This document shows, piece by piece, positions 1 through 64,000 of a stretch of DNA of 64,000 nt (the stretch's first letter is position 1; each line of letters opens with the position of its first letter). Source of the stretch: Chytridium lagenaria (lineage: Eukaryota > Chytridiomycota > Chytridiomycetes > Chytridiales > Chytridiaceae); the NCBI GenBank assembly GCA_025449115.1, contig JAHLKC010000048.1:1-64000 (forward strand), given 5' to 3'. A program made the translations under genes and the position numbers. The notes under the pieces were generated by a model. That model did not search any database. It saw only the letters and a list, made by a program, of their open reading frames with translations, and had not been told where the DNA came from.

Positions 1-419
1 CGTAGGAGGTTGGGATGCTAGACTACTCGTGGAGTCGATTTCATCGTTGTTCACAGGACAAATTATCGAAAGCTGGACCCAAAGGATATGAGCCGTGGGA
101 GGTTCAACTCCTTCCTCAGGGGAATTCTGAATCAATTCGACACTTTGGGATCGGGAAAGCGACTCTTCGGCATCGAAAAAGGATTCATCGATTTCGGATG
201 GAGAGGATATGAGATCACCGAAGATGTCGGGAATTGGACCAGGAGCACCTGAAGCAGGAAGATTAGAACCGCCAACATTAACGTATGCAACGGTCGGATT
301 CCAAATAGGATGATGAGAGTGGTATCTTCCTTCCCAATAAACGACGTTAAAACGGGACGGTGTGAATTCTCTCTATGGCCCCCTCTGCTAAGCCCCGGCA
401 TACAGAGGTAGAGAACCAC
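1..419 (-). mobile_element. 5' end of a retroelement gag-like ORF, running off the left edge, frameshifted
   Basis: The minus strand carries an ORF beginning MPGLSRGGHRE at 419. The same start, followed by FTSRR, recurs on the plus strand at 25796 next to the same LTR-like repeat. Here one C is missing just after GHRE (about 359), so the homologous frame is lost. A second minus frame, beginning EFTPSRFNVVYWEG, then stays open to base 1. I do not recognise a domain. The position immediately downstream of an LTR-like repeat suggests a Gag or Gag-Pol start; this is inference. Confidence 0.5.
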
Positions 420-1312
420 ATAATAGGTGACAAGACTAGCGTCTAGGAGGTACTCCTAGATCAAGAGTCAAGCCCTATTCTGCCTTTAGTGACAGCGGGG
501 ATTTAGGTTGCTGTGGTTCTGCTCTAATACTAATCTAAATGAAAGAAAGGAAGGAAAAAGGAAGGAAAAAGGTACTCAGGCGGAGATCCAACGCGCCAGA
601 GTGGAAGGGTCATCAAGGAGGGAGTCCATCCCGCTCCTAGTAGTGTACAAGGCCTCGTAATCGCCGCAATAAGCCGTTTTAACATGTTCTCATCTGATCT
701 CTTCTACCTAAGGCCCTGCTCATGCCGCACTCCCACTCACAGGCAACTAGATAGCCAGTCATCGCAATCGAGAAAAGAACAGAGGTGGTTATACTACCCA
801 AACCTTCGAAGGAATCATGCCACAGAGGCGTCTATCCAGGGCTCAGGCCTTCTTAGACTCAAGTGTCTTGGTTCAAGGTGTAGTCTCCCCCAGCGGCGTA
901 ATCCCCGAGCGCCCGCAGGTACAACTAAATAACACAATATTGAATAACAGAAGAATGAGAGAAAGCATGGCCCAAGGGCAGCCATGCCTGGATGTATGGG
1001 TGGGATCAATCCAGGACTACAGAGGTGCACGTAAATCTATTCAACTTTCTACAAATAATAAAACAATACATAAAGGGGAATCAAATAACAACAACAGGCA
1101 TCTCGACCAACGTGGTAGCATGTCATAAGTTGGCATACCACGTTGACCGCCCTTCCTTCTATAAAAACCTCTCTTGTATCTATGGGGAAAAACTATGAAA
1201 AACCCCGAGAGGGAAAAGAACGGAACGGGAATAAGGAAATAAGGATAAGGACACGACGTCTATATAAGTGACGCATTCATGCCTCTTGGTGAGGTTATCC
1301 AATAATCTCACA
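420..1312 (-). repeat. LTR-like dispersed repeat, element on minus strand
   Basis: The reverse complement of about 370-1312 matches 25207-25840. The outer edge in all copies starts TGTGAGATTATTGG and contains a short GTGAG/CTCAC inverted repeat. Relative to the 25-kb copy, this one has about 220 bp extra (roughly 846-1070) and about 90 bp extra (roughly 430-540). The TG start, the dispersed copies and the adjacent gag-like ORF fit a long terminal repeat. The inner boundary and primer-binding site were not resolved. Confidence 0.55.
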
Positions 1313-2109
1313 ACGGATTCAAGAATAATATTTCCGTGGGTATTCCTTTGGGTGCGGGAGCGACATTGTATTGGGAATCAGGACACGCAGTAAGTCGGTC
1401 ATGCTAAAGGTAAGCCTATTATTAGCCACAATAAACTTTAACAAATACGGTCCAGGAGAAGAACCGCGCGGAACATCATACTGGAGTGGGAGGAGACAGA
1501 GGATCTACTGGATTAGACAAGATAAGTGTATAGTCTTGATTCATCCCGTGGACGTATCTAACAGTAATGCCGTGTTCAAAACCAGTAGAGGTTCGGAGGA
1601 AAAACACGGTTATCTGGAGGATGAGAGGACGCCATGGGCGTCGCTCGTTAGCAGCCGATCGAGAAGGGATGGCCGATAAAAACTCAGAAGATAAAACTTA
1701 TCTTCTACACCGCCAGTAGGAGGTCGCGGATAGTTTTGGTTCATTATAAATTAATAAATAGTAATAAAGCGACGTAAAAGAATTTTTATTAGCGAAGTAG
1801 TCGATATTAACGTTCGCTAGTATGAGATTAGAAAAGCAGATACAAATGCTTAATAATCTAAAGTGTTGAGAACTAGAAATGAAACTCTGCAGACAAATCG
1901 TTAGGATCAACAAAACCCTGTTCAAGAATCTCGTCAACTTCCTCGTTGAGGTCGACGTCGATGTCAATATCAGCGTCGGCGTTGGCGTCGATATCAAAGT
2001 CGGCGACGATGGTTTCCGCGTTAACAGAGATATCAAGTTCTCCAGAAGTAGAGTCTTCCACGTTGACAAGGGCTGCAGCACGATGTTCTTCGCGGGAGGC
2101 AAGGGTTAA
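1313..2109 (-). mobile_element. Probable retroelement internal debris between two LTR edges
   Basis: This stretch lies between the intact LTR-like edge at 1312 and a second, truncated copy at 2110-2198. The minus strand holds a very acidic Asp/Glu-rich tail (about 2061-1873, ending with a stop) built on DADADIDIDVDL-like repeats. A short open frame at about 1650-1470 contains FEHGITVRYVHGMNQ. No domain was recognised. The flanking LTR edges suggest the 3' internal part of a degraded element. Confidence 0.3.
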
Positions 2110-2198
2110 TGGAACGGGAACAACAAAATAAGGATAAGGGTACGACGTCTAAATAAGCGCTTTCATGCCTCTTGGTGAGGTTATCCAATAATCTCACA
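2110..2198 (-). repeat. Truncated second copy of the LTR edge
   Basis: About 88 bp repeats the outer end of the LTR at 1220-1312, including the GTGAG...CTCAC hairpin and the GACGTCTA block, in the same orientation. It stops abruptly at about 2110. Confidence 0.6.
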
Positions 2199-2900
2199 GA
2201 TTCGCCTGACGCCATCCTGAATTGCCTGACACCACCGACTAGTATGCAAGTGATCCCACCCTGCCCGAGTGATCCTGGCCCATCCAACCGCCACAGAGTA
2301 GTAATGCGAGTGATACCCCAACCTGCCCGAGTGATCCCGACTTGCCTAACGCTGCAGACTTCTACTGCGGGAGAACTTGCCAATGACACGACGGAGCAGT
2401 CGCTGCTCAACGACGACATCCCTTTCAAATTCAACAGACAACCGAGCACAAACAAGAAAAGGTACAGTGAGTGATACCAACCGGTTCTATCATTTTGCTC
2501 ACACGGATTTTCTTGACGCGTCGCCTTGACGCGCACCCATTTACAATGGTGATATGCGATTGTTTTCGAGATGGTAGATTTTTTTAAGAGCTCTTTAAAA
2601 TGTGCCCTTAATGGAGGGACTAAATCCTTTCCCGCAGGTGCCTCCGTCCTTTGAGAGTTGTTAACCGTAAATATGTTCCTATTACGACGTTGCAATTGAA
2701 CTTGATGATTACTATTCATTGGAGGAGGGTCGATGGCTTGCGAGGATCCGGTGCTTTTTAGAACGTGTTGGAAGAATATGATTAAGAAACACAACGTATG
2801 GTCATGGATGACTGGGAATTTGACAAGCAGATATTATACCTAAGAACGGGAGCTAATGGCGTAGAGTTGAGGGCCGACACGTCTTCATTCTTTACTGTAG
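2199..2900. other. Unassigned region with a weak minus-strand open frame
   Basis: A minus-strand frame is open through about 2794-2470 and contains a CxxxCxxxH-poor, basic stretch (AYHHCKWVRVK) preceded by HFKELLKK. This is only faintly like a BED-type zinc finger of hAT transposons. The stretch next to it is low complexity (repeated CCTGCCCGAGTGATCC-type units at 2240-2340). I cannot support a gene. Confidence 0.15.
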
Positions 2901-2958
2901 TCGCATAACTCTCTGTCAGTATAGTTGCAAAATACAAAATCTGATTATCCAACGAACC

Positions 2959-3081
2959 TTAAGAAACGGCCCCGCCATCAAGATCCGCACCGCGCGTTGA
3001 TGGAACAGAAACACCCGCAACAACATTCAGAAAAGATGCGATCAGCACAACCACAAGAATCGCATTACGACTCCAAGACAT
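2959..3081 (-). CDS. Possible small secreted peptide or first exon
   Basis: From the ATG at 3081 a 40-residue frame begins MSWSRNAILVVVLIASFLNV, a convincing signal-peptide-like start (basic n-region, hydrophobic core, VVAG cleavage-like site). About 15 residues follow before a stop. It could be a stand-alone peptide or the first exon of a gene whose later exons I could not find. A longer in-frame extension upstream (to about 3300) has no signal character. Confidence 0.25.
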   Translation of the reverse strand: MSWSRNAILVVVLIASFLNVVAGVSVPSTRGADLDGGAVS

Positions 3082-3300
3082 ATTGCAACTCTCTATATAG
3101 CTGTTGAAGTATTGTAAACAAAAATGACGGGAACAATTAGACGGGCGGTCATAAAAATAAAGCTGAGAATGAACGGCTGGTCTGACATCATTGTAGAAAA
3201 CTTCATTAAGCTCAGATCTTGTTCTGTGGCTGCCTCTCTGTATTGCCTGTGGTGCTTCCTCTAAATAGACCTTTCCTTCTTCCAAGTTCTGCTTCGCCAA

Positions 3301-4284
3301 CTTATCTTCTTGGGCATGGTGGAGGGCTTGGGACTTTCAATACAAGTTTTGTTATCACATTCATTGAACTTGAAAGGCGTGCGCATATGTAGCCTGTTCT
3401 CAAATTTAAAAATTCACGTCTGTTCTTTTTGAGCCGTGTTGCGGCGTTGTCGACGTGTTTATTAATATCTGGGGAGTTTACTATTTTGAAACAGCCGTCG
3501 AATGATATCGGGCCGTTATGAATAACTTACTTACTAAACATAATACTTATTCATAATGATGCTGCAGGATGCTGAGAACGTACGGGATGCAAGGTATGAA
3601 GAGGCCAAGGATTATCAAAAAAAATATACGGAGTCCACTTATTTACATGTTATAAGTTCATTACACTGATAGTATAACCTGAATCCCATGCACCCTAAAG
3701 GTTGGGATGACTGGAATAGAGGCGGATTGCAAAGTCATACCGTTGGATTGAGGAATGGAATAAAAAATTGGTTTATTTTAAAACAAAAGCTAGATGGATG
3801 GATAGATAGATGAATGGATGGAGCGAAGGATGGATTGGGTTGGTGCGATGGTTTGATGGATCTCGCTAAAAGTAATCTATAAAGGCCGGAGAAACTCCAA
3901 CCACAAAAAAAAACAAAAAAACTTTAATACAATTTGCATGGATCGTTGATAACGTACATTAAGTCTACTTTTTATCAACCGCCCTTCCGCCGTAGCCTTG
4001 GCATGTTCCATAAAAAATTGGCACCACTTTCATTCTCTCTCATCGACAGATTTGGCTGATGACTCGTTATATGTTCGAATGTAGAAAGCAGGCTCGTCCT
4101 CGACGGCGTACATAGAGGAGATCACTAATGGTTCCCGTTGTAGGCATTTGCTTGCGCGCTGGAATTTGTTTACGCGCTGGAACCTTCAAAGAATGCTTTT
4201 GGGAACATCAAGCACAACGTCATCCGTTTACATTGTAACCCATATTATTAAATATAATCAGCCTCAGGGTATCCCCCCAAATAT
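3301..4284. other. AT-rich intergenic DNA with a tetranucleotide repeat
   Basis: No supportable gene. A GGAT/GATG-type short tandem repeat lies at about 3788-3840. The right part (4150-4284) is the 3' flank of the AEC transporter gene. Confidence 0.5.
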
Positions 4285-6332
4285 CTATGACACAATCGTC
4301 AACGCTACTGTCAAACACAAAATCATCGTGAACGCAGCGAAGCAATCTACAAGTAAAATAAATAAAGGATAAGTATACGAATTTAAATTAAAAAGAAGAG
4401 AGGAAAGTGTTTAAAGGGGGTATACGAACATTGAACAAGCACCACACTCGCAATATAATTCGCTTCTCCCCTAGGATGCCACATTTGCGTCAAAAACACG
4501 GTCGACGAAGCAGTGGGGACGCATGATTCAATCTAGATTAGAAAGAAAGAGGAAAGAAGAAGAAGAAGAAGAAGAAGAAGAAAAGTTAAGCAAAAGGGGC
4601 GGCGCGGGCGGGAAAACAAGAAACCAAACAAAACAAGCAAACACGAGTAGGAAAAGTGTGTATATACTTACAATCAACACAAACCTCAAAATTTTATCCC
4701 CCTTGTCCAAAACCCCGGCCATAGTTAACCCCACAACAAGTCCAACGCCCAACACCGGAAACACCACAAGTCGACTCGCTGCAATCGCCAACGAGATCCG
4801 AACGGGGAGTAGTGATTTTGCTTGAAGTCGGCCCAGCGCTGCGCCCAAGTTGAGAAGTCCCAGTGGAATCGCTGCGTCACCCAGAAAGGTGAAGATTTCA
4901 AAAAGGAAGAGGAGAGGGGGTTCACGGGTACCGACGGGAGGTGGTGATGTGGTTTGAGAGGAGTAGCGGAAAATGGATTTTAGGGGAGGTGTTGTAGCGA
5001 TGATGAGGCCGAGGACGGTCTTTTTTTGGGGGGCTGTGTTAGGATTTCCAACTGAATGAATTAGAGATGGATAAACTCACTGCAACGTTGGCTAAATTCG
5101 TCAACGACTTTATCCAAAACCATGCCTCCTCTGAAAACACATCCTTCCCATCCTTTCGTAACTTGATGGAACGTAACTTGAGAAATTCATTTGTAATTCT
5201 CTCCCATACACCCGTCTTCACCACCTCCTTCACCTCCTCCACACGGTAACCTTCCCCCGATAACATGGTTAACGACGTCTCTCCCGCCTTCTCATCAACT
5301 TCACCGCGTTTTCTTAAACCACTGTCACTGGGTCCTTCACCGACGCTAGGGGTGCGGGAATGGGAGGTGGGAAGGGTTGGAGCGGTGTCGGGTTGATCTT
5401 CGATGGTGTCGTCGGGTTCAAGAAGGGCCTTGTCTTTGTAGTCTTGACCGAAAAGTTTATAGCCCACCGAGAAGAAGAAGAGGTTTATCAGGCAGAGGAA
5501 GCCCGAGATGTAGCTTTGAAACGAAGAAGATTAGAAGTAGTTTAAAAAAGAATCAATATACTTACGCAACACCTTTTGCGGCGTCGCCCGGATTGAATGG
5601 AGGGAGATCTCCGAGTGTAAGGACGACTAGTAAAGAGGGAAGAAATTTAAAATGTTAAAAATAATAAAGTAGTCCACAAACAACAATTACATTCAAATAA
5701 GACTTACTCGCAATAGGAAGATCACCTGCATTCCCCATAGCAACAGCCACTAAAAAACAAAAATAAAAAAAACACGCAAATTGATTAGTTTTAAAAACAC
5801 ACACACAAACACACAAAAACTTACACATAGTAGCATACTTGAATCCGACGGGAGGATTTGTGAGTTTTAAGACAATGTACCCAATAAGACACCCCACAGA
5901 GAGCATGACGACAGAGGCCACACTCATGATTCCGAATTGCTTGAGGTTAGAGTTGTCGATGCCTTGGACGACTTTTGTGAAGAGGAGGCAGGGGTAAAGG
6001 ACCCAGATAAGGATCTAATTAAAGAAACAAGGTGATTTGGGATTAGGTTGAGTAAAAGTGGCATGTAAGAGCCAAATAATTAAATAAAATGAACTTACGG
6101 TCGCTATCATCTTTGAGCCTTTCGGTGTCAGAGTATTATTCTTCGCCATAATCACACCGATGACTGTTATTATAAATAATGAAAGAAGCCAACGACATGG
6201 TCAACTCTGCAACGAGACGACAAATAGACTAAATGAATCAATGGAACCGATTGATACTTTACCCATGACGAACATGAGCTTGAGAATAGGCCTTGTAGAT
6301 GCCCATACAATATCTGCTGTGATGGCGACCAT
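4285..6332 (-). CDS. Auxin efflux carrier (AEC/PIN-like) family transporter, about nine exons
   Basis: This is a multi-pass membrane transporter of the AEC family (Mem_trans). The start is the ATG at 6332 (MVAITADIVWAS). Exons lie near 6332-6263, 6163-6099, 6014-5825, 5749-5708, 5626-5566, 5513-5080, 5050-4672, 4532-4430 and 4346-4285 (TAG). Family hallmarks appear in order: an N-terminal half ending MAKNNTLTPKGSKMIA, then NPPVGFKYAT, then MGNAGDLPIA, FNPGDAAKGVAYISGF, a long acidic cytosolic loop (DDTIEDQP...), GNPNTAPQKKTVLGLII, FLGDAAIPLGLLNLGAALG, and a C-terminal helix ending ALTIVS. Fungal members are ER or plasma-membrane proteins with poorly known substrates. The junction near 5050-5080 would need an unusually short intron or a lost base, so that boundary is uncertain. 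A GAA/TTC run at 4555-4581 sits in the last-but-one intron. Confidence 0.88.
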
Positions 6333-6534
6333 TATTGATATTATTGATATTTAAATGATATGAGGGGGGATGTGGCATGAAAGTTTAAAAAGTTGAATAT
6401 TTCTTGACGAGAAGGATATGAGGATGTGAAGTAGGTAGAAGAAGGATGTGGAGAGATGTTTCCGTTACAGAGTGTAGAGTAGATGGTTGATGAAGTATGA
6501 ATAGATAGACTGTGCAGAGACGTTCAGATGGATG

Positions 6535-6630
6535 TTGATGTACGAATGGATGGATGGATGGATGGATGTACGGATGAAAATGGATGATGGAATGAATGGA
6601 TGGAATGGATGAATGGATGCAAAGATGTAT
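6535..6630. repeat. GGAT/GGAATG short tandem repeat
   Basis: This is a run of GGATGGATGGATGGATG units degrading into GAATGGATGGAATGGATGAATGG. It lies just upstream of the AEC gene start. Confidence 0.8.
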
Positions 6631-6639
6631 GATTTTGGA

Positions 6640-8679
6640 TGACAAACACTAATTATTAAATCTCTTTTCTTTCGGATGACTGGGTGTTCTGATGTGACGG
6701 ACTCTAAAATAAATGAAGCGGAAGAAGAATATTTTCATCCGTCACACCCACTGATGTCATCATGTAGCACAATTGAAGGACCGGATGTCTTTTTCATCTT
6801 CCTTTAAAAAGAGTAAAATGGATGTGATGGAGTGAGGCTTTGACAGCTGGTTATGTAAATATATCTGGTTCACACTTCACACCAGTAGGGTTTGAAATGT
6901 TCAGACAAACAAATATTCCTTCAAACTACTTTTGTCGCATTAAGCAAAGTGTATGGACTTTCCTTTTAGCTCCAGAGCGGGAGAATGGGGTCTGGGGCCT
7001 TTGGCGATTATGGAACTTGCAGATGCCTTAACATCGATCACAAACCCCCAACTCATCATCCTAAACTGTTAGGCACCGAATGGACTCAATAAGCGCGTTT
7101 ACCATTTGTTAACGACCTAGAGGATGCAATTGACTACAATTGGCGATCTTGGGAGCTTTCACCGAAATGGAAAACAAGTCCATGGTATGGATATGAGAGT
7201 CGCGGTAAGGCATGGCCACCGGATCTGAGGAAGCACGGCACAAACTACGCGTATATGCGTCGGATGAAAGCACCACCGGTACCCTGAGGGTAACGAATGC
7301 ATATGTCGGTTCTGACCATATCTTTCGTGTTAGGTGAGACGGGAGGGGGTGGTACTGTATGAACTTGAGTTTGTAGTTGATGGGTGAATAAGCATTAATT
7401 ACATACGAGCCACCTCTAGCCTCTCCATGATATTTCATTCACTCCTTTTCACGTCCACCATATGAGCCTAAGTTTTATCAAAGAGTGCTATCAAAAGGCG
7501 CTCCAAAACGAAAAACATCTCGGTCTGCGGATGAATGACCTTGTTTTTCCTCGGAGTGAAGGAGGCCATCAAGATTTCTCTTGCTTTCCTTCAAAACAGG
7601 TTCGAGATCACCATCCTCAGCTCCGCGACGTTTGGACTCGGTGTCGACTTCGCAATAGTTCCCGGCGGGATTCTACGTAACCAAAGAATTACAGATAACG
7701 ACACAAGCAAAAACTTTATCTGACATCATTTTCCGCACAAATGCAGAGACAAGAAACTTTGGACTTCATTACGCGTACGCCGACAGAGGACTTAGCATGT
7801 GATGGGTTATCGCAACGCATCTTACCTGACCCCAACGATAAGATAAGAGTCGATTCGGCTACATCTATTTCAGCTATGGGGGGCAATTCTGGCGAAGTTG
7901 AAAGTTGCATACAATCTCGAGCTCTGAGGCTGAGGCAAAGTATCAATTTCTGCCGGAATAAGCACGGTTATTATGGATTTCTAAATAGCTAGAATAACTC
8001 GGTGTCAACTCTTGTCCAATTACCCTCTTTGACTTTTATCTTTATTATATTTAAAAGGGAAACAGTTCAGGAAGAACGTTCTCGCGAATCTGTATGCCCA
8101 GGGACGTGGCATGTGGCATAGCACGCGAAAATTTCCTGACCCTACGCACCACATTTTCATCGCAGCCCTTTAATGCAGAGGGTAAAAAACAATCCCATTA
8201 ATTCTGACAATATGAGGCAGATTAATATTCTAGGAGTCAATACAGGGGATTGATTCTACTTTCGCTTTCCATTTGACACGATGACAGTCCAAAAAGAAGA
8301 ACTCTCGCGTCCTTTTGGACTATCTACGTTGTGCTTGTTCCAACCCCTCTACTGAACCACTAACCCTCCCTTTATTTTTGTATTTCATTTTAACAAAAAC
8401 ATATTATCCATGGACTTGAATCCCGTTTGCACTGTTTGAACTTTTCACATCGTTTTAAAGTATACCTACCTATACAGGTAGTGGTATGTTGCTTAAAAAT
8501 GTCTGTGCTCAAGTCATTTGTCCGAATTGCCTGGATTTGAACTACAGAAAAAGCCACACCCTTGTTGACCAATCATCTTTCTCCATTCGATTCTGGCTCC
8601 CTCAATTAAGGAAAAAAAATTGTAGATTTGCTCCTTCTTTTTCGACAGCCAAACCTTTCGACTGCACCTTGATCCAACC
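6640..8679. other. 2-kb stretch without a supportable gene
   Basis: Several short open frames exist (about 6970-7070, 7109-7438, 7535-7723, 7741-7992). None has a recognisable domain, signal peptide or splice-joined continuation. The plus frame ending WGLGPLAIMELADALTSITN at about 7040 is faintly glycosyltransferase-like but isolated. The last 200 bases are the RPS29 promoter and 5' UTR. Confidence 0.4.
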
Positions 8680-9194
8680 ATGGCCCACAGCAACGTTTGG
8701 AACTCTCACCCCCGTAACTACGGAAAGGGCTCTCGCTCCTGGTACTGAATACGCATCTTTTGTCTGTCTGTGCTGTGGTGTTCTGTGATGGATGATTGGA
8801 TGCTATGGAGAGATGGAAGGGTTTTGGGTGATGGATCGATGGAGATGGGCTGGATCTCGGAAGATTCAACCTGGATTACAAAATTGGTGGATGAGGATGG
8901 ATTTGGTTTGCGAATGAGAGGGGGCAATGACAGAGGCCTTTCGGAGATTTGGTTGCTGCTCAAGTCCGTCAACTCATCCCTCTCTTCTCTTTTTCCTTCT
9001 ATGACAGCCGTGTCTGCGCCCACCAGGCTGGTCTTATCCGCAAGTACGGATTGAACATTTGCCGTCAGTGCTTCAGGGAGTACTCCAAGGACATTGGCTT
9101 CCTCAAGGTGAGATTCAAATTTTCTGGATGTTTTTTGCATTGGGACTGTGTCTGACCTTTTGCACCTTCATCTCTTTGCTTGCAGTACCGATAA
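8680..9194 (+). CDS. RPS29: Cytosolic 40S ribosomal protein S29 (uS14)
   Basis: This is a small zinc-binding ribosomal protein of the 40S head. Three exons: 8680-8741 ([20 protein letters not shown]), 9008-9107 and 9186-9194 (Tyr-Arg-stop). The joined product is about 56 residues, the normal family length. The four zinc-ligand cysteines occur as CRVC (created across the first splice, TG|C) and CRQC. The core [14 protein letters not shown] and the tail KDIGFLKYR are diagnostic. Introns are 266 and 78 nt with GT...AG ends. The gene is intact and is a good vertical marker for placing the organism. Confidence 0.97.
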
Positions 9195-10407
9195 ACTATC
9201 TGCATTTGGGCCGTATCCATGCAATAAATGTACTTGTTGATTTTCTACCAATATTATCCGTTCCCATTTGTTTTTTTTTCAATTGCTGTCGTTATGTGTC
9301 GATGTTTATCACAAGTACGAAAAGGAAGAAAGTTGATTTCCTACAATATTATCCATTCTCAATTGTTTCTTTAACTCCTGTCATATGAGCCGGAATCCTG
9401 AGGAGACATGATAATTATCACTAGAAGAAGTACGAACAGGAACCAGAAACAGTGGCAAACACATGCATGTACTTTGAAGGATTCACAGTCTCATTAGAAA
9501 CCTTCGAAGAGCGAGTGGTACCTCACCTCACCTCATGTTAAACCCAGGAAGGCTTATAGGACTAGCTAGTAGTTGGTGACGAGCAAGTAAAACTTATATA
9601 GTTTTTTTTCTCCCGTGTGTTCTCGTCCTGTCGTGCCATATACTCGACTGTAAATTGAAGTTGGAGGATATCAATCATTATTCTCCAACTTCAATTTATA
9701 GTCAATTTTAATTACTTTTAAATCATATCTTTCAGCTACATAACTTCATAGTCAAGCTGGCACGCTGTGATTGACTGAGCGGTCGTTGATATTTATTCTA
9801 GGCACTCTTGATATAACAGTAAGCACATTATACCAAAGATTATCACGAAAATAAGTGGTCGTTGATGCCACCTAGATACTAACTGTTGCTTGTTCATTAC
9901 TCTATATCAATTTGCGGGGGAAAAGAACCAGATTGTATCTTAAGCGATTGGAACTCACTTCGGTTTAAGCATTCGCAATATGAATCTGCTACGGTTTCTA
10001 TTTTAGATTATTAATTATCGCGATTTTCATTTAATCAATAGGTCTCAGGCTTACAATACTTTCCGTACATAGTATATTTCCAACCTGTTATTTTGCTTTT
10101 TCTTGTTTGACTGCATGGCGCAAGAAAACGTTTTTGTAACGTTATCACTTATGTAAAATGATGCAATAAAATTCAAAAAAGTTGATATATATAGGTGGGT
10201 AATGGAGACGCTCCTATCAATTCCACACAGGCTCGTTGGCATCTCTTACTGAATCTCAAGTAGACATACAGTGACGATATGGAAGGAGTGAAGCTCAGTA
10301 CATTTTTTAACTCATGAACACGTGAAAAAGATATAGAGAGAAAACTCACCAATGAATTCGTTAATTGACGTTCAACATCAACGAATTTAATAAATTCCTC
10401 TGTTATA
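9195..10407. other. Intergenic DNA
   Basis: No gene can be supported. The only clear structure is the long hairpin at 9646-9703, listed separately. Confidence 0.4.
9646..9703. repeat. Long near-perfect inverted repeat (hairpin)
   Basis: The left arm 9646-9666 (GACTGTAAATTGAAGTTGGAG) pairs with the right arm 9683-9703 around a 16-nt loop. Twenty of 21 positions pair by eye. It lies outside any gene, about 450 bp downstream of RPS29. It could be a transcription terminator, a small non-coding RNA hairpin or the core of a miniature element. Confidence 0.7.
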
Positions 10408-10809
10408 TTACGGGAGTATGAACTTCGGGATGCGCAAAGACACGCAAGTATGAGTGTTCAGACGAATGGAAGCAAAGATGACGATCGACAAAGGCAGATA
10501 TGTGTTCATCGCATATCTTGAGGTATATTTGAAGTAATCCCGCAAAAAATCGTGGCAAGCATTGTGAAAAGCGTAGGATAAGATGGATTTAATGACGGCA
10601 ACGGTGGTGGAGCATTGCTGACACAATGGGCCATGACGGATAATTGATGTGACGATTGATAAATATTTGATTTCTAGCACTATGAGCGTAATGAGTTGTT
10701 GTCTTGAGAATTGGATAAAACATAGCCCTGTCATTTTATTGCGGACACCCAAAACGCCCACGTTTGAATAACTGAGGTTATCGGGGCTTGAAGAAGTGGT
10801 CGGCATCAC
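10408..10809 (-). CDS. Possible TMEM135 N-terminal-like protein or gene fragment
   Basis: A 133-residue minus-strand frame contains HNACHDFLR followed about 15 residues later by YLPLSIVIFASIR. This matches the pattern H-P-S-C...FL...Y-x-PL...I-R of the Cys-rich N-terminal domain of TMEM135-type membrane proteins, judged from family memory only. The rest of such a protein (several more helices) was not found downstream on this strand, so this is either a fragment or a coincidence. Confidence 0.25.
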   Translation of the reverse strand: MMPTTSSSPDNLSYSNVGVLGVRNKMTGLCFIQFSRQQLITLIVLEIKYLSIVTSIIRHGPLCQQCSTTVAVIKSILSYAFHNACHDFLRDYFKYTSRYAMNTYLPLSIVIFASIRLNTHTCVSLRIPKFILP

Positions 10810-11054
10810 ATTTAAGGATGATTCCGTGTCAACGCATTTTAGAAAAAAAGTTTTGCATGCTACTTTTGAGCCCTTACAACAGATGGAGTATGTTTATTTG
10901 ACTTCAAAGATGTTATCCATGAGAGCGAATTATTGGAATGATACGGTCTCAATGGGAGGACACAGGAACGTGGAAGATAACGACGTCCTTCGAAGCATAG
11001 GTGGGGGATGTAGAGGTTGGCTTGATAGAGTCTGTTGGAGAGGACATGCGTTGA

Positions 11055-11763
11055 CTAAGAAGAGAGATAAAGGTTTGGAATGGATTCTGGAATGGATGTG
11101 TTGAGGGTTGGGAGGTTTGCATGGTATTTTTGATTGGGGTCTTGGATGGGAAGAGCTTCTAGGGAGGTGTTGGGGAAGGAAATGGACGAGAGGAATGGAT
11201 CTTCTGGTGTGGGGAGAGTAAAGTCGGATGAGGGGAGAGAGAAGTCAAAGGGTGAAGAAGGGGTTGAGAAGATAAGGTCGAGGTCGGAGGAATTGGTTGT
11301 GGTTGAAATCATATCCATCATATCTATTTGACTTGAAAGTGGGTGTTGAAAATGTGGGAAGGGAACAGGATGAGGACAGACTTATGTCAAGACCATCAAG
11401 AAAACTTTGGGTCGAACTTGTGGGTTCATTGAAAGATTGGAAGGCGTCGAACGAGTGGAAGGTGTGCGAGGCCACCGCCATGGCTGGGAAGGGTTCAGCG
11501 GGCTGCGATTCGATTTGGAATTCAAAGGTATTGGTGCTTTGCCTTTGGTCCGCGTTCAGAGAAAGTTCTGAAGCGAGTCGGGTGGCGAGTTTAGGGTTGG
11601 CGATCAATGCAGCAATAGAGTCGCTTGCCGAGAATGTCTTGTTCCATTGATACCTTCGTCCTTTGATGGTGCCCAAGGAGATGTTGACCTTGACGAAGAA
11701 ATGGACTTGGTTTTTCGTTTGCAGGGCCATGTGGAAGGCCAACACATGGATGGATGCTCCACG
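11055..11763 (-). CDS. Downstream part of the HMG-box gene (Ser/Pro-rich tail), after an in-frame stop
   Basis: After the TAA at 11766-11764 the same reading frame stays open to 11245 (KNQVHFFVKVNISLG, then a Ser/Thr/Phe-rich segment). At about 11320 the coding character passes to another frame (MMDMISTTTNSSDLDLIFSTP), which ends at 11055. The composition (acidic, Ser/Pro/Thr-rich with short hydrophobics) suits a transcription-factor tail. A small intron spanning the TAA and a second near 11320, or base-calling errors, would join everything to the HMG box. A separate gene is the alternative. Confidence 0.4.
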
Positions 11764-12324
11764 TTAATTTCTTTTCACTTCGACTTCCTCATCACCACGA
11801 GCCTTTGCAGCAGCCGCTTCTGCCTTCCAGTGGGAGTACTTGAAGTTAGGATACTTTTCTTGATGCTCCCTTTTTATCTGCGAGGACATATTTTTGTACC
11901 GTTGCTTTTCTTCTGCGCTCTCTTCTTTCCACATCCTCCCAATAAGGATAGACATGTCCTTGCTGTTGAGACTTTTACTGCACGTTGCTTGAAGTTGTTC
12001 GAGGAGTTCAGGTTGCTTGTCTTGTCTGTAGAGGATGAAGGCGTTGGGTGGACGGGGGATTTCGCCGGCTGCGATAGCCTTTTCGGCAGCGGTGCGACCC
12101 CGTGCGGGGTTGCGACGACGAGAGGGTGAGGGTGAAGTAGGGGTTGTGTAGAGGTTGTGAAACGTTATCTGGGTGGTATTGGAGGTCATGGGTGTTGACT
12201 TTTGGGTGGGGGAGGGTGGAGGTGAGAGAGGTGGGATCTGTATCATGGCCGAGACTAAAAGGGGGGATGGAGTGAGGGAGCGTTGAAGGGAGTCCTTTAG
12301 GTGAAAGGTGGTATTAATGTCCAT
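11764..12324 (-). CDS. HMG-box transcription factor (MATA_HMG-box type)
   Basis: This is a sequence-specific DNA-binding protein. The ATG at 12324 (MDINTTFHLK) is preferred over an upstream GTG. Residues 1-90 are Ser/Pro/Thr-rich. The HMG box spans about residues 90-160: IPRPPNAFILYRQDKQP, then SKDMSILIGRMWKEE, then EKQRYKNMSSQIK and KYPNFKYSHWK. The RPPNAFILYR start and PNFKYSHW end are typical of the fungal mating-type/Ste11 class of HMG boxes. It ends EEVEVKRN-TAA, but the frame continues open beyond the stop. Whether it acts in mating cannot be told from the sequence: no second sex-locus gene was seen nearby. Confidence 0.85.
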   Translation of the reverse strand: MDINTTFHLKDSLQRSLTPSPLLVSAMIQIPPLSPPPSPTQKSTPMTSNTTQITFHNLYTTPTSPSPSRRRNPARGRTAAEKAIAAGEIPRPPNAFILYRQDKQPELLEQLQATCSKSLNSKDMSILIGRMWKEESAEEKQRYKNMSSQIKREHQEKYPNFKYSHWKAEAAAAKARGDEEVEVKRN

Positions 12325-12860
12325 GATAGGCACAGAACTTTTTTAAAGTTGAAGGGAGTGTGAGTTTCTCAGAGTCCCGAGAATGGTGAAGGTAGAGTGA
12401 AGGGGGATGGAAGGCTCAAATGAATGAAGTATTATGGGTTGTTTAAGGTGTCAGGGTGCTACCTAGTATCAGGCAGGCAAAGTGCAGCAATAAGTGATGG
12501 ATTTGTAAGAGTTTTGTAAGGATGAAGGGGGGGGCTCTAGGCTTTGACCCCTTGGCTTTTATAAGTTTTGAGAGGCTTTACCATTTCCTCTTTCTTTCTC
12601 TCGTGTGTGTGTGTGTTGTGGTCTGGGCCACAAGCACAGAGCACATCGGCACCGATAGATGATATTAAATTTTATTTTACTTTTTTACTGATGGATAATT
12701 TAAAATCATACCATTACATCACATATCAAATTATTATTTATTTTTTAAATGTAAAACGTTAAAATGTTTAAAGTTGATTTTAAATATTTCCTCCTGGAAC
12801 AAGAATAAGGGGACCCTTTAATTAGAACCAAGAACATACGTCAACGTCATCGATGTCGAC
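12325..12860. other. HMG-gene 5' flank and AT-rich spacer
   Basis: No gene seen. The stretch contains a TG microsatellite at about 12605-12618 and AT-rich DNA. Confidence 0.4.
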
Positions 12861-13275
12861 ATCGACCACGTTCACGCCGAATCAGAGGTGGGGAGAAGCC
12901 CTGGCTTGGACGCGTCCTCGTGGCATAGAGACTGTCAGAAGCTCCAGTTCACGCACAAGTGTTTTAGAAAGACCAAAAAGGAAATTTTGAAAAAATTACC
13001 TTTTTCGTCACTTTTTATAATAATGAGAGACTGGAATTTGGAACGTCGATGGACGATTGAAGGGGGGTCAACGATGCCGCTTTCGGTTTGAGCAGTAGGC
13101 GCGCGAGGCTTTGGATCGCGGGGCTTGGATGTCCCTTCGTTTTGCTGCGGTGATCGCAGTTGTAGGGATGACACTGTTGTGGATCCGACTGGAGAGTTAA
13201 AGAAGCCGATCTGTGCAATTGCAAGAACTGGCCTTCATTCATAATCATCATGGAGTAGGGAGTCTCTGCGATCAT
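12861..13275 (-). CDS. Hypothetical short gene, uncertain
   Basis: From the ATG at 13275 (MIAETPYSMMIMNEG) one minus frame is open for 86 codons. A second minus frame at 13174-12935 is Pro/Gln/Arg-rich, and a third near 12970-12890 reads LVRELELLTVSMPRG. Splicing could combine them, but I found no convincing set of junctions. No domain recognised. Confidence 0.2.
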
Positions 13276-13279
13276 AATC

Positions 13280-13841
13280 TCGACTCTCTTTGCCTTTTTC
13301 TACCCCCCTTTTAAAAAAAGTGTAAGGTTTGTTTTGGTTTAAATTGTTCGGGCGTGCCGTACTTTTTCTGTGTGCCTAAAGCAAAATATCATCGAAAGCA
13401 ATAATTGATGAGGTATTGATTTTCTTTTGCAAAAGTCTGTAACGCCATTGCATAGCACTACGCTATGATTCCTAGCGAGTCCTGCCAACTCCTCCCTTTC
13501 CGTCAAAACATTCGACAAAAAAACCCGTCCAAAAACCCACAAACATTCTCTCAATTATACATACACATCACAGCAAGAGAAACAAAACGATGACGCAAAA
13601 GAGGTCGAACAATACAAAGAACTAACAATACAAAGAAACAATATGGGAGTTACGATTCAACAAAACAGTAAAAAAAAATAAAAAAATAGACTATAAACAA
13701 GTTTGCTGGTCTCCTTCTCATCAGCCAGCTAGTCATCTCACAAATTCTATACAAATACGGTTCGACCCTTCTTCACCGCAAATCAAAAAACTGTAATAGC
13801 CAGAGACATGCAGGCAACGCACACACCACCTCCGCATCCCT
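13280..13841. other. Intergenic DNA
   Basis: No supportable gene. An A-rich patch lies at 13660-13690. The right end is the 3' flank of the 73-residue gene. Confidence 0.4.
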
Positions 13842-14115
13842 CTACACCGCCTCCTGCTCATAAAACTGCTTGATTTGGCCCATAGTCACAACAGTCTTTC
13901 GACTAAACACAACAAACGATTCAGAGATATCCTTTCAACAAGTTTTCAACTTACTTTGGCGTTGTAATGCATACTCCGCCTCGCCTCCTACGCAGCATCT
14001 CCAGCGATGGTCGAACTTCAGTGGTTTCCGCTGGCACGTCTGAGAGTTTGGATGTAACGGATGGGGGTGTATCTGTGAAGGAGATGTGGGCGAGCCTGTC
14101 GGTGATATCTGCCAT
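13842..14115 (-). CDS. Two-exon 73-residue protein of unknown function
   Basis: Exon 1, 14115-13955, begins MADITDRLAHISFTDTPPS and ends ...CITTP+AA. The donor is GTAAGT and the acceptor TTTAG at 13903. Exon 2, 13902-13842, completes NRKTVVTMGQIKQFYEQEAV and ends TAG. The frame is exactly preserved across the splice, which supports a real gene. The product is hydrophilic, with an Arg-rich patch (LRRRRGG) and no signal peptide or membrane segment. No family recognised. Confidence 0.6.
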
Positions 14116-14869
14116 GGTGTGGTTGAGGACTCGAGGAGGTAATGGTTTGAGTAGAGGACGGGATCGCCAAGCAGTTGAATAATGGAGCGAGTCACAAAAT
14201 GCCTAAATTGTCGATTGTGCTTAGGACTGTGCTCAATCATTGACCCCTTGCTGGACTTGTGGCTTCTGGATTTGGTGGAGAAGCGCTTCTTACAGGGCTT
14301 TCAAGATGGAGATTTCTTTAGGCTCTCGGCTCTGTCCCTCCAGACTCTCCCTCTAGTGATTCTGGTTTGCTGCCAAAGAAGGGTTTGTGATGGTTACGTG
14401 AGATGCATATCTTCTACAGATCACTTTTTTTTTAAACTATTTTAAAATAACATTCCATAAACAAAGAGGTCTAGGTATATGAGTAGGTTTCTTTTATGTT
14501 TACCCGTTTGTGACTCGCAAGGTGCTTTTGATGTGACAAAAAGAGCAAAGGCTCCAGCTCAACCTTTATTGTACGACATCAGAGTTTCAGAGGGTTGGTT
14601 GAGGCGTCATCAGTAAACGGACCACCCAACGGAGAGTATCTCTTCTCCGATACCGAGCGAATTATCATAGCGTTTTTCTTTCAATCTGGATATTCTCTTA
14701 TGCCGCTTCTGGTCTACGGTTGAGATCAAGTTTTCCTCACAAGTCATCTTTATCCTCTATTCAAGCCATCGCCTCCGCCAATTCATCCAATACCTTCTTT
14801 TAAGAGCATCCTTTCAAGTTTCTTTCTGAATCTATATACCCAAACACAACCTCCGTCTAATCGCTTAGC
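14116..14869. other. Divergent promoter region between the 73-residue gene and the PY-motif gene
   Basis: About 750 bp separates two divergently transcribed genes. No gene is supported inside it: open frames at 14182-14445 show no domain. Confidence 0.4.
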
Positions 14870-15459
14870 ATGGAAGAAAACAATACTAATGTAAGTAATA
14901 TATTTTTTCCGTTTTGACGGTATACAACATCACTCTTTAGTAATCTCCTAGCTTTTGGTCGCCGTCCCAATAACCCACCTTGTTTCATTTTCTGTTCTGC
15001 GAGAACTTTTGCTTTAAATGTTTGATCCTCGTTCTCATTCTCCGCTGTATTTATCTTTCCTTTTCAATCATTATTCAGCTCCTCCCCATCATCCTCCCTA
15101 TAGTCCTCATCATTCTCCTCGCCATAGCCGCCATCCTCTCCTTCCTCTACTGCACCCGGAACCGTCATCCTCCAGGTTCACTCCGCCGCTCCGACCTCAA
15201 CGACGATTTTATCCGTCAAATCGCTATCCCGCAAGTTCCTGAACGTCATATTGAACCAGCTGCACTACCCACGTATGCGGAACCGAATACGGCTACGGTG
15301 ACAGTGGATCCGGTGCAGTTGAGATATAATGGGGATAGATTGCCACCACCGGATTATGGAATGGAGTTGAGGGAGGTTGATGGTAGGGAGTCGGAAGGGA
15401 AGGGCTACGTTGATGCAATGGTGTGTTGCGACGTTGGGAGGATTGATGATGATGGATAA
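14870..15459 (+). CDS. Small single-pass membrane protein with PY motifs (possible Nedd4/Rsp5 adaptor)
   Basis: Exon 1, 14870-14890, encodes MEENNTN and is followed by GTAAGT. Exon 2, 15079-15459, follows TTATTCAG. The product is about 133 residues. A hydrophobic membrane segment (LLPIILPIVLIILLAIAA) follows almost directly after the short N-terminus, then YCTRNR (positive-inside), then a cytosolic tail. The tail holds LPTYAEP and PPPDYG: the latter is a canonical PPxY motif recognised by WW domains of Nedd4/Rsp5 ubiquitin ligases. Architecture (short extracellular end, one helix, PY-bearing tail) resembles yeast Rsp5 adaptors; the function is inference. Confidence 0.65.
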
Positions 15460-16093
15460 TAAAGGACGATATGTTGGGTGTATAAAGAAAGTAGCAAAGT
15501 TGTTTTTGGATGAAAGAACTACGGATTGCTGCAAGGGTGTTTCGTTCGTCACTTTTAATGCCCGGCGTCGATGGACCAAGTTAAGGAAGGTGGTGAAAGG
15601 AAGTTGCAGCAGCAATTCCGTTTTGCACTCTTTTTTTTTTATATACACAACCTAGCATATATTGCTATTTTTTTACATAAGCTTGTTGTCTGTTTTTGTT
15701 TGTTGTTTTTCTTTGTTTGTTGAGTTTCTTCTTCATTCAATACATGAAAGCATGTCTATGTACGTGATGGTAAACAACATTTTGCCTTTGCAATAGCGAC
15801 TATTAGTGGATTTCAAAGAAAAGCCCCATATGTCGCGTATGCGTTCCTGGACAACAATTTCCTTGCAAACCAAATAGAGTTCAAACCTTAAGCCGACGTT
15901 GCAGGTGTTCAGGTCAAACCCCAGAAAAACGTATAGCCGGTACATTCCAGGTTTGTTCAGACTTGTCACATGTCACACGCTGACCCTTTAAAGGTGTTTT
16001 GAATTTGTCATGCATGCTGATTGCTAAGGGTGGTTTATATAACGAGCAAGTGTTTGCTGCAACAGACATTATTCAACTACTCACAACGCAGCC
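15460..16093. other. Intergenic DNA and Skeletor-like gene promoter
   Basis: No supportable gene, although a minus frame at 15969-15733 is open for 78 codons without a recognisable domain. TTTATATAA at about 16030 is a plausible TATA element 60 bp upstream of the next start. Confidence 0.35.
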
Positions 16094-17769
16094 ATGAAGA
16101 TCCCATCATCCGTGGTCGCTATCCTCTCCTCCTTGCTTGCCGCTGTGGGTGTCAACTCACAGGCAGCATGTGCAAGACTTCCCCCAGAGTGGGCCTCACA
16201 ACCTCCTTTGTCGCAAACCCTTCCAGCGGACACTCAATCTCTGGAGTTCTGACCATTGTCGATGACTGTACTTTCACCGTCAGCCAGTTTACTCAGACTC
16301 CCGCTGGGCCTGATGTCTACTTTGTAAGTCAATTAGTACCTAACTACCGTAAAGTTCTTTACAGTTAACGTTTTGTTGTAGTGGGGAGCACAGATGGATC
16401 TCGATCAGAGCTTCTCAGCAACGGTCGCCGTATAAGCGACTTTAAGATTTCTGGTCAGTACAGCAACCCGACAGAACTCACCATCAAGTTACAGAGTGGG
16501 CAGTCTTTCGATAACTTCAATGTGTGAGTTGGATAGCGACAATGAACGCCTTTCTCATTTCTACTTCATTTCACTTTTATTAACTATATGCCAGCATCTC
16601 CATCTGGTGTGAGGCTTTTAAGGCCGACTTTGGACAGGCCAGTCTTCCTTCTCCCACGCTCCCAGCGCCGACATCGATGCCGATTGACCTCATCAACGGC
16701 TACACCAACTGCCTTACTCTCCTCAAGGATCGCCTGAATCTTTACTGGAACCACCCCTTTGCGAACGGCTCCATTTCCATGGCCATGCATGCTTCTCTTG
16801 AGTCCGACCGCGGATGGTTTGCGTTTGGCATCAACAACCCTAGCTTGAGTGAAATCTCCATGATCGGTGCCGACATTACTCTTGCAGGATACGACACCAA
16901 GGCAGCCCCTTCATCTTCCCTTATCGTTCCACTACTCGTCAGCAGTGCGACTACTCTGCGACCTCATCCCAAGTGTTTGCCCAAGGTCCAACGAGACATC
17001 GTCTGTTCAGCTCCTCCACGCGACTAGAACCACCTCTAACATCTACACCGTTGCGTTTTTGCGCCCCACCACAAACACTGGAAACTTCCACCCCCTTAAT
17101 GTCAACTCTACCGCCGCTCGACTCATATGGGCACTCGGACCCATTGCCGAAGATGCCTCCCGCCCTGTTGTCCTTTTCCACAAAGACGCCAGATCATCTT
17201 CCAACGCCCCGTTTAACCTCGCTGCAACCACAAGCGCATCATCATCGCAAGCCTGTTCCCCCATCGTTGCTCAATCGTCATCCCCCTCAACAAACACCAC
17301 CACGGCTCCCTCGGCATCTCCACTGTTGCCAACTCAACCAACTCGCCATCACCCTCGGCCCAAATCCTAACTACCCTAACCCACCAGGATGGGGTGTCTC
17401 ATACCGCATCAACGGGTTTGAATCACCTATCCTTCAAGTACGTCGAGGCGTCAATTACACCTTCACCATCACGTCTGGTGAAGACCATCCACTTTACCTT
17501 ACCTCCTCCATGGTCGGGAGGGTTGTCTGAACCAGGCCGAGAAAATCTTTGCTGGTGGCGCGTCGTCGTTTGGAACGCCTAGCAAACCTTTTGAGTTAAA
17601 GTGGACACCGGATGCATCTACCCCTGACACACTGTACTATCAGTGCACCACTCACCAGAAGCTTGGATGGAAAATTGTAGTTTTGAATGCTCCCGCGTCT
17701 GGGGCCACTTTGACGTCCATGTCGACTCTTTCGATTTTGGTTGTCGTGCTGTTTGCTCTTGCTTTTTAA
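16094..17769 (+). pseudogene. Skeletor-like secreted protein: DM13, DOMON and C-terminal cupredoxin-like domain, frameshifted
   Basis: The ATG at 16094 gives a signal peptide (MKIPSSVVAILSSLLAAVG...SQA). Next comes a DM13 domain (VGLTTSFVANPSSGHSISG, CTFTVSQFTQTPAGPDVYF, WGAQMDLDQSFS, SDFKISGQYSNPTELTI) split by introns near 16324-16380 and 16524-16653. A DOMON domain follows (NCLTLLKDRLNLYWN...GWFAFGINN). A Ser/Thr-rich linker leads to a cupredoxin-like end with SGEDHPLYLT and YYQCTTHQKLGWKIVVLN (Cys/His/blue-copper-like layout), then a hydrophobic GPI-type tail. At least four single-base shifts break the frame (after CCCCCA near 16188, at GTATAAGC near 16430, near 16900-17020, and near 17230 and 17520). 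DM13/DOMON proteins are cytochrome- or redox-like extracellular proteins. Broken gene or sequencing error cannot be separated here. Confidence 0.7.
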
Positions 17770-18237
17770 TGTGTTGAGGCGATCTCGATGCAATCTTCCT
17801 TTTAATTTTGTAATTTTAACATTCAAATCAACATCCTTTACTTTTTTGACATTAGTTTTATTCCCTGCTTCCCGTCAATGCCCTCATGTTTTCTACGCGG
17901 TTCAGATCTCTCTTCCTACTTTAAAAGACATTCTTCATGTCATTCCAAAGCCAAAGCTGGAAGTTCCGGTCGACTGTCTTACTGTGATCATTGTGAATAA
18001 ATTCTCAAGATCTTCTAACACGTCTAGAATTATCTGAGACCATTCAATACACAAAATAAACCACATCCCCAAAACCTCGACCCCTCTTTTTATATATTAG
18101 CCACATCTCGATTGCTTGAAAGCACGGATCCTAAGAGGCTACCAACACGAAAAGCCACTTGAACAAAAGTACAATATCCCAACACTGGAGCACAGGACAC
18201 CCGGACACGGTCACGAAACTTGTAGAGCAATTAAAAT
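17770..18237. other. Intergenic DNA up to the duplication edge
   Basis: No gene seen. Homology with the right-hand copy of the duplication begins at about 18238. Confidence 0.4.
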
Positions 18238-18751
18238 AGCTCACTGGGCGTTTTTACCTTTAAAGGGGTGAAATAAACCTGAGTGAATTAACCTTTTTGC
18301 GATGAAAAACAAGCCGCGATGTAAACTGCTGATTTCCGTCTATTTGTTTTATGGATAGTCAAATACTCCAACGTAAAACCAAATACAGATCGCTTCATTA
18401 TATGTTCAACCAAGGATTCGGGCATTGCCTTTATTCAGGCGCTAAATTACGATAATCGGATAACTCATTGACGGCCACGAATGGCACGTTTTGACCCATA
18501 ATCATTGACAACTCCCAGAGACTTCACTATTTAAGCCCAATACACAAGGTCGCTATACAACAATATCATCTCCAACGATCAAACACCGATAAAAACTGCA
18601 TTTTATTTTCCACTTCTACATAATTAATAAGAGGCACAACAACTTAAAGCACAAGCACTGCCTGCCCCCAAAAACACGGGTAAAGCAAAAGGCAATAATA
18701 AAAAAAAGAGGGCAAACCAGAGGCAATAAAAGAAAGAGGTCAAAATCCCAT

Positions 18752-21700
18752 CTAATAAACAACGTTAAAAGTAGGCGAAAAGATGGTATCCCAGTCATTC
18801 TTCCCAACAGGCGACCCAACACGTCCGAAATGCTTTAATGCCGTGAACCGAACCTGATAAGGCCCAGCAGGGAGCTTGACGCTCTGCGCGCTCTCACCGG
18901 TAGCGTTGGAGATGACACGTCCAGTCCAGATGAACGCGGTGGGTTTGGTAATTCTCTGTCCCTGAGTGGGGGAGTTTCTCTGGAGGGTGTTGAAGGAGAG
19001 GGTGTAACCATCCGTGGGGACAATGGCGCCAGTAGAGTCGGGGTCGAGGCTGAGCGCCATTTCGGCGAAAAGGTAGAGGGAGGTTTCACGCTTGATACCG
19101 AGAGCGGCGAGGGATTTCCAGTCTTTACCCTTGTAGAAGGCTTCGATGCGACCGATGCGGGAGGTGGTGGAGACAACGGGGAGGACAATGGCACCAGTGG
19201 TGAGGTTCAGGTTGGTGTTGGCGACGAGGGGGTGAAACCGGAATCAAAGGCGTAGAGACCAGTGGAAGCGGTAGCGTTTTCGGCGACAGGGATACCGAGT
19301 TCCTCAAGACCACCGGCGGCGAGGGGTAGGACAGTGTCAAATTTGGCGGAAGTGCGGGACCAGATGGGTGCGGCTCTCCAGTCACCGACGAGACCAGCGT
19401 AAGGGACAGAGGCGAGTTTTTGCTCACCAGCAGAGACGACAATGTAGCCAGAGTAGACGGGGTAGAGACCGGCGATGGCGTTTGCTGGGGGCTGGACGTG
19501 GACGTTGAAGGAATGGGATGCACCGGCCTTGAGGGTAAACTCGAGGGATGGGACACGGTCGTTGTTGCGGGAGAAGAGAATGGAGGCGTAGTCGGCGGTG
19601 TAGGTTTGTTCATCGGCGGTGAGGGTAGAGTCGTCACCGGCGGTGAAGGGAGTGACGAGGAGAGCGGGTTGGTGCTTAACGGTGTAGGAGATGTCAACGG
19701 TGGCCTTGTTGGTGACGGTGAGCTCGTAGTGTTGGGCAGTGTTCTTGGTGTCGTTGAAGGCGAGACGGGAGGGGTAAACGACAGTTTTGGTGGTGATTGC
19801 GCCGTAGGCGTTAATGAGACCGGCACCCTGGTAGGCGACAGAGTCGATCAAGTCGGTGCCATATTTCTTCTGAGGGTTAGCAGTGTTTTGAAGGGCAGTG
19901 CGGAGCTGGTCAAAGGTGGGACGGTTGCGACCGTAAGCCTGAAGAACGAGAGCAGCAACACCAGCAGCGTAAGGGGAGGCCATGGAGGTACCAGAGAGCG
20001 AACGGTAAGGGGTCCTAGAGTCACCTTGAGAGAATTTGGAGATGGTGGAGAAGACTTCACCACCGATACCACCGAAATCAGGCTTGATCTGGAGTTCCTG
20101 GTCGAGACCAGGAGAGGAAAGGTAGAAATGGAACCGGCAGTGGGGTTCTTGAAGAGACGAAGAGCCTGGCTGACGACAATCTTGGGGGTCTGACCGGCCT
20201 TGATGGCGGCAATAATAGCCTGACCAGCAGCACGGTCCGTGGCGAGGGAGGGGATGAGAGCGGATCCGGCAATGTTTGGCACAGATTCGGTGTTGGCGTA
20301 GAGAATGCAAGCGACGGCACCAGTAGCAGCGGCGGTGTTGCAACGACGGGCAGAACCACCAAAGGCGGTATCTCCCCAACGGATCAAAAGAGCCTTGCCA
20401 GCTAAAGTTGCAAGAGGAAAAAAAGTGAACGGAAAGTTAGTATTTAGTCCGCATAATGAACAGCGTAATTTAAAATGGGGATAAGTAACTCACTAGCGTT
20501 AACGGTGGAAGGGGTTGAACCATCGTTTGCTTGTCAGTCTCATCAGCAGTCATGTCATTGACAATCACATCGTACTCCTTGCCAAAATCAAAGTTTCCAT
20601 TGTTACCACCAAGATAGTAGCTGTATTCACCACCAGCAACGTTCAAGAATGGCTTGGCGCTTCCAAGTTTTCGAAAGATGCCACTCCAAAACCACCTTCA
20701 GCGGTACCAGGGGATCCACCAGCAAAGATACCTTGCTCTCCATTGTTACCATTGGATCCCAAAGACAAAGTGACCGATCTCACCAACACGGGTAGCGGCA
20801 ACGGCATCGGGTCTATTAAAGGTTTGTTTAAGATCAACAAAGGAAGAAGCACGTCTATGCCAAAGGAAAAAAAAAATGCTCTTACGAGTCTGCGTAAGCG
20901 GGTCCACCACCGATGGACAAGTTGATCACATCAGCGCCATCAGCGGCAGCCATGTAGATGGCCTGAGCCATAATGTCGGTAGAGGTACCTCCAGCACCGC
21001 ATCCGAAAACCCTGTAGCACCCAAAGTAACTTCGGGGGCGACACCTTTTACAGAAAAAGAAGAGAATAGATTTAGTTTGAGTCAGACGATCGAAATAGAT
21101 TGTTTTGAGTGAACAAAAGAAAAATAAAGGCTTTGTCTATAGCAAAAGAAGGAAACAACATATTTACCAGTGAAGGGGATGTCAGAGGCGTAAGCGGGGT
21201 CGGAGATGGACCTGGCATCCGCACCAACAATACCAGCAACGTGAGTACCTATTTTTACGGTCAAAAAATGTAGGATAATGGGTTAGTGGTCAGTTGGGTG
21301 GCTATATACGGGTCCAGCGAGTAAAGTGAGAGAGGACTTGTCAATAAGAAGGCAAGCCTTCCCAATTGTTACACAGAATGCACGCAGACAAGATCGCCAT
21401 TTTGAGACACGCGCAAATGGTAAAAAGGGAAAGGGGCAGTGGGAGGCTCAAGGGTTTAAGGAAAGGATAGAAGGGTAATGATGCTGATGGTCAGAAGGAG
21501 AAGAAATAACTAACCGTGACTGTTAAGAAAATGAAACAAGTTAAGTGTTAGAGTTCGATGGCAAGTGAGGAAAGTTAAAATGAAGAAAGACAATAGGAAG
21601 GAAGGAAGTAATCTACCTGCTAGAAAGAACAGTTATCGGTGGGGTCAGCATCGGGCTTGAGGTTGTTGTTGGAGGCATCGTAATCGTCGCCGACAAGATC

Positions 21701-22542
21701 CCATCCGAAAGCAACCTTTTTATAGAAGTAAAAGTAATAAAAAAAAAGATCAGCAACCTTGGCATGCGGTGGGATCAAAGAGATTTTGCTGGCTGGATGA
21801 GGATGAGACAAACCTTCTTTCCAGGTCCAAAGCCACCACCAAGGGCAGCGTGCTGGTAGAACACACCAGTGTCAATGATGGCAACCTTGATGCCCTTTCC
21901 AGTGAGACCGAGCTTGTTACGGGCGTCGTTCACACCAGTGAGAGAGTGGATCGACTCGGGGGTGAACAGGGGTGCACCCTCGGTAGCGGCGACGGGCTCA
22001 GGAGAGTTGATCTTGTGGACATAGAACAACTCCTTGGCCTTGGGGATGGCAGCAACGACGCTCTCGTCTGTTGATTGAGAAAAAGTGATTATGTATGATC
22101 AGCCCCCATGAAAACAGAAAGAACGTCAAGCTTGAATGGATTAAGAGGAGAAAAAGGACCGTACCATGCTCGGCGCCAATGTGGAAGGAAACACCGTTAA
22201 AGAACTTATTGTTGATCTCGGTACGGATGTTGACATCGGTGATCCCTGAGCGGCGAGGGCAGTCTTGACGGTCTCGACAGCATTGACACCTTTTACAGTA
22301 AAGAGAGGGATGGTGTCAGCCGTGATAAGAAGGTCGATGATGGTTGAAGATGATGATCGTCGGATGATGCATGAAAATAGGCTGCCAAGAGATGGAAATG
22401 ACTGACCAGCGTCAAACTCGAGCAAGTAGGTGTTGTCGAGCTTGGGGTTGGGGTTTAATGCACCCCTGAACTTGAGTCCAGAGGCAGAGACACCTGTAGT
22501 GATGGCGAGGGACGCAAAGGCGATGACCTTTTTGAAGAGCAT
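18752..22542 (-). CDS. Secreted S8 subtilisin-like serine protease with PA domain (left copy)
   Basis: From the ATG at 22542, MLFKKVIAFASLAITTGVSA is the signal peptide. An I9-like propeptide follows (VETVKTALAAQG...VSFHIGAEH). In the catalytic domain Asp lies in VAIIDTGV, His in SHG-THVAGIVG (split by an intron) and Ser in GTSMASPYAAGVAALV. A protease-associated insertion lies between (ALLIRWGDTAFGG, ACILYANTESV, GSALIPSLATD). A Fn3-like C-terminal region ends DTIFSPTFNVVY. Seven or so introns lie in the 5' half (21.0-22.4 kb) and one near 20.4-20.5 kb. Frame breaks occur near 20120 (missing T in the ACCTTTCC run) and near 19230 (five C where six are needed). The family secretes extracellular proteases of roughly 850-900 residues, so length is normal. 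Confidence 0.85.
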
Positions 22543-22603
22543 CTTTGCTGGTATGAGGTTGTGGATAGATGAATGGATGGATGGAGGAGGGTTGAGCATG
22601 TCC

Positions 22604-22612
22604 ATATTTATA
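22604..22612 (-). promoter_or_regulatory. TATA box of left subtilase
   Basis: TATAAATAT on the minus strand lies about 62-70 bp upstream of the ATG at 22542. The same motif is conserved upstream of the right copy (34191-34199), together with the CATCCATCCATTCAT-type 5' leader. Confidence 0.6.
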
Positions 22613-23294
22613 CATTTCATAAATTATTAAAAAGATAAATATAACGATGGTCGTGGCTAGAAGAGCGGACGGAGTAAGTTAGAAATGAACAAAGAGAAGT
22701 AAAAGATCAAAATAAAGTTGTAACTATATTATTTTATTTATTCAACCATGTCACATGTACATAAATAAATATTATTATATAATAATCATTCAATAATCGG
22801 TGAATAATCAACGCGTTCCTTCCACCAGCCCATTTGTTATTATATATTCATCATCCTTCCTTTCACCCGCCCTTGTGTAACTACTCTTAAAAAGGTAATA
22901 ATTTGAAGATGAATTGGGCAGACAACTTTGGCGGATAACCACGACCCGTCCATCATTGCACAAATTGAAAGTAAATGGAGACAAGTGATTGGGTGAAAAC
23001 TGATAAAAGTGTTCTCATTGGACAGTAAAACACTACAAACGAATTTGTTGTACTACAAAACCTTAATTGCATGCGTTCAGGGACTATTACTTGTATTGTA
23101 AATCCGTACAACGTACTACAAGACCCTGAGGAGATGTGCAAATAGACACACTTCGGGTCGACTTTGAAATCCCCATTTAAATGAAGGTAAAAAAAAAAAT
23201 GCATAATCAACCCTGCTTCAGAGTTTCATTAATAGCGAAAAATGTGTAACATTGATCATCGCAAACACATCATCGCACTCTTACTGTTACAAAG

Positions 23295-24405
23295 ATGAGA
23301 ATCGTTCAGGCCATCTCCAACCAGCATGCCAGCGAAAATACTAATAAGCTGCATGCTCTTTACACCTACTACTATCTTGGCTTGTCTCAAGCAGAAGTAG
23401 CAGTGTTGTTTTGCAAATCCCCTTCCACAATTAAAAACTGGATTGACTCGTACAAGACAGACAACTCGGTGAAGAGGAAGGAGAGAGATAGGCTATTCCA
23501 GATTTACACGGAAGGAAAAAAGGAAATGGGTCTACGAATACTTTCGAGAAAACCCATTAGCATACCTTGATGAGGCAAAAGATGCCTTTGCAGAGCGATG
23601 GAACATGGCCATCAGTATAACTTCCGTATGGAGAATAACAAGAGAATACGGATTGGTATGGAAAGTAAGTAACCATCTGTGCTTTATTTATCTCATAAAA
23701 TTCGTTTCTTTCTTTAAACATTAAAAAACTCGAGAAGAGAGCCATTAAATCATCAATCAGACCGACATTTTACGATTGACGCAAGAGACGAATTCGCTTA
23801 AGTGGACCCCCGAAAACCTTGTCGTTCTGGATGAGGTGTCTTTTGATAACAGGGGAATGTGGCAGCCTCGTGGATACGCTCTTCAAGGAGAAAAGCTGAG
23901 GATACGAGGAAGCCACGGGTTTCTCTACTCAATTTTTATTGGCATCACTGGCATGTTGGAAAAAAAAAACTTTGCAACCGAAGGGACTTTTACACAAAGG
24001 AATTTCTTTAAGTGCAGCCGCCAATTTGCTTTACAGTCTCGCCATATCTCTGTGTACCCTGGCCCTGGCTCCATCTGGATACTGGACGGTGCGAAGATTC
24101 ACTGTCACCCCCCTATTGTGTTTTATTTACGTTCTTTGCGAATAATTCCCATTTTCCTTCCCGCTTATTGTCCCTTCTTCAACCCTATTAAGCTTTTTTT
24201 TGGATTGGTTAAGGCTAAGATACAGAGGAGGTATAAGGAGGGAACGACCTCGTTACAAATGATGAATATTCAGCTTGCGGGGGTGATGCACGAGTTCTGT
24301 GAATATAGCATGCGGGATATTTTTACTAAATGTGGTTATTCTGCTCCTGTTTTTGATCCAACCAAAGGATATTCTCATGATATGTCTGTTAATAGTTTTG
24401 AATAA
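23295..24405 (+). mobile_element. Tc1/IS630-type DDE transposase, degraded
   Basis: The N-terminal frame (23295-23570) has a helix-turn-helix (LSQAEVAVLFCKSPSTIKNW). Coding then continues in another frame through about 23660 (LAYLDEAKDAFAERW, TSVWRITREYGL), then an intron or gap, then 23776-24405. The catalytic core shows VVLDEVSFDNRG (first Asp), WILDGAKIH (second Asp) and, 34 residues later, FFNPIKLFFG, where the family has Glu (NPIE). So the third acidic residue is Lys here (AAG for GAG). With at least one frameshift as well, the element is probably inactive. No terminal inverted repeats were found by eye. Confidence 0.75.
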
Positions 24406-24422
24406 ATGTATGCTCTCTTTAT

Positions 24423-24953
24423 TTAAATGTGGTCTACATCTTCTTGATCAGGCATGTTGTCTCTGTCAACAACGGCACTAGGCCCTTCGCGAATTTGTAA
24501 CATATCACGAAGACGTAGCAGAACCTCCTTCCTTTCCTCAATGTACTTTGTGAGTGCATCCATCTGCACTCGCGTCTCACTTAAGTTCCGTTCTGCATCT
24601 TTCAGGCTTTGTTCGGCAGCAGTGATTGCCAAATTGATCTGCGCGTGCCCCTCTTCCACCGCCGTAAGTATTGAATTCATCAAAGTCATTGAGCGATCAA
24701 CGTTTTGCACATGAGATTCTAGTGAAGTTGGATGCCGTCTCAACAAAGAAACAATCTGACGCATTGGTGGATTTTGAATTGCGGCTTCTTGCTGAGGGAC
24801 CGGAAGACGTGAAATCTGGTTTGCCCAAATGGTCCACACAAAGTCCGTGACGTCAAACGTATTGGAATGGAGAGTATTTAGCCGTTCCGCAATTTCAGTT
24901 TGGATAGATTGTGCGGGGCTCTGGCTCTGTCCACGGCCTGTGGCTGCAAGCAT
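24423..24953 (-). CDS. 176-residue coiled-coil protein convergent with the transposase
   Basis: A single clean frame runs from the ATG at 24953 (MLAATGRGQSQSPAQS) to a stop 17 bp from the transposase stop. Residues about 90-160 are a heptad-like Glu/Lys/Leu-rich coiled coil (AEQSLKDAERNLSETRVQMD, EERKEVLLRLRDMLQ). No domain recognised. The tight convergent position suggests an accessory ORF of the same transposon, but a captured host gene is possible. Confidence 0.5.
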   Translation of the reverse strand: MLAATGRGQSQSPAQSIQTEIAERLNTLHSNTFDVTDFVWTIWANQISRLPVPQQEAAIQNPPMRQIVSLLRRHPTSLESHVQNVDRSMTLMNSILTAVEEGHAQINLAITAAEQSLKDAERNLSETRVQMDALTKYIEERKEVLLRLRDMLQIREGPSAVVDRDNMPDQEDVDHI

Positions 24954-25206
24954 TTTGTTTCGAATAAAGCGTATTGCGACAAAGTCTTCAAGTTCTGTCC
25001 GTATTGAAAAATGTATAGAGTGACGGGGCCAGGCTGTCCACGACCTCTAGGAGATCTCCAATTTTGAAGAAAAAGCTGTTGTCAAGGTAGCTAATAAATT
25101 GATAACCCTTATTCACATGGACAATGGCTCATAAGGATATTCTGTTCTACCCGACTCAGTACTAACTCTACTTCAACTGGGACCCCTGCCGCTCCTTTGG
25201 CTTCTC

Positions 25207-25795
25207 TGTGAGATTATTGGATAACCTCACCATGAATGTGTCCCTTCTATAGACGTCGTGCCATTATCCTTTCTTTGTTCCCGTTCCATTCTTTTCCCTC
25301 TCAGGGTTTTTCATAGTTTTTCCCCCATAGATACGAGAGAGGTTTTTATAGAAGGAAGGGCGGTCGACGTGGTGTGCCAACTTATGACATGCTACAGCGT
25401 TGGTTGAGATGCCTGTTGTTGTTATTTGATTCCCCTTTATGTATTTGAGCCCTGGATAGACGCCTCTGTGGCATGATTCCTTTGAAGGTTTGAGTAGTAT
25501 AACCACCTCTGTTCTTTTATTGATTGCAATGACTGGCTATCTAGTTGCCTGTGAGTGGGAGTGCGGCATGAGCAGGGCCTTAGGAAGAGATCAGATGAGA
25601 ACATGTTAAAACGGCTTATTGCGGCCATTATGAGGCCTTGTACACTACTAGGAGCGTGGACTCCCTCCTTGATGACCCTTCCACTCTGGCGCGTTGGATC
25701 TCCGCCTGAGTACCTTTTTCCTTCCATTTTCCTTCCTTTATTTCATTTAGATTAGTTTTAGTCTCGTCACCTATTATGTTGTTCTCTACCTCGGT
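25207..25795 (+). repeat. LTR-like repeat, plus orientation
   Basis: This copy starts TGTGAGATTATTGG at 25207 and matches the reverse complement of 370-1312, with about 220 bp deleted internally near 25445. It ends just before the gag-like ATG at 25796. See the copy at 420-1312. Confidence 0.6.
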
Positions 25796-27004
25796 ATGCC
25801 GGGGCTTAGCAGAGGGGGCCATAGAGAGAACTTCACATCTCGTCGTTATCACGCCCACCACTATCAGCTTTTCTCTTTTCACCCTGTCAGTGGACGACCC
25901 TTTGCCGATCTTAAAGACCCTGATGAAGTTTTGTCTCATTTGATTTCTTCCGGTAAGATCTTGCATACTTCATTAAAAACTGATGCTTTCTAATAGCTCA
26001 ACTCAAGGCTTGATGCCCGAATCTGTACCTTGGCCCATTAACTATGGCAACTTATGGAGTTAATTTTCCTTTCATTTACGCCGTGAGCTCCTTTTTTATG
26101 GAAAGTCTTACAACAGCACCATCAGTAGTTTGGCATTGTAAATAAACACTTTTCTTTCCCTTCTCCTGTCCCATTGGATTGATGTTGACTCTGTTGTTCA
26201 GAATACATCTCCACCCAACAGATAATGATGAGCTAGATTGCTTCGTCATTGCTCTACTTGCATATCCTATTGACGTTATTATTATAACCACAACCAAATG
26301 TGAGGGCTTTTGCCTTACCACATTTAACCAACTTGTTTGTTAAACACTCTCTTTATAAAAGGTGTTATGTTACCTCATTTACACGTGTTGTCCCACAAAC
26401 CAAGTATTTACTCTACCGTTGTTTTGTCTCGTCTAAACCTGACTCTGTCTTTTTGGACACACTTCTTTACACCCATGACCTTGTTACGGTCACATCGGCA
26501 CTTCCTGTTCCAATACACTTGACGCTGTACAAGGTCTGTGCGTGCACAGACCCTAAAAAAGTTGCTAAGTTTATCAAAGCTCTTCTTACAACATCCCCGT
26601 ATTTACGGCGGCATTATAACTCACAATCTATACCCATAACTGGTCCTCTCTGTCAGTCTGCTATGACTTTGACTTTGAAGTCAAGTTTGTCCTTACCCTC
26701 CCTCCCTGATGCGTTCTCTGCAGGTGCAGACATTATTAAAAACCCGGCCCCTTTGCTTGCTTTGCACCAAGCCGCTGGTTCTGACTCTGCGAGTAAAACT
26801 CCAGTAATAGTTTCAGCAGGTGTTAATACACATGTTGGCACCAGTGACGGCTCCAACCAGACTGATACTGATACAGGCCCTGTTGTGCTTCACGCAGTAT
26901 CAAAACTTTACGATGTATGCGCTGAAAGGACTAGCAATCATTCCGCACCTCTTAAGAAAACTAGAGAAATGAAATGCCAAACTGACGATGTCATTGTTGT
27001 CTGA
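25796..27004 (+). mobile_element. Gag-like retroelement coding remnant
   Basis: The ORF 25796-25993 begins MPGLSRGGHRENFTSRR and is the intact-frame counterpart of the ORF at the left window edge. After interrupted frames, a 234-codon open frame without an ATG runs from 26300 to 27004 (...HSLYKRCYVTSF..., LYTHDLVTVTSALPVPIHL, ending MKCQTDDVIVV). Coding signal before it shifts frame around 26290. No reverse transcriptase, integrase or protease motif is present before the junction at about 27112, so only the 5' part of an element remains. Confidence 0.45.
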
Positions 27005-27112
27005 GCGTATTGGGAGTGATGCCCCTTTCGAAACAGATCTCCTGCAACCTTGGTGGTGTACACACGGTGATGACTTTTTTACACAGGTTCTTATGGCAAC
27101 CTTGTAATTAAG

Positions 27113-27496
27113 TCCGCGCCGCCCTCCTCAACTCCGCCTCAAGCCTCTCCGCCTTCATCGGTATGGCCATCAGCATCCTCGTCTCCTCCACCCCGTCCCT
27201 CTCCACCAACCAAGAAACTATCGTCTCCATTGCCGCGCGTTGGTGTCTTCTTGTACATTGCCATCCGATCTTCTCCCTGAATTTACTAATATGCATTCCA
27301 TTGTCACCTGCAATGAAGAAAGTAAGACTGGTGAGGACGAGAAGGAGGTGAAGGTCAAGTCAAAATTCACTTTGAAGGCGAGTGAGATTCATCCTTTTAG
27401 TTGGACGAGGGTTTTGGCGCAACATTTGGGGTTGTGGGTTGGGTGGTTGGTTATGGTGTTGATTGCGTTGTATGGAGAGAGTATCAAGTTATGATT
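27113..27496 (+). pseudogene. 3' fragment of a ZIP zinc transporter gene
   Basis: The segment matches the last part of the ZIP gene at 44040-44415, inverted. It begins abruptly inside the codons for VRAALLN and runs through FIGMAISILVSSTPSLST, LPEFTNMHSIVTCNEE and the final helix LGLWVGWLVMVLIALYGES. It lacks the first two-thirds, including the metal-binding helices, so it cannot transport. It has frameshifts of its own but keeps the uninterrupted C-terminal helix that the full-length copy loses by one inserted T. Confidence 0.85.
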
Positions 27497-28125
27497 GCTT
27501 TTTTTCCCCACACCCCTACCAACTCGTCTGTGCGTTTTTTCTCTCTCGGTTTTTTTTTTTTTTTCATCTCATCTTCATCGTATTCCTGAAATACATATGT
27601 TACTTATATCCTGATCGATGCCATACTTTGAAGCAAACGGAATATTGTTTCGTTTTTATTATCATCTCATCTTCATGTTGAGCGTTATCCCTGAAATACA
27701 TCACATATTAATCCCCGCGGTACGATATCGACGATCTTCAAGAGTCAAACCCAAATTCGATGTTGTTAAAGTTGATGCCCGGAGTGCAGCTGTGTACGAG
27801 GGTTGTAAGAGACAGAACGAGCGCAAAGTACAGCATGAAAGATGGAATGTCAAAGAGTTCATGTTTGCCAAATATCGTAAACAGTATATTGTATGAAGCT
27901 CAATATTATGGAATGGTTTTGAAGGTGTGAAATAGTGGATGAATTCCATTTATTAGAATGACTACAGTGGAAAAGCTGGAAATTAAAAGTAAAATACCAT
28001 GACTACGAATGAGATATATTGTGCACAATTAAGAATTATGATGTTCAATGAGGATAAATCACAGAGGAAAAAAAAGACTCCGAATATGTGTGACCAGGGT
28101 ATATATGGCCAATTCACGACAACCA

Positions 28126-29254
28126 TCAGCATTTCATCCCCCCATCATGATTCGCAGCCTCAAAAGCAAAAGCGCGACCCCCAACATTCACCACCATCTC
28201 ACAAGGCCCATCAGCAGCAACCGCAACATGATAATCATGAAAATCAGCATGAATCGTGGCATTTCCAATCAACACCCCGTTTCGAGTGTAATAGACGTGA
28301 CCACCGAGTGGATCGTACCCGCATCCTATGGTGTCGTTCTTGGAGTAGCGTGTGGAATAGATGCGGCCGCCTTTAGGGTCGTTGTGGAATGCGCGGCCTA
28401 ACGAAAAACGAGGTTTAAAAATAAGTGATTGAAAAGTTGGAATGGGCGAAAGCTGAATATTTACCATCGTCAGAGTGGTAGCCGACAGAGTGGCGGTTCC
28501 AGCCAATATGACGGAAGGGGGGGTATGGTTTTGTTGCCAATCCAATTGAAACCACGGTACCTTTGCTCAACTCTCGAATCGTAACCTGTATCAAACAAAA
28601 ATCGTTAAACCCCTGTATTCAACGATTCTTTTTGAAAAACAAACTCACCTCGTAGTAATAATAAGACCGTCCAAGTTTACTGGAATCAAAGTAAAAGGGA
28701 AGTCTCGACAGCAAGCTTATAGTTTTCCTTGGTCTCATGAATTTGACCACCTGGCCAAGTTTCTCATTCATATGTTCCTGAACCCCTTCAGTTCCCAACA
28801 GCCTCCATCCCTCCGAATTCCCGAATCTTTTCAATTCCTCTACATCCGTCTCCACCACCACCCTATTCGAACTCGTTGGATTCTTCATCTGCCACACCAC
28901 AGCATCCTCGTAATCCCGGCGAGTAGCGTTGTTGGTGGAAGCGGGTAACGACGTGTTGGTGGATGCCAACTTGCGTTTTTGTGTATGGTAATAGATGAAA
29001 CCGATGATGGCAGCCACAAAGAGAACAGAGGATAAGACGCTGATGAAGATGATGACGCGGGGTGTTGATAGACCGCCGCGACCGAACGCAGCTCCACCAC
29101 CACTACCACCACCCCCACCACCACCTCCACCACCGCCTCCGCCTCCACCGCCACCTTTGGGGAGTGCGGAGACAAAAGGGGATAAGGAGATGAGGAGATG
29201 AAGAAGGACGGGTGGAGATGGGGTGCGAATTGAAGTTGGGGGTGTCTTGCTCAT
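28126..29254 (-). CDS. Type I membrane protein with Gly-rich linker and SPRY domain (Ear1/Ssh4-like), left copy, intact
   Basis: The ATG at 29254 is chosen over 29374 because MSKTPPTSIRTPSPPVLLHL gives a signal-like start. Three exons, about 29254-28649, 28585-28465 and 28397-28126, join in frame to about 332 residues. The order is signal peptide, poly-Gly run, membrane helix (IIFISVLSSVLFVAAIIGFI), juxtamembrane tail, then a SPRY domain: SYYYYEVTIREL, VVSIGLATKPYPPFRHIGW, SVGYHSDDGRAFHNDP, DTIGCGYDPLGGHVYYTRNG, VAVAADGPCEMVVNVGG. The GLATKPYP...GWNRHSVGYHSDDG core is close to the fungal Ear1/Ssh4 class, which recruits Rsp5 to endosomal cargo. I see no PPxY in the product, so adaptor function is uncertain. 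Confidence 0.85.
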
Positions 29255-30121
29255 GACTTTAAGTTGAAGATGTAAAAAACGACCTTGTTTGTTAAGATTT
29301 GATGCTTGTGTAGAGTAACTTGATGAGGGGAGATGGGGCAACATGTAAGGCCTTTTTAAATGGACCGCCGTCATTCATGACTTTAGTCTTGGCGAACCGC
29401 CTTCACGTATTTTTTGTTGTTGTCGTGCGCTTTTCCTAATCAAAAAAATCAGTGATGCAAGACTGGATCCTTGTTGAGGCCCAGTCTATAAAACAATTCT
29501 GCTTCTGGAATTATGATCCTCACAGCCTCAATGCACGAACAGTCTGGAAAGGAAGTAAAATAACCCAGAACTCCATATCGAGATAAGCGGTTGCACGGCT
29601 ACATGAACACGCACGTTCAAGGCCTTTGTCTATAACTTTAATTCCAGTCGTCTCTCTCTCGCATTTCCTGTAATTATAGATGTCAAGTTTTGGTTTTTAA
29701 AGATATTGAAAAGTTTGTACAAGGCAACGGCACAGCCATCGTCTTCCGCTCTCTTGCGTTCAATCACAGACTTTACTTTAACGCATCCTTGGTCGGAACG
29801 AAATCTGATGTGCCAGTACAGCAAAAACAAAGCACTGCCAACAATTGAAAGCGTATAAATATCATTTGGATTAAGACTCGAGCATTTGTTCTGCGATCAT
29901 TGTCAATGACCAATGTAATAGTGGTGTTCCTCCTTGGATCATTGTCGACGACAAAATTACTAGTAGCGCTGTCCCTGATCCCAGTGTACCCGAAGTAATT
30001 ACGCAACGTGCGATCATGCAATGAAGGTTTTATTAAGAGATCAAATATAAGAATATCACATTAAATATCGATAAAAATGCATATGAGAGTTTAAAAACAT
30101 AAAGTCGAAAAGATTATAACG

Positions 30122-30646
30122 TTATGCATTATCAGACTGTTTCTGCATCTTCTTCCTCCACACGTAATAAACCGCCCCCCCAACAACCCCAAAAAAGACC
30201 ACAACCGCCACCACAATCCCAGCAATCACACCCCCACTCAACCCTTTATCTAAAGGTTTCAACAACGCCAACTCCTCCGTCGTCCTCACATACTTAAACT
30301 TGCAATCCCGATAATCAGCCTGCACAGTCCCATCCCCCCCAAAATCATACCTCCCCGATTTACTGTTACCAACAGAATCCTTGGGTGGACCAATGACAAG
30401 ATATGAACGGCCTTGGGATTCACAATCACATGTGGTGGTGGAGGACCCGACTGGTCGGAATTCCCAGGATTGAGCGGATTCTTGGGGTCGGTCGAGATGG
30501 ATGAGGTTGAGGAATTGACCGCATTCGGAGATGCAGCGGTCTGGAAGTGTTTTGTTGGAAAAGTGGTTCGGGAAGGTGCAGTAGATGCCGCCGTCATTGG
30601 AGATTGCGACGTATGAGCCTGTGAAGTTTCTTGCTCCTGATGCCAT
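30122..30646 (-). CDS. Single-pass membrane protein with Cys-containing ectodomain, left copy, intact
   Basis: One uninterrupted 174-codon frame starts at 30646 (MASGARNFTGSYVAISNDGG). The N-terminal 125 residues hold Cys in IYCTFPNHF, DRCISECGQF, TTTCDCESQG and DCKFKYV, with Asn-X-Ser/Thr sites. Next comes a long hydrophobic helix (GGVIAGIVVAVVVFFGVVGG), then WRKKMQK. The layout suggests an extracellular Cys-bonded domain, but no N-terminal signal peptide is seen, so an upstream exon may be missing or the helix acts as a signal anchor. No family recognised. Confidence 0.65.
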   Translation of the reverse strand: MASGARNFTGSYVAISNDGGIYCTFPNHFSNKTLPDRCISECGQFLNLIHLDRPQESAQSWEFRPVGSSTTTCDCESQGRSYLVIGPPKDSVGNSKSGRYDFGGDGTVQADYRDCKFKYVRTTEELALLKPLDKGLSGGVIAGIVVAVVVFFGVVGGAVYYVWRKKMQKQSDNA

Positions 30647-31375
30647 AGTTGATTTGTGCTATGAAGAATGGTGCCTTGGGGTGAAGGTAGTTTCTTTGCT
30701 TTTATTTGCTTTAATAGAGAAACTTTGGGCCATTTTATGCAACGGTAGGTTACCTCAAGACTTGGCCCTGTCGGGTACATGATGATACATCAAAGGTAGG
30801 TCCCAGCCTTGTCAAGTTGTCGTCCTTCAAAAGACATTTTTACTATGCCTTGAACTGCAACACTTAAATCAAAGACTTGATGTGTGCACCCGCCACCATA
30901 AATGGCTTCAACATGACCTACCATAGCCTCATCAGTTTATGTCGGGGGGGGGGTTACGGATACTTTATGTCATAGCCGACGCTCAGCTGGAACGCAAATG
31001 TACTTTTGGAATCCCGACATGAGGTTGGATCGGCCGTCCACAAAGACACCACGAGTTTCACCATCAAAGTTAGACTTTGACGATTACAAAATTAGACCAT
31101 TATGGACTTATCTTTTGAACGTACATTTGGCTTAGCATGCAGTATTATTTATAAAATTGGTTACTTATAATATTCTATTCTATTGAACTGTAGATGGCGC
31201 ATGAGTCATGATGCTCAATGAGGAATAGCGGCAAATTTACACGTCGTGTGTTTCTATTATAGTCCGAGCGTTAACGCTTTGCAATCACTGAGTAAGACTA
31301 TTGATTCACGGTAGCCAACGTCGTAGATTGCGTCAAACCAGTCACTTATATAGGAGCCAACGCCGTCGATTGCGG

Positions 31376-31641
31376 TTAGTTCTTGGGCAAACTGGTCAAT
31401 TCCATACTTGCGGGATCTCCAAGTACCTCGTTCTAATTCAAAAAGTTTTAGCGAGGTCGACATTGAGTTTATATACCTTTGACGCCTCGATATCAGCGAT
31501 CCGTTCAGCCTCTTTACGACGCTTAGCGTCTCTCCAACAACCCCACGCGATGTTTCCAACAAAGATGACGCAGGCTAATGTGATGAGGAGGATGCCGAGT
31601 GCAGTGCGGGACGCCGCGAATGAGATGCGTAAGGAAGACAT
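31376..31641 (-). CDS. Small single-pass membrane protein, left copy, intact
   Basis: Exon 1 is 31641-31477, exon 2 about 31432-31376, joined in frame (AAG|AAC). The product is about 73 residues: MSSLRISFAASRTALG, membrane helix ILLITLACVIFVGNIAW, a charged stretch DAKRRKEAERIADIEAS, then NEVLGDPASMELTSLPKN-stop. The right-hand copy has the same splice sites but a longer tail. A positive-inside signal (KRRK) puts the tail in the cytosol. No family recognised. Confidence 0.6.
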
Positions 31642-32110
31642 TATAAGGGTGGTTGGTTGTTTAAAGTGGGTTGAGGTGACGGCGTGTTGTTATATACTGG
31701 TGTTATTGTGATGTTTTTATATTCGCGCGAATTTATAAACAAGCAGATGAAGATGGGGAAAGACGTGTGGGCGGCGTTAAAAACTTAAAATGTAATTTAT
31801 AAGGCTATACAAGGGCGAAAAGAGCCTTGATTGAGATGCGCGCGTGGCGGCTGACCAGGGCTTTTTGCAGGATAACCGAGACAGACGCTGATGGTCTTTT
31901 GAACTCTGAGTGCTCTCTGGCACACTCTGGCGCATGTATGGTATAATTGAGACTGCGTGCTAATAAGGTTGAGTTAGAACTAAATGAAAATAAAACGGAA
32001 AGTAAAGTTAAGCTATGGAAAACTATTCCTGGTTATGATAACGGGTTTAACACCACATCAGAAATAAATAAGGGACATATAGGACTTTCAATTTCAATTT
32101 CAAAGCCTAA

Positions 32111-33939
32111 CTAACCTCAATGAAGGATTTATATCCTCACGCACCATCGATCACCTATTCGCAAACCCCGCATACTCAGTATGTAGACGGACTTTCACAA
32201 TCGAATTATAACATGACTTATCCCCGCCACATCCCTTCTCTAGCACACTCACAGTTCCGTCGATCTGGCATCCAACACAACCATATATTCCCCAGCCGCA
32301 GGTGAGGTTTATCCACCGAGAAAGCGGTTTTTCCGGTTCGCATATATCACCCACGTTGTATTCTGCTACGTTATAGTGGAGGCGTCCATTCGATTGTTTT
32401 AAACAGTTGTAGGAAGGTGTGGTTTGGCGGGACTACAAACCGTAGTCTGCGTGGAGAGGTGGAGATGCGATCACACTATAATCGCCGTAGACCTTGGAGT
32501 TATAGTTTTTACTAATGAGTGTAAAGACCTCTTACAGAATCCATCGACCAGTAAGAGGAACGGACAATGGGAAATGTAAATAACAACATCAATGAAATGA
32601 GATCAAAGAATCAAAGATTGAAAAATATAATAGGTGTTGGTATCAAGATGTGGTATGAGCTCAGGAGGAGGAAGCAGTTGCTTGAAAGAGACGGCAGAGC
32701 CTATAAAATAAAGCCAGATGAAATAACGGAACTTGCAGATAAAGCAATACCGTTGATGTCTTGAAAAGATGCTTGGTCAGAGCAAAGCCTTTCCCTTAAT
32801 CAGATCAGGGCAAGGGTGAAGGCGTAGTTAGGTTTGACGAGGAGTGGTAGTTGTGTAAAGGAGGAAGAAAAACATTTTATTTCGTATGCAATCAAGAAGG
32901 GTTGATCCATCTTCTTGCTGATGAGGTTGAGGCAGATAGGAGGGGATTGAACACTCTACCATTAAAAGCAAGGGAAAGAATGTAGGAAACGGATGAAGCG
33001 ATCATAAATCGCCGGCATGCGATCAAAAGCAATAGAAAATAAAAACTTTAGAAGCCATATGAAGGTAGTTTCAAGTCTGCGGATGGCCAAGAATGGGGGT
33101 CAAAGGATAAGAGAGATGATGGCTGTTGAGGGGTCAAAGAGTGTGAGATGATTGAACGGTGAGAGTTCTCATCGAATTATGTGCGGTGTATTTGGTGGTC
33201 AACATCGATTCGGCACGCTTCAAAGTACATCCATAGTCTCGCTACCCACGAAAGGATCACGGCAAGCGTTGAATCCCTTGCACTTGCCGCCGTTCGTCAC
33301 TCGGACATCATGCTGGCGATTAGTAAAAAAATAAAAATGCGGCTAAATTTTTTTTTTTTACAGTTTTGGAAGCTTGCTTGATTGAGTAGTACGCGAATTC
33401 GCAATTATGGCGCGAGTTCAAGGGCAAACGAAATGGGTAAATTGTACGCAAGCAAACACAACGTCGACCGATACGTCAAAGATTGGAGACGTCTGTAAAG
33501 AAAACGAAAGGAAGACGGGGCCAACTCGTCAATAGCATGCTGTTTTATATGACCAGGAGTAATTAAATGTTCCCTCTCGTCAAGTCTTTTTTTGTTGAAA
33601 GTAAATATTTCACTTTTAATTTTTGCATTCAGAAATATTCTTGAAAAAACAAAAGTAAGCGATTGACAGAATATACACGTGCTTTATAATATGTATACTG
33701 TACATGGATAATTCTTAACATGGTGAATATGTCAACGCTGTGGAGATATTATTCATATTCATATTATTTAATATTATTTATTATTTGTATTGGTGATGTA
33801 TTATTCGTGGTCTACTCTGTGGGTTTGAAGGCAGTGAATAAAGTATTATTCATCAAATATATATTATTAATAGTAAAAGTTATACAAAAGAACAAGAAAA
33901 AAAACCCCACCTTTCTCTACTTTTGAAATCTATTGCCTT
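32111..33939. other. Spacer between the inverted arms with a decayed coding relic
   Basis: The plus strand at 32567-32764 encodes a basic 65-residue frame (RSKNQRLKNIIGVGIKMWYELRRRK). Coding-like frames with stops continue to about 33380 (FVCNQEGLIHLLADEVEADR; SSHRIMCGVFGGQHRFG). No domain was recognised; it looks like a relic of a gene or transposon. From 33540 the DNA is AT-rich without a gene. Confidence 0.3.
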
Positions 33940-34190
33940 TTTAAGAATAGTTACACAACGGCTGGTGGAAAATAAATAATAAACAAATAAATAACAAATG
34001 CTTCGCGTTGATTAATTATTAATAATGTTGAATGATAAAAAAATATATTATAAACATAATAGGTGAATAACTTTTTTTTATCTTCCTCTTCTGTTTATTT
34101 ATTTATTTCTTATTTCTATAATTAAAATAAAAATATATCCGCTCTTCTCACCACCCACTATAGTAATAAATAATATTATTTCAAAAAAAC

Positions 34191-34199
34191 TATAAATAT
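34191..34199 (+). promoter_or_regulatory. TATA box of right subtilase
   Basis: TATAAATAT lies about 90 bp upstream of the ATG at 34284. It is conserved in the left copy. Confidence 0.6.
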
Positions 34200-34283
34200 C
34201 GACATTCTCACCCCTCGTCCATTCATCCATCCGTCCATTCACACCCCCACCCCACCCCTCACAACCTCATATAAACACAAAGG

Positions 34284-37200
34284 ATGCTCTTCAAAAAGGT
34301 CATCGCCTTTGCGTCCCTCGCCATCACTACTGGTGTCTCTGCCTCTGGACTCAAGTTCAGGGGTGCATCAAACCCCAACCCCAAGCTCGACAACACCTAC
34401 TTGCTCGAGTTTGACGCTGGTCAGTCATTTTTATCTGTTGGCAGCCTGTTTTTCATGCATCCTCCAACGATCATCATCTTCAACCATCATTGTCTCTAAA
34501 CCTTGTTTATCATGGCTGACACTATCTCCTCTCTTTACTGTAAAAGGTGTCAATGCTGTCGAGACCGTCAAGACTGCCCTCGCCGCTCAGGGAATCACCG
34601 ATGTCACATCCGTACCGAGATCAACAACAAGTTCTTTAACGGTGTTTCCTTCCACATTGGCGCCGAGCATGGTACGCTCCTTTTTCTCCTTTTAATCCAT
34701 TCAAGCTTGACGTTCTTTCTGTTTCTATGGGGACTGATCATACATCATCACTTTTTCTCAATCAACAGACGAGAGCGTCGTTGCTGCCATCCCCAAGGCC
34801 AAGGAGTTGTTCTATGTCCACAAGATCAACTCTCCGGAGCCCGTCGCCGCTACCGAGGGTGCTCCCCTGTTCACCCCCGAGTCGATCCACTCTCTCACTG
34901 GTGTGAACGACGCCCGTAACAAGCTCGGTCTCACTGGAAAGGGCATCAAGGTTGCCATCATTGACACTGGTGTGTTCTACCAGCACGCCGCCCTTGGTGG
35001 TGGCTTTGGACCTGGAAAGAAGGTTTGTCTCATTCCTATCCAGCCAGCAAAACCTCTTTCATCCCACCGCATGCCAAACCTCTTTCATCCCACCGCATGC
35101 CAAGATTGCTGATCTTTTTTTTTGTTATTACTTTAACTTCTATAAAAAGGTTGCTTACGGATGGGATCTTGTCGGTGACGATTACGATGCCTCCAACAAC
35201 AACCTCAAGCCCGATGCTGACCCCACCGATAACTGTTCTTCTAGCAGGTAGATTAGCCAAACCTTACTTCCTTCCTATTCTCTTTCTTCATTTTACTTTC
35301 CTCACTTACTAACATTTAACTTGTTTTTTTTTTCTTAACAGTCACGGTTAGTCATTCTTCTCCTTCCTGACCATCATCGTTACCCTCCCATTGACCATCT
35401 GCTTTGTTGTCATCCTTGACCTTCCCACTGCCCCTTTCCTTTTTTGCGATATGCGGCGCGTCTCCAAAATGGCGATCTTGTCTGCGTGCACTTTGTGTAA
35501 CAATTGGCAAAGCTTGGCTTTTTGGTTGACAAGTCCTCTCTCGCTTTTCTCGCTGGACTAAACTTGACCCGAACCGTAGTCACCCATCTGACCACCGCCT
35601 AACCCATTATCTCTACTTTTTTACCCGTAATAACAGGTACTCACGTTGCTGGTATTGTTGGTGCGGATGCCAGGTCCATCTCTGACCCCGCTTACGCTTC
35701 TGACATTCCCTTCACTGGTAAATATGTTGTTTCCTTCTTCTGCTATAGACAAAGCCTTTATTTTTCTTTTGTTCACTCAAAACAAATCTATTTCGATCGT
35801 CTCACTCAAACTAAATCTATTTTCTTCCTTATTTTGTAAAAGGTGTCGCCCCCGAAGTCACTTTGGGTGCCTACAGGGTTTTCGGCTGTGGTGGTGGAGG
35901 TACCTCTACCGACGTTATGACCCAGGCCATCTACATGGCTGCCGCTGATGGCGCTGATGTGATCAACTTGTCCATCGGTGGTGGACCCGCTTACGCAGAC
36001 TCGTAAGAGCATTTTTTTTTTTCCTTTGGCATAGACGTGCTTCTTCCTTTGTTGATCTTAACCAAACCTTTAATAGACCCGATGCCGTTGCCGCTACCCG
36101 TGTCGGTGAGATCGGTCACTTTGTCTTTGGGTCCAATGGTAACGAGAGAGCAAGGTATCTTTGCTGGTGGATCCCCTGGTACCGCTGAAGGTGGTTTTGG
36201 AGTGGCATCTTTCGAAACTTGAAGCGCCAAAGCCATTCTTGAACGTTGCTGGTGGTGAATACAGCTACTATCTTGGTGGTAACAATGGAAACTTTGATTT
36301 TGGCAAGGAGTACGATGTGATTGTCAATGACATGACTGCTGATGAGACTGACAAGCAAAACGATGGTTCAACCCCTTCCACCGTTAACGCTAGTGAGTTA
36401 CTTATCCCCATTTTAAATTACGCTGTTCATTATGGACTAAATACTAACTTTCCGTTCACTTTTTTTCCTCTTGCAACTTTAGCTGGCAAGGCTCTTTTGA
36501 TCCGTTGGGGAGATACCGCCTTTGGTGGTTCTGCCCGTCGTTGCAACACCGCCGCTGCTGGTGCCGTCGCTTGCATTCTCTACGCCAACACCGAATCTGT
36601 GCCAAACATTGCCGGATCCGCTCTCATCCCCTCCCTCGCCACGGACCGTGCTGCTGGTCAGGCTATTATTGCCGCCATCAAGGCCGGTCAGACCCCAAGA
36701 TTGTCGTCAGCCAGGCTCTTCGTCTCTTCAAGAACCCCACTGGTGGCTCCATTTCTACCTTTTCCTCCCTGGTCTCGACCAGGAACTCCAGATCAAGCCT
36801 GATTTCGGTGGTATCGGTGGTGGTCTTCTCCACCATCTCCAAATTCTCTCAAGGTGACTCTAGGACCCCTTACCGTTCGCTCTCTGGTACCTCCATGCCT
36901 CCCTTACGCTGCTGGTGTTGCTGCTCTCGTTCTTCAGGCTTACGGTCGCAACCGTCCCACCTTTGACCAGCTCCGCACTGCCCTTCAAAACTCTGCTAAC
37001 CCTCAGAAGAAATATGGCACCGACTTGATCGACTCTGTCGCCTACCAGGGTGCCGGTCTCATTAACGCCTACGGCGCAATCACCACCAAAACTGTCGTTT
37101 ACCCCTCCCGTCTCGCCTTCAACGACACCAAGAACACTGCCCAACACTACGAGCTCACCGTCACCAACAAGGCCACCGTTGACATCTCCTACACCGTTAA

Positions 37201-38114
37201 GCACCAACCCGCTCTCCTCGTCACCCCTTCACCGCCGGTGACGACTCTACCCTCACCGCCGATGAACAAACCTACACCGCCGACTACGCCTCCATTCTCT
37301 TCTCCCGCAACAACGACCGTGTCCCATCCCTCGAGTTTACCCTCAAGGCCGGTGCATCCCATTCCTTCAACGTCCACGTCCAGCCCCCAGCAAACGCCAT
37401 CGCCGGTCTCTACCCCGTCTACTCTGGCTACATTGTCGTCTCTGCTGGTGAGCAAAAACTCGCCTCTGTCCCTTACGCTGGTCTCGTCGGTGACTGGAAT
37501 CCACCCATCTGGTCCCGCACTTCCGCCAAATTTGACACTGTCCTCCCCTCGCCGCCGGTGGTCTTGAGGAACTCGGTATCCCTGTCGCCGAAAACGCTAC
37601 CGCTTCCACTGGTCTCTACGCCTTTGATTCCGGTTTCACCCCCTCGTCGCCAACACCAACCTGAACCTCACCACTGGTGCCATTGTCCTCCCCGTTGTCT
37701 CCACCACCTCCCGCATCGGTCGCATCGAAGCCTTCTACAAGGGTAAAGACTGGAAATCCCTCGCCGCTCTCGGTATCAAGCGTGAAACCTCCCTCTACCT
37801 TTTCGCCGAAATGGCGCTCAGCCTCGACCCCGACTCTACTGGCGCCATTGTCCCCACGGATGGTTACACTCTCCTTCAACACCCTCCAGAGAAACTCCCC
37901 CACAGGGACAGAGAATTACCAAACCCACCGCGTTCATCTGGACTGGACGTGTCATCTCCAACGCTACCGGTGAGAGCGCGCAGAGCGTCAAGCTCCCTGC
38001 TGGGCCTTATCAGGTTCGGTTCACGGCATTAAAGCATTTGGACGTGTTGGGTCGCCTGTTGGGAAGAATGACTGGGATACCATCTTTTCGCCTACTTTTA
38101 ACGTTGTTTATTAG
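34284..38114 (+). pseudogene. Secreted S8 subtilisin-like protease with PA domain (right copy), several frameshifts
   Basis: This has the same architecture and intron positions as the left copy (signal peptide MLFKKVIAFA, VAIIDTGV, THVAGIVG, PA domain, C-terminal region ending at 38114). Breaks not shared with the left copy lie at TGGTAACGAGAG (about 36140), at GACCCCAAG (about 36693, one C short), and around the catalytic Ser: GTSM is kept, but ATGCCTCCCTT (about 36895) has lost bases present in the left copy's ATGGCCTCCCCTT. More occur near 37230, 37495, 37550 and 37875. The CCCCC shortfall near 37641 is shared by both copies. Either this copy is dead or the consensus is poor. Confidence 0.75.
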
Positions 38115-39095
38115 ATGGGATTTTGACCTCTTTTTTTTGCCTCTGGTTTGCCCTCTTTTTTTTTTATTGCCTTTTGCTTTACCCGTGTTTTTGGGGGCAG
38201 GCAGTGCTTGTGCTTTAGATTATTATGCCTCTTAAGATTATGTAGAAGTGGAAAATAAATACAGTTTTTATTGTTGTTTGATTGTTGGAGTGATATTGTT
38301 GTATTGGGGTTTAATAATAAAGTTTCTGCTAGTTGTCAATGATTGTAGGTCAAAACGTGCCATTCGTGGCGGTCAATGAGTTATCCGATCAAATGCTTAA
38401 GTTTTTGGATTAACGCTCAATGATGTTATTGAATGTTTAATAAATACGATAGTCCTTTAATTCACAAGTACTTCACTCATAGCTTAAATCTTCACCCCTT
38501 AAAAGGTAAAAAGCGCTGAGAACTACTCCAAAGTTTTTCTTGAAGCTCTGACCCAAATAGGTAATCGATGGTGTGTGAGGAACACAAATACTTCGTTGCA
38601 GTTACTTAGGCTTCAAAATTAAAACTAAAGTCCTTTATGCCCCTTTTATTTCCGATGTTATAAAATCCCTTATCGGAACATGTTTCCATACCTTTAACTT
38701 TACGTACCGTTCCGTGTTTCACCTACTTCTAAACTCAAACCTTATTAACACGCAGTCTCACTCCCATACATGCGCCAGAGTGTGCCAGAGAGCACTCAGA
38801 GTTCAAAGATCATCAGCGTCTGTCTCGGTTATCCCTGCAAAAAGCCCTAGTCAAGCCACACGACGCCTATCCCAAAATCAAGGCTCTTGTGGTGACAGTA
38901 GCCTTGTTATAGCCTTTTTAGGAAGGTAGAAAGATTTCGAAAAAATTGCTTTGAACTCTACAATTTTAAGTTTTTAACGCCGCCCACACTTCTTCATCCT
39001 TGATTATAAAATAGCGGGAATAAAAAATCACGATAATTCCTCCACTATAAAACAACATACCCTTCACCTCACCTACTTTTAACGACCAACCCATA

Positions 39096-39389
39096 ATGTC
39101 TTCCTTACGCATCTCATTCGCCGGCGTCCCCGCTCCCCTCGGCATCCTCCTCATCACATTAGCCTGCGTCATCTTTGTTGGAGGATCGCGTGGGTTGTTG
39201 GAGAGACGCTAAGCGTCGTAAAGAGGCTGAACGGATCGCTGATATCGAGGCGTCAAAGGTATAAGAACTCAATGTCGACCTCGCTAAAACTCTTTGAATT
39301 AGAACGAGGTACTAGGGGATCCCACAAGTATGGAATTGACTAGTTTGCCCAAGAACCCACCGCAATCGCCGGTGGTGGCTCCTGTATAA
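39096..39389 (+). pseudogene. Small single-pass membrane protein, right copy, frameshifted
   Basis: This is the counterpart of 31376-31641. It starts MSSLRISFAGVPAPLGILLI at 39096. Two single-base losses after FVGG (the GGATCGCGTGGGTTG region) destroy the frame. Exon 2, 39303-39389, still reads NEVLGDPTSMELTSLPKN and then continues ten residues further than the left copy (PPQSPVVAPV), adding a Pro-rich end. Confidence 0.6.
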
Positions 39390-39479
39390 GTGACTGGTTT
39401 GACGCAATCGACGACGTTGGCTTCTGTGAATCATCAAGTACCTTTACTTCCATTGCAAAGCCTTAACGCTTGTTACCCG

Positions 39480-40320
39480 TAAAGTCACAGCACCTGTAAA
39501 TCTCTACTTCTTTTGTCCGTGCTCTCATTTTATAATTATTCCTGTTTTTTTGTTTATAAATATCTCATAAAGTCATGTAATAAAGTGTTTTTGCATATGA
39601 TTCGGTGCTAGAAATAGCTAATATCGCTTAATTTAAAGGATAAGGAAAGGGGGAACAATAAAGAATAACACGGTATTTTCTATTCTGCTAACATGTTTAG
39701 CGAACCCAAATTCACCATCCAACCCTGTTCATAACTTCATAAATCGTTTTTCGATGTTTAAAAGTGTAAAGTCTCGGCAGGAATATGCATCCCATGTTAA
39801 AAACGATTAGCCTCTTTGCGTTGTATTGACTTCCCATAGGTGACGATAACAACGTTCCAGCGTCTTCCTGGAGTTTGCGCCGTCGTTTACCGCATGGTGG
39901 TTCCTTCTGCATGTGGATCACCATCAAAACAACACCACCAGATGGAATCATTTCCTTGTAGAAACGCCTCGTCAATACCACGGCTGTTACTAGTTTGCTG
40001 TGTCGACTTTGTTCTCATGCAAGGATTCACATTCGGTGTTTCTTTTCCATCCGCATGTAACCGGTTTGCTGTGACGATGTTTATTCGTCCGTATTGATCA
40101 TATCCTATGTGCAAACGAATAAGAAGGCGTGTTTTTTTTGAGTATTTAGTAAATTAGCAGAAAGCAATCGCATGGTAAGGTTTTGGTCGTTATAAAAACA
40201 ACTAGTTAGCCACATTTGTTCTCTGACGGTTTCTGTTCTGTTTTGTGTTGTCGTTTGTTTTTTCAACGTTATCGTCTGATGCTCAGAAAAACTTCATACC
40301 ATTTTGAGCTTTCGCAATAC
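39480..40320. other. About 840-bp insertion (or left-copy deletion) inside block B2
   Basis: The flanks align to 31130-31260 in the left copy, but this DNA has no counterpart there. A minus-strand frame at 40114-39887 (RINIVTANRLHADGKE, DSIWWCCFDGDP) looks coding but is short and unrecognised. No terminal repeats were seen. Confidence 0.5.
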
Positions 40321-40841
40321 TAATAAGTAACCATTTTCAAAAATAATACTGCATGCTAAGCCAAATGTACGTTCAAAGACAAGTCCATAAATGGTCTAAT
40401 TTTGTTATCGTCAAAGTCTAATTTTGTTATCGTCAAAGTCTAACTTTGATGGTGAAATTCGTGGTGTCTTTGTGGACAGCCGATCCAACCTCATGTCGGG
40501 ATTCCAAAAGTACATTTGTGCTCAAGAGCGTTCGGCTATGACATAAACTGATGAGGCTATGGTAGGTCATGTTAAAGCCATTCAAGGTGGCGGGTGCACA
40601 CGTCAAGTCTTTGAGTCAAGTTGTGGGTTGCAGTTCAAGGTTTGGCACTTAAGTAAAAAAAATGTCTTTTGACGGATGACAACTTGACAAGGCTGGGAGC
40701 TACCTTTGATGTACCCGACAGGGCCAAGTCTTGAGGTAACCTACCGTTGCATAAAATGGCCCAAAGTTTCTCTTTTAAAGCAAACAAAAGCAAAGAAACT
40801 ACCCCACCCCAAGGCACCATCCCACATACCACAAATCAACT

Positions 40842-41362
40842 ATGGCATCAGGAACAAGAAACTTCACAGGCTCGTACGTCGCAACCTCCAATGACGGCGG
40901 CATCTACTGCACCTTCCCGGACCACTTTTCCAACAAAACACTTCCAGACCGCTGCATCTCCGAATGCGGTCAATTCCTCAACCTCATCCATCTCGACCGA
41001 CCTCAAGAATCGCTCAATCTGGAATTCCGACCAGTCGGGTCCTCCACCACCACATGTGATTGTGAATCCCAAGGCCGTTCATATCTTGTCATTGGTCCAC
41101 CCAAGGATTCTGTTGGTAACAGGTAAATCGGGGAGGTATGATTTTGGGGGGATGGGGACTGTGCAGGCTGATTATCGGGATTGCAAGTTTAAGTATGTGA
41201 GGACGACGGAGGAGTTGGCGTTGTTGAAACCTTTAGATAAAGGGTTGAGTGGGGGTGTGATTGCTGGGATTGTGGTGGCGGTTGTGGTCTTTTTGGGGTT
41301 GTTGGGGGGGCGGTTTATTATGTGAGGAGAAAGAAGATGCAAAAACAGTCTGTTAATGCTTA
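40842..41362 (+). pseudogene. Single-pass ectodomain protein, right copy, frameshifted
   Basis: This is the counterpart of 30122-30646, starting MASGTRNFTGSYVATSNDGG. Base losses near CAAGAATCGCTCAATC (about 41010), an extra G near AACAGGTAAATC (about 41120) and a loss in the G-run near 41310 break the frame. The same helix (GGVIAGIVVAVVVF) remains recognisable. Confidence 0.7.
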
Positions 41363-42253
41363 ACCTTATGATCTCTTTGATATTATGTTTTTTTTAAACT
41401 CTCACATGCATTTTTATCGATATTTAATGTGATATTTTATATTTGATCTCTTAATAAAACCTTCATTGCATGATCGCACGTTGCGTAATTACCTTTCCTT
41501 CCCTTCGGCCCTTCGGGTACACTGGGATCAGGGACAGCGCTACTAGTAATTTTGTCGTCGACAATGATCCAAGGAGGAAACCACTATTACTTGGTCATTG
41601 ACAATGATCGCAGAACAAATGCTCGAGTCTTAATCCAAATGATATTTATACGCTTTCAATTGTTGGCAGTGCTTCGTTCTTGTTGTATTGTGGCACAACA
41701 TATGTCGTTCCGACCAAGGATGCGTTAAAGTAAAGTCTGTGATTGAACGCAAGAGAGAGCGGAAGACGGTGGCTGTGCCGTTGCCTTGTACAAACTTTTC
41801 AATATCTTTAAAAACCAAAACTTGACATCTATAATTACAGGAAATGCGAGAGAGAGACGACTGGAATTAAAGTTATAGACAAAGGCCTTGAACGTGCGTG
41901 TTCATGTAGCCGTGCAACCGCTTATCTCGATATGGAGTTCTGGGTTATTTTACTTCCTTTCCAGACTGTTCGTGCATTGAGGCTGTGAGGATCATAATTC
42001 CAGAAGCAGAATTGTTTTATAGACTGGGCCTCAAACAAGGATCCAGTCTTGCATCATGATTTTTTTGATTAGGAAAAGCGCACGACAACAACAAAAAATA
42101 CGTGAAGGCGGTTCGCCAAGACTAAAGTCATGAATGACGGCGGTCCATTTAAAAAGGCCTTACATGTTGCCCCATCTCCCCTCATCAAGTTACTCTACAC
42201 AAGCATCAAATCTTAACAAACAAGGTCGTTTTTTACATCTTCAACTTAAAGTC

Positions 42254-43411
42254 ATGAGCAAGACACCCCCAACTTCAATTCGCACCCCATCTCCACCCGT
42301 CCTTCTTCATCTCCTCATCTCCTTATCCCCTTTTGTCTCCGCACTCCCCAAAGGTGGCGGTGGAGGCGGTGGTGGAGGTGGTGGTGGAGGTAGTGTTATT
42401 GGTGGTGGAGTTGCGGTCGGTCGCGGCGGTCTACCACCACGCAGCATCATCATCTTCGTCAGCGTCTTATCCTCTGTTCTCTTCGTGGCTGCCATCATCG
42501 GTCTCACCTGTTACTTTAGACAAAAACACATATTGGCATCCACCAACACGTCGTTACCCGCTTCCACCAACAACGCTACCAACACGTCGTTACCCGATTC
42601 CACCAACAACGCTACTCGCCGGGATTACGAGGATGCTATGGTGTGGCAGATGAAGAATCCAACGAGTTCGAATAGGGTGGTGGTGGAGAGGGATGTGGAG
42701 GAATTGAAAAGATTCGGGAATTCGGAGGGATGGAGGCTGTTGGGAACTGAAGGGGTTCAGGAACATATGAATGAGAAACTTGGCCAGGTGGTCAAATTCA
42801 TGACACCAGGAAAACCATAAGCTTGCTGTCAAGACTTCCCTTTTACTTTGATTCAAGTAAACCTGGACGGTCTTATTATTACTACGAGGTGAGTTTGTTT
42901 TTTTAAAAAGAATCGTTGAATACAGGGGTTTAACGATTTTTGTTTGTAACAGGTTACGATTCGAGAGTTGAGCAAAGGTACCGTGGTTTCAATTGGATTG
43001 GCAACAAAACCATACCCTCCCTTCCGTCATATTGGCTGGAACCGCCACTCTGTCGGCTACCACTCTGACGATGGTAAATATCCAGTTTCGTCCATTCCAA
43101 CTTAATTTCAACATCACTTTTCCTAACGCTCGTTTTTCGTTAGGCCGCGCATTCCAAAACGACCCTAAAGGCGGCCGCATCTATTCCAGACGCTACTCCA
43201 CCAACGACACCATAGGATGCGGGTACGACCACTCGGTGGTCACGTCTATTACACTCGAAACGGGGTGTTGATTGGAAATGCCACGGTTCATGCTGATTTT
43301 CATGATTATCATGTTGCGGTTGCTGCTGATGGGCCTTGTGAGATGGTGGTGAATGTTGGGGGTCGCGCTTTTGCTTTTGAGGCTGCGAATCATGATGGGG
43401 GGATGAAATGC
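42254..43411 (+). pseudogene. Membrane SPRY protein, right copy, frameshifted
   Basis: This is the counterpart of 28126-29254, with the same signal start and exon plan. The poly-Gly run differs in length and is interrupted by SVIGGGVAVG, and an NTSLP repeat is duplicated (NTSLPASTNNAT, NTSLPDSTNNAT). One base is lost at ATGACACCAGG (about 42805), giving an early stop. Another is lost in GGGTACGACCACTC (about 43228) within the SPRY domain. The remaining domain is otherwise well conserved. Confidence 0.75.
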
Positions 43412-44039
43412 TGATGGTTGTCGTGAATTGGCCATATATACCCTGGTCACATATATTCGGAGTCTTTTTTTTGCTCTGTGATTTATCCTCATTGAACATC
43501 ATAATTCTTAATTGTGCACTATTTTAATATTAATATATCTCATTCGTAGTCATGGTATTTTACTTTTTAATTTTCAACTTTTCCACTGTAGTCATTCTAA
43601 TAAAAGGAATTCATCCACTATTTCACACCTTCAAAACCATTCCAAAAGTATTGAGCTTCAATCAATATACTGTTTACGATATTTGGCAAACATGAACTTT
43701 TTGACATTCCATCTTTCATGCTGTACTTTGCGCTCGTTCTGTCTCTACAACCCTCGTACACAGCTGCACCCGGGCATCAACTTTAACAACATCGAATTTG
43801 GGTTTAACTCTTAAGTATCGTCGATTGATGTGATGTATTTCAGGGATACGCTCAACATGAAGATGAGATGATAATAAAAACGAAACAATATTCCATTTGC
43901 TTCAAAGTATGGCATCGATCAGGATATAAGTAACATATGTATTTCAGGAATACGCTCAACATGAAGATGAGAAGAAATTAAAAAAACAGAGAAGAAAAAA
44001 ACACACAGACGAGTTGGTAGGGTGTGGGGAAAAAACCAA

Positions 44040-45870
44040 TCATAACTTGATACTCTCTCCATACAACGCAATCAACACCATAACCAACCACCCAACCCAC
44101 AACCCCAAATGTTGCGCCAAAACCCTCGTCCAACTAAAAGGATGAAATCTCACTCGCCTTCAAAGTGAACTTTGACTTGACCTTCACCTCCTTCTCGTCC
44201 TCACCAGTCTTGCTTTCTTCATTGCACGTGACAATGGAATGCACATTGGTGAGTTCAGGGAGAAGGTCGGCCATGGCTATGTAGAGGAAGACACCGGCGG
44301 CGATGGAGAGGATGGTTTCTTGGGCGGTGGAGAGGGATGGAGTGGAGGAGACGAGGATGCCGATGGCCATACCGATGAAGGCGGAGAGGTTGGAGGCGGC
44401 GTTGAGGAGGGCGGCACGGACGGCGGTGAAACCAGAGGAGTAGAGGATAGCATAGTCGGCGAGTTCGTGGGGGAGTTCATGCTGTGAGGGGATTAAAAAA
44501 AGTTTTAGTTGAGCGTGGATGGAATTGGGTGATGAGAAGAATGGAGGTATGAGGATGGAGTCATTACCAGTAAGACGGCCATGGAGGTGGTGACGCCGAA
44601 TTTTGTGCTGACGCAGAAGGATGCACCGATGGCGAGTCCGTCAACAAAGTTGTGCAAGGTGTCGCCAACCAAGATCAAGATGGCCACAGGTCTCACGCTC
44701 TGAATTTCCTCCCAGAGAGTCATTTTCTTGATCTCCTTCTTATCTCCATCGCCATCCAAATGCGAGTGATGGTCGTGATTCTCGGAATGCGCATGAGCCA
44801 TGGTGGAATGCGAGTGCCCATGCTGATGGGACGTGTTCTTGTGGACACGCTTGGAATGGATGTAACGAAGGAATTGCTCAGCGCTCCAAAAGAGGTAGAT
44901 GAAGGCGTAGACTTTGGACATGACGAACACGTACCAGTATTCTTCAGTGTAGTTGATGGCTTGACCGCCGTGATCGTGTTCACCACTGTGCATGTGGAGT
45001 TTCAGGATCTCTGGGATGAGATGGAGCAAGGAATCGGCGATCAAGGTTCCTGCACCCAACGCGATGAGGAAGGAGAGGAGGAGGTCAGCGGTGAATGGGT
45101 TTGAGCGGAGGAGAGGGACAAAGACAATGCCAATCATGCAGATGAGAGTGACGATGGTGATGGCGATGATGGAGTAGAGCCAGGTGAAACCCACAGAGGG
45201 TTTGGAGGATCTGGAGGCTTCGGCGGTCGCGTTGAAGGAAAAGACTTTGGTTTTGCAGAGTTTCGCAGCGGAAGCGTAGACGAGACCAGGGGACATGCGT
45301 TCGAATTGGGTGCGGTTCAGACCGCGGGTGGTGTTGAAGCCGTAGATGGTCATGAGGTCGAAAGGGAGGAGACACTGATATTTGTAAAAGAGTAGATGAA
45401 CAATATTGTGAGAACATATTTGGGATGATGTATTTTAAGAAGAGATGAGATGTTATGACTTACGGGGTCGAATGCAGTCGAGTTGGTCTGCCGTCTCGCA
45501 ATCCTCAACTCTTCATGACGTTTCGAGAACTTTGCCATCCCATGATCATGACCCTCATGCGAGTCTGCAGCTTCACCAGTATTGGCAGGAATGATACCCA
45601 TGGACTGGTACACCTCGACAAGGTTATCGAGAGACCAAGACGCGAGCCGAGCCAGCGCCAGAGCCATAGGTGGCAAAGATGTCGGCTGTGAAATCTGCGG
45701 GCTTGAAGGTGAGGGCTACTGGGTTGAGGACGTGTTCAACAATGATGGTGCCTGATGGAGATGATTCGCCGTGGTTGTGACCTTCGTGAGAGTCGCCCTC
45801 GGCGGCATGTACGGGTGAGATGTGGAGAGTGAGGAGGGCGAGGGTGAATGCGAGGATGGCTGTAATGGAG
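44040..45870 (-). CDS. ZIP (SLC39, LIV-1-like) zinc transporter
   Basis: This is a divalent-metal importer. The N-terminal extracellular part is His-rich (EGDSHEGHNHGESS, DSHEGHDHGMA). The membrane domain includes FLIALGAGTLIADSLLHLIPE, a His-rich cytosolic loop (HQHGHSHSTMAHAHSENHDHHSH), the helix IV motif HNFVDGLAIG and helix V HELPHELADYAIL, the binuclear metal site of the family. Introns lie near 45466-45372 and 44572-44483. One base is lost near 45630 in the N-terminal part. One inserted T near 44148 gives an early TAG at 44134, whereas the fragment at 27.1-27.5 kb keeps the last helix, which would end at about 44040. The first exon or start codon was not resolved; a signal-like AILAFTLALLTLHISPVHA lies at about 45858-45802. 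Confidence 0.9.
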
Positions 45871-47453
45871 GCATGGAATTGTCAGGTTAGTAAAAAAAAA
45901 AATTAAGGTTTTGAGTGCCTTTGAGGTCAAGGGTGAATACCCAAGGAGAAAGGGGTCGGAGGATGGTGAAGGACATGCGATGGAGAGAGAGAGAGAGAAT
46001 AGAGGCAAGAATGGGTTAAGATAGCCTTGAGGGTGAGTGATAGAGGGAGGATAAATGTCATAGAAGGATGGATGGATGATGAAGCATGAAAGAGCATCGG
46101 ACAGGAGGCAATGCTGTAATGTAAGAAGTAGGATGTCCATTCTCATAAAGTGAGCACAGTGAAGAAGGACATGTCATGTATGGGAATGGGGATGTAGGGA
46201 TGTATATCAGCAGTCTCAGCAAGCATGGGAGTGAAATGTATGCACTCAAAAACGCTACGATACATACCCATTATCCGACCTAGTGATGAGGATGATGTTG
46301 ATGATGATGATGATGCTGATGATGTTCTTGCAGAGCCCGTCGTCATTGCTAATAGCTGCATTCTGATACCCTCTCTGTTTTTTCTTTCTCTTGGAGATGT
46401 TGAGGGGACAGCGGGGAAGTGAAGTAAATAGGAAATGAGGGTGTGGGTTTTGTATAATAAAAAAAAGGGAAAAGAGAAGTATGGAGAGAACCCTCCTGGT
46501 TGATTTATCCCTTTGGAAATTATTTTTTCGATTTCAAATTTTATGATTTATTTTTATTTTACAAAGAAAGGATTTGTATTACCGTCTCTGTCTTCCTCCT
46601 CCTTCCCTTCTCCTTCTTTTTCATTTTCTTCTTCCTTTTTCTTATTCTTGTTGAACCTGTTTGACACAAGAAAACGCGTCCTCCGTTATACTTATATACT
46701 ATAGAAATACACAAATTAATTAACTAATAATTACGTGTAGAATAAATGAGATTAACGCGTAGAGTTATAAGAAGGACGCGTTGACCAATGATATATATAA
46801 TATGCATGCCCATGAAATAAATTTTATGCAGATCGATAAAACAGTGAGTACCTTTTAGGTGAGGAGGGAGGGGGATGCTTGTGTGCATTTTGAGTTTGTA
46901 GGAATTCCTATTAAAGAAATATCATGTCGCAATAATCAACCAATAAGAATACATCGGAGTATTATTTTAAATTAAGATTACAATGATGGTAGTACAGACA
47001 ACTCTTTTTCTTAATAATAGGGCAATGGACGGGAGGACCTTGCTGGTCGTGCATGTGTACATGGGTATTAATATTTAACAATAAATTACTTAATGTTTAG
47101 GGCTGATAAGGGAGAAATGAGTGACAAGTTGATGAAAAAATAAAGTCCTCAAAAATCCATGTTTTCAAATAATAATTATTATTAATTGATTATTACATAT
47201 TATTCTGTAATTTCAGTATAGACGAGAACCCTCCAGTTTATTATCAAAACGACAAAGAAAGAAAAAGAAAAAAGAAAAAAAAAAGGATAACTTTATATTT
47301 TCTCTCAAACATGGTTAAAGAAAGAAAAAAAAAACAACATATAAAAAGGGCCTTCCCCTCCTTTACATGGGTACCCCAAAAGTTAAGGAAGATCAACCTC
47401 ATCCAACTCATCCCCCCCTTTTACAACCCACATCCAACCAAGACATCATAACC
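45871..47453. promoter_or_regulatory. Divergent intergenic region between the ZIP gene and the His-rich GPI-protein gene
   Basis: This is about 1.6 kb of AT-rich DNA with a GA run (45982-45996), a GAT run (46284-46327) and three ACGCGT hexamers at 46674, 46755 and 46776. The ZIP first exon probably lies in its left part. No other gene is supported. Confidence 0.4.
46284..46327. repeat. GAT trinucleotide repeat
   Basis: This is a run of GATGATG units with small interruptions. Confidence 0.85.
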
Positions 47454-48134
47454 ATGCGCTTCTCTATCGCCGCCATCGTTCTTCTTAGCGTCTCATCCGC
47501 ATCCGCTGCGGTCAACTCCCTCTGTCTCTCAACCTGCTACCGTCAGGCACTCACTACTGCGGGCGGCACCTGCACAGCCTCCCTCACCCTCGACGACCAC
47601 GAATCCAGGGACGCCTTCCTCTGTGCATGCTCTACCACCTTCTCTGACGCTACCGTTGCGTGTGCTACCACTGCAAGGTGTGCGGACACACCCGCAGAGT
47701 TGTTGGCTGAAATCAAGGAACAGTGTGATCACCTTGGAGAGCACGTAAGTCCTGTGTTTTTTTACTCTTGTCGGCCAGATCTGCTATGAATGGCCCACTG
47801 CCGTCTTCATTCCACCTTCTTTTCCATACTGACTTTCCATCATCTCCAGTGGAACCCCGACGGCACCCCCAAACCCGTCGAAGGCGAGGACCACTCTGAG
47901 CACGAAGGCGAAGACCACGACCACGACCACGACCACGAAGGCGAAGGCCACAACTCCACTCTCCCGGCAACTCGTGTCCGCACCCGTACTTCCACCAAGA
48001 CCATGGCTCTCCCCACCTCTACCGCCGCTGCAAGCACCACCGCCTCTATCACAACCTCAAGATCCTCTGCTTCTTCCGTTGTTGCCGGTTTCTCTGCTCT
48101 TGTTGCGGGTGTCGCTGTGGCAGCTGTTTTGTAA
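47454..48134 (+). CDS. Secreted, GPI-type protein with Cys-rich domain and His/Asp metal-binding repeat
   Basis: The start at 47454, MRFSIAAIVLLSVSSASAA, is a clean signal peptide. Exon 1 ends near 47744 (GEH|GTAAGT) and exon 2 is 47850-48134. The Cys-rich segment has eight cysteines in CLSTCYRQ, GTCTASL, FLCACSTT, VACATTARC and EQC, loosely CFEM-like in spacing but not assigned. It is followed by an acidic-His repeat (EGEDHDHDHDHEGEGH), a Ser/Thr-rich stalk and a hydrophobic end (VVAGFSALVAGVAVAAVL) typical of GPI signals. Expected at the cell surface or wall. It is divergent from and next to the ZIP transporter, and the His/Asp run is well suited to bind zinc. Confidence 0.8.
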
Positions 48135-48673
48135 AAAACCTCTTTTCGTTTTTGCTTTTCCTTTTTTTTCGCCCTCGCAAATGATCTCGGTACACAGCAC
48201 CCCCCACCTTTAAACATTCCAATCCTTGCTTTTCCCGTTATAAATCTATTTAGTGAGCTCTCCTGCATTGTGACGACTCAAAAACACACACTTATACAAT
48301 AATAAATGCCGACATCGTCTTTCGTAACATTTTATAATTATCGTTCATTTTCAGCACAATTTACGCCTCATTGTCGGCCCACTGCTTTTTTGTGTAGGCC
48401 ATTTGTCTTTATCAAGCTAGGTCTGGTTCATACACATTAAATAAGTTCATATAATCAAGTGAATGTTAATAATCAAGCGAATGTTAAATGTTATTAGATG
48501 TTGTAAAGTCTTCGAACCTGTTCGGCTCTTTCTTTCAATGTACATTAGCGAAACACTTTATGTAACCGCATCCCTCATATAGCCCTCCATTATTAAACCA
48601 AAAAAAGAAAAGAAATAAAAAAAGAAATAAAAATAAGTCATGAAAGTAACCAAATTCCAGCCCCGCTCTGGCA
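48135..48673. other. Intergenic DNA between convergent genes
   Basis: Only 3' flanks were seen. Confidence 0.4.
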
Positions 48674-51600
48674 TCAAGTCAAAGACATAGGTCTCGTCTC
48701 CAAAGTCTTGACGGTACTCTCACACTTCTCCTTCTTCCCAAACAACTTTCTCGAATGCTCTCCAACACTCTTCTTCCGCTCCTTCTTTCTCGCATTCAAC
48801 CAGAAAATGTAAATCAACGCATCCTCAGTCGGCAACGAATGCTGACGTCCCAGAACAACATAAAACCATATGCTCCCTAACATCTTAAACGCATACGTCA
48901 TCATCGTGATCAGAAACGCTCGAGACACGAGCATCTGTTCTATGATCACCATTGACGATAAAAGCAATAGCGCTATACCGCCCCATATACCCAGGGGGGA
49001 GCGGAAAGGCCTAGGAGCATATGGGTGACGAATACGGAAGAGGATGTAAACTATGCCGACGCCAACATAAGTCATCATGGCAGAGAGGATGGTGAGGCTG
49101 TTTTTTTCCGGTTAGTCCGGTTCAATATACAAGAAACTTACTCTAACAATACATCCGAGGTACGTGTATCCCTTGCAAAGGTTAAAAACCTAAACAATTT
49201 CGGAAAATACAATGAAACCGCGCCATAGCAAAGGCATAAGCACATGAAAACAAGGCAGCCCTCATCGGAATATTCCCCTTGACGGTCGTAAGGGACATGA
49301 ATTGCGGCAGCTAAAAGAAAGCACAATAGATATCGTCAGTTATCCTTTGGATTCTCATTCAAACAACTCACAAAACCCGCTCTCGATAATGACCATGTCT
49401 GCTTTGACGCAGCCCAAAGCATCGCCACCGCATTCGTAATGATGGCCGGGAACATCATGATAAGCCCTGGTGCTTGCATACGATCTCCAAACACATCCTG
49501 AAGAACAGTCACCATGGGCCAGACCGAGGTTGCGACAGCTCCTGCACCGGGAGAAGTCAGGACATTAAATATGGAGAGGACGATTCCACAGGCGTATAGG
49601 ATGCCCCATCCAAGCATGTAGCTCAGTGGAATACTGTAGACGCCATTGATCGCTTCTGTTGAAGCTGCAAAGAGAAGGATTAGAAAAAAAAACGTCGAAA
49701 TATAAAAAAAGAGATAATATAGAAAAAAACATCAATGCGGATAAAGAAAGGAGAGGGGCGAAAAACATAAACAAAGACTAACCTAAAGCAATGATCTCCA
49801 CCCAGTAAACCACCAACACGCCCTCGGTATCGCATTCAAAACGCCAATAGTCCCATCCGTGAACAGCAAATTCCCTCCCCTTTCGATCGTCTTTCCCGGC
49901 AACGGCATCCCGACAGTAACCTGCGACGGGTCGAATGATTTCACAGCAACGGTGATGCAAAACGCAACTATCTGCGCAAGGCAAAGAGCAGTCAAGTACG
50001 TCATCACGTCCCAAGTGCCACTCCCTTTCATACTAATAATGCTTATACAGAGGATGCAAAATGCTAGCCAAATCAGGGGAGAGTAGATAAGAGGGTCAAT
50101 TGCGGCAAGGCTACCTAGAAAAGCAAAGGTGAGTAATGGTGATGGAAGTTTAGAAACGCAGATATGTAAACTTACAAATAATATCCGAAGCCTGAACAAA
50201 TAAAAGCGACATGAACATGACTATAATTTTACAGAATGTAATTAGCTCGCGTGATTCTGATCAATCTCATATCAACTTAACTGTATTCCAAACTCTCCGA
50301 ATTTCCTACAACCAACGCAATCCAGTCGCCAGCGACCGCCTATTTTCAATAATCAGTTTCGCACGACACCACAATCAATAAACCCACCCTTGAAAAACCA
50401 AAAGTTCCACCAAGAACCGGAATACTAAGCGCCATCTCTGATAAACAGAGAACCAAAGAAAGATACATAAATCCAGAGACCCATGTAGATATAATGAGGC
50501 CACCAAACCCCCCTTCCCTCAGTGCACTGTTCCAGCCAGCGAATTCACCGGAAATAACGGCACTAATGCTCAGAGCTACCAGTTGAATTACATTGACCTG
50601 TTATATATTGTGGAGTGAGGTTAGTAGGTATATACATAGATTATTATGGATTTGTAGGACTGTGAAGAATTTTGCGCTGACCTTTAGTTGCGGCAATTTA
50701 CGACGATCAAAATCTGCGGAATTATGTCGTGTTAGAGCTTAAAAGAAGATTTGGTGCATACAGAGACACGATAATAAAACGGAACTCACAAAGGGCTAAC
50801 CGTTCCTCAACGGAAGAATTTAAAGGGTAAATATCACAAAGAACGTTCTGATGCCACCACCACCATACTGCCAGCCGTAATTTCTTAAACATGTTTTCTT
50901 CAACAAATTCCTCAACATCCGGCTCCACGTTATCCTTTGATTGAGGTACGGGTTCAAGTGCACTTGTTGCCTCCTTCTCCTCGGATAGGTCATATATTGG
51001 AGACTGCTCACTTTTTCGCCGTATTGTCGGATGCTCAAGAGCCTACAACGATGTGTCAGCATAAAAGACGCGAAAAAAAAGAAGAAAAAAAAGAGCTTTG
51101 CTCATGGTCGCTTACATGAACTCCTGACTTATTTTGCCTCCCCAAACTTCTCATTTTCGGATCCAATTCATCCTCTACATGAGACCCTTCGATGTGCTTC
51201 AGCACTGACATTTGTCGACATAATAATGGAAGATCCCCGCCTCCCACTCCGACCTGAACGCTTTTCCTTCGTGCCAACATAGAAGCCATCGGAGGAACGA
51301 TCCCAAGACTGCCTCCACTATCTCTTGAGCTCCCGATGCTTCTTGGACCTCCTAACCCAAAAATCGACCCCATGAAACCCCCAGCCGCAGCGCCGCTAGT
51401 GGACCTCTTTGATTCTAAACGGCTTTTGCTACCTGGAAGATTCGATGTTTCTTGAAGCCCATGAGCGCCGTTTGTCTTGACGGAAAATGATTTCCGCCTC
51501 GCCATTGATCCAGAGTCGATCATAGGAGGTACCTTGTCCGTGACGTTGCTAAAAAAGAAATTGGCTTCGCTCTTGAACCGATTCTCCGCTTCAGCCGGAA

Positions 51601-52129
51601 TACTATCAAACATGGCATCCTTGCGATTTGCGGCGAGGGCCGTAGAGTTGAAAGTATCGAAAAAGTTGCTAAGATAAGTTGGGGCTTTCCCACCATCTTT
51701 AAGCTTTAATGCGGGTGGTGATTCAAAACCGCTGACATCATCAACACTAGCCATAAGGTCATCGCGTTCAATATCAAAACTAGATATTGATATTTGACTA
51801 AAGTCATGCTCGGAGTATCTTGTCCCCTTTTCCAGGAGATCGTGATTATCTGTGGAGAGGTTGGACGGATTTGAAACTGAAGGCATTCCCTCTGTATTGC
51901 ATGGGTTTCTATTAAGCGGTGGCGATGAAGTTTTAGAGCCATCGACCCCTGTTGCATAAGATTTTCCCTTGTCCTGAGATGATGAAGATGGTGCGGAACT
52001 TTCCAATTTATGTTCAGAAGATGTTAACGACACTTTAGAAGATTCCACTCCCGTTCGAGTATCAGTAGCTACCGGGGTTATTAGAGTTAGATCTGGTAAA
52101 GATCTAGCGGCGGGTGGTGCCTCCGCCAT
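48674..52129 (-). CDS. APC-superfamily amino-acid/amine permease with very long N-terminal tail
   Basis: The ATG at 52129 opens a hydrophilic Ser-rich exon of about 338 codons (MAEAPPAARSLPDLTLITP...), spliced at about 51116/51042 to ALEHPTIRRKSEQSP and, via about 50790, to RRKLPQLKVNVIQLVALSIS. The membrane domain follows: GEFAGWNSALREGGFGG (helix 1 unwound-like Gly motif), LVLCLSEMALSIPVLGGTFGF, AVAGDWIALVVG, DPLIYSPLIWLAF, MKGSGTWDVMTYLTAL, SYMLGWGILYACGIV, SKQTWSLSRAGF, RHPYAPRPFRSPLG. The GE-x-x-GW and SR-A signatures fit ethanolamine/amino-acid permeases of the APC family. One T appears lost near 49812 (frame change after NAIPRA). The tail of roughly 450 residues is far longer than usual and may be regulatory. 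Confidence 0.8.
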
Positions 52130-52743
52130 GATTCTTATAAATGGTTTCTGGTCGTGTCTTCACTGTGGTCACTTTCAGCGATGTGTAAGAAATGGCACTG
52201 CAACGTCAAGTATCTTAATAATACTAAATACTTGGTCGGGATAAGTGAGAGAATTGGATGTAGGCCCTAGCTCCACCTTCAAGATCAATTGTGAAATCAA
52301 GGTTTAAGTGGAAGTTTAAGAGCCTCTTCCCTAAGATCGCCTAATGCTTTAAACAGAAAAACAGAGGATTGAGGACTTCTTTCGGTGCCTGAATGTAAAG
52401 AACCGCAAGCCATTAGCTTCAGAGAGTGAAGCTTGTAAACCCCAACGCTACCCGCCCACCAGTCACACACGCTATTGGTAATCTCGCATTCACAAGATGC
52501 TCATGATCACCTGCACCATCGACACCCTCATACTGCGGAACTTTCCTCTCCTTAAAATACCCAATGGTGAAATCGATGCCGAACAACATCGGACATATTA
52601 TCGTTCTGTCCATGAAGGTTGATGGATGGATGGATGCCTTTTGGCCTCATCCTTTGGTGAAAAATTTAATTAATCTAAGTTTACAGATACCATCAGACAG
52701 TGTAGCACCTGCAGAAATCATTTGAAGGAGTGAAAGAACAACG
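52130..52743. other. Divergent intergenic DNA
   Basis: No supportable gene; a short GGAT repeat lies at 52620-52636. Confidence 0.4.
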
Positions 52744-54507
52744 ATGGCAGCTTTGGGGCTATCGGATATTGAGGTTTTACCGTTAGAGCTATTTGGATCC
52801 GTCATTGTGCATCTCCATCCGTACAAGTCTAGGCAGCTAAGAAGGCTTTCAAGACGATACCATTCGTTTATCGACACAGATGACTTTCAATTTGCTAGAA
52901 ACAACCTCTTGGCTTTTTTCGCTGAGGAGATTAGGACGGAATACGGCGGTGGTGTATTGGCGCCGCCAGGCTATGACGAGAGAGTGCAGAGAAGATCAAG
53001 GAGGCAAGCAGAGCCGGATTCTCTTCCTTCTCTCAGTCAACTGAATTGGAAGCTGCTTGGATCCTCTTACAGGGCAGCACTCATCTCCATTTTAAATTTC
53101 ACTTCAACCACTCTGCGCATGATCAACCCTGACTATCATGGACTGGCAGACACTGCGCCTCCAGGCTATGATATGTCGATGGATGACATGGCTCTGGACG
53201 CCCTTCGAACCGCAATCACCCTTTCTGAAATCGACTCAACCGCTGATGGCTGTTTTGTGTTGCAATGGGCCGCCACGAATACCGACGCAGATCTCTTTCA
53301 ACGCATCCTTGAAAGCACACCCGCAAATGGGTCTTCAAGAGCTCGGGACCGTGCATTTCATTTAGCTTGTCGATATGGCAAGCTCCCAGCTGTTAAGATG
53401 CTGTTGAATGCGGGTGTTCACCCCGCAAATCACGATAACGCCGGGTTACGGGCTGCGTGCAGTTCTGGACACAGCGCCATTGTCCGATTGCTTCTGGACA
53501 CTGGACGGGTATCGCCGTCGGCCTCCGATAACTTCTCCATCATCGCGGCTTCCGGAGCAGGGCACGCTGCAGTTGTCCGAATGCTATTAGATACTGGTCT
53601 CGTGGATCCCACGGAAAATGAGAATGAGGCGCTGAGGTCAGCGAGTTTGAACGGACACGCTGATGTCGTCCGATTGTTACTTATCGAGGAAGTGGACGAG
53701 GAGTGGGTTACTACGGGTGACGCAGTCATCGCAACTGCAAACATTGCCTCTGGTTCATCGTCCTTGTCTTCAACCTTCCCTTCGTCACCGGAAGGTCATT
53801 TTGCTCCGCGACCATTAATCACTCTTGCCGATGAGCCCTCCCGTCCACCTCGACGCACAACCTTAATTCCCCGACCTGGAGTAGATGCTTCGGCGTACTC
53901 CAACTATTCAATCAAAATGGCCTGCTTCTACGGTCACACTGAAGTTGTGGAGCTCCTTCTCTCCTGCGAAGGCGTGGATCCGTCGATAGAGGATAATTCA
54001 TGTCTTCGGAATGCTGCCGAATTCGGCCATCTGGCCATTGTCCGTCTCCTCCTCGCCCATCCACGTTGTGATCCTTCCGCCAACAATAATTATGCCTTAC
54101 GCTCTGCAGCGGCGCGTGGCCAAGCCGAAGTTGTCAGGGCCCTCCTAGATCATCCATTAGTCGATCCAACATGTGATGGACATGCTGCCATAAGGGAAGC
54201 TACAGAGAACCAGCATTCTGAGGTTCTCAGAATTCTTCTTGACCGATGCTTTCCGGCAAACGAACCTCAGGGCCCTTTGCCTCCCGGATATATCGTGGGG
54301 GCCGAACTGTCGGATACTGGTTGTGCAGGGTCTTGTTTGGGAATGAAAGGAAGACGGGGGAGTGCCCATACAGCGGCGCCAGCAGCGGAAATTGAGATTC
54401 GTCATAATGGCAATCGCGAGGGACCTGAAATGGATGATGAAAGGGTGGCGCCAAATCGGAGGAGTAGGAGATGGAATCCGTTTAAAATTTCTTGGAAAAG
54501 GCAGTGA
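52744..54507 (+). CDS. F-box-like, ankyrin-repeat protein, single exon, intact
   Basis: A 587-codon uninterrupted frame. The N-terminus LPLELFGSVIVHLHPYKSRQ fits an F-box-like helix pair. About residues 205-330 carry ankyrin repeats (RAFHLACRYGKLPAVKMLLN, AALRAACSSGHSAIVRLLL-like units). A Ser/Pro-rich linker follows, then about residues 395-525 carry four more repeats of the SANNNYALRSAAARGQAEVV type. The C-terminus is basic (RRSRRWNPFKISWKRQ). F-box/ankyrin proteins usually select substrates for SCF ubiquitin ligases; the substrate here is unknown. It is one of the few long frames in the window without any indel. Confidence 0.85.
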   Translation: MAALGLSDIEVLPLELFGSVIVHLHPYKSRQLRRLSRRYHSFIDTDDFQFARNNLLAFFAEEIRTEYGGGVLAPPGYDERVQRRSRRQAEPDSLPSLSQLNWKLLGSSYRAALISILNFTSTTLRMINPDYHGLADTAPPGYDMSMDDMALDALRTAITLSEIDSTADGCFVLQWAATNTDADLFQRILESTPANGSSRARDRAFHLACRYGKLPAVKMLLNAGVHPANHDNAGLRAACSSGHSAIVRLLLDTGRVSPSASDNFSIIAASGAGHAAVVRMLLDTGLVDPTENENEALRSASLNGHADVVRLLLIEEVDEEWVTTGDAVIATANIASGSSSLSSTFPSSPEGHFAPRPLITLADEPSRPPRRTTLIPRPGVDASAYSNYSIKMACFYGHTEVVELLLSCEGVDPSIEDNSCLRNAAEFGHLAIVRLLLAHPRCDPSANNNYALRSAAARGQAEVVRALLDHPLVDPTCDGHAAIREATENQHSEVLRILLDRCFPANEPQGPLPPGYIVGAELSDTGCAGSCLGMKGRRGSAHTAAPAAEIEIRHNGNREGPEMDDERVAPNRRSRRWNPFKISWKRQ

Positions 54508-54856
54508 TTAAGTTGTACATATTCTTTTTCGTCATATAAAAGCGCGTTCTTGTTTTTCATGCTAATCATGCGCTGTTCGTCGTTGTCATTTGAACTAGCG
54601 TGATAAAAGATCTTGAAATAATCGGATGTAGAAAGGGTGGGGGGAGATGTTAGTAATTACGATTCATTTTGAGGATCTTGATGTATATTACTGTTGTAAA
54701 GTTGTATGGACAATTGTATACTCTAAAATCAAATCGTGTCGTAAATCTTGACCCTCTAGTTTGGAATGATAATCTCTCTGATCGCTCTGTTGCAATGATC
54801 AGTAGCCCGTTCTCATCCCCCAAAAAACCTTGTTAAGTAACCCTACTTGATCACCC
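54508..54856. other. Intergenic DNA
   Basis: Nothing seen except flanks. Confidence 0.4.
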
Positions 54857-57800
54857 ATGGTATGGGATACATATGTTCCTGCGCTGGTCTGCGCTCTCCT
54901 ATTGCTTGTTGTCAATGGAGCAACATCGAACCCTCTCCTAGCTGATTTGGTTGAACCTGACTTAAAGCCTCCCACTTGCCTGACGAATCCCAACAAGTAC
55001 GGATGGGAAGGGTTTCAGAACTTTACCGTAAGTAGATTAGCTGTCGCTATAACTTAATTGAGGCTATATGAAGCGCGCCAAACGTCCCATCATCATCGAG
55101 CAAGCTGGATGGGACTCCGCAAGGATTGCATCCAGGATCATGCAGATCATGTTATCTGAGGTCATGGGCTTTCGGGTAAAGTATCAAGAATTCCAAGGCG
55201 GTGTGGCAGCCACCGTTCCTCGTCTTAAAGCTCAAAACGTCGTCGACGTTGCGATGGAGCTTTGGGCTACTCCCGACGGAGCGTGGTTGGTTTCTGCCTT
55301 TCGCATTTGTTATTTGAGCATCCCTAGTGATAGCCTCTGAAATATTGGGCTTAGGCAGAACTTCGGCAGCTTGGGTTACCAAGGGCGATCCGGATTGTAA
55401 GCTCGCCCAACAACGAAAAAAAGTCAATTCAACCCTAAGTAATACCTTTCGTTTGAATAGATACGTTCCATCGAGTCTCGTTGATGCCTATCCTGAACTA
55501 AGCATTGACTTTTGGCGGTTTATGCAAAGCCCAATCGCCAGAAACCTTTTCGTCAAGTCAGGAGAGGGTCCCGAGATACGAACAGCTGACGGCGGATACG
55601 TATGTGACAACGTATTGAGAGGTTGCCAGAAGGGCCGTTACTTTCCGTCATGGTATAAAGAATCAGAAGCGAATAACTTTATAGAGATTTGGAGTCCATT
55701 TCCTGGTTGGAGGTAAAGTTTCTTCTTCTTTTTGATATAATTAATGGATCCCATATAAAAGCAAATGGCGTTATGAAAGGCTTATCGATGGCTTAAAGTT
55801 GAATGCAACCATCCGTTGGCTCGGCAACGATCATGACAACATAGTGGCTGCTTACCTCAAAAACAACTCAGCACCGGGAATTATTTTCTATAGCTGGTAG
55901 ATATATTTATTAATTTATTACCCTTTTCTGAGTACATCAAGGATTCCTACTGCTTTGTTGCTTCGTGAGCCTCTTTCACTACAATTATATGCTCATATCT
56001 TTATACACAAATCATAGAAACAATGCTACACGCCTCATGCTTCCCTTGACTCTTCGGGTGCTTTTACCAAGCATAATAAAGGTTGGTGCTGAAGCTTCTC
56101 GTCTATATTAAAGTTTTGCAGATCCTCAAAATAACGTGCTGTTGGTGGATGAGCCCCAGTTTAGTCTGCTTAAGGTTTGTAATGGAACGATTTTTTTATA
56201 CTTAATACTCTATGAAAGGCTGGCACTTTGAAATTTCCTCAAGAAATTTCCAGATGCTGCCGAGTTTTTTGTCTAAATTTGAAATACAGTCTGTGTTTAA
56301 GCTATTCTTGGTTTTTCTCGAAAAGTCATTAATGTTCACTAAACTATCTCGACGACTTTGACAATACTAGGGATGATGAAATAAATCTGATACTTCTCGA
56401 CATTGCCAATAATATTTCCTACACGAATTCTGCGTGCGACTGGCTCCGGAAAAACGAGGCACGATGGTCTTCATGGATACCCCCACCGCCCACAACATAT
56501 GGTACCCTTCAAAATTTTATTTGCGCTTTTACTTCAACGATTTCTTAGAAAAATGCCCGTTCGGAACTGGCAGATATCTTTCGGATGGCCTTGGACTATG
56601 CCTTACGTGTCCGTCCGAGTCTTTTAGCTGGTAATTTGTCAGTGCGTGTCAATAGATGTTAATATATACCTTTAGGAAACATAATAATTCGGGACCGTGT
56701 TCTCAATGCCCTTTAGAAGGCATTTGTCCGGGTGGGGATGTTGTGAACGTCCAGAAAGGCTATTTTTTAGCCCGACCCTCGAGTGACAAACAAGTCCACG
56801 CCAGAGTTTTACTCTTGCCCTGATCGTGAAGCGTGTTGCCCTAGTAAGTGTATCGTGGTTCTTTGTGCATTTTATTTTGCATTCCAATAACGTACATGGC
56901 CTTTTATTGCAGCTGGAAATTGCACATATCAAGTAACTGCGATATTGGTTTCACAGGAGTTCTTTGCACCGAATGTATCGATCCTACAACATCTAAATGG
57001 CGGGGTAAATGTATTTCGTGCGAAAAAACTGGCGCGAGTCTCTACCTCCTATTCGTTCTCAGCTTCGTCTCCACATTTGTCGTTCTATTCATCCCACGTC
57101 ACGAGCTTCCCACTGTGGACCTCCTCTTCTTTTTCTTTCAGTGATTCAGCTTATTTTCGGCCCATCAATCGACGAGCTTCTCGGATTTGGACAGCTGAAG
57201 ACATTTCTGGCACTTACGAGTCTTGATATGGACGGTATTGCCGTGGATTGCCCGGTCAAAGTCTCGGGGGTCGGGAAACTTTTGTTTAGATTCATCTTAC
57301 CGCTTGCGTTTTTCGTCAACGTGGGGATACTGTACATGATATTCCGGCTACTAAGGAGATCGTCAGTGCCAGTAGAGAAAATTTCCCTTACTACATGAGG
57401 GTCAATCGGTTGAGGCAGTCTTTTTCAAGGCTCTTCTTTCCATCAGCACGTTTGCGTTAATGCCACTGGTGGAGGCAAGTGTTGCCCTTCTAGATTGCCG
57501 CAAAATTATGGGCAGCTTTGTTTCTACACCGCACCAGCAATTCAATGCTATAAGGGGAGCCACGTCGGCCCCGTTTCCTTTGCCATTTTTGTCATCTTAT
57601 TGCTATTAGTAGCCCATCCGATCGCGCTTGTCAGTTTGTTGATGAAAATGAAGAAGGAGAATCGTATAATTTATGAGGAGAATGTGGATCTCCCATTAAA
57701 GGATCAGTTACTACAGAACCTCTACCTTCAGTACAAGCCGAATTTATGCTGATGGAAGCTTATTTTATTATTGAGCGTGGATTGATCGTTATTTTTTTTA

Positions 57801-58319
57801 CCGTTTTCCCTGAAGGTGCGTTTCTTTTGCAAAAACTCTTTGAGCTGACCTTTTGTAGAAAATCGCTGGAGCGCATTTGGATACATCATTCTTTTTGGCT
57901 CTATTATGTAATCAAATTAGTTTTCCTGTTTTAGTTGAAATCATTCACTTGTTAACTTACTAATTTTAAACGTTTTTTATCCAAGGTCCGTTCGTCTCTA
58001 CCTCCAACCCTTTCAGGACAAACTTGAAGACTATCTTAATCGCGAGATTTCTCTTTGCTGGCTCATGCTTCTCGCCTTCAAATATACCTCTTTCGGATCC
58101 AATGACCATGACATTGCACCCTACGTCATCGCCATTATGTTCCTCCCACCAACTCTTCACGTGCTCCGTCTAGTTATCAGCTACTCTAGTGGTAATAGTC
58201 GACACATTGCCAGATCCAAGGACGAAATTTATGAGGCGAAGACGACCAAGAAGGGTGGATACGATAAGAATGATCCTGAGAGAGTGCCGTTGAGTCATGG
58301 GAACCTGAATGAGATTTAA
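54857..58319 (+). pseudogene. Receptor-like protein, OpuAC-type binding domain + Cys-rich stalk + multi-pass membrane domain; array copy 1, frameshifted
   Basis: Exon 1, 54857-55027: signal peptide MVWDTYVPALVCALLLLVVN, then NPLLADLVEPDLKPPTCLTN. Exon 2, from about 55072: KRPIIIEQAGWDSARIASRI, LSEVMGFRVKYQEFQGG, NVVDVAMELWATPDG. The binding domain continues through IDFWRFMQSPIARNLFV and KGRYFPSWYK. Cys-rich stalk about 56540-57030. Membrane part about 57030-58200. Tail KNDPERVPLSHGNLNEI. Breaks not shared with copy 2: one A lost in TTTCAGTGATT (about 57140, stop), GAAAATTTCC (about 57378), ATGAGGGTC (about 57400) and near 57745. At least a dozen short introns. See copy 2 for interpretation. 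Confidence 0.75.
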
Positions 58320-58960
58320 ACCTGCGTTAGGTGATAGATTGGGTGCGCTTTAAAAATAGCCCAATGTGAAAAAAACGGAATAAAAAGTCTCTTCCTAGCA
58401 ATTCCTTCTAATTTATCAAAAAAACTCCGCCGATCATACTGAATGCCGTGATATACATATACTTACTCTCATCAATTAAAAGCTGGTTTTTTTTTTTGTC
58501 TCACAGCCTTCCTTGACATTTATTTAACAGTATTTATAAGAAATTCAAAAATATGGATCATTCACCGCTATACCGCTGCAAAAAATTAACTTTTTTATCT
58601 AATTTACTCCGTACAATACACGATATAGAAATGGGATGGATAAGATGATTATAGGTAGAATAATAATCCACACTGGTCACTAAAGTTTCGTCCTTAGCTG
58701 AGATTATGGACGCTATGCAGACGTGCAACATCTTGTAACCTTTGGGAACGCATAAAGTGACCCTAACTGCAGGTTAACGGCCTATGAGATAGTCCTTCAC
58801 GTGTAAGAGCGATAGAAAACCTGTTCACGCATTATCATATTTTAAGCATTCATAAGGACACTCTTTGTACATCAGGAAGCATTCCTTTTTCTAGGAATCG
58901 GGTTATCACCTCCGCGGGTCCGGGACCCTGGGATACACCCATCTGTCAGCATATATGTAA

Positions 58961-58980
58961 AACACGAGTCAGCTCGTGTT
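58961..58980. repeat. Short perfect inverted repeat
   Basis: AACACGAG-TCAG-CTCGTGTT: eight paired bases around a 4-nt loop, followed by further CACGTG-containing DNA. It could be a binding site for a dimeric factor. Confidence 0.6.
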
Positions 58981-59037
58981 AAACACGTGTAGTTATACTA
59001 TTACATGTGTGGTAGTATGGGCGGGTTTATTGGAGGG

Positions 59038-59153
59038 ACGCGTCATTTTGATGGGGACGTGACGCGCGTGTGCTCTGTCCCCTTGGGTTGATGATGGGTA
59101 CGTTGGTGTTCATTTTCTCGTTCTATATTTGACGCGTTTTGTGTTTTACGCGT
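59038..59153. promoter_or_regulatory. Cluster of three ACGCGT (MCB-like) sites
   Basis: ACGCGT at 59038, 59132 and 59148, within 116 bp and flanked by more CG-rich ACGC/GCGT words. ACGCGT is the Mbp1/Swi6-type cell-cycle box in fungi; use here is inference. Confidence 0.35.
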
Positions 59154-60027
59154 CTCTCTCCTTTCTTTTCTTCATTTTCTTTCCTTTTCTCTCTTATCTT
59201 GTAACGCATTCACACGTTACGTAGTCCTTTCTTGATGACGTGGCGGCGGAGGGCCGTCTTTCTTCTTACTTTATAGCGCGTTTGCGCGTTTTGTGGCTGG
59301 AGAGAGGGCGGGACGGAAGGAGGACGTATTTTTCGTCTTACCTTGTGACCCGAAGGCGCCGTGTGTCTTTGATGAAGCTTGGACGTGGCAGGGGAGGAAG
59401 TTGGAGGGCTTTTCTAGGGAGAAGAGTTAGCGAAGTAAAGACAAAAGTTGGACTCTAAGAGACTGCATACCTATTTAGTCCAGACGACCACACATGTGTT
59501 CGATGGTTTTCAAGCGATGAGGCTGTCAGGCAGCTAAAATGCCTCGGGCAGAGAAAAATCCTCTATCTCTCGCCTCCGACGTGAGAAAAGCGTATGCTTT
59601 ATTTACCTCAAGTAAAAATACCATTTATACTTATCTAACGCTCAAAGTCTTATCTTCAATCTCTGTCGGATCTAATTCTACATCATTCTCAAAAGAAAAC
59701 ATGTGTGTTTGTCATTGTTAGTATTTATCCTTTTTATGGCACTCGGTGACCTGAATAAAAAGTTAAATTTTTGAAGATGTACAGCCGTTAATGATTCGTT
59801 GGCAAGGAAATCTCTATATAGATATCCTCTGTTTATGCAATTCACTATTTGCGCAAAGATGGCGATCAACTTCGAATCGCTAGAATCCCTTATTTCGCAT
59901 AAGTTACTGCCCACTTGAGATCGACACTACACTGTGACGGATGAGGAAAATGCCACTCCTGAAGATCTCTTTTAGACCGTTGCTGCACATACCTTTTGCC
60001 AACATTTTCTGTTATCAATAACTAACT

Positions 60028-63000
60028 ATGGTCTGGCATGCTCCAAATGCCCTCGCGCTTGCCTGCGCTCTCCTACTACTTATTGTTAATGGAGCAATTG
60101 CGAACCCTCTCCTAGCTGATCTGGTGGACCCTGACATAAAGCCTCCCACTTGTCTGAAGAATCCCAACAAGTATGGATGGGAAAGCTTTCAGAACTTTAC
60201 CGTAAGTCCTTATACAAATAAGACATATTACTTGTTTGGGGTCCTTCCCGCTATCGCTGTGATGTAATCTGAGGTTATATATAGAGCGCCAAACGTCCCA
60301 TCATCATCGAGCAAGCTGGATGGGACTCCGCAAGGATTGCATCTAGGATCATGCAGATCATGCTATCCGAAGTCATGGGCTTTCGGGTAAGGTATCAAGA
60401 ATTTCAGGGCGGTGCGGCGGTCACCGTTCCCCGCCTTAAAGCTCAAAACGTCGTCGACATTGCCATGGAGCTTTGGGCGACACCTGAGAATTCTTGGTTG
60501 GTTTTCTTTGTAAGCATGGAGATTCGCTCTGACAAGTTCAACACAGGCACAGCTTTGGCAACTTGGGCTACCAAGGACGATCTGGATTGTAAGGATGAGC
60601 TATTTTCTCACGTATTAATGCTCCCTTTTAAAGATATGTCCCGTCGCGCTTCGTTGAAGCCAACCCTGAACTGAGCATAGACTTTTGGCGATTTATGCAA
60701 AGCCCAGCTGCAAGAAACCTTTTTGTCAAGTCCGGGAAAGGGCCGGAAATGCGAGCAGCTGATGGCGGATATATCTGCGATAATATTTACAAAGGTTGTC
60801 AGAAAGGCCGTTATTTCCCAGCTTGGTATAAAGAAGAGGAGGCCCATAACTTCGTGGAGATTTGGATTCCATTTCCCGGTTGGAGGTAAACTTAGCTCTA
60901 CTTTTTTAAATTATTGACGATTTGCTGTTTTTGGTTACAAGTAAATGGCATTTCGAAAGACTTATAGATGGATTGAAGCTAAATGCTACTATTCGCTGGC
61001 TTGGAAACAGCCATGAAGATATTGTAGCTTCGTACATTAGAAATAAAACTGCACCAGGAATCATTTTCTACACCTGGTAAGCTCATCCTACAACCACAAA
61101 TTTAATAAAACAACCTAATAGGATTCCTACAACCTTCGTGGCTTCGTAAGTTGTGCAAATAATCTTCTTTTCGTTATTCTTTTACCTTATCGTAAGTTTC
61201 CTTCTCACATAAAAACCTTCCATGATTTAGAAACAACGTTACTCGGCTTATGCTTCCTTTTGATGCTTCAGGAGCTTTCAATAAGCATATGCGAGGTGAG
61301 TAAACTCTTCATTGAAGCCTCTTGGAGTTTTATCCACCCAATAACAAAGCTTTGCAGACCCCCAAAATACCGTCCTGACTGTGGATGAACCGCAGTTCAG
61401 CTTGCTGAAGGTTAGAGCAGCCCTTTTTTACATTGCTTACTGTATAAAAGGGTGGAACTTCGAAGTTCCCACAAGAATTTCCAGACGCTGCTGAGTTCCT
61501 AAACAAGTTTGAAATTCAGTACGTATCTTCATTACTAAGCTGGGCTCAGGGGCTTTTTCTGGTTCTTGTATTTTAACAATTTGTAACGAAAGAGACGACG
61601 AAGTAAACCTTATGCTTCTCGAAATCGCCAACAACATCTCTTACACTGATGCTGCATGCAACTGGCTTCGCAACAATGAGGCGCGATGGTCCGCATGGAT
61701 CCCTCCACCACCGAAAACGTTTGGTAAGTTTCGTGGCATTTTTGACCTACCAACACAATTTGGTTAACATAAAATAGACAAATGTCCTACCGGCACTGGG
61801 AGATACCTTTTGGATGGACTTGGGATTTGCCTAACTTGTCCATCGGAATCCTTTAATTGGTAACTATCTGGTTTATGTTATATTTTAACTTTAAACTCAC
61901 GCACTACTTTGCAGGAAGCAGAATAACACTGGTCCCTGCACTCAATGCCCATTAGAAGGCATTTGTCCAGGTGGCGACGTTGTCAACGTTCAAAAGGGTT
62001 ATTACCTTGCCGATCCTCGAATGACAAACCGATCCACACCAGAATTCTACTCTTGTCCTGATCGTGAAGCGTGCTGCCCAAGTGAGTTTCGACCATTTTA
62101 AAACCAGCTCAGTCGCAAACTAATATATATTCAATTTAACTAAAGATGGAAACTGTACACTTTCCAGCAACTGTGACAGTAGCTTCACGGGAGTTCTTTG
62201 CACTCAATGCGCCGAACCAAACAAGTACAAATGGCGTGGTCATTGCATTTCTTGCGACAAAATCGGTGCAAGTCTCTACCTGCTCTTCTTTCTCAGCTTT
62301 CTCTCCACATTCGTCGTCCTGTTTATCCCACGTCACGAACTCCCAACTGTCGATCTCCTATTTTTCTTCTTTCAAGTGATTCAGCTTATTTTCGGGCCAT
62401 CAATAGACGAGCTTCTCGGATTTGGACAGCTGAAAACATTCCTTGCTCTTACGAGTCTTGACATAGATGGAATCGCCATGGATTGCCCAGCAAAACTTTC
62501 GGGGGTCGGGAAACTTTTGTTCCGATTCCTTCTACCGCTCGCGTTTTTCGTCAACGTGGGGTTACTCTATATGATATTCCGGCTTTTAAAGAGAGCAAAA
62601 GTACCTGTCGAGAAGATGTTCCCTTACTATATGAGAGGACAATCAATTGAGGCTGTCTTCTTTAAAGCACTCCTCTCCATCAGTACGTTTGCATTGATGC
62701 CACTGGTTGAGGCCAGTGTTGCTCTATTGGATTGCCGCAACATCTTAGGAAGCCTCGTTCTTTACACCGATCCAACAGTTGAATGTTTTGAATCAAGCCA
62801 CGTCGGCCCGGTTTCCTTCGCCATTCTCATCATTGTATTGCTTTTGGTTGTTCACCCAGTCGCACTTACTAGTTTTTGATGAGTTTAAAAAAACAAAATC
62901 GTATATCGTATGAGAAACACGCGGATCTTCCATTGACGGACCGTTTACTTCAGAACTTGTACCTCCAGTACAAGCCCCAGTACATGTTTATCGAGGCTTA

Positions 63001-63476
63001 CTTCATTATCGAGCGTGGATTAATTGTAATTTTCTTCACAGTTCTCCCAGAAGGTATATTTCTATATTCGAAGCAAGCTAATGAATATAATAGAAAACTT
63101 GTGGAGTGCAATAGGATACATTATTCTCTTTGGATCTATAATGTTTGTGCGTATATACCTACAACCATTCCAAGACAAACTCGAAGACTATCTTAATCGC
63201 GAGATCTCTCTTTGCTGGCTCATGCTCCTTGCCCTCAAGTATACCTCTTACAGAAGCCAGTCGTACAGCATTGCACCCTACGTCATCGCCATAATGTTCC
63301 TCCCGCCAACTCTTCACGTCTTCCGTCTCATCGTCAGCTACGTTAGAGGGAAAGGCCGCCGTGTGGCCAAATCCATGGAAGAAATTTATGAGGCTACGAC
63401 GTCGAAAAAAGTTGGCTATGACAAGAATGATCCTGAGAGGGTGCCATTGAGTCACGGGAATTTGAATGAAATTTAG
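60028..63476 (+). CDS. Receptor-like protein, OpuAC-type binding domain + Cys-rich stalk + multi-pass membrane domain; array copy 2
   Basis: Exon 1, 60028-60201, encodes a signal peptide and NPLLADLVDPDIKPPTC. The next exon begins SAKRPIIIEQAGWDSARIAS and shows the glycine-betaine/proline-binding (OpuAC, PBP type II) pattern: LSEVMGFRVRYQEFQGG, AQNVVDIAMELWATPEN. Binding-domain exons continue to about 61840, including WHFERLIDGLKLNATIRWLG. The stalk holds CPTGTGRYLLDGLGICLTCP, GPCTQCPLEGICPGGD, CPDREACCP, SSFTGVLCTQC and HCISCDK. The membrane domain begins IGASLYLLFFLSFLSTFVVL, then IQLIFGPSIDELLGFGQLK, LLFRFLLPLAFFVNVGLLY and later helices. It ends KNDPERVPLSHGNLNEI. One T is missing from a T-run at about 62875 (AGTTTTTGATGAG), breaking the frame between helices. 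Length is about 950 residues if joined. Function unknown: a ligand-binding membrane receptor or channel is the best inference. Confidence 0.8.
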
Positions 63477-63862
63477 CATGGATGGAACAAAAGTGGTTAT
63501 GCGGAAGTCAACTTATGTAGTGAATAAAAAATAAAAACAAAGGAAAAGAAAAGAGAAGAAAAGCTATGCAAACTATAGAATTTTTTAAAAAAGAATATAT
63601 TGATACAAGTATGAGGCTGAAAACCATTTTCAGGGTTATGAACGTGTTAATTAATCTAAAACAAATGAGGATTTCCAGTTTGCTCGCGGACAACATCTTT
63701 TCCTCCCAATGGCGTTATCGATCAATGGTAGTCTTTTTGGGAACCAATCCTTTCAAATGAACGTCTATCTTGAAAATCTCTCATTCCGGTCCAACCTGCT
63801 GCCGCAGAACGATTCATGCGAAACCGTAAACTATTAGCGCCGAAATTCCCAATTGAAGGAAT
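63477..63862. other. Spacer between array copies 2 and 3
   Basis: 386 bp, no gene. Much shorter than the 1.7-kb spacer between copies 1 and 2. Confidence 0.5.
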
Positions 63863-64000
63863 ATGGTGTGGGGTCCTCCATATGCAGTCGCGCTGGTTTG
63901 CACTCTTGTGCAGCTTCTTGTTGGAGCAATGGCGAATGCGAATCCTCTCCTGGCCGATTTGGTAAATGGTGACATCAGACCTCCAACTTGCCTCACGAAT
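63863..64000 (+). CDS. Start of array copy 3 of the receptor-like gene, cut by the window edge
   Basis: The ATG at 63863 begins MVWGPPYAVALVCTLVQLLV and continues ANPLLADLVNGDIRPPTCLTN, aligning with the first exons of copies 1 and 2 (signal peptide, PLLADLV, PPTCL). The frame is open to base 64000. Confidence 0.85.
   Translation, partial: MVWGPPYAVALVCTLVQLLVGAMANANPLLADLVNGDIRPPTCLTN

Follow-up and report, generated by a model that had tools for sequence, protein, structure and literature searches.

The window, by which we mean the whole 64,000-nucleotide stretch of Chytridium lagenaria DNA analyzed here, carries two full-length genes in tandem, each encoding a bacterial-type binding domain followed by a cysteine-rich stalk and a multi-pass membrane domain. 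Judging from gene models, this fusion is real and is conserved within the Chytridiales. It seems likely from sequence comparison that the protein is a chemosensor for betaine-like osmolytes, and it is best read as an osmolyte receptor, possibly a channel, which would supply zoosporic fungi with a candidate receptor for osmolytes of the betaine type. The features of the locus are as follows.

54857 to 58319 (+): copy 1, whole gene, 15 exons, from splice-aware alignment and DNA alignment
55074 to 56501 (+): copy 1, exons of the solute-binding domain, from splice-aware alignment
56549 to 58319 (+): copy 1, stalk, membrane domain and tail, where most of the frame breaks of this copy lie
60028 to 63476 (+): copy 2, whole gene, 14 exons (P0003 as guide), from splice-aware alignment
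60028 to 60201 (+): copy 2, exon 1, signal peptide and N-terminal lead
60285 to 61723 (+): copy 2, OpuAC/type-II solute-binding domain, exons 2 to 10
61778 to 62265 (+): copy 2, cysteine-rich stalk, continuing into the large membrane exon
62274 to 63350 (+): copy 2, membrane domain of about nine helices, approximate limits
63351 to 63476 (+): copy 2, predicted cytosolic tail, ending in ERVPLSHGNLNEI
63863 to 64000 (+): start of copy 3, a remnant with exons 1 and 2 only, the stop in exon 2 lying beyond the end of the window

Both gene models were built by splice-aware alignment with the homologous proteins P0001 and P0003 as guides. All introns of copy 2 are GT-AG in this alignment, and copy 1 has the same intron plan with one extra intron. 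Neither copy has an uninterrupted reading frame in this assembly: copy 2 has a single small frame break near position 62875, and copy 1 has 11 with the P0001 guide, one of them at its divergent signal-peptide start, or 10 with the P0003 guide. The copies are identical at 726 of 888 aligned residues. Of 899 codons, 885 are clean; these give a dS of 1.21, a dN of 0.101 and a dN/dS of 0.083, and they hold no in-frame stop other than the terminal one. Such identity combined with such a low dN/dS is a coding pattern and excludes chance. Since the copies are also equally close to the outgroup P0001 (549 of 881 residues for copy 1, 554 of 881 for copy 2), the breaks in copy 1 are either assembly indels or very recent decay. 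The tail ERVPLSHGNLNEI is identical between the copies and similar in P0001 to P0004. A previous sequence-only reading had proposed a tandem array of at least three same-strand copies with a common signal peptide, binding domain, cysteine-rich stalk, multi-pass domain and tail. The splice-corrected translations bear out both the duplication and the common architecture in copies 1 and 2, and the motifs which that reading quoted are found in the stop-to-stop translation. The third copy, however, is a remnant whose exon 2 carries a stop, and tblastn over the 10 kb from 63801 onward found nothing of it beyond exons 1 and 2.

Among the neighboring genes, a fully open ankyrin-repeat ORF of 593 residues (52726 to 54504) lies immediately upstream of copy 1. 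The window also holds a ZIP zinc transporter (44508 to 45434, minus strand), a subtilase with an Fn3-like domain (19210 to 20436, minus strand) and an At5g54830-like domain (16853 to 17527, plus strand). HSP70 pieces on contigs C47 and C250 of the same genome give equal scores, which suggests a duplicated or haplotype contig.

Searching some 5.8 billion proteins, we recovered 12 homologous gene models, the best being 61% identical over the whole length. They come from Dinochytrium, Phlyctochytrium (two species), Zopfochytrium, Chytriomyces (two species), Obelidium and Rhizoclosmatium. All of these genera, as well as the genus of P0013 (discussed below), belong to the order Chytridiales, a restriction that is provisional because the search detects only relatives with exact words in common. 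The binding domain and the membrane helices occur together in all 12 models; the stalk is partly or wholly missing from P0004, P0011 and P0012, part of one helix is missing from P0008, and P0009 and P0012 have no C-terminal end. In copy 2, the exon at 62146 to 63053 carries the end of the stalk together with the first helices, which argues against separate transcripts for the parts. The proposed fusion is therefore supported as genuine, and it is conserved across these models. Two P. planicorne models have adjacent locus numbers and two Zopfochytrium models come from contigs of equal length, so clustering of this gene may recur.

The N-terminal domain had been assigned to the OpuAC/PBP-II fold, and profiles and a structure model both agree. 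PF04069 scores above its curated cut-off of 21.2 bits in six of ten homologues (P0003, P0006, P0007, P0008, P0010 and P0011), and the X-masked N-terminal part of the window protein reaches 13.4 bits. A six-frame search of the genome with PF04069 gave no match, most probably a consequence of the division of the domain among several exons. A six-homologue profile matched DmpX (9.3e-14), TmoX (7.9e-13) and OpuAC (5.7e-9), and the same three again ranked at the top for a low-confidence full structure model, with 105 to 109 aligned residues. The binding segment had been put at about residues 60 to 330; the domain is there, but it extends to about residue 380 and occupies nine exons. The portions available of two papers give the DmpX pocket as W35, T64, W84, E113, W152, A153, Y200 and W202 (PMC10030565, PMC8918994). 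By profile and family alignment, W35, W84, Y200 and W202 correspond to W71, W122, Y270 and W272 of copy 2, so that three of the four cage tryptophans and Tyr200 align directly. We infer that the fourth is W226 (in PGWS), which lies in a stretch outside the DmpX profile alignment and whose site is not uniform in the family, being Tyr in P0006 and P0008 and Asn in P0010. Over the 15 rows examined at the cage sites (P0013 has no OpuAC domain), P0002 and P0004 are each gapped at one site, and the final two residues are missing from P0005. At the position of the DmpX glutamate E113, the family has Ser, Thr, Ile or Val. A methylated onium osmolyte of the betaine-like class is a plausible ligand. No ABC importer partner was found among the 10 uninterrupted window ORFs scanned, which were drawn from 13 stretches of at least 220 residues.

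The stalk of copy 2 contains 15 cysteines (residues 386 to 509), fewer than the 20 or so previously proposed; the whole protein has 24. Each stalk cysteine is conserved in 11 or 12 of the 11 to 12 rows having a residue there, as counted over 12 rows with the truncated P0009, P0011 and P0012 dropped. Class C GPCRs are marked by a Venus-flytrap ectodomain with a cysteine-rich domain after it; here a flytrap domain precedes the stalk, which NCD3G matched weakly, at 0.012 in P0013 and 0.0056 in one of seven slices. The "several helices" of the previous reading come to about nine: hydropathy averaged over the family shows a signal peptide followed by about nine segments, of which one is weak, and the P0003 membrane model has nine long predicted helices (pLDDT 76.6, pTM 0.79). 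All eight sequons of copy 2 fall within residues 56 to 471, and Cys 582, 665 and 682, conserved in 12 of 12 rows, are in loops that would lie outside if the N-terminus is out. We infer an N-out/C-in topology and a location at the cell surface. Comparison with solved folds, transporter folds included, gave no convincing match to the membrane domain, which we regard as a candidate channel. Over the membrane domain, the fungal TRP family PF06011 was seen below threshold in three of ten homologues (P0001, P0004 and P0008) and in one of seven membrane slices, the best score being 13.9 bits against a cut-off of 28.5. The protein also lacks the layout of an ionotropic glutamate receptor. In those receptors the PBP-II domain is interrupted by pore helices, whereas here it is contiguous and N-terminal to every membrane segment.

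Both halves of the protein have relatives in other combinations. In the same genome, a class C 7TM domain is immediately preceded by an OpuAC-type relative (C51:69400-71400; L009 3400-5400). The C51 binding domain has two apparent frame breaks and is identical to the domain described above at 129 of 332 aligned residues, and the 7tm_3 domain (7.2e-13, 52.7 bits) follows within about 60 bases. Six of the seven introns in the C51 binding domain match copy 2 introns in exact position and phase, copy 2 having ten in this region. Unless both binding domains descend from a single eukaryotic ancestor that already had introns, these common sites would be hard to explain. In the opposite sense, P0013 of Irineochytrium annulatum, a single annotated model labeled at source as "Metabotropic GABA-B receptor subtype 3A", combines the same cysteine-rich stalk and membrane module with a type-I ANF_receptor ectodomain (6.4e-20). 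The module also has a distant relative at C206:443-2500 (L053), detected with 67% probability and lying so near the contig end that any ectodomain would fall beyond it. The genome has at least 52 7tm_3 places and at least 14 ANF_receptor places, counted as exons or gene parts; the former amounts to a large class C receptor repertoire for one fungus.

With moderate confidence, we favor a single-chain cell-surface chemosensor in which an osmolyte-closed flytrap acts through the stalk on a nine-helix transducer. The signal peptide would direct export of a type-II Venus-flytrap domain resembling those of OpuAC, TmoX and DmpX, and the cage of tryptophans in this domain would close on a methylated onium osmolyte (glycine betaine, TMAO, choline or DMSP class). 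That movement would pull on the disulphide-rich stalk, and the stalk would move the N-out/C-in membrane domain and so pass a signal inward, possibly via an opened cation pathway; that the membrane domain conducts ions is a guess. More tentatively, the Chytridiales may possess a family of ligand-gated channels with interchangeable flytraps (mostly type II OpuAC, but type I ANF in P0013) on a common stalk and an unrecognized nine-helix channel fold, a related OpuAC domain of this genome driving a class C GPCR. If so, one osmolyte sensor would serve two unrelated transducers, and a bacterial-type osmolyte-binding domain would have been captured by eukaryotes as a sensor and fitted with two different membrane partners.

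It is doubtful that the locus is simply decaying and that all copies in the window are now functionless pseudogenes. The frame breaks in copies 1 and 2 and the remnant state of copy 3 are what decay would leave, but assembly indels would produce an identical picture, and the equal closeness of both copies to P0001, the low dN/dS and, among the 885 clean codons, the restriction of stops to the terminal one all speak against it. The binding domain might instead hand its osmolyte to an attached one-chain transporter. The nearest solved relatives of the domain are indeed osmolyte importer components and about nine helices are compatible with a transporter, but uptake of this kind seems unlikely given that no solved transporter fold matched convincingly, and a general transducer better fits the attachment of the same stalk and membrane module to an unrelated type-I domain in P0013.

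We consider it very improbable that the protein belongs with the OpuAC-bearing class C GPCRs reported from Allomyces, having a diverged 7TM domain that signals through G proteins. The membrane domain has about nine helices, and no 7tm_3 match was listed for the 10 homologues, P0013 or seven membrane slices. A membrane profile reached 0.3% when compared with two 7TM domains from this genome (a weak test, with a two-sequence profile) and recognized the window's own exon at 100%. The chemosensor remains our preferred reading.

Fungal membrane proteins bearing a bacterial-type flytrap are already known in principle. The available portions of published work describe class C receptors, in Allomyces and elsewhere among the fungi, that carry OpuAC or other periplasmic-type domains, with GCC2_GCC3 cysteine-rich domains among the N-terminal domains of this receptor family according to a figure legend (Krishnan 2012, PMC3251606). 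In gut fungi, about half of the class C receptors are described as carrying type-II domains, and some type-II binding proteins as having predicted helices that give no hint of a ligand-gated channel (2016, PMC5168858). The titles and abstract openings surveyed, and the same portions of these two papers, make no mention of the nine-helix partner. The earlier suggestion of an undescribed system thus fits the membrane module within this literature, but not for OpuAC/type-II domains on fungal class C GPCRs. The published receptors, as described there, likewise carry a PBP-II ectodomain on a eukaryotic multi-pass protein, and the C51 gene, with its six intron sites in common with copy 2, resembles them; the window protein differs in its lack of a 7tm_3 match and its helix number, and its cysteine-rich stalk is absent from the C51 gene. 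TmoX (TMAO) and DmpX (DMSP) have the fold family, by profile and model, and the aromatic cage residues in common with the window domain. However, they are parts of bacterial ABC importers, whereas the window domain is fused to a stalk and membrane domain, has the ligand-contacting glutamate replaced and has gained a cysteine-bearing insert. The fungal TRP family PF06011 (Flc/Pkd2-like) also has about nine helices and the sub-threshold similarity noted above, but its ectodomain is different and the scores are far under the cut-off. P0013 has its stalk and membrane module in common with the window protein and differs in its ectodomain.
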